Positions 1 through 64,000 of a stretch of 64,000 nucleotides of DNA are shown here, one piece after another. A program made the translations under genes and the position numbers. The stretch is from Harmothoe impar (lineage: Eukaryota > Annelida > Polychaeta > Phyllodocida > Polynoidae). The notes under the pieces are model-generated. The model was not told the DNA's origin. It worked only from the letters and a program-made list of their open reading frames with translations, and searched no databases. The DNA lies in contig OX381705.1 of the NCBI GenBank assembly GCA_947462335.1, forward strand, positions 37,781,570-37,845,569. Reading direction: 5' to 3'. Position 1 is the first letter of the stretch. Each line of letters opens with the position of its first letter.

Positions 1-49
1 CATTGCCAATACTGTAATATTGACACAAAGTAACTATAGATCTATAGTC

Positions 50-1873
50 ATGGACCCAATGACAGTATCACAAGCAGACCTGCGGAGAATGGACTGGAAC
101 TCCCCAGTGCTGAGGGAGGCATGGAAGAAATTTGAAGATCATGCAGATCTATTTTTCTCTGGCCCCCTTCGTAAGACTGAGTAAAACCAGCGCGTTAGTT
201 TCATCCTGATATGGTCCGGGGAGCGGGGCAGGGAGATATTCTCCAAGTTTCACTTTGCCCCTGCTGTTGCAGCTGTGCCTGCTGCAGATGGACAAGCCGC
301 TATTGCTGCGGTAGCAGGGGAGGACCAGACCGACCTCCAGACTGTATATAAAACGTTCCGGATACATGTAGCGCCAAGGTTGACTATGTTTGTTTCGCGC
401 CACAAGTTCTACACTAGGGTGCAGGGGCCGACTGAGTCAGTTGACAGTTTCCTCATGGGACTAAGACTCCTTGTCAAGGACTGTGCTTTCCCAGCAGCGT
501 TTGTGGATGAAATGCTATGTGACCGACTGGTGCTCGGCACCAACACCGATGAGACAAAGAAACAGTACCTGGATAGCAGAGATGACATTGACTTGTTTGC
601 AGCCCTGAACATTGCTCGTGCTCTGGAGAGCACTCAATGGCACCTGAAGTGCATGGGTGGCTCAGAGGCTGCAGGAGTCCAGCCAGTGGGAATATCCGAG
701 AAGAAAGCGGTTCCCAACAGGCAGAAGTATGGCGGCCATGGCAACGTTAGTGGTGGCAAACAGGCTCCGCAGAAAAGCACAGCTGAGTTGTGCCCTAAGT
801 GCAACCAGGACTCTCATCCCAGCATGATGAGTTGCCCTGCCAGAGGGAAGAGATGCAGTAACTGCAAGAGGTACAACCATTTTGCGGCGGTCTGCCACGC
901 ACAGGCAGTCCACACAGTGCAACCATACCCAGATGACAGTGCTAGCTATGCAGGCGGGGATTTCTTCATAGATGTGGTCAACTCAGCGGCGTGCACCAAA
1001 GACCAGGCTTTTGTCCACATCCAATGCCATGGCGTGACCATCAAGTTTAAGGTAGACACCGGGGCACAGGTCAACGTGCTACCCAAATCCGTGTTCGACA
1101 AACTGTACGTCCAGCAGCCACTCATGTTGAGTAAGACGCTTCATGGATATGGAGGGCAGTCCCTAAATACATTGGGAGTCTGTGATCTAGAATGCACACA
1201 CAAGGGTGAAAGGCAGCGTTTACAGTTCCATGTTGTCAACGCACAAGCACCCCCACTCCTTGGACTTAGGACGTGTGTGGACATGAATCTGGTGCAGCTT
1301 GTACTGTCCATCGATGAACAGGAAGCTGGGATACGAGAGTATGATACGAGTGGTAACGACCCTGCTATCAATGCCCTGATTTCAGAATACGCTGACATTT
1401 TTGAGGGGATAGGAGAGTTTCCTGGTGAGCATAACATCAGTTTGCAGCCAGGAGCTGAGCCAGTCATACATGCATCCCGCACGGTAGCTGTATCCATCCG
1501 TGACAAAGTCAAAGCTGAGCTGGATCGTATGGAGAGTCATGGAATAGTTACGAAGGTCACCAAACCCACAGACTGGGTTAGCTCCATGGTGGTGGTTCAC
1601 AAAACAAATGGTGACTTAAGGGTATGCTTGGACCCCAAAGATCTGAACAAGGCAATAAAACGACCACACTACCCAGTTCCAACCCTGGATGATGTCACTA
1701 GCCGACTGTCAGGATGCAAATATTCTCTACGCTGGATGCCCGCAGCGGTTACTGGCAGATTCAGCTGGACGATGTTTGGTCATTACAGGTACTTATGCCT
1801 TTCGGTATCAACTGTGCCCAGGACATATTCCAGAGGCGTGTGGATAAGAACTCTGAGGGGCTGGCCAGAGTAA
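50..1873 (+). pseudogene. Gypsy gag-protease-reverse transcriptase N-terminal part
   Basis: A gag frame opens at ATG 50 and meets a TAA at 182-184. The same frame then stays open to 1873, so this is a point nonsense mutation within one ancestral gag-pol. Around 860-900 lies a CX2CX4HX4C zinc knuckle (CSNCKRYNHFAAVC), which would bind element RNA. At about 1050-1085 is the aspartic-protease motif VDTGAQVNVLP with the catalytic DTG. The start of the reverse transcriptase follows (CLDPKDLNKAIKRPHYPVPT, about 1625-1680). After about 1720 the frame becomes meaningless, because the RT continues in another frame starting at about 1714. Gag and pol being in one frame is seen in many Gypsy lineages. 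Confidence 0.9.
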
Positions 1874-2634
1874 AGGGCATCAGTGACGATGTACTCATGG
1901 CCGGAACAACTCGGGAAGAACACTTGGAAACGCTCTGTGCAACTTTCCAACGTGCTCGTGAGCACGGTCAAAGGTACAACCTGGATAAATGCCATTTCAA
2001 AGTGTCACAAGTGAAATACAATGGCCACGTCATATCTGACAACGGTATCCAGGCTGATCCCAAGAAGGTCGAGGCCATCACTCATATGGCAGCTCCCACC
2101 TCGAAGGCAGAATTCAAACCATACTCGGGATGGTGAATTACCCCGCAAAGTTTGCACCTAATCTGAGCAGCCTTACTGCCCCGATGTGAGGCCTCCTGAG
2201 AAAGGACATAGAGTTTGTGTGGGATGCCTAGCAGGACATAGCATTCGCCAAGATGAAAGAGATCATCACAAAGGCCCCGGCATTCTATGACCCCAACAAG
2301 CCACTAACACTGCAGGTAGACGCCTCTGAGAAGGCCACAGGAGCGACACTTATGCAGGATGGCTGACCGATTGAATATGCATCCCGAGCATTAGATGCGT
2401 CCAAGGGTAACTGGGCCCCGATAGAGCGTGAGATACTAGCTATTGTGCACGGATGCTCCAGGTTCCACCAGTAAGTATATGGCAGAAAAACGACAGTGGA
2501 GTCAAACCACAAGCCTCTGGAATAGATCCTCCGCAAACCCATATCAGCAGCACCCAAACATGCAGGTGCTGAAGCACATCATCTTGACAGGGTGGCCAGC
2601 ACAGCGGTAGGAATGTCCTGGAGCAGTTCTGGAT
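1714..2634 (+). pseudogene. Gypsy reverse transcriptase C-terminal part and RNase H remnant
   Basis: This continues the reverse transcriptase in frame +1 after a frameshift near 1714-1725. Visible motifs are FSTLDARSGYWQIQLDD (first catalytic Asp), MPFGINCAQDIFQR, and ISDDVLMAG at the second catalytic Asp pair. A stop follows at 2136. The RNase H region from about 2285 still reads VDASEKATGA (catalytic Asp), IEYASRALDASKGNW and the IEREILAI Glu region, but several in-frame stops interrupt it. The last conserved position reads ESNHKPLE where the family usually has Asp-His. This is clearly degenerate pol. Confidence 0.88.
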
Positions 2635-3832
2635 TACTGGAACTATAGAGACAAACTCGCATTTGCTGATGGTATTATATTCAAGGGTGATCGCATGGTT
2701 ATTCCAAAGGCACTACGTACAAAGATGATGGAGAACATACATGAAGGCCATTTTGGCATTGAAAAGTGTCGAGCTTGGGCACGATCTGCTATATTCTGGC
2801 CGGGAATGAATGCTGATATAGACACTACCGTCAGTAGCTGTGGGACATGCCAGCAACACCGTAATGCCAATCAGAAGCAGACACTCATCAGCCATCAAGC
2901 CCCTGGTCTGCCATGGCAAGTGGTTGCTACAGATCTCTTCACCCTTCATGGTCGAGACTATGTGCTCGTGGTGGACTACTACAGTAACTTTGTGGAAGTT
3001 GAACCTAACAGACACTACCTCCAAATCAGTGATAGCAAAAATCAAGGCAGCGCTAGCACGCCATGGCCGCTGCCTCAGGATGATCAGTGACAATGGCCCG
3101 CAGTATTCCAGTGGTGAATTTGCAGAGTTTGCTGCAAAATGGCGTTTTGAACACGTCAAATTAAGCCCAACATATCCGCAGTCAAAAGGTTTGGCTGAGC
3201 GTACGGTGCAAACTGTGAAGAACTTGCTAAAGAAAGCACAACAGGACAAAAAAGATCCATACCTGGCCCTTCTAGAGCTGAGGACCTCCCCTGTACATGG
3301 ACTTGCCTCTCCAGCGCAGCTGCTCTACTCCAGGAGACTGTGGTCCATGGTTCTTAACACTGAAAGACAGCTGAGTCCAGTGGTTGTGAGCCCGGCAGCA
3401 GTGGAAGAAATGTTTGAGGCAAAGCATGCCTCTCAGGAACATCAGTATAACAATGCTGCAAAGGATCTTCCACCCTTACACAGTGGGGAGCAGATACGGA
3501 TGCGCACCACTGGCCACAAACCCTGTTGGGATAATGCCACCGTGATGGCGACACCCGCTCCAGCATCACCCTGTTCATATGTTGTAAGGACCGAGGATGG
3601 TCACACATACCGACGCAATCGGAGGCACCTATTGAAGCAGTCGAATGAGACACCATGGGTCAGCGACCCCGCCAGTGAGATCGATGATCAGGCGGCATTG
3701 GGACCAGTGCCCGAGCCAGAACCTGTGGATAGAGGCCCTGAAGGAGCGAAGGCAGATGAACCACAGACACCAGCAGCATATGTCACTAGAGCCGGAATGA
3801 TCTCCAGGCCCAGGTTCAGAATGGATTTATAG
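2635..3832 (+). pseudogene. Gypsy integrase, frameshifted
   Basis: The first frame (about 2635-3090) contains the HHCC zinc-binding region (HEGHFGIEKC ... CGTCQQH) and the first catalytic Asp (TDLFTLHGRDYVLVVDYYSNF). Near 3005-3015 the reading passes into frame +2 and continues to 3832. That part has the second Asp (MISDNGPQYSS) and the catalytic Glu (SKGLAERTVQ), so the D,D-35-E set is complete across two frames. The C-terminal part ends in a proline- and acid-rich stretch before a TAG at 3830. The enzyme would insert the cDNA into the host genome, but the frameshift makes this copy non-functional. Confidence 0.88.
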
Positions 3833-4012
3833 ACAAAGTTCTCAGGACTGAAATCCATATTTAATTTTAGTAACACTGTAGAGACAACAAACTTTTATCT
3901 TGTTTAATGACTATGTTCTTATTGCTATGATAACTAGTTTTCTTCCTGTGACATAATATCCACAGTGAACTATATATCATAGACTTTCGAACTTCTTATA
4001 AAGAAAGGGGGA

Positions 4013-4180
4013 TGTTGTGTACATGCATCTGTGACGTCATCACTTTGTGTGAGGACCGCATGGGCAACGTACGAGGACATGATCAGAGCTATCTACATGT
4101 TGTATTTGTATCATCTAAGATTACAGTAAAGTACAGACATATATGTTCTACAAGTCACAGAATTCATCACATTCTTTACA
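4013..4180 (+). repeat. Probable 3' LTR of the Gypsy element with polypurine tract
   Basis: A polypurine tract (AAAGAAAGGGGGA, about 4000-4012) is followed at once by TGTTGTGTAC. A short LTR beginning TG and ending CA at about 4180 fits. The end is inferred from the TTTACA/TTGG junction only, because the 5' LTR is outside the window. Confidence 0.6.
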
Positions 4181-4299
4181 TTGGGGCCACAGGCCCCAGG
4201 AAAATTTGGGAAAATTGACAATGTACAGGGACAAAATCTGAAGAAAAAGTTGGGTGACCTACTGTACTCCGAATGAGGGATTTTTTTTTATGTCACTAA

Positions 4300-4445
4300 G
4301 CCCCATGTCACATGTCGATTTTAAGAAATGGCCATGTCACATGTCACTTAAATAGCCATGTCACATGTTGATTTTAAGAAATTGCCATGTCGCCATGTTG
4401 ATTTTAAGAAATGGTCATGTCGCCATGTCGATTTTAGGGGTCCAT
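4300..4445 (-). repeat. CGACATG-family short repeat, copy 1
   Basis: Units of GACATGTGACATGG-type sequence separated by CCATTTCTTAAAATC spacers, in reverse-complement orientation here. The outer end reads ATTTTAGGGGTCCA. Relatives lie at 6519, 16391, 17631, 39440, 45530, 55137 and 61640. Confidence 0.7.
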
Positions 4446-5394
4446 ACCCATTTTGTTTGCCTCCCACTGTTCTATTAGGGCATAAGGCTGTTGGTTGCAA
4501 TCTTTTACTCTAACCTCTGCTATACCTACTCGTATTGAATTACTGTTCTTTCCCTAGCTGTTGTTGTTTTAGGAAAAGAAAAGTAGCGAATTATTTAGAG
4601 TGTCGATGGGTAGGGCCTAGACATGTGTCCTGAAATTCACGTCATGTTGTCAACTCTACCATTCTTGATGTTGGGTCAAAAAATACCCCCTCCCAAATAT
4701 ATACCCCTACAACCATTCACCATTATCTATAGAATTTTGGACACTTTTCTTGCCAAATTGACCATTATTAGGAAATTGACCTTTTTGTAATTTTCAACAC
4801 TTTTCTCACCAATTTGGCCATTTTTAGTAAAATTGACTTTTTGGTGATTTTTAAGAAAGAAAACCCAAAGTGGGCCATGGACAATGTGAAACAATCCCCA
4901 GTCTATACTTCCTAGATGCCCCAGCCCAGCAAATTGGCGTGTGCTGGAGACTGGGTTTGCGAGTCTCAACTCACTGCGTCAGAAACGTGTAGTAGGGGTG
5001 AGCAGTGAGCTATCACACCAGCTCACCCCAACTCACCCAGGCGTCTAGACGCAGGGACGCGCAGGCTAACGCTGTACACAGATATGCGCGAGGTCATGTA
5101 ACATGGTAGGGTGGGTGGGTGGGGGCACTGGATTAACCCCTCCCTTCCCCTCCCCTCCCTTCCCCACCATTGGTACTTCTTTTTTTATTGCTCACATCAA
5201 TTTTAGAATCAATAGAATGGTTTTATTTTTGGTTCTATAGTCATTTGCCATGGATTCCTCCTCTGCTCCAAAGTGTATTAGTGCCATATTTAAGCCCAAG
5301 CAATGTGACTTCTGACCAAACTGCACTTGTATCTGAAAGTATAAATCATAGGTCTTAATACGCGAGTCAGACTTTCTTTTGATACCAAACATGC

Positions 5395-5548
5395 CTATAT
5401 AGGGTGCGGCTTATACGAGAGTTTTTATTAGTATACTACAGTACCAAAATCGTAATATTCAGACTCCCTCTGCGGCTTATATAATTTGTCAAAGTTAGGG
5501 GTGCGGCTTATACGCGAGTTAGGCTTATACGCGAGAATTTACGGTAAT
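5395..5548. repeat. TACCGTA-ended MITE fragment, CGCGTATAAGCCGC subfamily
   Basis: Repeated GTGCGGCTTATACGCGAG units finish with GAATTTACGGTAA, the reverse complement of the TTACCGTAAATTC start of the complete copy at 54533-54759. The left end is not clear. Confidence 0.65.
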
Positions 5549-6518
5549 CAGAAAAGGTTGAGACCACCTACCTCCCACCCTTCCTCCTGTAGCTGTTGGT
5601 TCAAAATGGCAGAGGGAAATCCCCTTGTGGACACAGAACTTTCAAATTTGAAAATCAACCAATCAGGAGAGAGGAAATAGGTGAGCATGCATTGCATGAG
5701 CTTGCGTGAGCATGAGTTAGCTTCAATTAACCAATCAGAGAGGAGGATAGCTTCAGGTGATTCTTGCACTGAGAGCATGCGTGAGCTTGTGCTAGATTGA
5801 GCTAGAGATGATGTTAGTAGGTCAATAGTATATTACTCCATCATCACCCAATGCAAAATATATTACTGTCATGTGCAAAATTGCCATCAGATTTTCATGA
5901 TTATATGTTACCATAAGGATCACTGAACATCATATTTTCTTATTCTGGTCAGACCAAAGATTATCATTGTCTAAATGATTAGTAAAATGTAGATAATCCC
6001 AATGCAGCGTTATATCCCATAGACAAGAGAAATACTCTTTTATAACTACTATGTGCATTTTAAGCAATATATATTGATGCCAACATGTTCCTCATTACTG
6101 CACATTTTCGAATGTTGAAGAAATTATGTTTATTTATGGGGTAAAACCATTACAATCAATATTTTCAGTTTGTGCTCCTTCTACATGGGACAAATAGTAG
6201 GGATACTTACAGTTCCCAGTCTCCCAATGTCTATACTTGAGTGGAGATGCATGAGATGAATGCCAGCTGACTCACACCTCACTCATCCTCACTCAAGTGT
6301 CCCCAGTTAATGGGGGGGGGGAGCTTGGGTGAATATGGGTGAGGTTCTCTTACATTCCAGTGCAAGGTGTGAGGTTGAGTGAGCTGTGCGGCACCTTACA
6401 CCCAGCTCACGCACCCTCACACCTAGCGTTATACATGTAGCGCCCAATACCCTCACCCAGGCCTCATACATTTTCATGCAGGCACACATAAATTTGCTGG
6501 GAGGTCACACCTATGGCC

Positions 6519-6665
6519 CTAGACCCCTAAATTTGATATGGCGACATGGCCATTTCTTAAATCCGATATGGCGACATGGCCATTTCTTAAAATCGACATG
6601 GGACATGGCCATACTGGTGACCTGGGACATGGGGCATTTCTGAAGTCTGACATGTGACATTAGCC
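6519..6665 (+). repeat. CGACATG-family short repeat, copy 2
   Basis: Begins GGCCCTAGACCCCTAAATTTG, the same start as the copy at 55137 (one base different). It then has alternating GATATGGCGACATGG and CCATTTCTTAAA units. Confidence 0.72.
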
Positions 6666-7089
6666 TTAGTGACATGAAACTCATCAACATGCAGAATTTT
6701 ATTCTGAAGAATTTCACAAATATTTTCAAGTAATATTTTGCATGATGGTGCATACACATAATTATTTTCCCTTCTGCCTCGGCCTCCAGTTTCCCTATGT
6801 GGAAATACTAGGGGTTGGGAATAATTTGTATCATACTATAGGGTCTTGGCAAATTGGGGGGGGGACCAAACATTCAGGCCCTACATACAATAATAATCAA
6901 TGAATGTGATAGCTGTGAGTTATAGGCCTACACACAATAAATGCTTTTTTTTAAAGGAACATTGAGACATATGGTGCAGTGTGTCCTTCACATCAACTTA
7001 TTTTTTTGAAATACAAGATTTCCTATGCTTTAGCACTGAACTTGAATGGCCGTAGGCCTATTCGATGCCCCCCATTGAATACAACAAAA

Positions 7090-7230
7090 ATGGATGATTC
7101 GCACTACTGTCTGTTCGCACTACTGCCTTTTCGCACTACTAGATGATTCGCCCTAGTCGATTCACACTACTTTTTGGATGATTCGCACTAATCCGGGCCG
7201 TAGTGCGAATCGACTAGGGCGAATCATCCA
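7090..7230. repeat. Short inverted-repeat MITE with GGATGATTCGC ends
   Basis: Left end GGATGATTCGCACTAC and right end GCGAATCATCC are inverted copies. The interior repeats GATTCGC(A/C)CTA units in both orientations, so nearly the whole element can fold back on itself. Confidence 0.7.
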
Positions 7231-7232
7231 AT

Positions 7233-7430
7233 TACCGTACCGTCGCGATAAAGTGCCTGGTTTTGAAAGAGCGCCGGTCTTGAGTAAGCGCCGGGGGTAT
7301 TAGACCCTCCAAATATTCCTTAAGCACTAAAATAGGACCTTGAATAAGCGCCTGTCTTGTAAAAGTGCCGGGGGTAAGAGCCCCGCCAAATTGAAAAGCG
7401 CCCCGGCGCTTATACACGACAGTACGGTAC
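7233..7430. mobile_element. MITE with TACCGTA ends, GTCGCGATAAAG subfamily
   Basis: Starts TACCGTACCGTCGCGATAAAG and ends ACGACAGTACGGTA, giving inverted termini. The interior repeats AAGCGCCGG(GGG) motifs in both orientations. A second copy in the opposite orientation lies at 15251-15461. No coding capacity. Confidence 0.8.
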
Positions 7431-7491
7431 ATCTGGAGATAGGAAATAGAGATAGAGGGAGGAAAAGTTTCTTGAAATTTCAGGAAAAGAG

Positions 7492-7653
7492 TGTAGTGTT
7501 TGACTATCACGTCTCTGAAACAGCGCGGGAACTGTGCCAGGGACGCTGTATGATCCCCCCCTCTGGTGGTGAATAAAGGAACTAGAACGGCGGGCGATGG
7601 GCGGCTAGACCGCGTGTACAATAGCTCCGACTTTGTTCTTCTCATATACCACA
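7492..7653 (+). repeat. 5' LTR of the TRIM-like element
   Basis: TGTAGTG...CCACA, 162 bp. It contains GAATAAAGG, a possible polyadenylation-type signal, about 80 bp from its start. Confidence 0.9.
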
Positions 7654-7864
7654 TTCTGGCGACGATTGATGGGATAAATCAATCCACAAGGGTGACATTG
7701 ATGTGTGTGGATGATGGAGATCGAGGAGGACAAGTGTGACAAGTCAGGTGGGTGCAGTGAGGCAGGAGACAAGTCGGACTGTCAGTGTAACTGTGAACGT
7801 GAAGCCATGCCCAAAGCAGCCCATGCTCGATTTGTGAACTTGTTACTTGTGCAGGAAGCCGGCA

Positions 7865-8465
7865 GGACGTCCTGTTAAATCAGAGGAGGTCCTGTTAAAT
7901 CAGGGGACGTCCTGTTAAATCAGGGGACGTCCTGTTAAATCAGGGGACGTCCTGTTAAATCAGGGGATGTCATGTTAAATCAGGTGACGTCATGTTAAAT
8001 CAGTGGACGACTTGTTAGGTTAAATCCGGTACTCAAGTCGTGTTGGTTAAATCCAGGAGCAGGTTAAATCCAGTCAATGCTCAAAGTGTTGGTTAAATCC
8101 AGGAGCAGGTTAAATCCAGTCAATGCTCAAACTGTTGGTTAAAGCCAGGAGCAGGTTGAATCCAGTCAATGCTCAAGTTGTTGGTTAAATCCAGGAGCAG
8201 GTTAAATCCAGTCAATGCTCAAGTTGTTGGTTAAATCCAGGAGCAGGTTAAATCCAGTGATCAACTCAATGTTACATCAGGACTTCAGGACTATGGTCCG
8301 TATGGACATACCCGGTAGGCCTATGTGTCTGGGGAGGACCCAGCATCTGGGGAGGACCCAGCGTACCCGGTTCAACTGTCTGGGGAGGACCCAGTGTACC
8401 CAGTTCAACTGTCTGGGGAGGACCCAGTGTACCCATCTCAACTGTCTGGGGAGGACCCAGCAACA
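7865..8465 (+). repeat. Three tandem arrays inside the TRIM-like element
   Basis: Array A (about 7865-8020) has a 20-bp unit GACGTCCTGTTAAATCAGGG in about eight copies. Array B (about 8030-8265) has a 46-bp unit built on GGTTAAATCCAG in about five copies. Array C (about 8328-8462) has a 33-bp unit CTGGGGAGGACCCAG-plus in about four copies. Short frames across array C are a by-product of a unit length divisible by three. Confidence 0.85.
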
Positions 8466-8896
8466 CCAAGCGTTATCGTGAGGGAAGCCGAAGAACCCTT
8501 ACCCCATGGGAAGAGTGACTTGCTGTTTAATTTTAAGATGGATGAGAGATTATTAGGCCTATGTGAAGGATATGTATTCTGGCCATGTATTCTAACAAAA
8601 GGATTTTGATTATTCTGACAATTACAAGTGGAAGGAAAAGAACAATCCTAAAGTGGAAATGACTCCTTATTTTGTTTGGCCTTGTTGAAAGGTGTACTTT
8701 GTGTTTCAGGTTATATGTTTATATCAAAGGACTCATGGAAAACAATTGACATTGCAAAGAGACTTTATTTGGATGTGTTAAACACTCATCATTATTCACT
8801 CAAAGACTCAAGTACACTGTTATTGCTAATGTGTCCATTTTATTGCAGCATTGTATAAGATGGTGATCCTGCTTATTATTTAAACAAGGGGAGAGA

Positions 8897-9058
8897 TGTA
8901 GTGTTTGACTATCACGTCTCTGAAACAGCACGGGAACTGTGCCAGGGACGCTGTATGATCCCCCCCTCTGGTGGTGAATAAAGGAACTAGAACGGCGGGC
9001 GATGGGCGGCTAGACCGCGTGTACAATAGCTCCGACTTTGTTCTTCTCATATACCACA
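8897..9058 (+). repeat. 3' LTR of the TRIM-like element
   Basis: Same 162-bp sequence as the left LTR with one visible substitution. Preceded by a purine tract and followed by the AAGAG target copy. Confidence 0.9.
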
Positions 9059-9120
9059 AAGAGGCTGGTGAAAAATATGTCAGCTACAGGGGCCCAGGAG
9101 GGCCAAAAAGTGAAATTCCA

Positions 9121-9245
9121 TTTCAGAAATGAAAATTCGGTTTTCGATATGAGAATTCAGTTTTCGATATGAGAATTCAGTTTTTGAAATGAGAATTCAG
9201 TTTTCGATATGAGAATTCAGTTTTTGAAATGAGAATTCAGTTTTC
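9121..9245 (+). repeat. Tandem repeat, about 25-bp unit
   Basis: Five to six copies of ATGAGAATTCAGTTTTCGAT-type units, alternating CGATATG and TGAAATG variants. Confidence 0.85.
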
Positions 9246-9499
9246 ATTACCGTTGACTACAGTTTAAAGTAAAGGTTAACGATGAGGGGCATTGGCGCTT
9301 AACCGTTTGTCACAACTGTGACCCGGCCTATTTATTTAGAAATAACAAAAGAAAAAAAAACTAAAGTCTCTGCTGGCCTGCTGCTTGCCTTGCTGCCTGC
9401 TTGCTTGCTGCTGGCTACCTCCCCTCCCCTGGAGAAGAGTTCCACGGCTGGTGCCGGGGGGAGGCACTAGGTGGCACTGGTAGGACCACTAATATCCTT

Positions 9500-10135
9500 A
9501 GGAGCGCCAGTGCTTTATGTAGAGGGGCTACCAAAATGTTCTGATGTGTGTAGTAAAAATGGGCTCCCAAATGCCAGTGCTATATGTAGGAGGGCTACCA
9601 AAACGTTCTGATGTGTGCAGTAAAAATGGGCTTCCAGATGCCAGTGCTTTCTGATGGGGGGCTACCAAAACGTAATATGTGTAATGGATTTTTGAAGTTT
9701 TTGGCTTCCATACAGTAGTGATGTGTATTCAAACATGTTTTTCTCTCTATTTTTAATATAAATTCCCTTGTCTAATACACATGAACCTGTACTGGACTGT
9801 GCAGATTCAATAGCAATACACATTAAAACGTTTTGGGATTCATGTCCTCAGTAGGGTTACATTTAAAGCAAAACGTTCTAAAACGTTTTGGCCGTGCAGT
9901 ATTCTTACAGTGCTCTTTTGCCAAAACGTACCAGGGTGTTTTGAAAAGAAATGGTGGTTCTAGTAAAACGTTTTGAAACGTTTTGGCAGATAGATGCCTG
10001 CATTAATAGGATGCCAAAACGTATCAGAGTGTTTTGAAAAGAGATGGTGGTTCTAGTAAAACGTTTTAAAACGTTTTGGCAGATAGATGCCTGCATTTAT
10101 AGGATGCCAAAACGTATAAGAGTGTTTTGACTATC
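9500..10135 (+). repeat. AAAACGTTTT-rich tandem repeats
   Basis: First, three units of about 65-70 bp (GCCAGTGCTxTATGTAG ... GGGCTACCAAAACGTT) at 9508-9670. Then two units of about 95-100 bp with AAAACGTTTTGAAACGTTTT and GCAGATAGATGCCTGCATT at about 9912-10110. The self-complementary AAAACGTTTT is the common core; similar sequence recurs at 13915-14210. Confidence 0.75.
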
Positions 10136-10169
10136 TGATTAGTTACGTTGCTACTGCACCATAGTAGCA

Positions 10170-11003
10170 ACAACTAGTATAACCCGAACCCTGACTTGGG
10201 GCCGATCCTATGAGCCGAATTGGTGATCTGACTTGCCTACTGACTTGCCTTACTAGGGACCACATCTTGTCAGATGTTGTTACTGGGGACCACATCATGT
10301 CAGATGTTGTTACTGGGGACCACATCATGTCAGATGTTGTTACTGGGGACCACATCATGTTAGATGTCTTTACTTGGGTCCACATCATGTAAGATGTCGT
10401 TACTAGGGACCACATCTTGTCAGATGTTGTTACTGGGGACCACATCATGTTAGATGTCGTTACTTGGGTCCACATCATGTAAGATGTCGTTACTGGGGAC
10501 CACATCATGTTAGATGTCGTTACTTGGGTCCACATCATGTAAGATGTCGTTACTGGGGACCACATCATGTTAGATGTCGTTACTGGGGTCCACATCATGT
10601 TAGATGTTGTTACTGGAGTCCACATCATGTTAGATGTCGTTACTTGGGTCCACATCATGTTAGATGTCGTTACTGGGGTCCACATCATGTTAGATGTCGT
10701 TAGTGGGGTCCACATCATGTTAGATGTCGTTACTGGGGTCCACATCATGTTAGATGTTGTTACTGGAGTCCCCTCTAACCCTATATCACATGCCCTGGTA
10801 CAATGTATCCCTATGTCACATGGTCTGGAACAAAATCCCCACATGTCTCACAGTCTGGTACCATGTACCCCTCTGTCACATGGTCTAATACAATGTACTC
10901 CCATGTCACATTGTCCGCACCCCAAGTTTGGGCGTATCCTATAAGCCGCATTGGCGATCTGACTCGCGTGCTAGCCGTGGCTTATACGTGAGGTTTTACG
11001 GTA
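10170..11003. repeat. MITE with TACCGTA-type right end carrying a 30-bp satellite
   Basis: The left part (CCCTGACTTGGGGCCGATCC ... GATCTGAC) matches the MITE interiors at 37295-37330 and 49003-49050. The right end is GGTTTTACGGTA at 10992-11003. Between them, about 10249-10770, are about 17 copies of a 30-bp unit ACTGGGGACCACATCATGT plus AGATGTYGTT. Protein-like frames here (Met-Trp-Thr repeats) follow from the 30-bp period and are not genes. Confidence 0.8.
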
Positions 11004-11035
11004 GTGGCGCCGTCTTCATTTGCTTAGCAATACTT

Positions 11036-11620
11036 TTAAGATAGTCTAAAATAGTTTGAGATAGGATTGAGGCTCAGTCTCATGAGTTTGTAACAGTTGA
11101 AACGTCTTTGACCGGGTGTAGTCTTTGACCGGGTGTAGTCTTTGACCGGGTGTAGTCTTTGACCAGGCAGCATTAGAATAGCAGAAATGAGGTCTATGTA
11201 GTAGGAAAAGCGGGGAAATAGTGCACCCATCTATTGATACACATTTATGGCAAACATAAGTCAATTTTGTTATATTTATCTACTGACCATACTATGTATA
11301 GTACAGCATAGTATTATTATTTCCCTCTGCTCGGTCAAAGACGTCACTTTATATATATAAATTTGAGTTTAAACAGCTGCACTGTGCATAGTAAGTGCAG
11401 TATATAAATATATAAACTTTTACTTATGTTTCCAATGAATGTGTATTAATATATTATTGCAGTATTTCACCGATTTCCTTACTATATGAGCCTCATTTAT
11501 TCCATCTTATCACTCCCTGGTCAAAGACTACACCCGGTCAAAGACTACACCCGCTCAAAGACGTTTTAACTGTTACAAACTCATGAGACTGAGCCTTAAG
11601 ATAGGTTAAGATAAAATTAG
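11036..11620. repeat. Fold-back element with tandem units inside its arms
   Basis: The left arm (about 11070-11173) reads CTCAGTCTCATGAGTTTG ... then a 17-bp unit TCTTTGACCGGGTGTAG in 3-4 copies. The right arm (about 11515-11600) is the reverse complement: CTACACCCGGTCAAAGA units, then CAAACTCATGAGACTGAG. Copy number of the unit differs between arms. The middle (about 340 bp) is AT-rich with no gene. Confidence 0.8.
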
Positions 11621-11802
11621 GTTTGTGCTAAGAACATTTAAGGAATAACAGTACTAATTTTAAGATAGTTGAGACAAGTTTAATTCTGTGTTAAGATTGC
11701 GCTGTTAACATTTGTCCGCGCACCTAGGAGAGCTATCCCTTGCGTACATGTCACATGGTCAGGTACCAATAAGATTTTCAAATGCAGCACCGCTCTAACC
11801 CA

Positions 11803-13632
11803 GTAAACGCACTTACGTAATTTAATGCCATTTTTATGTCTAAATTATGTAAATCTATTAGTTAAATAACATCCAAATGTAAGGGTTTATTTATGTTATC
11901 AAGCCTAAATGAACGTTAAAGAACGTTTATATGCGTAATGTCAACGGTACTTCCAGGTTTATTTGTGTAAATTACCTACACCTAGCCAATAATTAATCAA
12001 CTAACACCTAAAGAACGTACACTTAGCACAGAATTGTCATGCGCATATAGGCCTACATACCGTAAAACCCCGCCTATAAGCCGACCCCGCCTATAAGCTG
12101 AAAGTGAGTTTGAGGACAAAGATTCGGCTTATATGGAATCATTATAAAATTTAAAAGAACCCCGCCTATAAGCCAAATGTGACTTTTGGGGTCTTGGGGG
12201 CACCCTAGCTCCCACCCTGACCCTACCAAAAAGGTATTAAAACAGATTGTGATCCTTTTATTTAATTGGAATTTGATGTGTCATTGGTCTATTACATGAA
12301 TACTTCACATGAAAAAGATTTGTAAAGCCTAAAGATCTAGTCAAATTTTTGACTTTTTCTACACTAAAATATCAAATATCCATTAACAAAGCCCCGCCTA
12401 TAAGCCGAATGTGAGTTTGAAGGAAATAATTCGGCTTATAGCAAATAATAACGCCAAATAAAATTCTTCTTATAGGCGGGGTTTTACGGTAAGTCTGCAA
12501 TCTCATTCTTTCTAAAACAGTAGAACAGTGGAGCTCATCCACTAACAGGTCTAAGCAATGACCAGGAAATGACCCTGCAAAGACTTATGAAGCTGGGGCC
12601 ATTTCTCTCCATGCCTCCCTCCACATAACCCCCACCCCTCCCACTTCCAAAGGTGTGAATGCTCAAGGCAGGTTCATTTTTGGGGCTGCTTTATCCCTCT
12701 GCTTGTTATGTAATCCCATTGAATACACCTCCATGTAGGCCTTTCTGGTGTGTTAGTAAAGAATACACAAACAAATATTATTTAAAATTCAGTTTTCTCA
12801 GCTGCTATACTTCTGGTACAAAGTTCTCCCGGATTTTACTAGATTATATTGTGATTCTACTGATGGGGTGCTTTTTTTCTGTCACAAATTTGGCACACCA
12901 GTCACATTTGCATTCTTTTGAGAATAGAGAGCTACTCTCTCCCATGTCTGGTGCAAGTATTTGGTATCCTACAATTTATGATGATTTCACAATTGAAAAG
13001 CGATGGGAAATATCTGAAATATCCATTACAAAAAGGCACTAACTATGATTTAAGAGCAGGGTCATTTTCCACAATGGCTTCATAAGCCAGGGTGAAAAAT
13101 GACTACAGGTTCAAAAGTCACTGGCATAGTCATTTAACGGAGTTGCTAGCACCTGACCAAGGGTCCAGGGTTCTCTTCTCAGAGCGGTTGACATAGTTTA
13201 CTCAGTGACATGAGAAGAACCTATTTTACCATTTTACTTAAAAATGCAAATATTATCATGTGGGTTCGAATCAAAACGGGAAATTCGTTCTTCTCTTTCG
13301 AAAATCGTTTCTGCTTCTCTGACTATAGTATATATCTGTCTCTGTCTCTCTGACCTGGCAAATCAATAAGATGTGTTCAGGTCACTAGTATAATATGTTT
13401 TCCAATGAATAGGAGTATAGCTGGTTACATGATTCGAATCCATGTAATAGCATATATATACATAGCGTAACTTAACGTGTAAATAACGTTCATTGAGGCT
13501 AAAATGTTCACACGTTCACATAACGTCTATTGACGTTTATCAACGTTCAATAACATAAAGCAACCCTTACATTTGGATGTTATATTACGTACTGGAATTA
13601 CGTTTATATAACGTAGGTGTGTTTACTGGGAA
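11803..13632. mobile_element. TIR element of about 1.8 kb, nested
   Basis: The left end begins CCCAGTAAACGCACTTACG and contains AACATCCAAATGTAAGGGTT. The right end contains AACCCTTACATTTGGATGTT and closes CGTAGGTGTGTTTACTGGG, its inverted copy. Arms are roughly 150 bp and diverged. The interior has no transposase. It holds a complete MITE (12058-12491) and a second inverted pair (about 12566 and 13050, TGACCCTGC ... TTATGAAGC). Confidence 0.7.
12058..12491. mobile_element. MITE with TACCGTA ends, CCCCGCCTATAAGCCGA subfamily
   Basis: Starts TACCGTAAAACCCCGCCTAT and ends with ATAGGCGGGGTTTTACGGTA: inverted termini of at least 20 bp. Internal CCCCGCCTATAAGCCGAATG units recur at 12159 and 12391 in both orientations. 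No coding capacity. Confidence 0.85.
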
Positions 13633-13679
13633 CTCAAGACAAATATCATTGTTCAATGGGTACCATGTTATGTGAGATG

Positions 13680-14210
13680 CTGTTACTGGGGACCACATCA
13701 TGTTAGATGTTGTAACTGGAGTGCACATCATGATAGATGTCGTTACCTGGGACCACACAGTGTTAAATGCCATTAATGTGTTTACCATCATGTTAGATGA
13801 CGTTTGATGGAACCCCGTCATGTTATTTAAAGTCATATTGGGTCATATCACTGTAAATACGTTTTAGATCATTTTACTCTCAAGGTTTATTACAGGAGCA
13901 CTGTAGGTACCCTTCTGGCAAAACGTTCTAAAACGTTTTACTTTCAAGTTGTAGTATAAAATTCTACAGATATCATCCTGCCATAACGTTTTAAAACGTT
14001 TTACTTTCAATATGTGATATAAAAGCACTTTAGGTACTCCTCTGCTATAACGTTCTAAAACGTTTTACTTTCAAGTTGTAGTGAAATAGCATATATATCT
14101 AGCATAGTAGCAGGCTGCCACAATGTACCAAAACGTATTGAAATGTTTTAATTCCATCTTATGCATATCACAAACAGAAGTACCGAGTCCTGCTAAAACG
14201 TATTGAGAAC
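13680..14210 (+). repeat. Satellite remnant and AAAACGTTTT repeats
   Basis: About four diverged copies of the 30-bp ACCACATCATGTTAGATG unit (13680-13830) in the same orientation as at 10249. They are followed by four units of about 60-70 bp with AAAACGTTCTAAAACGTTTTAC (13915-14210). Confidence 0.75.
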
Positions 14211-15250
14211 AAATGCTTATTAGCATGAAATTCATCATATTGTATGGTATAATCGATCAAATGCTAACATGATGCTAAACCTGAAGTATTTCATCATACT
14301 AACAACTCAATATAATTTGAATTGAGATATTATATCATAACAAGATACAGTACTATATTTGACATGATATTCAAAATATTGCATAATTGTGAAATAAGCC
14401 ATTTTCAAGGTCAATTATTATAGATAAACCACAAAGTTATTTAGTATAGGAGGGCAGTAGTCCTGATACCTTATGTCATAGATATATGTTGTACAAGAAA
14501 AACTAATAATGTTGTGTAATTTTGACCTTATATGTTACATTGAAATCCTTGAAATATGTGAAAATCACTGGCATTTGAGGCTCTCTAACCTCCAGAATCC
14601 TGGCATTTGGAGGACCCTTTTTACTCCCCACATCAGTACGTTCTGGGAGTCCCCTGACGGAGGCGCTAAAGCTCTGTTTGGAGAGTGGAACTTGACTATA
14701 GACTCAGTACTAACTGAACGCCCGGGGTCACCCCTCATGTGGGTATATGTACAAGCTCAGGTTCTTCACTTTACGGCTTGACTAAAACTGAGACGCGTCC
14801 ATGATAAACTCTAGCATTTTTTTTTCTTTTCTAGGATCGAGAGATTTTAAATGGGGCGGTTATCTAAATAGCGTGGAACTAAAATCAGGCTGCGGCAGAT
14901 AGTATCTCTGCGCACCTCAAGACTCAACGTAGCTTTCACTCTCCAGCAGAGGTTTAGTTGTCACTAATTATGGGCGGCGACCATTATGCACCGGCGGATA
15001 TTGGAGAGTGTTGGAGAGCTGAAGCCTACAGACATATAAATCAATCGCTCTGGTGGAGACAAGTGTCGGAAATATCTCGCCATAGATTGGAACCAAATAC
15101 TTATCTAATGGAATCGTTATCAGTTTTCAGTTTTCTTGCCGTACAAATTTATTTCCCACTCTTCACGTGGTGATAGCTGAAGGTCACTCGTCGTAGGTAC
15201 GTGTGACCGGAACACCCTTTTGGTTTTGGCGCGGGTTGACATCAGATTTG
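14211..15250. other. No recognised feature
   Basis: AT-rich to 14500, then more GC-balanced. Short frames (for example 14509-14781 and 14958-15173) show no motif, no repeat and no splice context I could support. Confidence 0.5.
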
Positions 15251-15461
15251 TACCGTACTGTCGCGATTAAGGGCTCTGAGGGAGTGCTTTTCAATTCGGT
15301 GAAGTTCTTACTCAGGAGCTATATACAAGCCAGGCGCTGGCGCTTATTCAAAGTCGCGATTTTAGTGCTTAAGAAAAAACATTTGGAGGCTCTTATACTC
15401 CGGCGCTTATTCAAGACCGGCGCACTTTCAACACTAGTTGCTTTATCGCGACCGTACGGTA
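15251..15461. mobile_element. MITE with TACCGTA ends, GTCGCGATAAAG subfamily, second copy
   Basis: Starts TACCGTACTGTCGCGAT and ends CTTTATCGCGACCGTACGGTA, an inverted copy in opposite orientation to 7233-7430. The interior carries the GCGCTTATTCAAG and GGCGC motifs of the other copy. Confidence 0.8.
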
Positions 15462-15601
15462 TGACTTCGGTGTCACAAGGTCCCAAAATCCAAATAAGGA
15501 AGTGAAACGACGTCGCCTGTCTACCTCGTGCGCGTCATAGCGTCGTCGAAAATAGTGTGACGTCAGCTGCTCTCAGGCGGTTAGGAAGTCAGTTCGACAA
15601 A

Positions 15602-15865
15602 ATGGCTCACCGAGTGAACTTCGTGGCCGTTTCCCGATCTATGATCGATGCGGCCGTGGAGAAGGAATTCGTAGCCGCACTACAGAGAGAGGAGGCAGAG
15701 AGACAGCGTGCTGCTGCTGCAGAGGGTGTGGCCGATGAGCTGATCACGGAGGTCACTGATCAACTCATCCGGCAGTGCGTCGAAGAAGTCAAGCAGCAGG
15801 TCTGCAGGGAGGAAGGCCTACCACTCGCCGTCCTGGAGATGCTGAAGGACTACGAAGTGATATGA
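15602..15865 (+). CDS. Small helical ORF, 87 aa, unidentified
   Basis: ATG at 15602 sits in a good context (ACAAAATGG). The frame is open upstream to 15557 but that ATG context is weaker. The product (MAHRVNFVAVSRSMIDAAVE...) is strongly helical and charged, with EEAERQRAAAAEG and a Val/Leu-spaced ELITEVTDQLIRQCVEEV segment, ending ...LEMLKDYEVI. Codon use is GC-rich, unlike its AT-rich surroundings. It lies 140 bp after a MITE. I do not recognise the family; the helix pattern loosely recalls the C-terminal region of SAC3/MCM3AP-type proteins. It could be a real small gene, one exon, or a captured gene fragment. Confidence 0.4.
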   Translation: MAHRVNFVAVSRSMIDAAVEKEFVAALQREEAERQRAAAAEGVADELITEVTDQLIRQCVEEVKQQVCREEGLPLAVLEMLKDYEVI

Positions 15866-16059
15866 CCACACCCTCCGCCTCAGCAGCAAGGTCCCTGCGA
15901 TCATCTCTACTAAACGGTCCTTTTCAGGACCACCCACTGATCACAAAAGTTGAAAATCAATCTCAATATAATATACGCATCAGAAAAACCCCTAATAGTC
16001 TCTACACTGAAACCCTCTTGAGTAGGTAGGTCGGGTTGGTTTTTTTTTTAGGAAGGGCA

Positions 16060-16084
16060 TCAGGTGTGTCTGTCTGTCTGTCTG

Positions 16085-16119
<35 letters not shown>

Positions 16120-16215
16120 GTGTGAGCGTGTGTGTGTGGTGGGTGTGAGCGTGTGTGAGAGAGCGTGTGTGAGAGAGCGTGTGTGTGTGTGTGTGCAGTG
16201 CGCGGCGTGTGTGTA
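16060..16215 (+). repeat. TCTG/TGTG microsatellite
   Basis: (TCTG)n from about 16067 passes into (TG)n with interspersed TGAGAGAGCG units to about 16195. Confidence 0.95.
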
Positions 16216-16390
16216 TCATGGTGTATGATGGTATCATGATGAATGTGACGTCGTATCGGGTCTAATCATGAGGGGAAGGGGATAGGCCGAACAAAAAAAA
16301 AGTTGTGTTCCGATAACTCGACCGACCCTATCATTTTGGCCCGACCCTAATTGTTTTAAATTTTTTTTAGATTCTCCCTTATGTAGAGGG

Positions 16391-16643
16391 GGCCCCAGAC
16401 GGGTAAAAAATCGACAAATCGACATGACCCTAGTGACAAGGGAAAAGACATATTCCTTAGAATCGACAAGTGACATGGGTATTCCTTAGAATCGACAAGT
16501 GACATGAGGGGTAGTGACATTTTTATAGTGTCAGTGACAAGGGACAAACCGCTTTTTCTTAAAAATCGACAAGGGACATAGCCATTTCTTAAAAAAAAAA
16601 AGAAATCGCCAAGTGACACAGCATCCCCCCCGTCTAGGGGCCT
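16391..16643. repeat. CGACA-family MITE with GGCCCCAGACGG ends, copy 3
   Basis: Begins GGCCCCAGACGGGTAAAAAA and closes CCCCGTCTAGGGGCC. The interior repeats ATCGACAAGTGACATG and TTCTTAAAAATCGAC units. Confidence 0.75.
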
Positions 16644-17630
16644 ATGTAGGGTATCACCAAAAGGGTTTAAAACATACATAATGGCCTTCAGCTATCTCAA
16701 TTCTTATCCTTTGAAAAAGCCTAGAAGGGTGGGAAAATTCTTTGTATGTAAAAACAGAACTGATAAGGGTTTTTAATTAGACAGATATTGGTTCTACACT
16801 TTTAAAAAATAACCACTCAGTAAAAAAAAAAAAAAAAAAAAGAGATTCCGACATATTTTGGCATAGAAAAGAGATGGAATCTGGCGACCTAGATATATTT
16901 TTCCTCTGTCTATAGAACTGGTTCGGGCTCAATTCTATATTACTATAAAGTTGCACTCAATAAACCCTCCCAGAATACAACACAGTTATCGCCCTCTATT
17001 TTTGAGTTACTGCCTATTCTCCAAGCACAGAAGACTTGGCTAGCTCATAGTTCCGGTTGATCTCTCTCAGCAGCACACGTGGGTATCTATGCTCGGAGAA
17101 GGGCTACCGACCCCTATGTTTGCAGCCAGAAAACTTCTCCTGTTCAGGACTGTTCCATGTGTCAGTCATAACAGTTGATGTAGCCTATTATCTTAAGACT
17201 AAGAAACAACCTAAGTTGTTTCTCATCACTAAGCAGTGAAAAAAATATGACGAGAGCGTTTTTTTTTACTTTGGGGCTAAAATACATGGGGAAATTTGGA
17301 ATTTTCGCGATCAATTTTCACGTTTCAGTAATTCAGAAAAAAAAAAAAAAAAAAAAAAAAAAGTTGTGATAATGCAAGTTATTCCTAGCTAACTGCATTA
17401 CTGACAGCATAAGCTTTTTAATTTGATACTAAAAATTTGCCGCCTAGTGTGACTCGTTCTTTTCTGTACATTATTAAAGTTACGTATCTTGTTTCAAAAT
17501 ACTCCAAACACGTTGCGTATTACCCCATCTCAATCTACCTCTCAAATTCCTACATCCACACATGCGACATTTTGAAAGGAGGTTTTGGTACAACATATAA
17601 GCTGCAAGTTATACACAGGGATTAATAATA
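16644..17630. other. No gene seen; A-rich runs
   Basis: Contains two long poly(A) tracts (about 16823-16842 and 17336-17362) that could mark old retroposed sequence. I found no matching body sequence and no supportable coding region. Confidence 0.5.
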
Positions 17631-17847
17631 AGACCCCAGACGGGTAAAATAGCCAAGTCAACAATGTCCTGTTTTAGCCAATATGGACAAAGAGACACGG
17701 GGGTGCTGGGAGTTGGCGACAAGGGGCAAGACGGGCAAGACTACTTCTCAAAATAGACAATGTACAAGACCTAGTTCTTAAATTCGACAAGGACCATTGG
17801 CATCTCTTATATTCGACAAGTGACACATGTGCCCCGTCTGTGGTCCT
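17631..17847. repeat. CGACA-family MITE with GACCCCAGACGGG ends, copy 4
   Basis: Starts AGACCCCAGACGGGTAAAAT and ends GCCCCGTCTGTGGTCCT. Internal TTCGACAAG and GACAATGTACAAGAC units. Confidence 0.75.
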
Positions 17848-19204
17848 AATATAGATTTTCTAAAAGTAAATTTTCTGCACCGTGTGACAACGACCGATCA
17901 GCTAGATAGCAGAGATTTCCCCAACCTATTTTGGTTATTTTTCTATTCAGTTTTTGATCAGCGCACTATATTATCGTGTTTAAAAAAAAAATTAATCATA
18001 AATAATATGTAGATGTAAAAAAAAGAAAAAAAAAGAGAGCTGACACGCAAACTCCGACTCTCCCCCCTCCTACTCACATGTCGCTGTTTTGTCACTAAAC
18101 CCAAAGACCCACCCACCTCGTAGGAAGGGGTGACGTTTGTGAACGTTCCCTTAGTCTTCTATTCTTTATTTATTGTGTGGCCCCTAAAGAGGGGCCAACC
18201 AACTGACACTGCCAGTTGGTTATATGCTGCACAACATCGGCGTAATTAATTACGCCATGTGTTAAGCAGCATGGATCACTCTTGACAGACTGGCCTCAAA
18301 AGCCCCGTTGGATGGGGGCCCTTGTGGCACAACGAGTCAAAACGAGTTGATCCGTTTTTCAGATTACCGACTCGGTGAGAGGTTCTGACTATGTATATCT
18401 TTTATAACGCCTTAGATATGGTGTGGTATTTTTCATCTCGCTATAGTTTAGTTGGTATTTAAAGAAACTGACTCATTTCTATCAGAAATACACAATATTG
18501 AATTGTTTTTTATATTTTAATATATTAGAAGCGCGCTTTGTTGCCTATATAGCTCATTATGCGTTAAAATGTTCGTGAGCATCGTAGGAATGTACAAAAT
18601 TCCTATTGTGGCGCCATCTGACGAAAGAGCGGGGAACTATACTAGCGCGTTCGTTATTCGCATCTTTGACAGCGACTAAGAGACGCTCAAACTGTCTCTT
18701 ATTTAGTTTGAACTTATCACAAAATTGTCTTTGATAGGTCGTAGATTGACTTCTGACTTTTTTTTCTTTTTTTTAGTTAGAATAAAAAAACAAAAAAAAA
18801 CAGTGACGCCGACACAGACCTGCGCATTAACGCGCTCCACCGTCTTCAGAGGGTTAAGTCTATAGTACAGTAGATTCTACTGTGTACTTACACTAACAGT
18901 GCTACATATACATACCCGAGTTCTAAGTGGGGTTTTTTTTTTAGGGAAAAAAAAAAAAGTGATCTACTCACCCAAACCGCTATTAGTAGGTAACCTGTAT
19001 GAACCATACCGCAAACATCTGCCTCGTGACTGATAGTGTACCGGTGGTGAAGTGCTGTTGCAAGAACAATTGAGGCTCTTTATATAGCTGAGAGAGCGAA
19101 TGTCCTAATCTTGTTTTCACCTTGAGCCCCACCCTATTCCAGAGAGGATATCAAAAATCACATGTACATGTATATGGGCTTATAGCTGGTGAATAGATAA
19201 GGCG

Positions 19205-19660
19205 GGACAACTGTGTATACAAAGACTACAGGGGGCGTTTTAACGACAGGTGTGACGCGCCAGCCTGTGGACGGAGCTTTTGTTTTCACCTAGAGAGGGG
19301 ATCAAGAGTGTATACAAAGCCTACAGGGGGTGATTAACGACAGGTGTGACGCGCCAGCCGGTGGACGGATGACTGCATCTTCTAAGCTTTGTTTTCACCT
19401 AGAGAGGGGATCAAGAGTGTATACAAAAAAGCCTACACGGGGTGTTTAACGCGGCCGGATGACTGCATGTTATGGTCTAAGCCTGTTTTCAGCTAGAGAG
19501 GGACCTAATCACCTAAGCCCTTTCCACCCTTAAATCAATCTGATAATTGCCATAAAGGGGAGTAATGCGCGTTACATGTATATGGGATTATAGCTGGGTA
19601 AGAGATTAAGACGCTAGTCAACTGTGTATACAAAAAAAACTACAGGGGGTGTCTAAGGCC
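19205..19660 (+). repeat. Tandem block of about 100-bp units, GTGTATACAAAG...GTGACGCGCCAGCC
   Basis: Four to five diverged units. Each runs TGTATACAAAGACTACAGGG, GGTGTGACGCGCCAGCC, TGGACGGATGACTGCA, TTTTCACCTAGAGAGGG. A single unit lies at 44412-44490 in the other element. Confidence 0.75.
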
Positions 19661-20002
19661 GAGTGTCATGCACCAGCGGGCGGACGGATGTCTGCCACTC
19701 TAGCTGTGACTACAAGCGCGTGCGTGTGGTAGACAGCTTAAATCAAAAACAAGTTAAGCTCCTTATAGCTTCCTACTGACTGCGGATTCGAGTGCTTGAA
19801 AGATGGTCTTTTGTTTTTTTCATCTATTTCCTCGGGGAGTCGAACAGGATTAAAGATGTAACGAACCCGCACCTACACAGGTAGACAGCCGGTCGCCTTC
19901 CTAGTGAGAGTTTTTCTCTTGAGTTAAGAAGCTTATCTCGGAGCCTAGTACATAAGCGAGAGTGAAACATGGATCCCACACACTTCTTCTACCACCTTCA
20001 GC

Positions 20003-20890
20003 ATGGCGTCATCAGGAATCACTCTACGTTCTACCAAATGTGAGCATCCCAACACTACTACAGAGCCGCGACAACACCACACGGAGGAGACGTCCATGGT
20101 TACTGATGAGTTAACAAGTAGCAACGTGGAGGTTCGTTTTTATCAAGATTCGTACGGGTGGCTGGATAGTGTGAGGGCTACTTCTGCAGCTATTGCTGCT
20201 GCTCGTGCAAGACGTGAAGCTCATACCGCCGTTCGTGCTACACATGCTGCATACGAAGTCGCTAATGTTGCTAACAACGCTGCTGTTACTCTCGCCGCTG
20301 CTGCTCGTGCTGCTAATGTTCTTGCTACTGTTACCGCTCTTGCTGCCGATGCTGCTGCTGCTGATGCTGCAGCGACTGCTAACGGTGATGCTGTTGCGGC
20401 TGCTGCTAGGGCTAGTGCTATTAATGCTTGTACAGCTGCTAAAAACATAGCCTGTTTCGCTGATGCTAGTCGCAATGTCGCTGTTGCTGCTATTGCTGAT
20501 GCACATGATGCTAAGTTACGGGCTGTTGCTTTTGCTGATGTTGCTGTTGATGCTGAAGATGCTGCTGCTGCTGCTGCTGCTGCTGAAGATGCTACTGCTG
20601 CTGCTGCTGCTGCTGCTGAAGATGCTGCTGCTGCTGCTGCTGCTGCTGCTCTAGACACCTATGACGCTGCTGCTGCTGCTGCTCTAGACACCTATGACGC
20701 TGCTGCTACTGCTGCTGCTGAAGATGCCGCTGCTGCTGCTGCTGCTTTAGACACCTATGACGCTGCTGCTGCTGCTGCTGCTGCTCTAGACACCTATGAC
20801 GCTGCTGCTGCTGCTGCTGCTGCTCTAGACACCTATGACGCTGCTGCTGAAGATGCTGCTGCTGCTGCTGCTCTAGACACCTATGACTAA
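20003..20890 (+). CDS. Poly-alanine protein with ALDTYD repeats, 295 aa
   Basis: The frame opens at ATG 20003 in a good context (CAGCATGGCG). About the first 60 residues are non-repetitive and polar. Residues 60-190 are alanine-rich with Arg, His, Asp and Asn at spaced positions, suggesting long amphipathic helices. The C-terminal 100 residues are runs of 5-9 alanines separated by EDA or LDTYD, ending LDTYD and stop. It is the only long frame of this Polinton-like element and lies about 600 bp inside its TIR. Much of the protein is coded by GCT repeats, so slippage may have enlarged it. The varied N-terminal half argues that it is, or was, a translated gene. I do not recognise a family or function. 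Confidence 0.45.
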   Translation: MASSGITLRSTKCEHPNTTTEPRQHHTEETSMVTDELTSSNVEVRFYQDSYGWLDSVRATSAAIAAARARREAHTAVRATHAAYEVANVANNAAVTLAAAARAANVLATVTALAADAAAADAAATANGDAVAAAARASAINACTAAKNIACFADASRNVAVAAIADAHDAKLRAVAFADVAVDAEDAAAAAAAAEDATAAAAAAAEDAAAAAAAAALDTYDAAAAAALDTYDAAATAAAEDAAAAAAALDTYDAAAAAAAALDTYDAAAAAAAALDTYDAAAEDAAAAAALDTYD

Positions 20891-20894
20891 ACTT

Positions 20895-21015
20895 AGTATG
20901 TGTTATTTACAAACAAAGAGAGCCACGTGGTGTTGTTGTGGCTTATTATGCAAAATGAAGAGGTCGCGTGACCACGGGCTGTTGCTTTTGCTGTTGATGT
21001 TGCTGCTGCTGCTCC

Positions 21016-21049
<34 letters not shown>

Positions 21050-21400
21050 GCTACTGCTGCTGAAGATGTTGCTCCTGCTGCTACTGCTGCTGCTGCTGCT
21101 GCTGCTGCTCTAGACACCTACGACTAAACTTAGTAGGTGTTGTTTACAAAGAGAGCCACGTGCTGTTGTTGTGGCTTATTATGCAAATTATGAAGAGGTC
21201 CCGTGACCACGGGCTGCTGTCTGCTGCTGCTGAAGATGCTGCTGCTGCTGCTGCTGCTGCTACCTATGACTAAACTTAGTAGGTGTTATTTACAAACAAG
21301 AGAGCCACGTGGTGTTGTTTACAAACAAAGAGAGCCACGTGGTGTTGTTTACAAACAAAGAGAGCCACGTGATGTTGTTGTGGCCTATCAAATTTATCAA
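20895..21400 (+). repeat. Duplicated 3' ends of the poly-alanine ORF and 30-bp tandem
   Basis: The block GCT-repeat, CTAGACACCTAYGAC, TAA, ACTTAGTA(T/G)GTGTT, GAGAGCCACGTG recurs after the ORF at about 20980-21160 and 21215-21310, each with its own stop codon. A tandem of AGAGCCACGTGGTGTTGTTT-type units follows (21300-21375). Confidence 0.75.
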
Positions 21401-21679
21401 CTATCAGTATGGTCGTTTGAAAGTCATCAAGTCACCGAAAAACTCCTCTAGTCACCTCCGACTCGCCTCCTCCCTACCCCCCTAAAGGGGGGTAGGGAGG
21501 AGGCGATTCCCTAGAGATCAGATAAAATTATTTTTTTTCTCTCCAGCAGACCCCAAAAGCCCCCCCCCCCCAAGTGCCCGCCCACCCCAAAATAGTGCCC
21601 CCCTCCCCCCCTCCCCTCCCCATGCATCTTAAAGTGCCCCCCTCCCCCCCTCCCCCTCATAGAAGCCTCCCATTGGCTA

Positions 21680-22140
21680 GTCCAAGTCATGTGACCAAAA
21701 GGGGGGCGTGGTCTGTCTATTATCTATATTATGCAAATGAGGGAGGGGTTCAGGTCACGTGACCAAGGGGGTGTGGTCTATTTTCCAAATAAAGAGCGCT
21801 TCCGGTCACGTGACCAAGGGGGTGTGGTCCTATTATGCAAATGAGGGGGTCACGTGATCCATTATTATGCAAATGAGGGAGTCACGTGACCAAATGGAAG
21901 CCTCTGATTGGCTGGTGATCAAAGGGGCGTAGTCTTTTATGCAAATGAGGGGGCCACGTGATCAAGGGGGCTTGGCCTATTATGCAAATGAGGGGGTCAC
22001 GTGACCAAATGGCGGCCTCTGATTGGCTGGTGATCAAGGGGGCGTGGCCTATTACGTAATTATGCAAATGAGGGGGCGTGGCCTATTACGTAATTATGCA
22101 AATGAGGGGGTCACGTGACCAAATGGAGGCCTCTGATTGG
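21680..22140. promoter_or_regulatory. TIR array of octamer, E-box and CCAAT-type motifs
   Basis: The block ATGCAAAT (octamer), GAGGGGG, GTCACGTGAC (E-box palindrome), GCCTCTGATTGGCTG (reverse CCAAT box) is repeated. I count about seven ATGCAAAT and about seven CACGTG. Such combined sites bind POU, bHLH-Zip and NF-Y factors in animals. That this array drives transcription is inference. Confidence 0.55.
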
Positions 22141-22339
22141 CTGCAGGTCGCTTGAGTAATAAACAGTACTTAAGCATAGTCCCGTTCCGATACATACTAT
22201 ACTACTTCCATCTGCATAAATAATGCTATTTACTTCTAGATTCACCGAGTCAAAGACCATATGGGCATACATGTTTTAATGCAGATAGCATCAGGGAGAG
22301 GACAAGTTCTCTTGATACAGATATTATGTCTTTTTGCAT

Positions 22340-22445
22340 CACATGAATTGATGCAGATCACGTTAATTTGATGCAGATCACGTTTGGATGGTCTGCCGTT
22401 ATCTGCACTACTGCAGATCACGTCAGTTACTGCAGATCACGGTTG
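22340..22445 (+). repeat. GCAGATCACG short direct repeats
   Basis: TGCAGATCACG occurs four times (22347-22442), twice preceded by TGA and twice by TAC, with irregular spacing of about 20-45 bp. Confidence 0.7.
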
Positions 22446-22557
22446 TACACCCCCCCCCCCGTCCCCCCTCAGAATAGGTTGGGAAAAAAGACCCCCCCCC
22501 CCTCCGAATACCCCTAAAAAATGCCCCCCCCCTCCCCGATTTGCAACCCCGGCATAA

Positions 22558-22880
22558 GGGAGTGTTCATTTATTATTTACAGGGGGGGGGTGGCGTAAAA
22601 ATTTCCGACCCCTTCTGAGGGGGGGGGGGGGGCGTAAAAAATTCTGACCCCTCTTGAGGGGGGGGGGGGCGTAAAAATTTAAGCCCCTTTTTAGCAAAAA
22701 AGCCTGCGCGTTACTATAGTTCAAAGGGGGGGGGGGGAAACATTTTCGGCGCCTTCGGCGAGGGGGGCGCGAAACGTTACACGCGCTCTCGAGGGGGGGG
22801 GGGGGGCGTAAAATTTTTTCGCCCCTCCGCGCGAAATCTCACCACCCCCCCCCCCCTGTAATTAATAAATGAACACTCCC
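22558..22880. mobile_element. Harbinger-like MITE with poly-G interior
   Basis: Left end GGGAGTGTTCATTTATTATT and right end AATAAATGAACACTCCC are inverted. TAA flanks both sides, fitting the 3-bp TWA target duplication of PIF/Harbinger elements. The interior is four to five units of (G)9-14 followed by CGTAAAAATT. Confidence 0.75.
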
Positions 22881-22899
22881 TAAATAGGCCCGAATGAAC

Positions 22900-22987
22900 G
22901 CCCCATCAACCCCGCCTCAACCTTTGATAATAATACGAATAAGATCAAATTATCTTATCCGTACGGTTGAGGCGGGGTTGATGGGGC
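22900..22987. repeat. Perfect 23-bp inverted repeat, 42-bp loop
   Basis: GCCCCATCAACCCCGCCTCA (plus ACC) at 22900-22922 is exactly reverse-complemented at 22965-22987. The loop is AT-rich. Confidence 0.9.
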
Positions 22988-24060
22988 TTCCAGTCTGGAC
23001 CCGTCTCAACATTCGTACGGTCCAGGGTGCGTCCAGTCCATTTGCCTGCTCAGACAAGCTTGGCGGGTAGAACTCTCTAAACGAAGATAGAAAACTCAGC
23101 AGCCGCTGCTTCCCGTCGACAAGGTCTACACTCACGTAACCTGCAGCACGGCCGACGCATTCTCGGACGTTTCATGGAGCGTTGATAATTAGTCGGTGTA
23201 TCTGCATTTATCAGTATATATCGATGGCAATAATGTGATGCTGATATCTCTAGTATAATATGGATTGACATGTAACCTTGCTATGAAAAGTAATTTGACT
23301 AAAAGATGGAGATCTCAACCAAAAATTAGAATATCCAGTGTGTGAGCGATAATAGGATGTAAACAACTCGTTGACAAGCACACAACAAGTTCAACAAGCA
23401 GAGAAAGGAGCCATAATGAGTACTATGTGAGTACTTTAGAGTTTTATGATATCGTGTATCTCATTTGATAATAAGATAATGTATGCGATGAAGGGAATTT
23501 GTAGTGACTAGTGGTATAATCCGCACCCTTCTCTACTCTAGGCCTACACTACAGTCCTACTACTAGTACTACTAGTGAGTCTGAGTCTACTACTAGTACT
23601 AGTACTACCGGTAGTATTTCAATGTTGCTAACACAACTTGCAGCAGGAAAGTTACACTGTCAGTTTTTGCTGCAGCAATTAGTTGCGGCAACCTGCAGCA
23701 AGTTTTGTCCCTGTTACACAGACTGCATCTGCCCACCAGAATGTTCCGCCACAGATGCAGTGCACCAAATTTCGATAGTGTAAGTTGTAACACTACTAAA
23801 CAGGCCCTTTAAGCCTAACTCACGTGTAAGCAGCTGCCCTAACTTTAACTTATCCCACAAGCCGCACAGGGATACTGAAAATTACTAATTTAGTACTGTA
23901 TGATAAGCATGGGATTTTTCCGAATGTTCCCGGAAATTTGGATTTTTCAGAGCTCCCAGGGCAATTTTTATGATTGCTGCAAATCCAAGCAGAGCATTTT
24001 GGATGTTATGGGAGGGGGTGGGAACAACAGAGGGAACAAGCAAGAAAGAAAACACTAGAG
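22988..24060. other. No gene seen
   Basis: Contains a run of CTACTACTAGTACTAC-type microsatellite (23545-23620) and AT-rich sequence. Short frames lack support. Confidence 0.5.
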
Positions 24061-24363
24061 GTCACCCTGACTGACCACCACCCAGGGGTCAGTCCTCATG
24101 TACACCTGACTGATGGTTCTCGAACGCGGCCAAACATGTCAGACTAACTCCAAGTTACGGGGGAGTTATTTTCAGCTTCAATCACGGTTCAACTCGGTAT
24201 TTCTTCCTAATTTGTGTGCACATAGTACATCAACCACTCTGGACCATTTTGGTATAGCTTGTTGTATAGCAAGTTAATACTCTCCCGGAGATTCCAAAAA
24301 TATTACCGACCACCGGAACGCCAGACAGAAACGCACCGAGATTCCTACAAGCTGAATGTCAAA

Positions 24364-27300
24364 ATGACAAACTTTGGCAGACACAAGAAAGATGGCAAGT
24401 CCCCAGGTAAAAGCAAAAAATCAGGAAACAGCAGCCCAAGGCGCACACGATCTGCAACAAAAAATGGTGAGGACCGATCAAAATTGTCACAGATCAATGA
24501 AAAAAGCGAAGAAATTATTGGATCACAAAGTAGATTCTCCCAACCCACCCGCAATCCCAAGGGCGACAAATATTCAGCGGATCATGCGCAGCAGTCCATT
24601 TCCGCCCACCGCCAATTTGCCCAAGACAATGAAGAAAACGTCGCGCTTGATGCCACTTTAACGCAGGAGAGCATCATCCTGGACTCTGACTCATCTGGAG
24701 ACGAAGAAAAAGGTAATAACACCATAATTGAATGTATCGTTGCCTGTAAACAAGGACATGGAGACAGCGAAGCGCCGCCCTCACTCGGTGATTCGCAACA
24801 TGACGCCATGACACCTCTCGCGCCAAGTGAGAAATCGCGAGATGCATCCCATAATAGTCGCCGCTCCCCAGACGCTGTTTACACCGATCTCCCCGTACCG
24901 GTGCTAAACGCTAACAACAGAGCTGACTCTTATTTAAAGATGCTTCAAAATAAGAACCATCCCAATACTGTTCACCTTGACCCCCAGAACAGTACAGCCA
25001 CCCTGACCCATTATGACTCAAACAGCATGGGAGAAGCAGGGTATGAACCACACCCAGCATCGAACACGCCCGGGAAACCGGAAGCTGGCTTCAAAATCAA
25101 AACAATTACACCGACAGACGGTGAGATTGACTGGGACCAAGACGGTCCTGATGAGGACTTCATTACTCTAGGGGAAGGCAGAGAAGCAGGTGATATAGTT
25201 TATCCTCCACATAGTGACTCAAATAAAGCTGAGAATGAACACAACACTGCTGCCAAACCTCAAACCTTCCCTCCTACCGCTGTGGGCACTCCGCTGAGAC
25301 ACGCAATCAAGCAGTCACACACACACACAAGCTCGTCAAATCCTGAAGAGGGCTTGACAGCTTGTGCTATATCTTCTCGTCCTGCCGAGGACACAATTGC
25401 AAAAAGTGTTATATCAGGCCCTGAAGAGGACCAACCCCGCCCCCGGCTCATTACAACCCCGTCCACCCCCGGTCCTGATGAGGACCAAGTTATAAAGGCC
25501 AACAACGCAGCCAGTAGGCTGCATATAAATAGTCCTGTCGAGGGCACAACTATAAGTCAGTCTACTAAACATGCCAAATCTGATAGTCCTGACGAGGACC
25601 AACTGTCATTCCAGAGAGGCATCACTGACAACTCCCCAACTAGGCACGGATCAGAGGACACCATTACAGAAAGTCACGACCCTAACCAAAGCCCAACCGG
25701 TCCTGAAGAGGACCCCTCATATGGGGTAAGCTTAGTGAACCATGGTCCTGATGAGGACTTAAATGGTGCACGAACCTCTACCACAGAGAATCATCACATT
25801 ACCCCCACCACCGAGAAGAAAGAAAACAGAGCAAAAAAAGAAACAGCAAAGCATCCATGCCGTGGTGATGTACAACAGAAAAACTACCAAGATTTATCAA
25901 GTGAACTGGACTCCAGCTTCCAAAGCATTCAAAGCATAGACAGTGAGGACAGTGCCTACTCCAGTAAGCTACAAGGGGACTCTACCTACAGGAACAGAAA
26001 GGACAGCGACAACAGTGACAGCAGCAAGTCCCAGTCAATCTTCTTGGGATTCAGCCCCTTCAAAAACAAGTCACAGCTACAATTTGAATGCATACAGAAT
26101 GATATTGAAGGGGTACTATCTCAACCCAACAAGATAGTCATGACAGATGAAGAAGAGGAGGAGGACGAAATAAGCCCCGCCCAACCGGAAAGGAAAGCAG
26201 CCCAACAGAAAGAGTCACTACTGCCCTGCCCCGATGAGGGCTTCAATTTGCCTACAGTTCACCCCAAACAGCAACCGCTCACTGACATGATGAACCTGAG
26301 TCAAAACTCTGTCCTACATGATCACAACTATGAGCAACAATCGGCAGACAAGAACAAGCAAGTAAATGAAACATCAACCTCCCCACCAGATGGGAAGACA
26401 ACGTTTTATGAATACCCAGAAGATCAGTACAATCTTAACAGCTCTGGATACATCAACATGAGCAACATGAGCAACTCGGAATCCCTATTTGCTAACCAAC
26501 TTGAAACACAGGCCAAGAAAGGGGAATTCTTTGAATCAACACCAATCAAACCAAAGCCCAAGAAATGCAATACCCAACCACTCTTCCTCTATATAGAAGC
26601 TACTCCAGACACCAGTCCAGAGCTGGATGACTCACTCCACTCACCTAAATTGACACCCAAGACCAAAGATAAACCTGCTGCAACGCACACAGGGGAACCC
26701 ATAACCTCTCAAAACCTACAAGACGCGCAGGTGCTCAGCTTCACCCCCGAAAGCTATGATGACACAACAGGCATCACTCTATATAAAGCATCACAAATAG
26801 ATATTGCTGATATAGAGGAACAAGACAGGACACAACACCAACACAGCCTGCTAAATTCAGAGGATACTTCCCATGTGCCAGTAACAAGTCAATATGTAGG
26901 ATATACTGCGGACACAGATAAACAACTGAAGCAAAAAAGAGATGCGTCGCAGCCATCCGGCAACAACACTGAGCTGCCCCCTAATACCCTAGCGACTGAG
27001 GCCGGAACAAATAAAGAAGGGACAAGTACAGTCACGCTGAGAGGAGGAGAAATAGAACACACCAGCGGCACCGCAACTGATTCACAAGCTGCATTGTCCC
27101 CCATAAATCAAATCATAGGTCTAAATATGGGGATACTGATGGGCAAAATGGAGAAGGTACAACAGGCAATGTGTCAGAACTCCAAGAAAGTGGAGGGACT
27201 GGGTGATGACATTACAACCACTATCGTGCGACAACTAGAGCCAATATCCAACAGCATCGAGGAAATTAAAAATCTAGCACAAGACAACAAGTTAAAGCTT

Positions 27301-29904
27301 GACACGGTGCAACACATGTTAACGGCAACTAAAGACAGGGTCTCGGCGCTAGAAAATGGGAAGCAAAAGCAAGACAGCAAAATTAAGAAAATCGCTGACA
27401 GGGTAACTGAAGCAAATGACATCTCCAATCAAAAAATATCGAAGCTTGCAGTGACTGTTGGTAAGGTTACAGAGTTAGTGGTAGAAAAATCAGAGGGCTT
27501 AGGAGAAAGAATTACTGACAATGAGGACAGCCTCCAATCATTGAAGAAACAATTGAAAGAAAAAGCAGCGCTGATAGACACGCTGACGTCTGAAGTCAAC
27601 TCACTATCTGCCACAGTCTCCACCATATCAAAACAGCAATCTGCATGGGAAATTGACTCTAAATCATTAAAGGATCTACTGCAGAAACAAGCTAAATTGA
27701 TGCAGAGTTTTGATGGCCATGGACAGACAACAAGCAGCGGAAACGGTGAAAATGAAAATGAGATTCTCACCAAAATTAAAACCTGCAACGCATTGATCAA
27801 AGCCCAGGAATGTGACATACTTAAACTGTCCAGAGAAAACAAGATCATACAAGACAAAATCAAGAGCGCTAACTCAAGGCCAGCCAAAAGCAACACCTTC
27901 ACAGAAGCAGTCCAGAACAAGGATACTGAAAAGTTTAAAGATCCTTCCATAAAAAGAAACTTAGTGTTAACAGGTCTAAAAGAACACAAAGGGGAGAACC
28001 TTTTCATAAAAGTGTTTGAAATTGCAGAAAAAATCCACTCACCACTGAGAAATTGTGACATCATCCATATCCATAGGATGCGCCACCCAAAGGATCCTGC
28101 TCCCTCCGACACTATCACTCCCATCAGGATATGCTTTAACAACTACTCTGCGAAATTTATTTTTGAGGAAGCTGCAGCAAGACTGAAGCATGAGAATGAC
28201 CTAAAGCATATGAATCTGGCTGCAGAAGAATCCAGGCAAACTAGACAAAAAAAAAGGGACATGCAGTTAATAACTGCCTACAATGGCATGAAGGGTATAA
28301 ACGCTGCGGTATGTGAAGACAAAATGCGAATCGCCAACCAGATATACTCACTTGACACTATCAGCACAGTAGAGCAAAAATATCTCCCCCCACTCCTCAG
28401 AATGAGAAGCCTGATCCAAGTAGAAGAGATTCCTCACGCAGGTGGGGATCCAACCAACTCCATGACTGAAATGAGAATCAGATATGAGAGGATGATAGAA
28501 GAAATAGAAGGTAAAGGACGCGCAGTGCATAGTGAAAAAGAAAAAGAGAGTAAAAACAACCATGTCAACTCAAAGAATAAAAAGCCAGAAAGCCAGGGAA
28601 GACACAATGCAGAAGCAAGCCACACTGAAGGAAGTGCTGAACCCGCCACTCAGACCCCACTACCTATACAGCAAGTCACCACGGAAGTTGCATCGAACAC
28701 GCCCAAACCACGTCACTACAGCGAAGACACACTGCTTACCACGGTTACCGCGTCGAACGCAACCCCCACGACTTCCGGTTTAGAAGCACGTGTAAACAAT
28801 CAGAATCCCCGCCAATCCAACGAAAACTTGGAAAAAAGTGGATCTCTATGTACACCTGCCACAATAACGCAAGTGACCGATGTAAACGGTAAGATAAGCA
28901 TGAGAGAAACGAACAAACTAGTCATTTATGCGGGCAAACATGCATATCTAAGCAACTTTCATAGCGCGCCCTTCATGTATGTCACGGACGATGGAGAAGA
29001 GATCCACTTTGAAAGCGTAGAGCAGGGTTACGCCTGCATGAAGGCCAGATTCAGTAGAGACAGGATAAGAGAGAGGGATGTCATGGATGAACATAGACCA
29101 TGGAGAATTAAGGAAATAAGTGGTGAAATCAGGTTGACTCATCCTCATAGATGGTACTCATACAGAGAGAGACTCATGCATAGACTGCTCTTATGTAAAT
29201 TCAAAACACATGAGGCATATAGCAGGAACCTGATTCAAACCTTCCCAAAAACCCTAGTGGAAGGAACATATTGCAAAGAGTGGGGCGGCGGTCATGTTGT
29301 TTGTGATGACTCATATGACTCTGGTTTATTTGAAGGCTCGAATCTACATGGACGCATACTTATGAAAGTACGGGACCAACTGAGACACGACGCCACTTCT
29401 GCAGCAGCCCCGCAGCCCAAGCAACACACAGCAGCGGAAAAAGAGAGGTTGGCTGAACAGGAGGTGTACAAAAAGAAGTCCACTCCAGATATCAAGTCGG
29501 GAAGCAGGCGCTCCTCCTCCACACCCCCTCCCCCCAACCACACCAGGCACAGTAGGTACAGAACGAATGAGCACAAGTACCAAACACAACTTGACAGTGG
29601 CTCCAGAGGTTCCAATAGAACTGGTAGAACCTCGGATTCTAGGAGAAATATTGGAAAGGATCTGGATTGGCGCTCCAACAAATCACGCGAGTATTACAAC
29701 TCTAACTCCAGCAGGCACCGGTCAAGAGATAGAAGCAGGACAGACAGAAGCAGATCAGATAGAAGTACCGAGCGCAGAGACAGGAGCGCTAGAAGACAGA
29801 GAGAGAGTAGAGGAATACCCAGACCCCCGGGACTGACAGAGCTCAGGAAGTATAACCAAGACAGCCCAACTCCACGCTTCACGACACTCAGCAGGAGGCA
29901 GTAG
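24364..29904 (+). CDS. LINE ORF1: coiled coil, RRM-like region, NADAR domain, RS tail, 1846 aa
   Basis: I start at ATG 24364 (AAAATGACA). Upstream in-frame sequence to 24259 has no ATG. The order is a low-complexity polar half (1-900) with ten P-x-E-(D/G) repeats at about residues 261-626, then coiled coil (about 917-1113 and 1139-1173). An RRM-like nucleic-acid-binding region follows (about 1195-1300, IKRNLVLTGLKE ... IRICFNNYSAKFIF), as in other LINE ORF1 proteins. A NADAR (YbiA-like, DUF1768) domain spans about 1518-1675, with YLSNFHSAPF, FESVEQGYACMKA and LVEGTYCKEWGGG. The tail is Arg-Ser-rich (RSRDRSRTDRSRSDRS). The NADAR family acts on ADP-ribose-linked substrates. Its role here is unknown; one option is countering host ADP-ribosylation. 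The stop lies 2 nt from the next start. Confidence 0.85.
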   Translation: MTNFGRHKKDGKSPGKSKKSGNSSPRRTRSATKNGEDRSKLSQINEKSEEIIGSQSRFSQPTRNPKGDKYSADHAQQSISAHRQFAQDNEENVALDATLTQESIILDSDSSGDEEKGNNTIIECIVACKQGHGDSEAPPSLGDSQHDAMTPLAPSEKSRDASHNSRRSPDAVYTDLPVPVLNANNRADSYLKMLQNKNHPNTVHLDPQNSTATLTHYDSNSMGEAGYEPHPASNTPGKPEAGFKIKTITPTDGEIDWDQDGPDEDFITLGEGREAGDIVYPPHSDSNKAENEHNTAAKPQTFPPTAVGTPLRHAIKQSHTHTSSSNPEEGLTACAISSRPAEDTIAKSVISGPEEDQPRPRLITTPSTPGPDEDQVIKANNAASRLHINSPVEGTTISQSTKHAKSDSPDEDQLSFQRGITDNSPTRHGSEDTITESHDPNQSPTGPEEDPSYGVSLVNHGPDEDLNGARTSTTENHHITPTTEKKENRAKKETAKHPCRGDVQQKNYQDLSSELDSSFQSIQSIDSEDSAYSSKLQGDSTYRNRKDSDNSDSSKSQSIFLGFSPFKNKSQLQFECIQNDIEGVLSQPNKIVMTDEEEEEDEISPAQPERKAAQQKESLLPCPDEGFNLPTVHPKQQPLTDMMNLSQNSVLHDHNYEQQSADKNKQVNETSTSPPDGKTTFYEYPEDQYNLNSSGYINMSNMSNSESLFANQLETQAKKGEFFESTPIKPKPKKCNTQPLFLYIEATPDTSPELDDSLHSPKLTPKTKDKPAATHTGEPITSQNLQDAQVLSFTPESYDDTTGITLYKASQIDIADIEEQDRTQHQHSLLNSEDTSHVPVTSQYVGYTADTDKQLKQKRDASQPSGNNTELPPNTLATEAGTNKEGTSTVTLRGGEIEHTSGTATDSQAALSPINQIIGLNMGILMGKMEKVQQAMCQNSKKVEGLGDDITTTIVRQLEPISNSIEEIKNLAQDNKLKLDTVQHMLTATKDRVSALENGKQKQDSKIKKIADRVTEANDISNQKISKLAVTVGKVTELVVEKSEGLGERITDNEDSLQSLKKQLKEKAALIDTLTSEVNSLSATVSTISKQQSAWEIDSKSLKDLLQKQAKLMQSFDGHGQTTSSGNGENENEILTKIKTCNALIKAQECDILKLSRENKIIQDKIKSANSRPAKSNTFTEAVQNKDTEKFKDPSIKRNLVLTGLKEHKGENLFIKVFEIAEKIHSPLRNCDIIHIHRMRHPKDPAPSDTITPIRICFNNYSAKFIFEEAAARLKHENDLKHMNLAAEESRQTRQKKRDMQLITAYNGMKGINAAVCEDKMRIANQIYSLDTISTVEQKYLPPLLRMRSLIQVEEIPHAGGDPTNSMTEMRIRYERMIEEIEGKGRAVHSEKEKESKNNHVNSKNKKPESQGRHNAEASHTEGSAEPATQTPLPIQQVTTEVASNTPKPRHYSEDTLLTTVTASNATPTTSGLEARVNNQNPRQSNENLEKSGSLCTPATITQVTDVNGKISMRETNKLVIYAGKHAYLSNFHSAPFMYVTDDGEEIHFESVEQGYACMKARFSRDRIRERDVMDEHRPWRIKEISGEIRLTHPHRWYSYRERLMHRLLLCKFKTHEAYSRNLIQTFPKTLVEGTYCKEWGGGHVVCDDSYDSGLFEGSNLHGRILMKVRDQLRHDATSAAAPQPKQHTAAEKERLAEQEVYKKKSTPDIKSGSRRSSSTPPPPNHTRHSRYRTNEHKYQTQLDSGSRGSNRTGRTSDSRRNIGKDLDWRSNKSREYYNSNSSRHRSRDRSRTDRSRSDRSTERRDRSARRQRESRGIPRPPGLTELRKYNQDSPTPRFTTLSRRQ
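25144..26241 (+). repeat. GNNG-loop hairpin cluster in ORF1, ten copies
   Basis: Copies start at 25144, about 25334, 25379, 25419, 25471, 25532, 25586, 25699, 25744 and 26228. The core is (G)GTCCT, GNNG, AGGAC(C). Stems vary: GGTCCT/AGGACC, GTCCT/AGGGC (G-U pair), GCCC/GGGC. The copy at 25334 extends to a 10-position stem GTCAAATCCT/AGGGCTTGAC with one mismatch. In protein the copies read P-D/E/A/V-E-D/G. Confidence 0.8.
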
Positions 29905-29906
29905 CC

Positions 29907-31697
29907 ATGGGAGACAGCCCTGACACGACTCAACATGACCCACCTCAAGCTACCAATACCCAGACTGCACATGTTATACCCACCCAAATAGAAAACTGCC
30001 TTCTTCTAGGAGACGGCCGCATAACACAGGAGATACATGACAGAATTCAGGGCACCCTTGATTTGACTCTGTACACTGTCAGCAGAAGTGAAATAAAAAT
30101 CCTGGACTATCTCGAAATTTTTTCTGATGAAAAATATAAGAACATTAATTTTGATTTAATTATTTTTTCAATTGGAATCTACAGCTTGATAAACGAGTCA
30201 GAGGGCGAGCCTCTTTTCAAGAAGGGGGAGGAGGAGGTTCACATGACCATCATGAATCAGTACTATGAGTTGATGGACCAAGCTTGGAGTGTACACCCAA
30301 AGGCAAAAATTCTGGTAGCCACAATTTACTCAGTGGAACTCCACAAAGTCAGCTACTTGTACGGGCAGCAAGAAGATCAAGTGGAACTGGAAAGAGTACT
30401 GCAAAGACTAAACATCGAAATTGGTAATCTCGGATACTGGATGGACACAATAATCCCCCACCTAGAAGGGTTGATAAAAGACAATAAAATGAAGAAAAAA
30501 TCAGCAAAGTCAGACTACCAGTACAAGCAACTAAGGAATGGTATACTACCGGGATTACCACTTCAGATCCGAGTTGCAAACAAGTTGATAAAATGCATAA
30601 GGGGGATGGAAGACCGCATGAAGGAAGAGGAATACACATGGCTAGAATCCACTATGGACAGACAACAGTCAGATGCTGAAAATACAAGTATGAACGTTGA
30701 AATGGATCAAGATGTGAGCCCAACCAACAGCCAATATGATAGTGCCCCAGAGCCGGCCATCCCCATGGAGGAAGATGACACCTGGAAGAACCCTAGAGGA
30801 ACCACCACTATCATATTCCCCAACCTTCCTGATATTGATAGCGCACAAGAAACACCAACAAGTACCCCCACCAAGCCTGACTCTCCTAATGAAGACAGAA
30901 ACTGCAGGGATAGTAGCGAAACAGAACCCTACTCTAGAATGAAACAACATGAAAAGCAACAGTCAGCCCTGACCTCCAGTGATGAAGGAAACTACAGGGT
31001 AAAAAGAACTACCCCATCACTGGAAGATGCAGATTGTAAAACAAAAGAAAGGTCCAAAACAAAAAGAGAGAGACAGCACAGCGGTAGCAGTAGTAGTAGC
31101 AGCAGCACCTCGTCCACAACGTCCAGCTCAGCCAGCTACTGCTCCCACAGCACCCGGATAATATCCTCCAGTGACAGCCCCACCTCTCAGTCAGGTGTGA
31201 AGAAAGGATTCACTAAAGACAGAAATAAAAACAAGAAGAAGAAGTGCAGAGCACGCTCATACTCTTTCTACCCCGAAAAAGCAAAGCCTCAAGTGTATCT
31301 CCACAATATTGACCAAAGTACACCTGAAGACTACACAGCCCACAAGCAGACAGCAGATTACTGTGACCAGTACACGCAGACTGAAGTGGATCAAACAAGT
31401 CCTCCATGTCCTGTACAATCCGCAGTGTACACCATCCACAGAAAAGTAGACCAAGAACCAACCAGATATTTTGCATTCCCAAGTGTAAACAAGTCTTTCA
31501 TCGCTCCTCAAGACAACATTAAATTATTCCGAGAAAACACGGACCCAAACGCCCCCCCACAGAACCAGCAAACAGTTGAATATGCTGAAAACATCCGTAT
31601 TATAGTTGGCACCCATGCCACCTTCTCCGATCTACAGCTTGAGACGGGTCTGTTGACAAGAGGGCAGAACCTGACTCCACATGACATGGAATTCTGA
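29907..31697 (+). CDS. LINE ORF2: SGNH-hydrolase-like fold protein, 596 aa
   Basis: The start ATG 29907 is in a strong context (GCCATGG) and 2 nt after the ORF1 stop. Residues about 30-225 have an alpha/beta pattern like the SGNH esterases found in ORF1 of CR1 and L2 LINEs: CLLLGDGRIT (block I position), FDLIIFSIGIYSLI (block III), AKILVATIYSV, then a final RNGILPGLPLQIRVANKL where the family has its Asp-x-x-His block. The catalytic Ser of GDS is Gly37 and the GxND and DxxH motifs are absent, so it is probably not an enzyme. The rest is disordered: acidic, Ser-rich (SSSSSSSTSSTTSSS region at about 395-410), Lys-rich at about 435-450. The fold call rests on pattern, not a search. Confidence 0.7.
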   Translation: MGDSPDTTQHDPPQATNTQTAHVIPTQIENCLLLGDGRITQEIHDRIQGTLDLTLYTVSRSEIKILDYLEIFSDEKYKNINFDLIIFSIGIYSLINESEGEPLFKKGEEEVHMTIMNQYYELMDQAWSVHPKAKILVATIYSVELHKVSYLYGQQEDQVELERVLQRLNIEIGNLGYWMDTIIPHLEGLIKDNKMKKKSAKSDYQYKQLRNGILPGLPLQIRVANKLIKCIRGMEDRMKEEEYTWLESTMDRQQSDAENTSMNVEMDQDVSPTNSQYDSAPEPAIPMEEDDTWKNPRGTTTIIFPNLPDIDSAQETPTSTPTKPDSPNEDRNCRDSSETEPYSRMKQHEKQQSALTSSDEGNYRVKRTTPSLEDADCKTKERSKTKRERQHSGSSSSSSSTSSTTSSSASYCSHSTRIISSSDSPTSQSGVKKGFTKDRNKNKKKKCRARSYSFYPEKAKPQVYLHNIDQSTPEDYTAHKQTADYCDQYTQTEVDQTSPPCPVQSAVYTIHRKVDQEPTRYFAFPSVNKSFIAPQDNIKLFRENTDPNAPPQNQQTVEYAENIRIIVGTHATFSDLQLETGLLTRGQNLTPHDMEF

Positions 31698-31873
31698 TCG
31701 TCCTACAAAATGTACATAAGTTGCGAAGGCCTATGCCACAGCATTTCTTTCTTTAAAAGTTGACTAGAGTAGTATCTACACACCTGTGAAAATTAAAATG
31801 TACTATGTAGCCACAACCCATTCTGACGCTACAATCACCACATCAGGATTACGCCAGGCTTACCGAGGCTGTA

Positions 31874-32820
31874 GGCCTGTAGAGGCTATAGTAACTTTGA
31901 TACAACAGCCAGAGGTATTTTTAGAATAGAATGTACTCGTCTTAAATATATATTTGTCTGAAATAATAGGCCTGAAGAGGCCACCCAGACAAACAACAAT
32001 AACACATAATGTGACACTACAAATAAAACAAAGGGCCTGAAGAGGCTGCATGACAAGAAACCCTCTTTTAATGTCCCACCCCATTGGGTTCCTACAAACT
32101 GACATTTCCACACCACATACAACCTATGTAAACTCTGATATAGATTGATTACAGAATGTTTCACAGGGCCTGCTGAGGCTGAGTATTCTTGAATATAAAA
32201 TCTAACGTAGGTTGACCACCAAATGTTGCATCACAGGGCCTGCTGAGGCTGGGTAACGTACCACATGATAAATAAGTAAATATAGTTTGGGTGACGGGCC
32301 TGATGAGGCCATGATTTTATATCTCAACCTACTACTTTGCAAACAATAACACAACACAAGGGGCCTGAGGAGGCTGAGGATATCCATTAGCTACATAGAC
32401 ACCAGAGGTAACTCAACACAATGGGCCTGGTGAGGCTGTGGTATCCTGAAAAGTAACCCACCTCCATCACCACTTCATTTGAGGGACCACACTGATGTGC
32501 CCAGCCGCCATAAATTAAACTACACTGTAGTGGAAGGCAGTGGCCAGATCAAGTGGTAGTAATACAAGAAGTGACACAATACATTGGGCCTGATGAGGCT
32601 GTGGTATCCTGAGAAGTAACCTACCTAGGAGACAACCGTGGACGGATTAAGCGGTAGCAATGCACGTCAACGCAACATGAACCGCACACTCACACAGCAA
32701 AGGCCTGATGAGGTCAGCCCCCCCCCATGAAATATTAACTCATACCTTTGGACGCTAAAAGGTACAGCAAAACACTGAACTTCTAACAGGGACATGAATA
32801 ACAAAGGGCCTGCTGAGGCT
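31874..32820 (+). repeat. GNNG-loop hairpin cluster in the ORF2-ORF3 spacer, eleven copies
   Basis: Copies at 31874, 31969, 32034, 32167, 32237, 32297, 32362, 32424, 32587, 32702 and 32807, spaced 60-163 bp. The consensus is GGCCT, GNNG, AGGCY. Loops are GTAG, GAAG, GCTG, GATG, GAGG and GGTG. Stem ends include GGCCT/AGGCC, GGCCT/AGGCT and GGCCT/AGGTC, all paired if G-U is allowed. The DNA between copies is unrelated and non-coding, so this is not a simple tandem array. Confidence 0.85.
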
Positions 32821-33201
32821 TATCTCTCCACAGGTAGAATAGTGTGTCTACAACTCAGGAAGAAAAACTCTACACACACTCCAGTAGACAGTAGCAGTTC
32901 ATTACACTGTTTTTGGATGGACTGATAATCTTTCTCAATACTCATTTTATATCCTAAAAAGTAAAATCTCCTGATCAGGAATGACTGGAATGTTTATTAC
33001 ATATCATGTCTTTACTTTAATAACGATTAACTAATAATGTCTAATGTAGCAAATAGCAACATGCTGTTGCTGACATATCCTACCTTACTCCACATGATGA
33101 TACATGATTGGACAGCACACGTCTTGACGCACTTTCTTCTACTCACCATGATGATTCGTAACTTTATATCTACGAAAACTAATTACTTTATTTTCTAACC
33201 G

Positions 33202-33468
33202 ATGAAGCTGAAATACTCCCCAACAAATGCAAAGATGTCAATCAACACCCCAGGAGCAGGAACTAGCTCCAGGGGATCGAGTGGAGGAGGGACCAAGCTA
33301 GATCTCGGAACTACTATACCGTATCAAGCTGTCATATTTTTCATTTATATCATCACTTCTAACAAGATCATTTTTCTTAGATCTGTCACTCAAAGGTTCG
33401 GGAAGGAAAGGGAAAGTTATCATTCTCACACTATGTTTAATCATTGGGAATCACTTGATGGATTATAG
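33202..33468 (+). CDS. Small ORF overlapping the ORF3 start, 88 aa
   Basis: ATG 33202 to TAG 33466-33468. Its end overlaps the ORF3 ATG (33458) in ATGGATTATAG. The product has a Gly/Ser-rich first part and one hydrophobic segment (AVIFFIYIITSNKIIFL, about residues 43-59) that could span a membrane. No family recognised. It may serve only to bring ribosomes to ORF3, or may be chance. Confidence 0.35.
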   Translation: MKLKYSPTNAKMSINTPGAGTSSRGSSGGGTKLDLGTTIPYQAVIFFIYIITSNKIIFLRSVTQRFGKERESYHSHTMFNHWESLDGL

Positions 33469-36364
33469 TAAGGATTTCCAAGTTCCCAAAATGAAGGGGT
33501 TCACAGTCGCTCATTTAAATTGTAGAAGTATTCATGGTAAAAAGTGTAAATTTATTGAGATAAAACCAACACTAAATAATGTGGATTTCGTCGCCTGTAC
33601 CGAATCTTGGCTCACAGAGAAACACGATAAGGCTCTTCTGTCCTGGTCTGGCAAGAGCTACCACAGGCTGGACAGGGATGGCCTAGCAGGTGGAATAATT
33701 TGCTATATCACGGATAGAATTTATAAATATTCCTCTGTAAATAAAGACCTGTCGTGTATCTCTGATGACATAGAGTGTCTCTCCATCAATATTGATATCC
33801 CCAACAATAGAATGATGACGTTAACCACTGTTTATAAACCCCCTAGAGCTACAGCATATAATTTTATAGAATGTTTGAAAAAGCTCTACACTAAGAAGAG
33901 AGAAAACTGGTTTCTGGGAGATTTCAACATAAATTTTTTGGATAATAATGATTCTGAAACTGAGGCTCTAAAGAATTTCTGTCGAGATTACAATCTAAGG
34001 TGGCTTTTTTCTGAAATTACACGCCCCAATATTGATGGAGTTCACAACGTCGGAACCTGTATTGACAATATTTTAACTAACTGTAAATATGTACTATCTA
34101 AGCATGTAGCGCCAATATTGATAAGTGATCACCTCCCAATATACGCCTGTCGTAAAAAGACCCCTAACCCCAAGGAAATTGTATCATACCAAGGTAGATC
34201 ATACAAAAACTACAGCAAAGATTCTTTTCAGGAATTTTTATTAAAACAAAATTGGGAAAATCTTTACACGGCTATAAATATAGATGATAAATGGGATATG
34301 GTAATAGTCAAAATTAAGGAATACTTGGATGAAGTTGCCCCCATTCGCCTGATTAAATACAGGGACTACAAGGTTCAATGGATGGACAAGGAAACAGTCA
34401 AAGTCATTAAACAGCGAAATGAGTTCATGCAAAAGTTTATTAAACATAAAAATGTCGAAGATCTGAGACAAGCCAAACTCCTTCGCTGCCGTATTACCCC
34501 AATGGTACGTAAAGCTAAAGGTAAATATATCCAAGATAAGTTAAACACATACAAAAATAATTCACGTAAATTCTGGGCAGTGATGAACTCATTTTTCAAG
34601 GCCCCAAAAACCCACCCCCCTCCGGCCCTCATTGACAAAGATGGCGCTACTGTTGAAAACAATGCTGAGTACATCAATAATTTTTTCAGTAACATTGGCA
34701 AAGATCTCTTTGAAGCCAAAGGTATACAGGTTGAACCATTTGTGGATCCTGATGAGGGTTATTTAGAAACACAAGAGGATGATACCTTTTCATCTTTTGA
34801 TGAAGGCGATATGGTTAAGATTATAAAACAAATTGATATTACAAAGCCTTCTGGTGTAAAAGACATATCAGCAACAGTTATTCGAGACGCCATGCTGATT
34901 TGCTCGCGTCAGTTTCATCATATTGTTATGTATTCTGTCATGTCTGCTTCCCTACCGAAGGATTGGACAAACGCCATCATTTCCCCTCTCCCTAAGTCTG
35001 GTAATTTAAAAGATGTATCAAATTGGAGGCCCATCTCCATTTTGCCCATCCCTAGCAAAATTTTAGAAAAATTAATTCAAAAACATTTCACGGAATTTTT
35101 AAATAATCGTGCGTTACTGTCCAATACTCAGTATGGTTTTAGACAAGGATTTAGTACAGCGGAAGCTATTTTTGACTATACTAAAGATCTATATACAGCC
35201 CGCAATAATCACAAATATGTAGCTTCTATTTACATCGACGTGAGGAAGGCGTTCGATTGTATAAGCCATAACCTCCTCCTCCACCATTTAAAACAGTCTA
35301 AAATCAATAGAACTATGTTAATGTGGTTTCATGCCTATTTAAGCAACAGACGCCAAAGTACAAAGGTTGACGGAGTTATTTCTCAGGAGAAAGTTGTCCA
35401 TTATGGCGTTCCGCAGGGTTCCGTCCTTGGTCCAACTCTCTTCATTTTCTTTGTCAATACTCTTATGCAAACCCCGCAATTCTGTTCCATAAAGATGTAT
35501 GCTGATGATTTGGTACTCTATTCAGAATCCAAATATCCAGCGGTGGCCTTAAGAAACCTGCAAAAAGACGTAAATATGCTAGACAAATTTTGTAACAATT
35601 TAGGCCTAACAATTAATCACAATAAAACCAAATTGGTTTGGCACTGCGCTGATCATAACTATAAGTACTGCGCCAACCGTAATCTATTCATAGGAGATAA
35701 ATTAATTAAGGAAGTCAACTCCTTTTCATATTTAGGCGCTATTATTGACAGGCCTTTAACAATGAAACCTTTCATCAACAAAATGACTACGGGTACTAAT
35801 TATCTGTCGTTTAAATTTGCCAGATTAAGGTTTCATCTGTCTGATGATCATGCCACTACTCTATACAAATATGCAGTTACACCTCATTATGATTACTGCT
35901 CATATTTGGTAGATGCTGGCACTGACGATCAAATCAGAAAACTACAAGTTACACAAAACAGAATGCTCAGATGTATTAGGCGTGTTAGAGTATGGGAGGA
36001 ACATATAAATGATCTACATGCCCTCTGCGAAATCCCCCTCTTATCCTCAAGACGGAAAGAACTACTCATGTCGCTCATGTATAATAAATGTAAGAAAGCT
36101 CCTCCCCCACTCACTAGAAACAGAACCCGTGGGGATCACAAGTTAAACTACCCCCTACCCTTTCCACACACTTCGAAATTTAAACGCAGCCCGGTTTATA
36201 GAGGCATTCAGATTTGGAACTCCCTCCCATACGACATGCAAAAAGCTGAAACAAAAGCAACTTTCAAGATGAAAACAAAGAAATGGTTCAAGACCGACAT
36301 GACCGGCAAAAGGGAAGCCTTACTGCAACTGAGGCAAAGAGAAAGGCGTAGACGGAGAAATTAA
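33458..36364 (+). CDS. LINE ORF3: endonuclease-reverse transcriptase, 968 aa
   Basis: ATG 33458 is the first in-frame ATG (MDYSKDFQ...). An internal ATG at 33491 is also possible. The apurinic-type endonuclease (about residues 12-230) shows HLNCRSIHG, ACTESWL (catalytic Glu), VYKPPRA, LGDFNIN (Asp, Asn) and ISDHLP (Asp-His). The reverse transcriptase (about 480-760) shows ISPLPKSG, NWRPISILP, YGFRQGFST, SIYIDVRKAFDCISH (first Asp), GVPQGSVLGP and the catalytic MYADDLVLY. After it come a thumb-like region and a basic end (RQRERRRRRN). There is no RNase H. The protein nicks target DNA and copies the element RNA there. One GNNG hairpin copy lies inside it at about 34745-34760. No stop or frameshift is seen. 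Confidence 0.93.
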   Translation: MDYSKDFQVPKMKGFTVAHLNCRSIHGKKCKFIEIKPTLNNVDFVACTESWLTEKHDKALLSWSGKSYHRLDRDGLAGGIICYITDRIYKYSSVNKDLSCISDDIECLSINIDIPNNRMMTLTTVYKPPRATAYNFIECLKKLYTKKRENWFLGDFNINFLDNNDSETEALKNFCRDYNLRWLFSEITRPNIDGVHNVGTCIDNILTNCKYVLSKHVAPILISDHLPIYACRKKTPNPKEIVSYQGRSYKNYSKDSFQEFLLKQNWENLYTAINIDDKWDMVIVKIKEYLDEVAPIRLIKYRDYKVQWMDKETVKVIKQRNEFMQKFIKHKNVEDLRQAKLLRCRITPMVRKAKGKYIQDKLNTYKNNSRKFWAVMNSFFKAPKTHPPPALIDKDGATVENNAEYINNFFSNIGKDLFEAKGIQVEPFVDPDEGYLETQEDDTFSSFDEGDMVKIIKQIDITKPSGVKDISATVIRDAMLICSRQFHHIVMYSVMSASLPKDWTNAIISPLPKSGNLKDVSNWRPISILPIPSKILEKLIQKHFTEFLNNRALLSNTQYGFRQGFSTAEAIFDYTKDLYTARNNHKYVASIYIDVRKAFDCISHNLLLHHLKQSKINRTMLMWFHAYLSNRRQSTKVDGVISQEKVVHYGVPQGSVLGPTLFIFFVNTLMQTPQFCSIKMYADDLVLYSESKYPAVALRNLQKDVNMLDKFCNNLGLTINHNKTKLVWHCADHNYKYCANRNLFIGDKLIKEVNSFSYLGAIIDRPLTMKPFINKMTTGTNYLSFKFARLRFHLSDDHATTLYKYAVTPHYDYCSYLVDAGTDDQIRKLQVTQNRMLRCIRRVRVWEEHINDLHALCEIPLLSSRRKELLMSLMYNKCKKAPPPLTRNRTRGDHKLNYPLPFPHTSKFKRSPVYRGIQIWNSLPYDMQKAETKATFKMKTKKWFKTDMTGKREALLQLRQRERRRRRN

Positions 36365-36902
36365 CCATTGCGCTAAAATCTCCATATACGAACCACTATT
36401 TAACTGTGAACCCCTGTAACAATGTAACAACTTATATGCTATATTATGGGACAATTTATATATCATGGGATTAACAACTTAATTTTCTCATCCATTTGTA
36501 TAAAAACCGCCTGTTATAATTCTACGTTACTGTTAACAGCTCGTACATTTACGACCAAAGTCACAGACCCAGCTTATGTGAGCCCAACAAAACCATCTAA
36601 TTCCTAGGTAGGATAACGAACAACCATTACCTGTACCGCTCACCTTCATCCTGTCTTATATTAAGGAAACTGTTACTCAAGTACTATACATACCTACAAA
36701 TGTGTCTTGTCTGTACCTGAAAATACAAAAAGCGATACTCATGACAAAACAATGTTCATATACACCCTGACCTGGAACGAGCACTTGTACATTATTCTGC
36801 TGGACTATTCACATGTGAGCTGATAAGTGGCAAAAAACTTATTTAAAGAAGAACATCCCCCTGGAAAGGCGATGAGATTAAATAAAAAAAAAAAAAAAAA
36901 AA
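36365..36902 (+). other. LINE 3' UTR with poly(A) tail
   Basis: About 520 bp of AT-rich non-coding sequence after ORF3, ending GATTAAATAAAA with A19 at 36884-36902. The AATAAA-like end may act as the polyadenylation signal. Confidence 0.75.
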
Positions 36903-37330
36903 GAGAATCAGGGATGAACGTCTTCCATGATTTTATAGAATTCCATGATTTTAGTAACAAGCTTAGATCTACATGAAAATTCATCAAAATGCACCATATG
37001 GCTTGTAGCATGCGATCAACATCTGGGGAAGTATGTCCCCAGACCCCCTAGTCTAAGTCACTGCGCTTTGCTTGCAATATTGCAGTGCTACGCTAGCAAA
37101 ACGTTGTCTGTCATTGGGCCCACATTTCTCCATTTCAAACCTTGGATTTTTAGAAATCTTTCAGTCCCATGCCTGTAGTATTATAGTTATTAAGGCATAT
37201 CTCGTATCAACTTAAAACTGAGTCTGACTCACATACAAGTCATGGCTTCTACGTGAGAATATACCATTGTGTGTATAAACTCGCGTATAAACCGCACCCT
37301 GACTTTGGGCTGATCTTATCATATAAGCCG
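36903..37330. other. Flank, with MITE interior into which the long-TIR element inserted
   Basis: No gene. From about 37280 the sequence (TCGCGTATAAACCGCACCCT ... ATAAGCCG) is a TACCGTA-type MITE interior. Its continuation GATCTGATAATGCCGACT is found after 46898, on the other side of the insertion. Confidence 0.65.
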
Positions 37331-37336
37331 CACTGG

Positions 37337-38024
37337 AGTAGTATAGTATGTATCGGAACGGGACTATAGTTAAGTACTGTTTATTACTCAATCGACCTGC
37401 AGCCAATCAGAGGCCTCCCTTTTGGCGGGAAATTCAAAAGCAGCCAATGAGAGGCCTCCCTTTTGGCGGGAAATTCAAATAGGTCACGTGACCGGAAGTG
37501 ACCTACTTCCGGTCACGTGACCTTTGGGCGGGAAATTCAAATAGGTCACGTGACCGGAAGTGACCTACTTAAGAGGGTCACGTGACCACCATGTTGGCGG
37601 GAAATTCAAATAAGTCACGTGACTGGAAGTGACCTACTTAAGGGGGTCACGTGACTACTAGGTTGGCGCGAATTTCAAAATAAGTCACTTGAGATTTTTA
37701 TGGATAAATAAATTTTAAAAAAGAAAAAAAGCAAGCTGAAAGCTTGCTAAAAAATAATTTAAAAATGTAGCTCTTTTTTTTAGGGGGGGGAGGGGCACTC
37801 TAGGGGGCACTCTTTAAGATGCATGGGGGGGGAGGGGGGGAGGGGAAGGGTTTTTTAAGAGTGAGACTCGCTTCTCTGCCCTCTCTTTTAGAGGGCAGAG
37901 AGGCGAGTCTACTGGTTCGTCTACTTACAATGAAATGTATCATGATTGCGTTTATGATGATGTGCATCATGATGTGACTATCTTACAACTTTATAAGAAA
38001 TAAGCAAGGTCTCTCTCCTATACA
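37337..38024 (+). repeat. Left TIR, about 688 bp
   Basis: Matches the reverse complement of 46201-46892 to the inner border CTCTCTCCTATACA, with only a few differences (for example 37344-37347 and GACCTGCAG against GACCGGCAG). It contains a self-complementary CTGCCCTC...GAGGGCAG stem at about 37877-37905. Confidence 0.93.
37410..37690. promoter_or_regulatory. Array of E2F-, ETS-, E-box- and CCAAT-like sites in left TIR
   Basis: TTTGGCGGGAAA, a classical E2F site, occurs twice exactly (37421, 37461) and three more times in close variants (37526, 37592, 37663). GTCACGTGAC occurs four times exactly, with two GTCACGTGACT variants. ACTTCCGGT/ACCGGAAGT ETS-type sites adjoin several E-boxes. AGCCAATCAGAG and AGCCAATGAGAG are CCAAT boxes. 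Role as an S-phase promoter or replication control region is inference. Confidence 0.6.
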
Positions 38025-41000
38025 TGGGCGTACTTACACTGACTATTTGTAAACTAATGAATGGGACTTCCTCGTTAAAATCAGTATCTACAACTCTTTC
38101 AATCTTAAGGCTTTTTTTGAGTTTATTCTTTTGTTCAATTTTGGGCCCACCTCAAAAGAGGAATAGGCCCTCGCTTGCTCATCAGAGCCGGGGTGTAGAA
38201 GGCCCCTGCCCTGTCGGGTACGTTCTGAGATAGATCGCCCTCTGGTACGTTTTTGGTTACTTTGGAGCTCTCAGTCGACTGTCTTATCCACCTTAAAAAA
38301 ACCAGACTTTCGGTGTCTCATGATAAAACTGGTGCCTTATACTAAGTGCTGGATTACTTTCTCATTTTTTTATTGTTCTATCCGATGCTTATTTAATTTT
38401 TGCACTGATAAAAACGGCTAGCTTGTACAAACACGCGGTCTATTTAAGCGTTAAGTGTAGAAAATGAACAGAACAGTGCACAGAAAATAGAGCTACCGAC
38501 TACATTTCGCCCAGTCACTCAGCGGAGAACAAAAGAACTACTGACGTAGTGTACCCGCTATTCCGACAGTTGGCGCCACCGTTATACTTTTCCCGCGTGC
38601 GACATGAAGCCCTGGGGTGGGTACTGGCTGTTTGGTTGTAGGTACCGAAACATAAAAAACTACAGCCAGCCCATGTCATGGTGAGACAGCTCTCTTATTC
38701 CCCCTTGAGTAGCGTCCGTAGGGCCTATGACAAAACCTAGTCCCGTACACTGAGCAGCTTCAGGTCTGAAGGCTCATACAGAAAAATGTGTGGGTGTGTG
38801 GGTGTGTGGGTGTGTGGGTTGCTTTACGCCTTAGTTAACAGCTATGGTCATTTCAAGGGCGGTGATGGTGATCGAATCTATGGTCCTTTTACCGAGACAA
38901 GGGTTTCTTTTACATCCCACACTACATAGCAGAGAGACGTCTAGCAGATTCAGAGTGGATAGAATTTATCCACTGACCACGGGAGCCCCAGACAGCCGGT
39001 GACCAGTGGTGGTGGTGGAAGGGGTCAGGGGCAGTTTGTAGTAATCTGATACATCCTGGTCAGATACCACCACTAACCTTACCCCTTCTAACTGTGCCTG
39101 CAAACCCAAAATATTTGAATACCTGATTGAATTGATGTTATTCTTTAATAAGCATGACATGCATGTCATGTGCTTCACATAGGTACTTTATTTATGATTC
39201 AACTCCTACCAGAAGCCAGTATATAAGAAAATGTTTGATACAACGTTATCATGTTATACATTTTTGTATTACTGCTTCTAGAAAGAGTTGAGGCTTAATT
39301 AATTTACCTCTGTGGAACACAGAACATGAATAATATATCTATTTTAGAATTTCATCAAATTAATGAAGCCTTTTATCATCTTTGATTGTGAGGCATACGC
39401 TTTTCTTACACACAACAGCTGTCATCTATCAAGGGGCTCTGGATGGGGGGTCCCCATGTCGAATGTCGATCTTAGAAAATGGCCATGTCACATGTCAATG
39501 TCACTTAATAATGCTCATATCCCATGTCGATTTTAAGAATTGCTCATGTCGCCTGTCACTATGATTTTTGGGCCTCATGTCACTTGTCATTAGGCCTCAT
39601 GTCGTTTGTCGATTATAAGAAATGGCCATGTCGCCATGTCGAATTTGGTGGTCCACACCCATTATCAAGTGTCAGGGCATGTTGGCTGCTTGACCACATA
39701 GTCTGTCATCACCCTTGTTTCTGTGCCTTATCTAAACAGCTAATTAGTGGCCGCTAGCCGAGAGTACCTCCCTGGTCACCTCTCCCAAATCTGCTAGACG
39801 CCTCACTGATAGGGGTGTGTGGGTGTGTGGGTCTGTGTGTGTCTGTTCGGTCTGTGTGTGCACGCGTCTTGCACTCTAGTCTTGCGGACCACTGTTAAGA
39901 CTGTGGTTGGAGAGCGCGACATAGCCGCCCGCTACACTCTCCAAACAGGGGTCCGCAAGACTAGGCCAGATCGCGCTCTTGCTTAAAGGTGCACCTCAAC
40001 TCAGTGCGCCTTTAACAGCCGTCCCAAATAGGTGAAGTTCTTGACGCGGCACAGCGCCTCCCACCAGTAGCCAATCAGCGCGCCGAACGCCGGACACACC
40101 CCCACCGTGTGAGCCTCTAAGTAGGTCACACGAATCATACTAAGATGCCGAGGTCTTCAGTCGGTTCGTCGCGACGGCCGCGAGCGATTGCGCGTTCGTC
40201 TAGATTCACTGCCTTGATTGGCAGAGGGGGGGGCTGATTACCCCCCGTCGGATGAATTGCGGCGAAACCATAATCAATTTTTCGCTGTTTTAGATAAAAG
40301 AGATCCAGAGCTATCCGCTCGTCCAAGAATTATTTTTCTATCAGCCCGGGATCACCCTCAAATTAAGGCCTAAAGTCCAAAAACCCAAATTTTTTTCCCT
40401 ATGGGATTTCAAGGTCTAAGCGTTTTTTGTAGCCCCAAGGAGCAGCTCACGGGTTCGAACCCTGTAAACGCCTTGACGCGCTTTCGTCGCCTTAGGCGAC
40501 GTGGCTAGACGTCTTGACTAAAACTTAGTGAGGGTTCGAACCCAGAACGTCCGTATTAGACGCCTAATTTCTACTAGCCCCGAAAACGAGAGTATCACAT
40601 CTATATAGGTCAACCATGTTAGCCTTGGTTTAAGTGCGTGCAGAACCGTGTATTGTGCATTTATGCAGCATACAGATATGGAGACAGGCTGCTACAGTGT
40701 CAAATTGATCGACATTGTATGTAACTGGACATGAAGAAGGATAATTTTTACTTAGTTTTCTAAAAAAGAGGGTAGTTCTCGGTACTCCTCCAGCAGCAGT
40801 GGTAGAGGGGTCGGACAGGTACTTAACCCTATTTATAGGGGCGCTAAGGTAGGGAGTTTGATAAATTTTTGAAAAATGAGTTAAAAAATACATATTGGTT
40901 CCATTAGTATAGATCCTATGAGAGCTTTTCAGATCTGTAAAAGATCAGGAGTTTCTATCCTGCCTAGATCCAGAAATATCATGGTGAATGCAACTGAACA

Positions 41001-43279
41001 TATTTCCCATTTCTGTGATCTAGGCAGGAGAGGGGCACTTTCACAGCAGTTAGGGGTTCTGTAGCTCTAGCCCTCCTAGGCACCCTTCTAACTCAGACAG
41101 AACAGGTTAACTTAAAATGGCTAGGGACATCATTGGGCAGAGGCACATACATCTGGATTTCACATACGTCTTCAAGAACACAATTACCAACATGCCCATG
41201 GTAACAAGTTTTAACAACTCATATTTATTTATTACATTTTGACATGAAGAATGTCACCATAATATTGTAGGCTACAGAAAACAGAGACTCTTATCTTTCT
41301 CCACTAATGGTTCCATTCATGTTGACTGCCATGATATTGTGATTAAAATGAGGGGTTTGTGTTTTTTATAGCTCAAGAAATGAGGTCAGGGGGGCTATTT
41401 TTATGCAATGCATCAGTGGGGGTGCTATTAGGAAGGGTTCATATTGGATCACAGAAACGGGCAGACTACAGCGTTATTCACATCTTTTGACAGGGACTTG
41501 GTTGGTTGTTGGGCTGCTTTACGCCCTAATTAACAGCTGAGGTCATTTCAAGGGGGGTGATGGTGATCGAATCTATGGATGCCTGAAGGTGGAAAGCACA
41601 CACCCTACACTTTTACCGAGGCAATGGTGCTGCTCAAAGGGTGTGGCGAGCTAGACTGGAGGATGTAATAACTAGGCGGCAGAGGGGCCAAAAAGACAAT
41701 CACGTAGTAGTAGGTCTACTTGGATCTTGAGTAGCCGCCTTTGTGGTTATAATTACCTAGACTAGTTGGCTCTGCCAGCCTGGTCAAGTGAAAATTGGTA
41801 AGGAGACTATGAACTAAGCTAAGCTCGGATTTTAAAAATGGTCTATAAAAGTATAATAAAACTATAGCACCCTCTTAGATTTGATGATAAGACGCTGCCT
41901 ACTAGGTATACGCATTTGTACAAGGGTATCATTGTGTATAAAACGCTCTTTTGGTACATCATCCCGACTCTACACGAGCACCATTTTCAACGACAGATAA
42001 TGCTGTAGTTAGGGTGGCCGGAGAGTCGGCGTGAGGGCCCAGTGTGTATCTGATCCTATGTTAAATGACCCTTTTATGATATGCCCTCATTTTCGATTCA
42101 AAGCAGATAGACACTTCTAGTAATTTGTTATCAACAGATCCTGAATGGGTCCATCCTATACAGGCTGGATAATGCATTATAAACTGTATTACATAATGTA
42201 ATTCAGGGGCAATGTTGACAGACCTCAGGTTTTGAGTCTCCTTTAAGCTCATAACTGGGAAATCTCTTTAACCTGACCTTTGGGAGAATTTGCACTGGCT
42301 GATGGCAAATCCATGTATCAACGAGATTCCTTTTCTGTTTGAAGCATCTTGAATGCAGCTATCCCATGGAGGGTCCTATAACTACTTAGGATATTGTTAT
42401 CTTTTTTGAGATAAGCCACCTAAATTGCGCATTTTCAGGGCTCTTTTTTTTTTTATAGAAATCTTTAATTGGTAGTTTACGGTAAATTACTGAATATAGA
42501 GATAAATCAAGTTAAAATAATGCATTTTGAATGGAAATGATACAATCTACCGCCAGCCAGCGTCAGAGCATCTGCTGGGGGTCATATGAGGACCTCAGAC
42601 CCCAATCTCAAGTATTAAAATCATATAAATAACACTAGAGGACACCTTCTGTCATACAGTTAGATAGAGAAATCTTAGTTCTCCCAATAGCCACTATAGC
42701 ATGGCAGGGCTATAAGTAAGCCATGGGTATGGCATGTCTTCTCTATACAGATCTTCAGATCTGTCAGAAAGGTTTGAGGAGTGAGGTATATGTAATCAGC
42801 TACAGTTAGTTACCTAGTTACTCTATCAATATAACAGTGCTAATTTGTTAAATGCGAATATTGAGACATTCTAGACATACATAATACATGTGTGTCTAGT
42901 TTATTTTCAAAAATGCTCCGGCCACCCTACTGTAGTGAATTTCCCATCTCAAGGCGAGCCCCGCGCTGGGTGGTGCTTATGTCTCGTAAGAGCTCCATCT
43001 CATAAGTATTAGTTACCATCACCTCACACCCGTTTAACAACAGATTCAGGGTCTAATTATGGAGACCCTGGAGTAGGATTAACAATATATCCCAATGTCT
43101 GTGGTGGACATTTACGACATGCAGCCTGCCTCCTGGAGGTGATAGATCTGACCACAGGTCCGCAATATGGAGCTCCCCCTCTGAGAGTATCAAGGTTTGC
43201 GTATAGTCTCCTGCAGTTTAATCTGTTATCTCCCCCTTTGTCGACCTCGCCAAAATCCTGGGAGATTCACTTTAAACCT
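38025..43279. other. Left interior of the long-TIR element, no gene found
   Basis: No frame above about 75 codons has recognisable motifs. Present are GTGTGTGGGT microsatellites (38790-38820, 39815-39850), a repeated GTGATGGTGATCGAATCTATGG segment (38860 and 41557), a CTAGTCTTGCGGACC inverted pair (39875 and 39945), and two GGTTCGAACCC motifs (40448, 40531). A 140-bp segment (41672-41815) is repeated at 43770-43915. Confidence 0.6.
39440..39660 (-). repeat. CGACATG-family repeat, copy 5
   Basis: Reverse-complement orientation; starts GGATGGGGGGTCCCCATGTCG, the counterpart of the CGACATGGGGACCCCCCCAT end at 55137-55365. Units of ATGTCGATTTTAAGAAATGG. Confidence 0.8.
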
Positions 43280-43915
43280 AAGTCCTACCCTTTTTTATTC
43301 TTTGTTTATTGTGTGGCCCCTAAAGAGGGGCCGCGGTGTTGATTAATTACACCACATGTTAAGCAGCATGAGATCAAACCTCCCTCAAAAGCGTCAAGGC
43401 TCAAAGTCCTGTTGGACGGGAACCCTGTGTTGCTTTCGAGGACGAATGGTTGAGTGATCCGTTGCAGAATACCGATCCGTCAGAGGTTCTGACTTTATAT
43501 AGCTTTTATATCGCTTTAGATATGGTGTAGTATTTTCAATCTCACTATAGTTTAGTTGATATTTCAAAGAATCTGCCTCATTCTATCAGAAATACACAAC
43601 GTTGACATGTTTCTTATATTCAATATATTAGAAGTGTGCTTTGTTGCTTATTATAGGTCATTATGCGTTTAAAATGTTCGCGAGTATCGTGGAAATGTAC
43701 AAAAACCCTATTGTGGCGTCATCTGACGAAAAGAGCGGAGAACTATACTAGAGCATGTAATCGCCAGACCAGCAGGCGGCGGCAGAGTGGTCAAAAGACA
43801 ATCTCGTAGTAGTAGGTCTACTCGCATGTTGAGTAGCCGCCCTTGTGGTTGTAATTACCTAGCCTAGTTGACCCTGCCGGCCTGGTCAAGTGAAATTAGT
43901 AAGGAGACCACCCAT
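41672..43915 (+). repeat. Direct repeat pair of about 140 bp inside the long-TIR element
   Basis: Copies at about 41672-41815 and 43770-43915 share GGCGGCAGAG, AAAGACAATC(A/T)CGTAGTAG, TTGAGTAGCCGCC, AATTACCTAG and CTGGTCAAGTGAAA. They differ at roughly one base in eight. Confidence 0.75.
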
Positions 43916-44990
43916 TAACGTGCTCCACAGTCTTTAGACAGTTAAGACTATAGTCAAGACTGGAGAATTTGGCGAGACGCCCCTCTGGGAGGTCATAATC
44001 CTCAATGTTAGGTGTTAGCTCATTAACATCAGATACCATATTAACAACCCATTTAAATGTTCATTTTAATAGCAACTCACCCTATTCTGACAAAATCCTA
44101 TTAGCAGGTAACCTCTGTATAAACCATACTGCAAACATCTGCTACTTCCAGCGTCTGCCTCGTGACTGATAGTGTACAACAAGACGAAGTGGGCAGAGAT
44201 TAGAAAAAATGAGGCTCTTTATATAGCCGAGAGAGCAGCTAATCTGGATGTTCTAAGCTTGTTTTCACCTAGAGCCCCACCCTCTTCCAGAGAGAATCAA
44301 ATCGCTTTTCACCTGAACCCTTCCACCCCTAATCCATCAGCATGAAAAGAGAGATAACGAGTGTAACGTGCGCTACATGTATATGGGATTATAGCTGGTG
44401 AAGAGATAAAGCCGAGTCACCTGTGTATACAAAGACTACAGGGGGTGATTAACGCCAGGTGTGACGCGCCAGCCCGTGAACGGATTATCTTTTAAGCTGA
44501 CGCTTAAATTCAACTAGCCAGCCGCCGTCCACACCACTCACTGCGGCAAGAGGAGGTGCTTTTGTTTTACACTTGAGTCGCTTACCACACGGTCTCTACC
44601 TCACAGACAGACACGCGCCCCCTGTAGCTTTTTTTTGTTTTTTTTTGTATACACACGCTAATCTCATAACCCCCTTATCCGTTATACAGGTAACGGGTAT
44701 TCTCTTTTAAAATAGCTGCCAGTCAGCTTAGCTCTAGAAGCAAGAAGGTGTGTATAGGTGCCTTATAAGTCGGCAGGGGGTAAATACTAGTGAAAAAGGA
44801 AGGCAGGTGTGCAGGTAGCTTTTCTAACAGACACGTGTGTGCACTAAGCTGCTTAAGTCTAAACCCTCCCGCAGTAGTCAGGCGGCATGTGAAAACTTAC
44901 TTAACAGATCTCTTACATTGAGTAGAGTCTCTGTGCTGAGAGAGTCTTTTCAGCCATTTTAAGAGGATTATCTAGGACAGGGTACATAAG
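43280..44990 (+). repeat. Segment shared with the 18.2-20 kb element
   Basis: Parallels 18160-19970. Both contain GGCCCCTAAAGAGGGGCC, GTTAAGCAGCATG, the TCATCTGACGAAA block, GTGTATACAAAGACTACAGG and the GGTGTGACGCGCCAGCC unit. It runs up to GTACATAAG-type sequence before the trinucleotide region. Confidence 0.75.
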
Positions 44991-45204
44991 GAGTGAAACG
45001 CCGAATAGCGGCTACTCAGTCTCGTGCCGCACAAGCAGCAGCATCTGGCAGCGGCTTCAGCAGCAGCTGCACGTGCAGCACAAGCAGCTGGCAGCGGCTT
45101 CAGCAGCAGCTGCACGTGCAGCACAAGCAGCTGGCAGCGGCTTCAGCAGCAGCTGCACGAGCAGCACAAGCAGTAACATCTGTCAACAGCATCCGTGACA
45201 TCGT

Positions 45205-45236
<32 letters not shown>

Positions 45237-45350
45237 TCTGTCAACAGCAGCCCTCATGACATCGTCAGCAGCACAAGCAGCCAGCAGCTGCTGCAGCTGC
45301 TTCAGCAGCTGCTGCACGAGCAGTAGCACAAGCAGCATCCGTGACATCGT

Positions 45351-45389
<39 letters not shown>

Positions 45390-45525
45390 CTGTCAACAGT
45401 ATCCATGACATCGTCAGCAGCACAAGCAGCCAGCAGCTGCTGCAGCTGCTGCATGAGCAGCACAAGCAGCACAAGCAGCAGCACCGACAGCAGCAGCAGC
45501 AGCGGCAGTGTGGACCACTAAATTC
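44990..45525 (+). repeat. CAG/GCAGCA-rich region at the poly-alanine ORF position
   Basis: A frame from 44993 (start MKRRIAATQSRAAQAAA, ending 45259) begins GTGAAACG where the other element has GTGAAACATGG. Repeats of about 45 bp (GCTGCACGTGCAGCACAAGC, CAGCGGCTTCAG) and a CATC(T/C)GT(C/G)A-CATCGTCAGCAGC unit run to 45525. The frame has no stable composition and switches between Ala, Ser and Gln, so this looks like a decayed or convergent equivalent of 20003-20890. Confidence 0.6.
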
Positions 45526-45529
45526 GAGA

Positions 45530-45668
45530 TGAAGCCTAGTGACATTTGACATGAAGCTTGAAAAACATAGTGACAGGTGACATGAACAATTCTTAAAATC
45601 GACATGAGATATGAGCATAATTAAGCGACATCGACATGCACCATGGCTATTTTTTAAGACAAACATCA
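45530..45668 (+). repeat. CGACATG-family repeat, copy 6
   Basis: TAAATTCGAGATGAAGCCTA, GACATGAACAATTCTTAAAATC, GACATGAGATATGAGC: same unit types as at 55137. Confidence 0.7.
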
Positions 45669-45784
45669 TATGTCATAGCCTCCTCATCCAAACCTCCACT
45701 AGTAGTGCTCTATAAGCGCAAGCTTTGCCTTAAGAGAGCTGTAGCTGTGAACCCTCTCCTCCCCCCGTGCACACAGGTGAATTA

Positions 45785-46131
45785 TCAGAGTCAGCCAATG
45801 GTGCCAATACCACTCTCATACAAGGGTCAGGCGCTGCTGGACTATAATAGATGAGTCAAGGACTGTTCTACTGAGGGTCAAGCAGGCTAAGTCGGACATT
45901 CAATGACAGGCAGGTCTTTAGCAAACTTGCTTGAAAGTCTGGACAGCATTGACAGACTGGGGCATAAGGATCTCGCATGGTCAGACTTTTCAAGCAAGTT
46001 TGCTAAAGTCACGTTATTGAATGTCCGACCTAGCCTGACCCTCAGTAGAACGGTCCTTGACCCATCTATTATAGTCCAGCAGTGCCCGACCCTTGTCTGA
46101 GAGCGGTTTAGGTGCCATTGGGTGCCTCTGA
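45785..46131. repeat. Fold-back element, arms about 160 bp
   Basis: Left TCAGAGTCAGCCAATGGTGCC and right GGTGCCATTGGGTGCCTCTGA are inverted. Similarity continues inward through GGACTATAATAGATG, TTCTACTGAGGGTCA and TTTAGCAAACTTGCTTGAAA to about 25-40 bp from the centre near 45958. It lies 70 bp inside the right TIR. Confidence 0.85.
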
Positions 46132-46200
46132 TATTTGCCTCTGTGTAAGATGAGAAAAGGAGCTGTTGAAAGACTATATTTCAAGCTAGAAAACTGTAAT

Positions 46201-46892
46201 TGTATAGGAGAGAGACCTTGCTTATTTCTTATAAAGTTGTAAGATAGTCACATCATGATGCACATCATCATAAACGCAATCATGATACATTTCATTGTAA
46301 GTAGACGAACCAGTAGACTCGCCTCTCTGCCCTCTAAAAGAGAGGGCAGAGTCTCACTCTTAAAAAACCCTTCCCCTCCCCCCCTCCCCCCCTCCCCCCC
46401 CCCCATGCATCTTAAAGAGTGCCCCCCAGAGTGCCCCTCCCCCCCCTAAAAAAAAGAGCCACATTTTTAAATTATTTTTTAGCAAGCTTTCAGCTTGCTT
46501 TTTTTCTTTTTTAAAATTTATTTATCCATAAAAATCTCAAGTGACTTATTTTGAAATTCGCGCCAACCTAGTAGTCACGTGACCCCCTTAAGTAGGTCAC
46601 TTCCAGTCACGTGACCTATTTGAATTTCCCGCCAACATGGTGGTCACGTGACCCTCTTAAGTAGGTCACTTCCGGTCACGTGACCTATTTGAATTTCCCG
46701 CCCAAAAGTCACGTGACCGGAAGTAGGTCACTTCCGGTCACGTGACCTATTTGAATTTCCCGCCAAAAGGGAGGCCTCTCATTGGCTGCTTTTGAATTTC
46801 CCGCCAAAAGGGAGGCCTCTGATTGGCTGCCGGTCGATTGAGTAATAAACAGTACTTAACTATAGTCCCGTTCCGATACATACAATACTACT
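46201..46892 (-). repeat. Right TIR, about 692 bp
   Basis: Inverted copy of the left TIR. It starts at TGTATAGGAGAGAG and ends ACTACT directly before CACTGG. C-tract lengths near 46375-46400 differ from the left arm. Confidence 0.93.
46540..46825. promoter_or_regulatory. Mirror array of the same sites in right TIR
   Basis: Inverted copy with TTTCCCGCCAAAAGG, GTCACGTGAC, ACTTCCGGTCACGTGAC and CTCATTGGCTGC. It lies about 70 bp from the element end, oriented to read in either direction. Confidence 0.6.
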
Positions 46893-46898
46893 CACTGG

Positions 46899-47620
46899 CG
46901 ATCTGATAATGCCGACTGTAGTCTTTAATAACGCTGCTGTGGTGGGCCAGAAAAGGTGACAGAGGTGTGAAACGTTTTTGATAAGAAGTGTGGGGACTTC
47001 CGATTTTCGCATCGGCGGAAATCGGCGATTTCTGCCATTAACACACTGATACTGTGATTATTTGATAGCTAGGTTGAAAGCTGTGATTTCAAGGTACCCC
47101 CCAGCGAAATCTGGGATCAAAAAGACCAATTTTTGACCGATTTACATCCAATTTAATTTAAAGTCAATTTTGAAAGTTGCATAACAGTACTAAATATTCA
47201 AGAGACTTAAAAAATAACCCCCTAAACACCTTTTTATGGTATTAAATGTCCCAGATGTGAGTTTTCATGTAATTCTGAGTTGGTCCAATGTCATTTTTGG
47301 CCGGGCCAAATTATGACACATTTCCCTTACCCTGCTTATTTGTCACTGCTCACTCTAGCTATGAGTGGTCCTCCCAACGATGTCGCTAAATTATACCCAG
47401 AAGTTTTGAAAATATAGTTAAAAATGTATAAGGCCACACCAAAAAATAATAGAGTTGGTCTATGGATTTTGGTCTTCAAGAAATGGGGGGGGGGGGCTTT
47501 TTTTTTGGGGGGGGGTTCTTTTTTTATAAACCTCTTAATCTGCACTGAACTGGACGGCACTTTAGGGTACTTTTTAAAATGTGTTTTCCTAATTATGTTG
47601 AGGTGTAAGTTTGGCATCAA
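46899..47620. other. No gene seen
   Basis: Starts with the MITE remainder (CGATCTGATAATGCCGACTG), then AT-rich unique-looking sequence with poly-G and poly-T runs at 47483-47530. Confidence 0.5.
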
Positions 47621-48036
47621 AACCCCACCTTTAAGACGACCCCGCCTTTAAGACGACCCCCCAACTTAAGAAAAAAAATCGTCTTGTGTAAAAAAAAGTA
47701 TGACAATTTAGAAAACCCCGCCTTTAAGACGACCCCCGACTTTGGGGGTCCTGCCAACCCCCAGACCCCATCGAAATCACCCAAATTACAAGTTTTTGAT
47801 TGTTTTTTCCGTGAATTAGTATAGCCTGCAGTACAATACAAGTTACCTTCAAAAACTAATAAAGGAAAAGTTCACAAATTGTACCATTTTGTTGATATGT
47901 TGTTTCATTTTTTTCTGCCCTTTTTTTTCCAAATCAAGATTTTCAAAACCCGACCCCCTACTTTGGGTAAAAAATCCGTCTTGTAGAAAAAATAAATCCC
48001 AAAATAAATCTGTCTTAAAGGCGGGGTTTTACGGTA
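47621..48036. mobile_element. MITE with TACCGTA end, CCCCGCCTTTAAGACGA subfamily
   Basis: Left part AAAACCCCACCTTTAAGACG; right end TTAAAGGCGGGGTTTTACGGTA. The unit CCCCGCCTTTAAGACGACCC is repeated at 47640 and 47715. The left TACCGT is lost. Confidence 0.8.
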
Positions 48037-49190
48037 GATCTAATTAATATGACATGATTAAAACCCATTGTTTTTTTTATACAATATGACATTTCAACCA
48101 AAAAGGGCCTTTTAGGTTCAAAAGCCCCCAAAAAGGCTTTTAGGTTTCAGCCCAACTAGTAGGTCAACTGACATAATTCAAATGATATGATCTAAATGAA
48201 TTCAGGCTTGATATAATGATCCATCAATTCTGACTTTATGGTTCAAAGGCCCTAAAAGGGCCTTTTAGGTTCAAAAGCCCCCAAAAGGGCCTTTCTGTTT
48301 CAGTAAGTAGGTCAAAGATGTAGGTCAAAAAACAACTTCACTATATGATTAGATCATAATGAATTACAATCTTAATATAAAGATCCATGGGGAGTGATTA
48401 AACGTTCTGTATTGAACTGTATGACCCTATGGTAAGTCTGTAAAGGCCCTTTTGAGAATAAGTAGGTCAACTATCATAATCACACAGTAATGCTATTTTG
48501 ATTTCTATGAGTGCTGATGTTTTGATTCATAATAATTGTTGTGTTTTGAACTATATATATATGCCTGTACAAGGATAAAATGCCCCAGTATGTCATTTGA
48601 AGATCATTTAAAGGTCATTTGAAAGTCATACCATAAAATGGACTATTATATGGTATTACACTCTACACTCAGGATATGCCCTGAAAATTTCAAGTCAATA
48701 CATTAGAGGATAAAGATTATATTGATGAAATCGTATGTCTTTAAGTTTGAGCTGTTAAATTCCCATCACAGAAACTGAATCACTCTTCTACCATTTCTAT
48801 ATTGGGAATAGACTCATTATTTCGAGCACTAATCACCCTGTAGATTCAGTTCTAGACAAGGTAGAAACAAAATTCCAAAAGTTTTGGAATGGTCTCTCTA
48901 AGCTCTATCAATTGTGATCAAAACGGTGTTAATCTATTTTAAACTTATTTTTTATTAAAGTGCCTGTAGTACTGAACCATACTAGCAAAAATTCGTGTAT
49001 AAGCCACACCCGACACTGGGCCGATCCTATAAGCTGCACTGGGGATCTGACTCTCCTACTAGCCCCGGCTGCTACACGAGAATTTATGGTTGTAACATTT
49101 GGACCACCCTACTTGTTAAAAACTTTTAACACTAACTTAATTGAATGTAGCATATTTGTATTCTTTGTAAACGACCCCTTGCGATTGCAG
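48037..49190. other. Upstream intron or flank of the host gene
   Basis: Contains two copies of a GGGCCTTTTAGGTTCAAAAG block (48107, 48257) and a short TACCGTA-type MITE (about 48985-49090, ATTCGTGTATAAGCCACACC ... ACACGAGAATTTATGGT). No coding exon recognised before 49191. Confidence 0.55.
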
Positions 49191-49272
49191 GACACTTAAG
49201 GAGCGCCTACGGGCACGCAGGCAGAAGCTAAAAGAATCTACAGGGAATGAAAGTGATGCTTCTCCAAGAAAG
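49191..49272 (+). CDS. Host gene exon A, 82 bp
   Basis: Acceptor TTGCGATTGCAG/G and donor AAG/GTAGAA. With one leading base completing a codon from an upstream exon, it reads 27 codons, TLKERLRARRQKLKESTGNE..., ending in phase 0. Strongly basic helix then acidic-serine tail. The preceding exon is not identified. I do not recognise the protein family. Confidence 0.65.
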
Positions 49273-49637
49273 GTAGAAACAACATATATGACGTGGCTTT
49301 AGCCCCTTTCGATAGATTTGAATAGCAAGTCAAAATCACATGTATAGCATGTTTGTACGGTATAGCTATATCGTTAATCGTTATCTGACATAATTAAGAT
49401 CTATAATATTGTAATTATATTATGAAGAATGGTTTCCAAAGATATATTAGCGTAGGCCAACCATATACCAAAAAAAAAGTACCAGTAGTGGACCCACCCA
49501 AAGTAGATGCGACTCAATCGTCCCCTATCCAATTCATGCCACACACGACCAGCCTCACCTCACTGTTGATAGTCATAGAGGTGTGCCGTGTCTGCAGTCT
49601 GTTGCTATTGAGACCAACAAATGCCTTGTTTCATCAG

Positions 49638-49682
49638 CTCCTACCTACGGATGATGATGACCCGAGTGAAGACACAGCAGAG
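49638..49682 (+). CDS. Host gene exon B, 45 bp
   Basis: Acceptor TTTCATCAG and donor GAG/GTATGT. Phase 0 on both sides, 15 codons: LLPTDDDDPSEDTAE. Acidic linker matching the style of exons A and C. Confidence 0.65.
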
Positions 49683-49877
49683 GTATGTATAGCAAGTCAT
49701 AAATGATTCAGAGACATATTTAACATGTTGAAAGCAAAAATTAATGATTTCAGTTATAAGCCATAATAAGCGTGACATTCAAAACAGCTGATTTCGAAAT
49801 GTTAAGTTTAAAATATACCCAGCTATACACACTAAATTCATGAGAATTAGAAAATTGCCTTTTTTGTGTGTTATTAG

Positions 49878-49952
49878 CCTGAGTCTGATACCAAGGGTAC
49901 AGAGACCCTAATGGATGACCTAAAGAAGAGAAGACGCAGAGCTCAAAAGGAG
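49878..49952 (+). CDS. Host gene exon C, 75 bp
   Basis: Acceptor TGTGTTATTAG and donor GAG/GTACGT. Phase 0 to phase 0, 25 codons: PESDTKGTETLMDDLKKRRR then RAQKE. Again acidic then basic. An upstream pyrimidine-rich tract is present. Confidence 0.65.
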
Positions 49953-52330
49953 GTACGTGCCAATATCTTTACACCGCATAGACATAAAGTACTTGTAGGA
50001 AACAGACTGGTGGGACAAAGTATGCTTCTTTATTGGCTTTGGGACCTTGTCCCCAAAGCCATTTACACCAATGACCACAGTGTCGCTTTTTTCGACAAGA
50101 AAAGACTAGCATAGGCCCCCTTGTTCATTGTTAGATATAGCCCTAGCTAGCCCTTAAAGAGGCCCCGACACCTTCCCTGCTACTCATAAATTGCTATTAG
50201 CTAATATAGCCGTGACCAGCATAGTACACTCTAAATGACCGACACCTACACCCTGTAGCAGCTATGGTAAAACAAAGCCGGCCACATGAGGGGTCAGGCC
50301 GCACAGGTGCGTAATTCACAGTTTGGGGAAGAAGGCGGAAGTGACGTAAACGGCGGTAGGGGTCCAAAGCATTGTGGGATATGGGTCAAGCTGTTAGGCC
50401 TAATACTTGGTACATATACACGCTTACTAATAGCTTTATGTTGGCCAATATATTAGTTAAATTTCTAATTTATTTACTAGCGGTGTTCAACGCATATAGG
50501 AGAATCCATTTTCATAGTTATAGATCTGTGCCATGAATATACCTGTGATGAAAACGTATTCTATGAACACCCAAAACTGGGTTGTCGCCCCTATTAAGTA
50601 TAGCCTAGGTTAGACCTCGGGTGTGAATACACATGCCACACTATATCATATACAGAGGAATGAGGATTTACTCGTTATCTAGGCCCTAAATCTATTTTGT
50701 ATAGGTCATCGTTATAAGAAGTCATAGTCCTCCCACAGAAATGACTTGTATAATCTGTAACTATCAAAAACATGAAGGGTATGAAACTATGAATGCACAA
50801 TATAACTATGGGACCTGCAGTGAAATAAAAGGCGCAGGTGTATGATATCCCTTGTTTAATAATCCGGGTATAGTGATAGACAGTCTTAGACACAAATGTC
50901 TGCATCACTGGAGGTAACTAAGGACTGTGGCTATGAGCCTATAGCCTAACTGAATGCTGAAAACGTAACTTATGTTGAACTCACAGCAAATTAGAGTTAT
51001 CTTTTTAATAATTGCTTCACTTAAGTCTGTGTGTGATTTTAATCAATATGAATACATTGGGGGCAGGCAATAGATCATATTAATCTTACAAAAAACATAA
51101 TGGATAATATAACGGAAGATAAACAGAATTTAGCATACACAGAAAACCGAATGGAATGTACACTGAAAACGTAATGGAATACATGTGTGGATATAGGTGG
51201 ATGGAATATATAGGAACCATGACAAATAATGACTTGGGGGCTGAAAGTATTGTGTATACTTCTCGTTTCAAAGGCTCACTATACTTCCCGTTATAAAGGG
51301 GTGGACCAGTTTCTAAATATAAATATACTATAAGTGATTACCACTTGGTATACACTCTGTATGTGGCAGATATGTCTACCACCAGCATAATATATAGGCC
51401 TAAGGTTAATCATATAAGGCTAACCAAACGAGCCTTATGAAATCACACTTATACAGACCTTAGGGTTTAGGAAAATATTATACCTCACCACTTTTATTAT
51501 GCTGTACAACTGCTATCAAGAAGTAGTTGACTAATTGACTGAGCCAAATCAAACTGTAATGAACTGTTCATGAGACTCTTCTATGCATTTCTATTACATC
51601 CTCTCTGAAAGGGGGTGCCCTGTTGGCTCATTAATGAAAAACTTCCAGTGTATAAAGATTTCTCAGGCAAATAAAAATACAAATACAACTACCTGCCCCT
51701 CATCCCCTTCACCTCCTTACTGCCGATGACGTCACAACATGGCGAGGTGTGGATGGAGGCCTGTTGTGGCACTCAGCCCCACCTGCAGTAGTGGCCTGGG
51801 TCGTGTATGGCGCGCATTGGTTGGGTACACTACACATATACACGGACAATGATCTTTGACTCTGTTCTATACATTAGTTGAGAAATATAGATAGCCAAAA
51901 TATCATGTCAGGGCCTCTTTAAACCTTGCTTGGACTGGTATCCCCATGTGTCCTTGTAGGCATGTGCAAGACTAATTTATCCTAGATCTTGTTTTCAGTT
52001 ACTATATGTAGAACCAATGTACCTTGTGGTAAGGCCTAGACATCTTGTGAACAGCCATATTTTGAGTTCTCTAATGTGGCTGTCAATGGCAAGGATAGGT
52101 ACCAGCCTAATAACTATTGACTCCTATGTCAAGCCAAGCTGTCAATGTCAATGCCAATTCCCATACTATGCACATACAGGAGCTATACTAGAAGTTGAGT
52201 GGGTCCAGGGTGGCTCTTGAAATCACTCAAGCCCGCCCAAAGACAAACTGTGAAGTCCAACATAATTACCCCTCCCCCACCCCACACACACATGCACCAA
52301 CCCTGAAATAATATTTTACAGTCTTTAAAG
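49953..52330. other. First part of host intron C-D, no gene seen
   Basis: Mostly AT-rich. A GC-richer patch with GGCGGAAGTGACGTAAACGG (50335-50355) is reminiscent of a promoter but lacks support. No transposon signature recognised. Confidence 0.5.
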
Positions 52331-52339
52331 GAAGGCCAT

Positions 52340-52670
52340 CACAAGTCCTCCTTGTGCCCCCCTTCTCCTCCCTGTGCCTCCCTGTGCCCTCTCCTCCTCC
52401 TCCTCCCTCTGCCCTCTCCTCCTCCTCCCTCCCTTCTCTGCCCTCTCCTCCTCCCTCTGCCCTCTCCTCCTTCCTATGCCCCCTCCTACTACCCCATCTA
52501 CCACTCCCCCCCCACTCTACCCCATTTTCCTCCTTCCTGTTACCTCCTCCTCCCTCTGCCCCCTCCTACTACCCCATCTTTCCTCTCCCCCCCTCTACCC
52601 TATTTTCCTCCTTCCTGTTACCTTCTCCTCCCTCTGCCGTCTCTCCTTCTGCCCCCTCCTCCTCCCTCTG
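52340..52670 (+). repeat. Pyrimidine tract, CCTCCTC/CCTCTGCC repeats
   Basis: About 330 bp almost only C and T on the plus strand, with CTCCTCCTCCCTCTGCC-type units and a 100-bp TACTACCCCATCT...TTTTCCTCCTTCCTGTTACC duplication. Such tracts can form triplex DNA. Proline-rich frames here are not genes. Confidence 0.85.
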
Positions 52671-52673
52671 ACT

Positions 52674-53254
52674 GCCAAGATGGCTGCTGAAAACTCAAGA
52701 TTGTCTGATTTCCTTGTGTGATACATGGATAATAGGGTTTTCTGGGACGTAGAATCCATTTTCAGGCTCACAATTTCAATCCGAGAAATTTCCAAGATGG
52801 CTGCCAAGATGGCCACCAAAAACTCAAGGTTGTCTGATTTCCTTGTGTGATACATGGATAGTAGGGTTTCCTGGGATGTAGAATCCATTTTCAGGCTCAG
52901 ATTTTCAATCTGAGAAATTTCCAAGATGGCTGCCAAGATGGCCACCAAAAACTCAAGATTGTCTGCTTTCCTTGTGTGATACATGGATAGTAGGGTTTTC
53001 TGGGATGTAGAATCCATTTTCAGGCTCAGATTTTCAACCCGAGAAATTTCCAAGATGGCTGCCAAGATGGCCACCAAAAACTCAAGATTGTCTGCTTTCC
53101 TTGTATGACACATGTATAATAGGGTTTTCTGGGATGTAGAATCCATTTGTAGGCTCCGATTTTTGATCCAGGTAATTTTCAAGATGGCTGCCAAGATGGT
53201 ATTTGCATAGGCATCAATGGAGTTGTATTGGTACCTATTTGATTCCATTGGCAC
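52674..53254 (-). repeat. 129-bp tandem repeat with an open minus-strand frame
   Basis: Four to five units, starting near 52674, 52791, 52920, 53049 and 53178: CCAAGATGGCTGCCAAGATG, AACTCAAGATTGTCTG, GATGTAGAATCCATTTTCAG. The period 129 is 43 codons, so the minus strand is open for 219 codons (52595-53254) as 43-residue repeats with YHTRKADNLEFLVAILAAIL. Openness follows from the period; a coding role is doubtful. Confidence 0.75.
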
Positions 53255-53259
53255 ATATT

Positions 53260-54530
53260 GGATTCTATTGTTATACCAGCTGCAGTAAAACTAATAAAAA
53301 TCAAAAAGATTTAGCGAAGTGCATGTAACTAATTGACCATGCAGTGTTGCTGCAAACCATCAAACATGAATTGCATAAGAACCCCAGAAACACCAAAAAT
53401 GATATATCTATGCCCCCTCGTTTTCTCACCTGTAGTTCATAACAATCCTATAAAACCCAAAGCCACTACGGCTTTGCCGTAAAATCCTTGAATGTGTCCC
53501 CTTGTTACAGATACCAGCGCAGAACAAAATCAGAAATAGGCCTAGACTCTCATGACTTCAATGTGTGTTAAAGCAGAGTCTGACCAACACTCTAACTCCC
53601 AATTTCACAATAGTTCAAATAGATATACATGTCGATTTCAGAAATAACATCTGTGCGATTTAACGCGGCTACAGCAGACCCTCGGGAATGCTACTCCATC
53701 ATATTGTGTATTTATATGTTGTGTATATATACCGGTATATGTACATAATTGACTCAGGGTTACCACCTTGAGTCTTATGTGACGCCTCTCGAGGGGTCAT
53801 TTCAGGATAGTGAAAATTCAAATTCATATATGTCAATTAAAACAAGAAATACTACTTCAATCAACTACAGCTGCAGCTTCAATCTTCCAGTCAATCAATT
53901 CAACCACCCTAACCCTGAGTCATTTGTGATGTAAATCACACCTTCAATCTTTGTTTTCTTCAACTTTTGAAAAAAGGAGTGTAAACCGGGATTACTGCTT
54001 GGATAAAAATCTTATAATCTTACAATCATACCAGTCACGGCCTAGTTTAACTAAATCTAATGGCAAATTGTAGCCGATCTTACGGTCTGTTTTCATTCCC
54101 CCTCCCTCCCCTCCCTTCATCGTGCCACCCCCCCCCCTACCACGGCACACACACAACCAACAACACTCGTACAGATCTCGTACAGATCTACGCGAATTAC
54201 TACGCCGGCTACATTCTCCAGCACATGTTTCCATCTGGCTGCACATCTAGGTACATGTGCTTGCAGAGTGATAAAAGTAGTCCCGGCACCCTTCCCACAG
54301 TCCCCCCACAGCAGCGATATGTAACACGATGGTTTTACAACCATTACGTAAGCGGGGCAGCGTGGATCTGACCTACTGCGGGACAATTGCAAGGTGGCGT
54401 TCATCCGCCCCAGTAATACCTTAGTAATACCAGAGTTTGAGGACAATTAGGGTGACACACACACCCTAATTTATCAAATCAACATTTAAAGAAAGGTAAA
54501 GCTCCTGGCCAATTCCCCCCACGCCACAGT
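53260..54530. other. No supported feature
   Basis: AT-rich. A short frame at 54060-54371 has Cys- and Tyr-containing sequence near RWFYNHYVSG that faintly resembles a Kunitz domain, but it lacks the cysteine pattern. Confidence 0.5.
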
Positions 54531-54532
54531 AT

Positions 54533-54759
54533 TACCGTAAATTCCCGCGTATAACCCGCGGGTTATACGTGAACGAAACCCTCAGTGAGGGTTCCACAAT
54601 ATTCCCAAAGTCTAGGTGCGGGTAATACGAGGGTTTTTGCCAGTATAGTACAGTATTAAAACCGCAATTTTCAGACCTAAGGTGCGGGTTATATGGTTCT
54701 CTCAAAGTCGGGGTGCGGGTTATACGCGAAATGCGGGTTATACGCGGGAATTTACGGTA
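54533..54759. mobile_element. Complete MITE with TACCGTA ends, CGCGTATAACCCGC subfamily
   Basis: Starts TACCGTAAATTCCCGCGTAT and ends TACGCGGGAATTTACGGTA; TIRs of about 20 bp, with AT/TAA flanks. The interior repeats GTGCGGGTTATACG units in both orientations. Confidence 0.85.
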
Positions 54760-55136
54760 ATAACCATATTGTCATAAAAGCTTAAGCAGGTCCCTGGTTT
54801 AACATACCAGTAAAGTGCCTCTACATGGGTACCCAGATTTTTGACCATGTCGCTGTGTATATACTAGTACCGATACATATATGAAATAACAAGACAACAA
54901 TCAATTAATTGGCGCAATAGCATAATGGCTGGATTAACCTGCCAAGTAGGCATGGTACATGCCCACCAGCCAAATCGCGACAATTAAGTATGGTCTCATA
55001 GACCCAACTATCACAAGCATATAACATAACATCAACCATCACATCACTATATATCACATCACAACACATCTCATCATCACATCACATCACATCTCACATC
55101 ACTAATCCTTGGTTACAATAGAGGATAACATATTAT

Positions 55137-55365
55137 GGCCCTAGACCCCTAAATTCGACATGGCGACATGGGCATTTCTTAAATTCGACATGCGACATGA
55201 GGCCTAGTGACATGTGACATGAGGCTTAAAAAGATAGTGACATGGGACATGGACAGTTCTTAAAATCGACATGGGACATGAGCATTTTTAAGCGACATAG
55301 ACATGCGACATGGCCATTTCTTAAAACCGACATGCGACATGGGGACCCCCCCATCAAGGGCCCCC
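55137..55365 (+). repeat. CGACATG-family repeat, copy 7, most complete
   Basis: GGCCCTAGACCCCTAAATTC start, then about eight GACATGNGACATG units spaced by CATTTCTTAAAA and GAGGCCTAGT, ending CGACATGGGGACCCCCCCAT, CAAGGGCCC. It abuts the DIRS-like recombinase and may have landed in its 3' part. Confidence 0.8.
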
Positions 55366-55372
55366 ATATTAG

Positions 55373-55633
55373 CTACTCTATGATCCAAACCAATCCTATC
55401 TTGAATCGGTCTCCTCAGGTACACAAACACCTGATCGCTCTTCCAGTCACCCCTCTGTTTGATTAAATCAATTTCGACACCAAGACGGGCCAGAACGGTA
55501 GCACCCCCAGATCTGAAACCATGACTAGAGATACGATCCGCATTAATTTTAGCCTTACCAGGCAACATCTTGAGAATAGCAGAGAAAAGACTATAACTCA
55601 TAGGAGTCACATCAGAATTTTCTGGAATTAAAG
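55373..55633 (-). pseudogene. DIRS-like tyrosine recombinase, catalytic C-terminal part
   Basis: SSHGFRSGGATVLARLGVEI holds the HxxR box; GDWKSDQVFVYLRRP holds the Trp/His position and the nucleophile Tyr. The four-residue catalytic set is therefore present across the two parts. The enzyme would join the circular cDNA to the target. Confidence 0.82.
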
Positions 55634-56097
55634 CGGCTGGTGCACCCAGCCTCTACTGTTGCTAATGGCGTGGCCATTAGCAGGCCTTATATAATCAAGA
55701 AACCAAACTCCTCCAGGCCTGGTCCAGACTTTCCCCTTCCTCCAGGGTTGTCTCCTCCCCCCTCCACCATTTCTTGGCTGTTTTGTTGGCTATATGTGTT
55801 AAATCATAACATTACATAATATAGACACATTATAATCTGCCCATCTCTTTGTCGATGTAACCCACCCACTCCTTGTGACACCTCCTCACAGCAGGAGGTC
55901 TGAGCTGCTCACATGGATTTTGGGGGCAGATACCACCTGCTGTGACCCCTGCTGAGCAGAATAATTGTAGATACCTTTCATCTTCTGCCTGGACATTGAC
56001 CTAAGATTATGTAACCCATCATAACCTTAGTATCTGAATCACCCACAAGAGGGGGTGTCAATGTGAGCAGCACTAGCGACTTAGGTGCACCAGCACC
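55634..56097. mobile_element. MITE inserted in the recombinase gene
   Basis: Ends share GCTGGTGCACC as an inverted pair (55636-55646 and 56084-56095). The 460-bp interior has no gene and separates two parts of one recombinase frame. Target duplication not resolved (TTAAAG left, TTTAAG right). Confidence 0.65.
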
Positions 56098-56783
56098 TTT
56101 AAGAAAGCAGCATGCTCAGGTCTGCCCTTAACCTCCGCAAAATGCCTCTCAATCCAGTGAACAGCACATAAAATTTTATTGCTAACACAACAAACAGGAA
56201 TTAACAGTTTCCTTTCTTTAAACTTAATCGTTTTAGTGCGGGTTATAGTGACCATCATACCCCAGTCGAAAAATTCAAATGCACCCCTATATAGCATACT
56301 ATCACCAGCTGTGTAGTGGCACTTATGTAATAAGGTTCTAAACGCTAACAGGGCTGCGGCCCAGAAGCATACATTTCCTAACGAGCTAGGCAAACATGCA
56401 AACATTAACAACAAGTGCTCAGGTAGAATTGCTAATGCCTGAGTAGGGGTATCACCCAATAGCCTGCGGGCGCCCCTCAACGCCCTATACACCAAGGGGT
56501 CATTATATGGAACCTCAGCAGCTCTATGAGACTTCAGGTAATAATTAACAGCAGACACATAAGATTTAATAGAAACATACCGGTGAGTATTTGACAAGTG
56601 GGCTATATAAAAGGCAATACCAGAATGCCCCGGCTTTAACGGTGATATGCCATAAATAGAACAGAACCCCAAATAATTCTTAATGATAGAAGCACGAGCC
56701 TTGTCGGTACTGTCTGCGGTATCATTATCCAGTAGGAGCTGCAGCCTCGACACCAACCTGGCGCACGGGAGTTCTGCAATCAC
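56097..56783 (-). pseudogene. DIRS-like tyrosine recombinase, N-terminal and core part
   Basis: SAM-like N-terminal region (KARASIIKNYLGFCSIYG), then FRTLLHKCHYTAGDSMLYRG with the first catalytic Arg and a beta-hairpin region ITRTKTIKFKERK. Interrupted by a MITE at about 56097 before the HxxR box. Confidence 0.78.
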
Positions 56784-57145
56784 AAATGGTCATAGCAGCA
56801 AAGGGGATCAGGAGATGTTACATACAACAACCTCTTACGCGTGTCTGACTCACCCCACCTACTAAGAGCATCACAAATAACGTTATCCTTTGACTTGATA
56901 TACACAGATTTAAAGAACAAATTTCTTTTTACAGCAATCCAGAACATCTCACTTATCCAAGCCAATACAAGACTTATCCTTACTTCTACCAGTATTGAGC
57001 ATATGTAAAACTTGCATATTATCGGTTACAAAAACCAACTCACAATCAGTCCATAGATGACCCCACCTCTTGGCGGCTAACAGAACAGGCCAGAACTCTA
57101 ATTCATTTATATTTTCATTATAACTAACCGGGGGCTCCACCCAAT
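56780..57145 (-). pseudogene. DIRS-like RNase H C-terminal half
   Basis: Resumes on the other side of the LINE: HHWVEPPVSYNENINELEFW (Glu), VFVTDNMQVLHMLNTGRSKD (Asp), then after a shift near 56955 KSKDNVICDALSRWGES (final Asp). Ends overlapping the recombinase frame. Confidence 0.78.
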
Positions 57146-57149
57146 GATG

Positions 57150-58738
57150 AGCAGCCTCCAGGGGCAAGGGGCTGCGGTCCCCTTACCACTCACCCATAAC
57201 CCGATTCAAAAGCAAGCCCTGCGGCTTTGCATCGCCGCTTTCCGATCCTCACCAGCCTGTAGTCTGCGGGTGGAGGCAGGAGTCCCCCCACTGGATCTCA
57301 GGCGGGACAAACTGTCTCTCCAATACCAATCACAAAGGTCATGAAGGAAGGACCTGCCCAGTCCTTGTGGACACAGGCGGTTCCCACCATCCTCTTTGAT
57401 CTTTGTGAACACAAGAAAGGGGAAACCCAGACCAAAACCTACATGGAAAAACTAACCGAAATAAGCCATTGATCAGCATCAAGGTCACACTGAGGTGTTC
57501 ACAGATGGCTCAAAAGACGGAAACCGCGTTGGCTTTGCTGCATTCACACCCTTTGGTACCCGCAAAGGAGCACTACATGGAAGAAGCAGCATCTTCATTG
57601 CTGAGGCCCATGCTCTCCTGAGTGCTTTGGAGTGGATGAGGGTGTCAAGCCGAGAGGCCTTCATCATCTTCTCTGACTCCAAGTCGTGCCTGCAAGCAAT
57701 ACACCAACATGACCCCAAAAACCCTGTGGTGCAGGAGATTAAGCAATTGGTCTCGCACCTCACAGACACCCAAAAGGAGGTAGTCCTCTGTTGGCTGCCC
57801 AGCCACATTGGCATATAAGGGAACGAAGCTGCAGATGATGCAGCATTAAAGAAAGCCCTGAGACTGAAACCCTGCTCGGCTTGCATCCCTTCTTCAGACC
57901 TCCTCCCGATTTGCCGAGAGTTTACCAGACAGGAATGGCAGAAACGCTGGAACTCTGACAGAAACAACAAACTGAGAGCCATCGAACCTTCGATAGGCAA
58001 AAAGCCCGACCATACAGGCTTGACCAGGAGGGAATCGACAAAACTGACCCGTCTTCGGATAGGTCACTCACTGCTGACACACGGACACCTCATGAGGGGT
58101 GAACACCAACTGGTATGTCAGCGATGTCAAGTACCTCTGACCATCGAGCATCTGATGCTCTTTTGTCAAGCAACCAAAAAAAGTAGGGACGACCACCTCC
58201 AAGGTACGTCCTCTATGAACAGCGTCTTTACTGGCACTGGAAAGAAAGAACTTCTGAGCTTCCTGCGGGAAACAAAGATGTTCGAAAAGATGTAAAAGGG
58301 GAGGAACAGGCCCCCCTATGTTTCGGTAGGGTAGGCTGGAGAAGATTTCTCTAGCCAGACGGAAAGTAGTTGCATACTCGCCAGCCCTGATCTGCTGGCC
58401 CGATTGGTATGGAACTACGACTGGTTCGCCGGTGTCAGGATAATGTGACTGGCCAGATGTTGTGTCCACAGTCTGCGGCACACCACCTGTGTGAGGCAGC
58501 ACAATAAAGCAGGGCCCGATGCCACGAGCAGTATCTCACTGCTACGAGCCGTGTTCCACTCCTACAAGCAGACTCACAAACACACGCACGCGCACACGCA
58601 CCCACACACTTATGCGTAACTTTAAGATGAGAAATGAAAGGACCTATTGTCTGATCAAACCTGAGAAGTCCCGTAGGGTCTATGTACGCTGGGACGTTAA
58701 ACAAATCAATCAATCAATCAATCAATCAAACTCACTCA
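57150..58738 (+). mobile_element. 5'-truncated LINE with RNase H, inserted in the DIRS-like element
   Basis: Plus strand. It begins inside the RT end (NPIQKQALRLCIAAFRSSPA, VEAGVPPLDLRRDKL at 57196-57320) and ends with a tail CTGGGACGTTAAACAAATC and (AATC)n at 58701-58729. RNase H-bearing LINEs of the I/Nimb/Jockey-related group are the likely source. The boundary with DIRS sequence is clear because RNase H of DIRS stops and restarts. Confidence 0.8.
57495..58295 (+). pseudogene. LINE RNase H and C-terminal zinc finger
   Basis: FTDGSKDGNRVGFAAFTP (Asp), AEAHALLSALEW (Glu), IIFSDSKSCLQAI (Asp), LPSHIGI then TAA (57816-57818), after which the same frame continues GNEAADDAALKKA (last Asp). Later LTRLRIGHSLLTHGHLM and CQRCQVPLTIEHLMLFC make the usual CCHC end of this protein. 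One nonsense codon and the missing 5' part make it dead. Confidence 0.85.
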
Positions 58739-59253
58739 TCAACCAATCAGCCCCATGAAGGGCAGCATATCCAGAGAAGGAAGCATCGCTGTACACTGCT
58801 AAATGAGTACTGATTGGCTTAATAATTCTAGCTGAACCATTAAAAGTTTTGGCAAATTCTAGCCACCAAACAATATCAGCTCTGGCAGCACCAGATAGAC
58901 GAACCTTATGATAAGGTTTCTTAGCAACATTGCACAAATCATAAATACGTCGGGTAAAGCCGCGGCCCCCCCCTCACAACCTTACTGGCATGGGCCAGAC
59001 TCCCAGCCAGGGACTGCACCTCCTGTTTGGTCATTTTCATTTTGCCCTCGGCTTCATGAAGTTTTAACAACAACTCAAACATTTTATCGGCCGGAAGTGA
59101 TAATTTCATGTTAACACTATCCACTTCAAAACCCAGAAAAGTCACCCTCTGAGACACAGGCGTAACCTTTTTGAATGAGATAAAAAAATCCCAAATGGTG
59201 AATAACTCTGAACAGTGTATGCTGTGAAGAGACACATGATTGGTAATCATCAC
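58739..59253 (-). pseudogene. DIRS-like RT connection and RNase H N-terminal half
   Basis: FLGFEVDSVNMKLSLPADKM and SLAGSLAHASKVVRGG belong to the RT-RNase H connection. After a frame change at a run of eight C (about 58966-58973) comes YHKVRLSGAARADIVWW and AVYSDASFSGYAALHG, with the first RNase H Asp. The LINE insertion cuts it after about ADWLMSEF. Confidence 0.8.
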
Positions 59254-59600
59254 TAATGATTAAATAATCATCAAGATAATTAATCACATTATTATAGCCT
59301 CTGCGGCTCATGTAACGCACAATAAATTCAGAAATCTTATTGAATACAAACGGCCCAGAAGCCATGCTGAAGCATAAGCGGCTATCATAGAACAACAAGT
59401 CACCTTCACCATTACCAAAATTCCACCTCAAACCTTGGAACATTCTGTCCCCATAATATATATGGAGGCTTCTATAGGCGTCAGCCATATCTGTAGAGCA
59501 CATATAAGCATTCTCAGTTAACATGTCACATACATCATCCATTGACTTGTAAACAAATTTCGAGGCAACTTTCTCACAAAAATTATTAACCGGGGGCGCC
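59126..59600 (-). pseudogene. DIRS-like reverse transcriptase
   Basis: Motifs in order: STDMADAYRSLHI (first Asp), GLRWNFGN, LCFSMASGPFVFNKISEF and INYLDDYLIISD (catalytic DD). The frame shifts again near 59230; the following part (LGFEVDSVNMKLSLPADK) is read at 58976-59253 in another frame. Confidence 0.85.
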
Positions 59601-60303
59601 CCCCCCCTCTCGAGCAATCAGTGATCGGCCTGATACTAATTCCAGTCTCAGAGCCTAGCTTTATCTTATTGACAGCCCCCATAGCATGCACACATTTAGG
59701 CTTGTCAACACAATGTAATATCTTCCCACTCTCAATCTCAGCTCGAAGTCTATCATCCATAAACTCCTTGTTGCCCTCCTTTAGTGCAAAAGAGTAATTT
59801 TTGACATCATATTCACATTCACAATCGGGGTTGACAATTCTATACCCAAAGGCAGCCCCTTCAAGTAAATACCTCCAATCTACATAGATATCTCCCCACA
59901 TAAAGCATTCCGAGAAAACCCTGCAAGGTTTTAGAGTAATGGTGGATCCATCTAGATCATATTCACACAAGCAAGTACCATTATGACATAATAAACCTAC
60001 GTCAAAATCTATCATTCTAGAGCCCATAGACTCCTTCAAACATACATGTATAAACTGATCTGCTGGCAGCGGCCAACCTGATTTGTAAATGCTATAAACA
60101 TCTATGTTACTAGAACAGGTCACATTAAGCAAATCACAGTTAACATGTAAGTCAATGGTGTGTATTACACCTTCCTCCACCTCAACCCTGTACCCACCCT
60201 CAGCGGCAGCGGCCACACCACCGAGCCCTACCTGAGCTCCAGTATCAGAGTTGGCACAGATGAGTGTAAGCCCTATGTTGAGTACATACGGACATTGGGA
60301 CAA
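59600..60303 (-). pseudogene. DIRS-like pol, pre-RT region
   Basis: Cys-rich region with WRYLLEGAAFGYRIVNPDCE, then FALKEGNKEFMDDRLRAEIE, CVHAMGAVNKIK and the pre-RT signature ISIRPITDCSRGGG. The frame is lost at a run of nine C (plus strand, about 59604-59612). Confidence 0.75.
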
Positions 60304-60859
60304 ATAGCAGCCTTATGGGTCGGGTCCCCGCATTTTGAGCAGACATGCCCAAAAATACAACCTCTGGAATCACAACCAGAACCGTTGTAACGATTGCAAG
60401 GCATAACTCCACCCTGATCGTCCAGTCTGAGACCCTGAGCATTTCTAGGAGCAGTGTTTCCCTGAGAATTACCCTGATTTTGATATCCCTGGGAAGGATA
60501 ACCCCTACCCCTGCCCCTGCCGGGGCCGGGAGGGTAACCCCTGCCCCTGCCAGAATTTTCAGACTGGTTTTTGTGCATCTCCTTGACCTTTTTCAGACTA
60601 TCAGTTTCAAAGTATTGTTTTGACAAGAAATCGTTGCCAAAACAAAATGCATCTATATCCCCACCATGTATGCAATCCTCACGGAGGTCGGCATCATATT
60701 CGGCAAACTGTGCCTTGTCGTACAACCCCGTGGAAGCCTTAAATGATAGAAAACCTGGGTGGCGAAGAAACTTTTTCATGTCTTCCAGAGTAACAAATAT
60801 ACCCTCATCCACCCCAGCACAGGCCCAATTCAACGATACATACATGAGTTCTTCATAGC
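60273..60859 (-). pseudogene. DIRS-like gag, C-terminal part with zinc knuckle
   Basis: Continues in the other frame (YEELMYVSLNWACAGVDEG...). It has RGRGYPPGPGRGRGRGYPSQ low-complexity RNA-binding-type sequence and the cysteine set CDSRGCIFGHVCSKCGDPTHKAAIC, with the CX2CX4HX4C knuckle. One base lost or gained near 60862 separates it from the first part. Confidence 0.75.
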
Positions 60860-61390
60860 TTAAAGACCTTGGCTCTCGGCCCCGATTTTTTTCTTCATAC
60901 GAGAAAGTCTATCTTGTGAAGAATCTCTACCTCCTTGACCAATATGGAAGCGGGGTGTACTCGTCAGCGGATCTGGAGAGGAGTCTCTTAAAGGAGGGGG
61001 TGAGCGGTGACGCGGCGGCGGTGGCTGTGGCTTTGTCTCAGGTTTCCCGCCCTTCACTTTGACGCGCCCGCGAAGCCGACCACGGATCTTGTCCTCCAGG
61101 GCCTCGACCCGTTCTTGTTCTTGCTGCTGGACGTCTAGCTTCTCCAGATATTCCATGTACTCCTGTCTAGATGCGAACTTCTCTGCTGTGAGAACCTCTG
61201 TTAGACTGGCATTAATCTCTTCTGCGGCTGCCGCCGCTACCTCCTCCACAGTCATCTTCGTACCATCAATCTGCTTTCTCTCACGAGTTTTCATAGGAAT
61301 ATATCCTTCAGCGCGTTCTTCTTTGCATTGTTTTCCTCGTGGAGGGACATGATCCCCTCCACAACGCCAGCACCAAGCAGTAGTACCCAT
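60860..61390 (-). pseudogene. DIRS-like gag, N-terminal part
   Basis: 176 codons from ATG 61388-61390: MGTTAWCWRCGGDHVPPRGK starts with a Cys-x2-Cys...His finger. Then a coiled coil (REYMEYLEKLDVQQQEQERV type) and a Pro/Arg region. Ends at a TAA that comes from a 1-base shift; the neighbouring frame continues with the second gag part. Confidence 0.7.
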
Positions 61391-61639
61391 TGTACTGGAG
61401 AACCGTTGACCACAGTCCTAGAGTGAGCCTGTAGCATACAGAGCTCTGTTGGAAGCGTCCAACCTACTCAAAATTTTGAAATGGACTGTGGCCAAGACCC
61501 GCGGCGGCGGGACGCAACACATACACCCTCCAGGTGACGACAGCCAGAACTAACACCCGCGCCCACCGGATAACAACAGCGCGGCGAGACCATGTACCTC
61601 AGTATATACACATATAAATGTCTCCAACCTTTATATAGA

Positions 61640-61800
61640 TACAAATTTTAGCAGAAGGGCCGTGTTGTCGTGTCGATTTTCAGGTATATAAGAACGTAGA
61701 GAAAAACCCCTGTGGGTCGATTTTTATCCTAGATTTTCCTGTGTCCGTCGATTTTTAAAATGGCCAAAAAGGGCCGTGTCGCTGTGTCGAATTTAACCCA
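61640..61800 (+). repeat. CGACATG-related repeat, GGGCCGTGT-CGTGTCGATTTT variant, copy 8
   Basis: Two units GGGCCGTGTYGTCGTGTCGA / GGGCCGTGTCGCTGTGTCGA with GTCGATTTTTA between. Diverged but same unit logic as other copies. Confidence 0.6.
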
Positions 61801-61951
61801 TGTAGAGGCACAGTAAATATACCAGGTTTTCTGTCAAATGATATATTACTTATAGAAATGACTCGCGGTAATGGACTGCTAAATAAGACTGAATTTACAC
61901 CTTTACATTTTTTTGTATTACTTGACGATCTAGCTCAGTGACGCCATGCAG

Positions 61952-62117
61952 GGTGGGTCAGAGGAGAATGAGTCTATGGCTGATAAGATGAAGTCGCGGC
62001 GTAGGGCGCGCCAAAGACAGAAAGCAGACACAGATGGTGAGACAGCAGCTACAGGGGAGGAGACGGACACCGTGTCAGCCATGCCAGCAGATGGGGGTAC
62101 TCTCTCATCAACAGGCA
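61952..62117 (+). CDS. Host gene exon D, 166 bp
   Basis: Acceptor GCCATGCAG/GG and donor GGCA/GTAAGT. It enters in phase 0 and leaves in phase 1: 55 codons with SEENESMADKMKSRRRARQR, QKADTDGETAATGEETDT and a Ser/Gly end. Same acidic-basic alternation as A-C, now 12 kb downstream across transposon-filled intron. Confidence 0.65.
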
Positions 62118-63496
62118 GTAAGTCTATTGTACTATAAAAAAAAGTCCATGCCACTAAGACATGACCTGGAAAACATAGTTTGCACCTATTGGTTTTGAAG
62201 AATCACTGATTATTTCACCACCACTGTACTCACAATTATGATCTACATATGACAATGAAGCTAAGATGAAGGGCTATCATACTTTGTTATTATTATTTGG
62301 CATATTTAAGAAAATGAATACTGGTTGCCATGGCAACCGTGATCAAATTTATCTGAAATGTTCGATTTTTTTGTTACCTTTCATCACTCCAACTGCTATT
62401 AGAGGTAGCCACTTTATATTTCTCATATGGAAAGTCAATAGAAATTATAAAACAAAATTCCGCTTCCCCTGAGCCTTCATTGATGACTGTAACCCTTTTA
62501 GTTCCTGAGATGTGAACCTCTAAAGACCCAGCCGAAATGTCGAAAATCACCACTTTTTAGTAGACCATCCAGAAAGTCAGTTAAAAGTCAGGTAAAAGTC
62601 ACTATATGTACCTCTTCAACTATTTGAACTGGAAATCAATGGAACAAGTGGTTGCCAAGCCATCACACTTTTAATCTTTGCTGAGGAGCCAAATGTTGTA
62701 CCTGTATGTCAATAGTTGGGCGGAATAATATGGTATATTACTGTTTTGGCCATCCCACTATGCTCAACTTCAGGGAATTTCACTATTTGGTCTGCCAAAC
62801 AGGCTTTAGCTATTTAGATAATCACTTCAAAGAGTGCCAAAAGAGTCTCCCTCATGCTCACATTTTGGCCCATATATCAGCAGATAATCACTCTATTTCG
62901 AACTTTGATATGGTTTTGGAAAGAACAGGCAGACTGTCTTGGGAATAAATCAAAATCCCAAACTCTATGTTTAACACAAAGGGTCTGAAGACTCCACTTG
63001 GGACATATATGGTGCTTTAAAAGCTTGAAAATGTGCCTGACAATGGCCAACATAGGTCTAATTATCCCCTATTTTAAGCTCCTTCTGACATAATTAGCGC
63101 TGTACTTATGAAAAAGTATCTCTATATGCCATTAATTTTGCCTAAAAATGATTTGCATACATTAAACTGTGTGATCAAAAAAGAAATGACTAGGTTTAAC
63201 GGATTCAAATAAGTAATTTACAGCTGTGAACACATCTATGGGTGACCAGGTTATGTCTTGATGCAGAGGACTATACATGGAATAAGCCTTCATGAACTGA
63301 TACACAGACATACATACCCATGGGCATACACTTTGGTAACTTCATTTTGCGAGCAACATGTTATGAATAGGATACAAATGCATGTCAAATGACAGTAGAT
63401 TACCTAACAGTCAATTACCTTCATGTATAGTGAAAAAGATCTAGCCTTACACTGTATATCTTACTATACAAAAAGGAAATCTTGGAGATACAACAG
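62118..63496. other. Host intron D-E, no feature seen
   Basis: AT-rich sequence without repeats or frames I can support. Confidence 0.55.
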
Positions 63497-63576
63497 AAAG
63501 CGAGCCAGGGTCAAAGAAAAAGGAAAGAGCAAAGAATCTCCGAGCCTCTCTCAAGGAGCGAATCAAAGCTGCAAAG
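63497..63576 (+). CDS. Host gene exon E, 80 bp
   Basis: Acceptor ATACAACAG/AA and donor AAG/GTCAGT. The two leading bases complete the codon split at the end of exon D (A + AA = Lys). Then 26 codons: SEPGSKKKERAKNLRASLKE then RIKAAK. The NLRASLKERIKAAK helix resembles LKERLRARRQKLKE of exon A. Confidence 0.68.
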
Positions 63577-63792
63577 GTCAGTCAACCAAATATATTTTAC
63601 CGACATGCTCTTCAACAACAAATCTGAGGCAACAATGTAGATGATTAGAATTACTCCAGTCTTCCTTGGACAATGCCAATCTGAGGGTAACAGTTCAAAT
63701 GGAATCCGCTATTAAACAGTGTCAGCATTATTAAGTTAAACATTTTTTTACTTCAAATATCATAAGATTTTGCTGTGTGGTATCTGTCCTAG

Positions 63793-63897
63793 GACAAAGG
63801 CAAAGATGAAGCATATGATGAAACCAGGGCAACTAATCGGAAACTGAAAGGGAAGCGGAATCTCCCGACAAAGACACGATTTGATCATCCATCGGTG
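63793..63897 (+). CDS. Host gene exon F, 105 bp
   Basis: Acceptor CTGTCCTAG/GA and donor GTG/GTAAGT. Phase 0, 35 codons: DKGKDEAYDETRATNRKLKG then KRNLPTKTRFDHPSV. The gene clearly continues beyond the window. Six exons with compatible phases and consensus splice sites make a chance arrangement unlikely. Confidence 0.68.
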
Positions 63898-64000
63898 GTA
63901 AGTGCAATTTAAAGGCATCTAGAAAAATAGATTTTCGAGTGGCTAATATTTACTGAAAGTTCAATTTAGGCTGTTTAAAGTCAAATACCAGCTTTGCAGA

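Follow-up and report, generated by a model that had tools for sequence, protein, structure and literature searches.

A GNNG-loop hairpin repeated along a three-ORF LINE of Harmothoe impar as a dispersed cis-acting RNA element

Single-stranded RNA viruses, MS2 among others, carry many stem-loops that share a recognition motif and are read by the coat protein, according to the passages of PMC6281560 on this subject. GACG tetraloops act in retroviral packaging RNA, as set out in part of PMC516450. Among LINEs, the 3'-tail stem-loop of ZfL2-1 and ZfL2-2, two stringent elements of the L2 clade, is read by the EN-RT linker, and the corresponding passages of PMC4176376 indicate that both stem and loop are involved. 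Additionally, a YbiA-family NADAR domain has been described in ORF1 of Tx1 LINEs of Crassostrea gigas and in Gypsy elements of Ectocarpus (PMC12477816); a repeated hairpin is not mentioned in the passages of that paper on NADAR-bearing elements.

Here, we analyzed a 64-kb stretch of DNA from the annelid Harmothoe impar, referred to as the window, which contains a LINE with a hairpin repeated in coding and non-coding parts. In each unit, a GNNG tetraloop sits on a short stem of pyrimidines paired with purines (N-CCU/AGG-N', N-CCC/GGG-N' or N-CUC/GAG-N'), and the unit is present 21 to 22 times in two nearly whole elements and less often in the parts read of others. Our data give good support to the conclusion that this unit acts in cis as an RNA hairpin within the LINE sense transcript, that it is selected as a structure and that its stem class differs between subfamilies. 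Judged from the sequences, evolution appears to preserve the RNA fold as such, with the loop held constant and the stems swapped in matched fashion.

The LINE and its hairpin copies in the window

The element spans about 24.2-36.9 kb of the window on the plus strand, as do all features listed below, and comprises three ORFs, a non-coding spacer and an A-tail. ORF1 (24259-29904, 1881 codons open) carries the first hairpin cluster and is followed by ORF2 (29907-31697, 596 aa), the start of which lies 2 nt past the ORF1 stop. The second cluster is located in the 1.76-kb ORF2-ORF3 spacer (31698-33454), which is non-coding with stops in all three frames. ORF3 (33455-36364) encodes an endonuclease-reverse transcriptase (RT) with Pfam matches to RVT_1 and Exo_endo_phos_2, and a 3'-tail stem-loop, CAUC..CCU GGAA AGG.GAUG, is found at 36854-36874, separate from the GNNG copies. 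The endonuclease-RT ORF, the A-tail and 49 genomic matches in its own genome identify the element as a LINE; no target-site duplication of at least 8 nt was found in the stretch tried. Repeats 86 nt and 700 nt long, both direct and inverted and with 93-97% identity, are present on both sides of the LINE (22121-22206, 37336-38024 and 46201-46893) and are perhaps the ends of DNA transposons.

Toward the C-terminal side of ORF1, residues 1560-1709 (window 28936-29385) form a NADAR (YbiA-like) domain (Pfam E 2.9e-20), which also weakly matches, in sequence, NADAR and YbiA proteins of solved structure. The model of the ORF1 middle region is of low confidence (pLDDT 57) and too weak to show an RNA-binding fold, and the low-confidence ORF2 model (pLDDT 51) gave weak SGNH/GDSL-hydrolase-like matches, a hint at most. 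No CCHC zinc knuckle was detected in ORF1-3 by pattern scan, nor by Pfam at E values up to 0.1. Searches with the ORF1 protein found no relatives. The ORF3 protein yielded 78 matches outside the genome, the best of which, P0004 (67%), carries DPDEDY at the place of DPDEGY in the window.

The hairpin core CCTGNNGAGG occurs in 21 exact copies in the window, all within 25147-34757. Nine are located in ORF1: core 1 (GGTCCT GATG AGGACT, 25147-25156), core 2 (25342-25351), core 3 (25381-25390), core 4 (25420-25429, with a C.A mismatch at the fourth pair), core 5 (25474-25483), core 6 (25534-25543), core 7 (25588-25597), core 8 (25702-25711) and core 9 (25747-25756). The spacer holds eleven, namely cores 10 (31876-31885), 11 (31971-31980), 12 (32036-32045), 13 (32169-32178), 14 (32239-32248), 15 (32299-32308), 16 (32364-32373), 17 (32426-32435), 18 (32589-32598), 19 (32704-32713) and 20 (32809-32818), and core 21 (34748-34757) lies in ORF3 between endonuclease and RT. 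The first-pass annotation had assigned a stem of its own to each of ORF1, spacer and ORF3, always with a GNNG loop, which we confirm. It had also counted at least 22 copies; 21 are exact, and the 22nd, a degenerate copy in ORF1 (CCCCGATGAGGG, 26229-26240), matches a covariance model built with this site included. We grade it as doubtful, because it takes another structure when folded alone. A search of the window with this model recovered the 22 sites from which it was built and nothing further (next best 12.8 bits, E 0.64). At 8329-8460, the window contains CTGGGGAGGACCCAG units, mostly at a spacing of 33 nt, an unrelated repeat that resembles the hairpin motif.

The 21 copies compare to a mean of 1.61 and a maximum of 4 in 100 dinucleotide shuffles of the 64 kb, and no other 4-gap-4 word is as frequent in the LINE as CCTGNNGAGG, the next being poly-A (9). 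A GNNG loop closes 8 of the 23 perfect tetraloop stems of at least 5 pairs within the LINE, compared to 1 of 99 elsewhere in the window. When the codons of ORF1 were permuted synonymously 5000 times with the protein fixed, 1.1 hairpins were obtained on average and 6 at most, against the 9 observed; the ORF1 protein therefore does not explain its hairpins. At the P-x-E-[DG] motifs of ORF1, CCT is used in 9/10 and GAG in 10/10 cases, compared to a usage of 24% and 39%, respectively. The spacer hairpins occupy all three frames, with stops present. Together with the covariation reported below, this synonymous constraint and the non-coding copies bear out the initial proposal of a nucleic-acid element rather than a protein motif. 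Nearly all ORF1 hairpins lie in a single reading frame (P-x-E), as does the ORF3 site, and a protein-level role therefore remains compatible with the data. Among coding hairpins of the window and of further loci (C6, L120, L121, L123, L129 and L130), the P-x-E/P-x-G frame is used despite another stop-free frame, with the sole exception seen at position 10862 of C6, in its NADAR part.

In a context of 160 nt, the core stem is predicted at P of at least 0.5 in 15/21 copies. Three cores cap long interrupted stems of unrelated sequence, namely core 2 (stem at about 25326-25366), core 6 and core 11, which begin at 25342, 25534 and 31971 (z -8.2, -4.2 and -4.1). Thus, 3/21 hairpins reach z<=-3 compared to 9/1500 controls, the remaining 18 being above -2.5; with other flank lengths and mononucleotide shuffles the test was weaker (P 0.001 to 0.08). 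For the copy near 25334, a stem of ten positions had been reported; the stem does extend, but with one A.C mismatch, and an interrupted stem of 17 pairs is the fold of minimum energy (z -5.8). Conservation stops sharply at the stem edges of the ORF1 hairpins, and their flanks are random. The flanks of the spacer hairpins are slightly related, and two locally duplicated unit pairs are 78% and 86% identical, so that the DNA between copies, described as unrelated throughout, is so in ORF1 but not everywhere in the spacer.

When the window is taken by itself, 20/21 copies form the fourth pair, compared to 46% by arm exchange, an excess that comes wholly from differences between regions; covariation within ORF1 and within the spacer was not significant in the window alone. 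Over the 22 window sites, the covariation score is higher than in all 500 of 500 shuffles, but pairs with changes in both arms are no more numerous than in shuffles (2 versus 2.5). The matched stem changes noted earlier are thus visible between classes in the window, and within regions only once relatives are added.

The core of a hammerhead ribozyme combines a CUGANGA-type sequence plus GAAA with three helices. We rejected this candidate, which the hairpin resembles in its CUGANGA-like sequence, as Rfam gave no hammerhead match up to E 1 in 14 kb and only 96 of the 150 CCT-class hairpins described below have an A as the first loop N. The only Rfam match was the histone stem-loop, at a sub-threshold 18.6 versus 34 bits.

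Related copies, covariation and stem classes

Relatives were drawn from one genome, that of H. impar itself (1.51 Gb, 736 contigs). The 49 ORF3 matches correspond to about 47 copies after we merged pieces, with 57-88% identity excluding the window itself, and the best 30 of these about 47, window included, were examined with 1.5 kb flanks. ORF1 was read in a minority of copies: 4 of the 12 pieces placed for ORF1 match it by tblastn, and the search with the window's diverged proteins missed ORF1 in the other 8, L130 included.

In the 1.5 kb before ORF3, the 30 loci contain 153 sense and 13 antisense GNNG hairpins where 6.8 are expected (four Watson-Crick pairs, any stem; the near copies L098, L099 and L101 count three times). 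Together with the window, where 21/21 copies are on the plus strand, this establishes the strand bias that the first-pass annotation had proposed to check. In 18/30 copies, none of 200 shuffles reaches the observed hairpin count in this stretch. The second nearly whole element, C6, carries 21 hairpins in the 16 kb read (ORF1 11, spacer 10) and none in antisense, and the array thus recurs in another long family member; the C6 read ends in early ORF3, and the copy is frame-shifted in ORF1 and has a stop in ORF3. The ORF3 site word is present in 23/30 copies, window included, and hairpins are also found in the 3'UTR of eight copies (L094, L095, L103 and L111-L115). L116 and L119 have kept the ORF3 site with no array in the 1.5 kb examined. 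Among the pattern matches in the same genome, hairpins at spacer/ORF1 distances lie upstream of further ORF3 copies at G000:C1:61055248-61063087 and G000:C20:22018031 (both minus).

The spacers of the window, L091 and L092, whose ORF3 is 87-88% identical to that of the window, align only over about 270-350 nt before ORF3; beyond that stretch they share just 33-nt scraps, with 8 to 10 hairpins each. Since the spacers are unalignable and the arrays present, copies turn over while the array persists. The spacers of L098 and L102 contain young tandem arrays with units of about 53 nt and shared flanks. In the L098 array (7 units), the two loop N vary more than the flanks (identity 0.52 versus 0.83); in that of L102 (6 units), they are only slightly more variable (0.83 versus 0.89).

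Covariation was assessed by shuffling, R-scape not being used, in 150 distinct CCT-class hairpins from 20 copies (155 rows; 156 counted, one at a piece edge dropped). The fourth pair forms in 145/150 compared to 65.9 (maximum 87) in shuffles, and its types are GC 59, TA 58, AT 19, TG 6, GT 2 and CG 1. By region, it forms in 71/72 spacer hairpins versus 56.7 (maximum 64), in 42/45 ORF1 hairpins versus 36.1 (P 1e-4) and in 12/12 3'UTR hairpins versus 6.8 (P 7e-4); within the ORF3 site, fourth-pair covariation was not significant. The fifth pair forms in 107/150 versus 89.6. The seventh pair is rarer than in shuffles (38 versus 48.5 of the 150), as if stem length were limited. Because the hairpin sequences are kin, these P values are not strict, and the argument rests on the stem switches and on how many types of pair occur.

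Other stems were detected as top gapped words in the 1.5 kb before ORF3, with pairing not required. CCCG..GGGG was the top word in L098 (15), L102 (12), L103 (5) and L111 (7), with 5 further CCC units in the 3'UTR of L103, and CTCG..GGAG in L117 (6). The resulting 46 CCC/GGG hairpins in four copies (one row at a piece edge dropped) and 6 CTC/GAG hairpins in L117 have perfect stems and a GNNG loop, with none in antisense. Whole stems thus switch while GNNG is kept, and the covariation suspected from the window alone is found in the family.

In the coding copies, the amino acid follows the stem. The CCC-GNN-GGG coding unit of L129, which matches ORF1 and is that of L098, reads TPDGA, with Gly replacing Glu, and those of L130, placed as ORF1 of L113 without a tblastn match, read TPGGD, TPDGD and NPEGE. 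Two ORF1 units of C6 with a G-C fourth pair read P-E-E-A, not P-x-E-D. At the ORF3 site, where a CCC stem would force a change of Glu, CCT..AGG is retained in most CCC-class copies, L098 included; in L102, this site has lost the GNNG loop. The spacer of L113 is of the CCT class, yet L130 is CCC. Both L113/L130 and the ORF3 site of L098 indicate that CCC and CCT can mix in one element. A quick ORF3 tree, in which L100 and L107 are unlabelled since their match to the related L098 starts only at positions 944 and 1728 of the latter, implies 3 stem changes among hairpin-bearing copies (minimum 2 for three states) and 6 once the array-free state is counted; a single CCC origin is compatible with its starred branches.

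Genome-wide, GGTCCTGNNGAGGACC is not enriched (11 versus 12 for the reversed control), and the array is therefore a property of the LINE and not of the genome. The pair pattern gave 1330 versus 933 genome-wide, and among the matches listed most are ordinary tandem repeats. The same pattern occurs in 10 stretches of viral and 36 of bacterial contigs. In viral contigs, 30 stretches with a single GGTCCTGANGAGGACC were found, none with ORF3 and no paired GTCCT-type match, as well as two weak RT loci. Of 76 loci collected from these contigs, the four richest are tandem repeats with shared flanks.

Copies without the array and the 3'-tail stem-loop

Six copies (L104-L106 and L108-L110) form a clade (SH-aLRT 100) that lacks an array over the 1.5 kb covered. 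From a point about 395 nt ahead of ORF3 through to the tail, L104 and L105 share 99.66% identity, and upstream of that point they no longer match; L108 and L109 align mainly from about 380 nt before ORF3, and the alignment between L106 and L110 begins only at the start of ORF3. In the region 1.5-6.5 kb upstream of L104 and of L108, a tblastn search with the window's diverged proteins detected neither ORF1 nor ORF2. From the four ends compared and the two copies probed upstream, the clade looks to consist of ORF3-only elements, which could make it useful as a natural deletion control. About 2.4 kb before ORF3 of L104, there are two CCT-class hairpins in sense orientation, spaced by 51 nt (L132 sense positions 4088 and 4139). 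They fall outside the part common to L105 and are not part of a 51-nt tandem repeat of the genome, to which only 15 nt match, and they sit badly with calling the clade hairpin-free.

All six copies have lost the ORF3 hairpin site and retain the 3'-tail stem-loop. In L104 and L105, the site reads CCTGGCGAAGAC, in which GAG has become GAA, so that P-G-E-D is kept and the hairpin lost. Overall, the tail stem-loop was recognized by eye in 21/27 matched tails, the array-free clade included, and its lower stem covaries (CATC/GATG, CACT/AGTG and CACC/GGTG). In tails of the form CAUC-CC-CCU NNNN AGG-C-GAUG (window and L091-L110), the inner CCU/AGG equals the GNNG stem and the loop differs. As the tail stem-loop survives without the GNNG array, the latter seems tied to a role linked to ORF1/ORF2 and not to recognition of the tail by the RT.

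Possible roles and relation to known systems

With a probability of roughly 0.5, the hairpins are dispersed RNP-assembly sites bound by a protein encoded by ORF1 or ORF2, where we infer both binder and function. The RNA-binding protein from ORF1 (or ORF2) would recognize the looped-out G's together with the stem, and many sites per RNA could nucleate RNP assembly and tag the RNA as self. Changes of the stem between subfamilies would then track, or drive, the specificity of the binding protein. New copies may arise by local tandem duplication, after which the flanks decay and the hairpin is kept; this origin is partly shown by the young units of L098/L102, and elsewhere the spacers are unalignable. 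More tentatively, the array might be a self-identity code, in which each subfamily presents a private stem in about twenty copies to its own ORF1/ORF2 protein and the RNA of rivals is not packaged. If so, a switch of stem would mark a step in the arms race or speciation of RNA parasites, and the code would be dropped by elements that drop ORF1/ORF2. The mixing of CCC and CCT in one element is awkward for a strictly private code, and mixed stem classes together with the hairpins upstream of L104 weaken both this reading and that of an element protein in general.

Since short stem-loops read by cellular proteins are common, the sites could instead be landing sites for host RNA-binding proteins acting in export, stability, germ-line localization or translation, with subfamilies using different host factors. 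The same covariation, stem classes and sense bias would be expected, but stem switches and the apparent joint loss with ORF1/ORF2 fit an element protein better, and we consider a host factor possible but rather unlikely. More doubtful is a role in translation, with the spacer array bringing ribosomes to ORF3 and the ORF1 array slowing or coupling translation of ORF1 and ORF2. Such a role would suit the 11/21 copies in the long spacer before ORF3 and the ORF2 start just past the ORF1 stop, and is opposed by the copies inside ORF3 and in the eight 3'UTRs; translation control and reverse transcription are both less favoured, because the hairpins occupy ORF1, spacer, ORF3 and 3'UTR and a separate tail loop persists.

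That the units are functionless selfish palindromic mini-repeats or minisatellites spread by duplication is very unlikely, as compensatory stems, retention of GNNG while flanks vanish and whole-stem switches are unexpected under neutrality, even though young L098/L102 units, local duplications in the window spacer and many unrelated tandem repeats of the same word in this genome and in bacteria would agree with it. If ORF1 and ORF3 shared a short acidic motif at the protein level (P-x-E-D/G), with the DNA likeness as a by-product, the common frame of the ORF3 site and nearly all ORF1 copies would be accounted for. As a full explanation, such a motif is refuted by the non-coding copies and the synonymous constraint; moreover, the stem stays intact where Gly replaces Glu and Ala replaces Asp, and L104/L105 retain P-x-E though their hairpins are lost, which leaves this reading hardly tenable. 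Equally improbable are double-stranded DNA sites for a dimeric protein with half sites CCT/AGG: the stem is indeed a DNA palindrome, but a strand-symmetric reading would be expected, and it is G..G, not C..C, that stands on the sense strand (21/21; 153 versus 13).

The binding of an element-encoded protein to dispersed sites would bear on the cis preference of LINE proteins, the basis of which is to our knowledge still an open question. A multi-copy hairpin with a stem that varies by subfamily within one genome provides ready matched and mismatched substrates for it. In the part of the open-access literature searched, to some extent with comparators as the aim, we recognized no LINE whose interior carries a dispersed array of covarying hairpins, and we know of none.

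Retroviral psi signals contain other GNNG-type loops as well and are present in one or few copies near the 5' end, where they are read by a CCHC-bearing Gag. The LINE resembles retroviral packaging and dimerization hairpins, as far as the cited passages describe them, in that a GNNG-type tetraloop closes a short stem of a retroelement RNA, and differs from them in its about 20 copies and in ORFs with no CCHC motif. Like L2-clade LINEs, it has its own 3'-tail stem-loop; unlike the single 3'-end stem-loop of the ZfL2 elements in the passages considered, the GNNG arrays are distributed over ORF1, spacer, ORF3 and 3'UTR, separate from the tail loop. Its NADAR-bearing ORF1 is shared with the Tx1 LINEs of Crassostrea gigas, as these are portrayed in the cited passages. 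Random flanks in ORF1 and covariation set the array apart from a minisatellite, although the young L098/L102 arrays do share flanks. Finally, the 21 stem-loops in the window and 21 in 16 kb of C6, with compensatory change, are reminiscent of the dispersed packaging signals of single-stranded RNA viruses. In contrast to MS2-type signals, which are variable around the motif in the account consulted, the core of the window is identical in 21 copies, the stem differs by subfamily, and the host of the array is a LINE.
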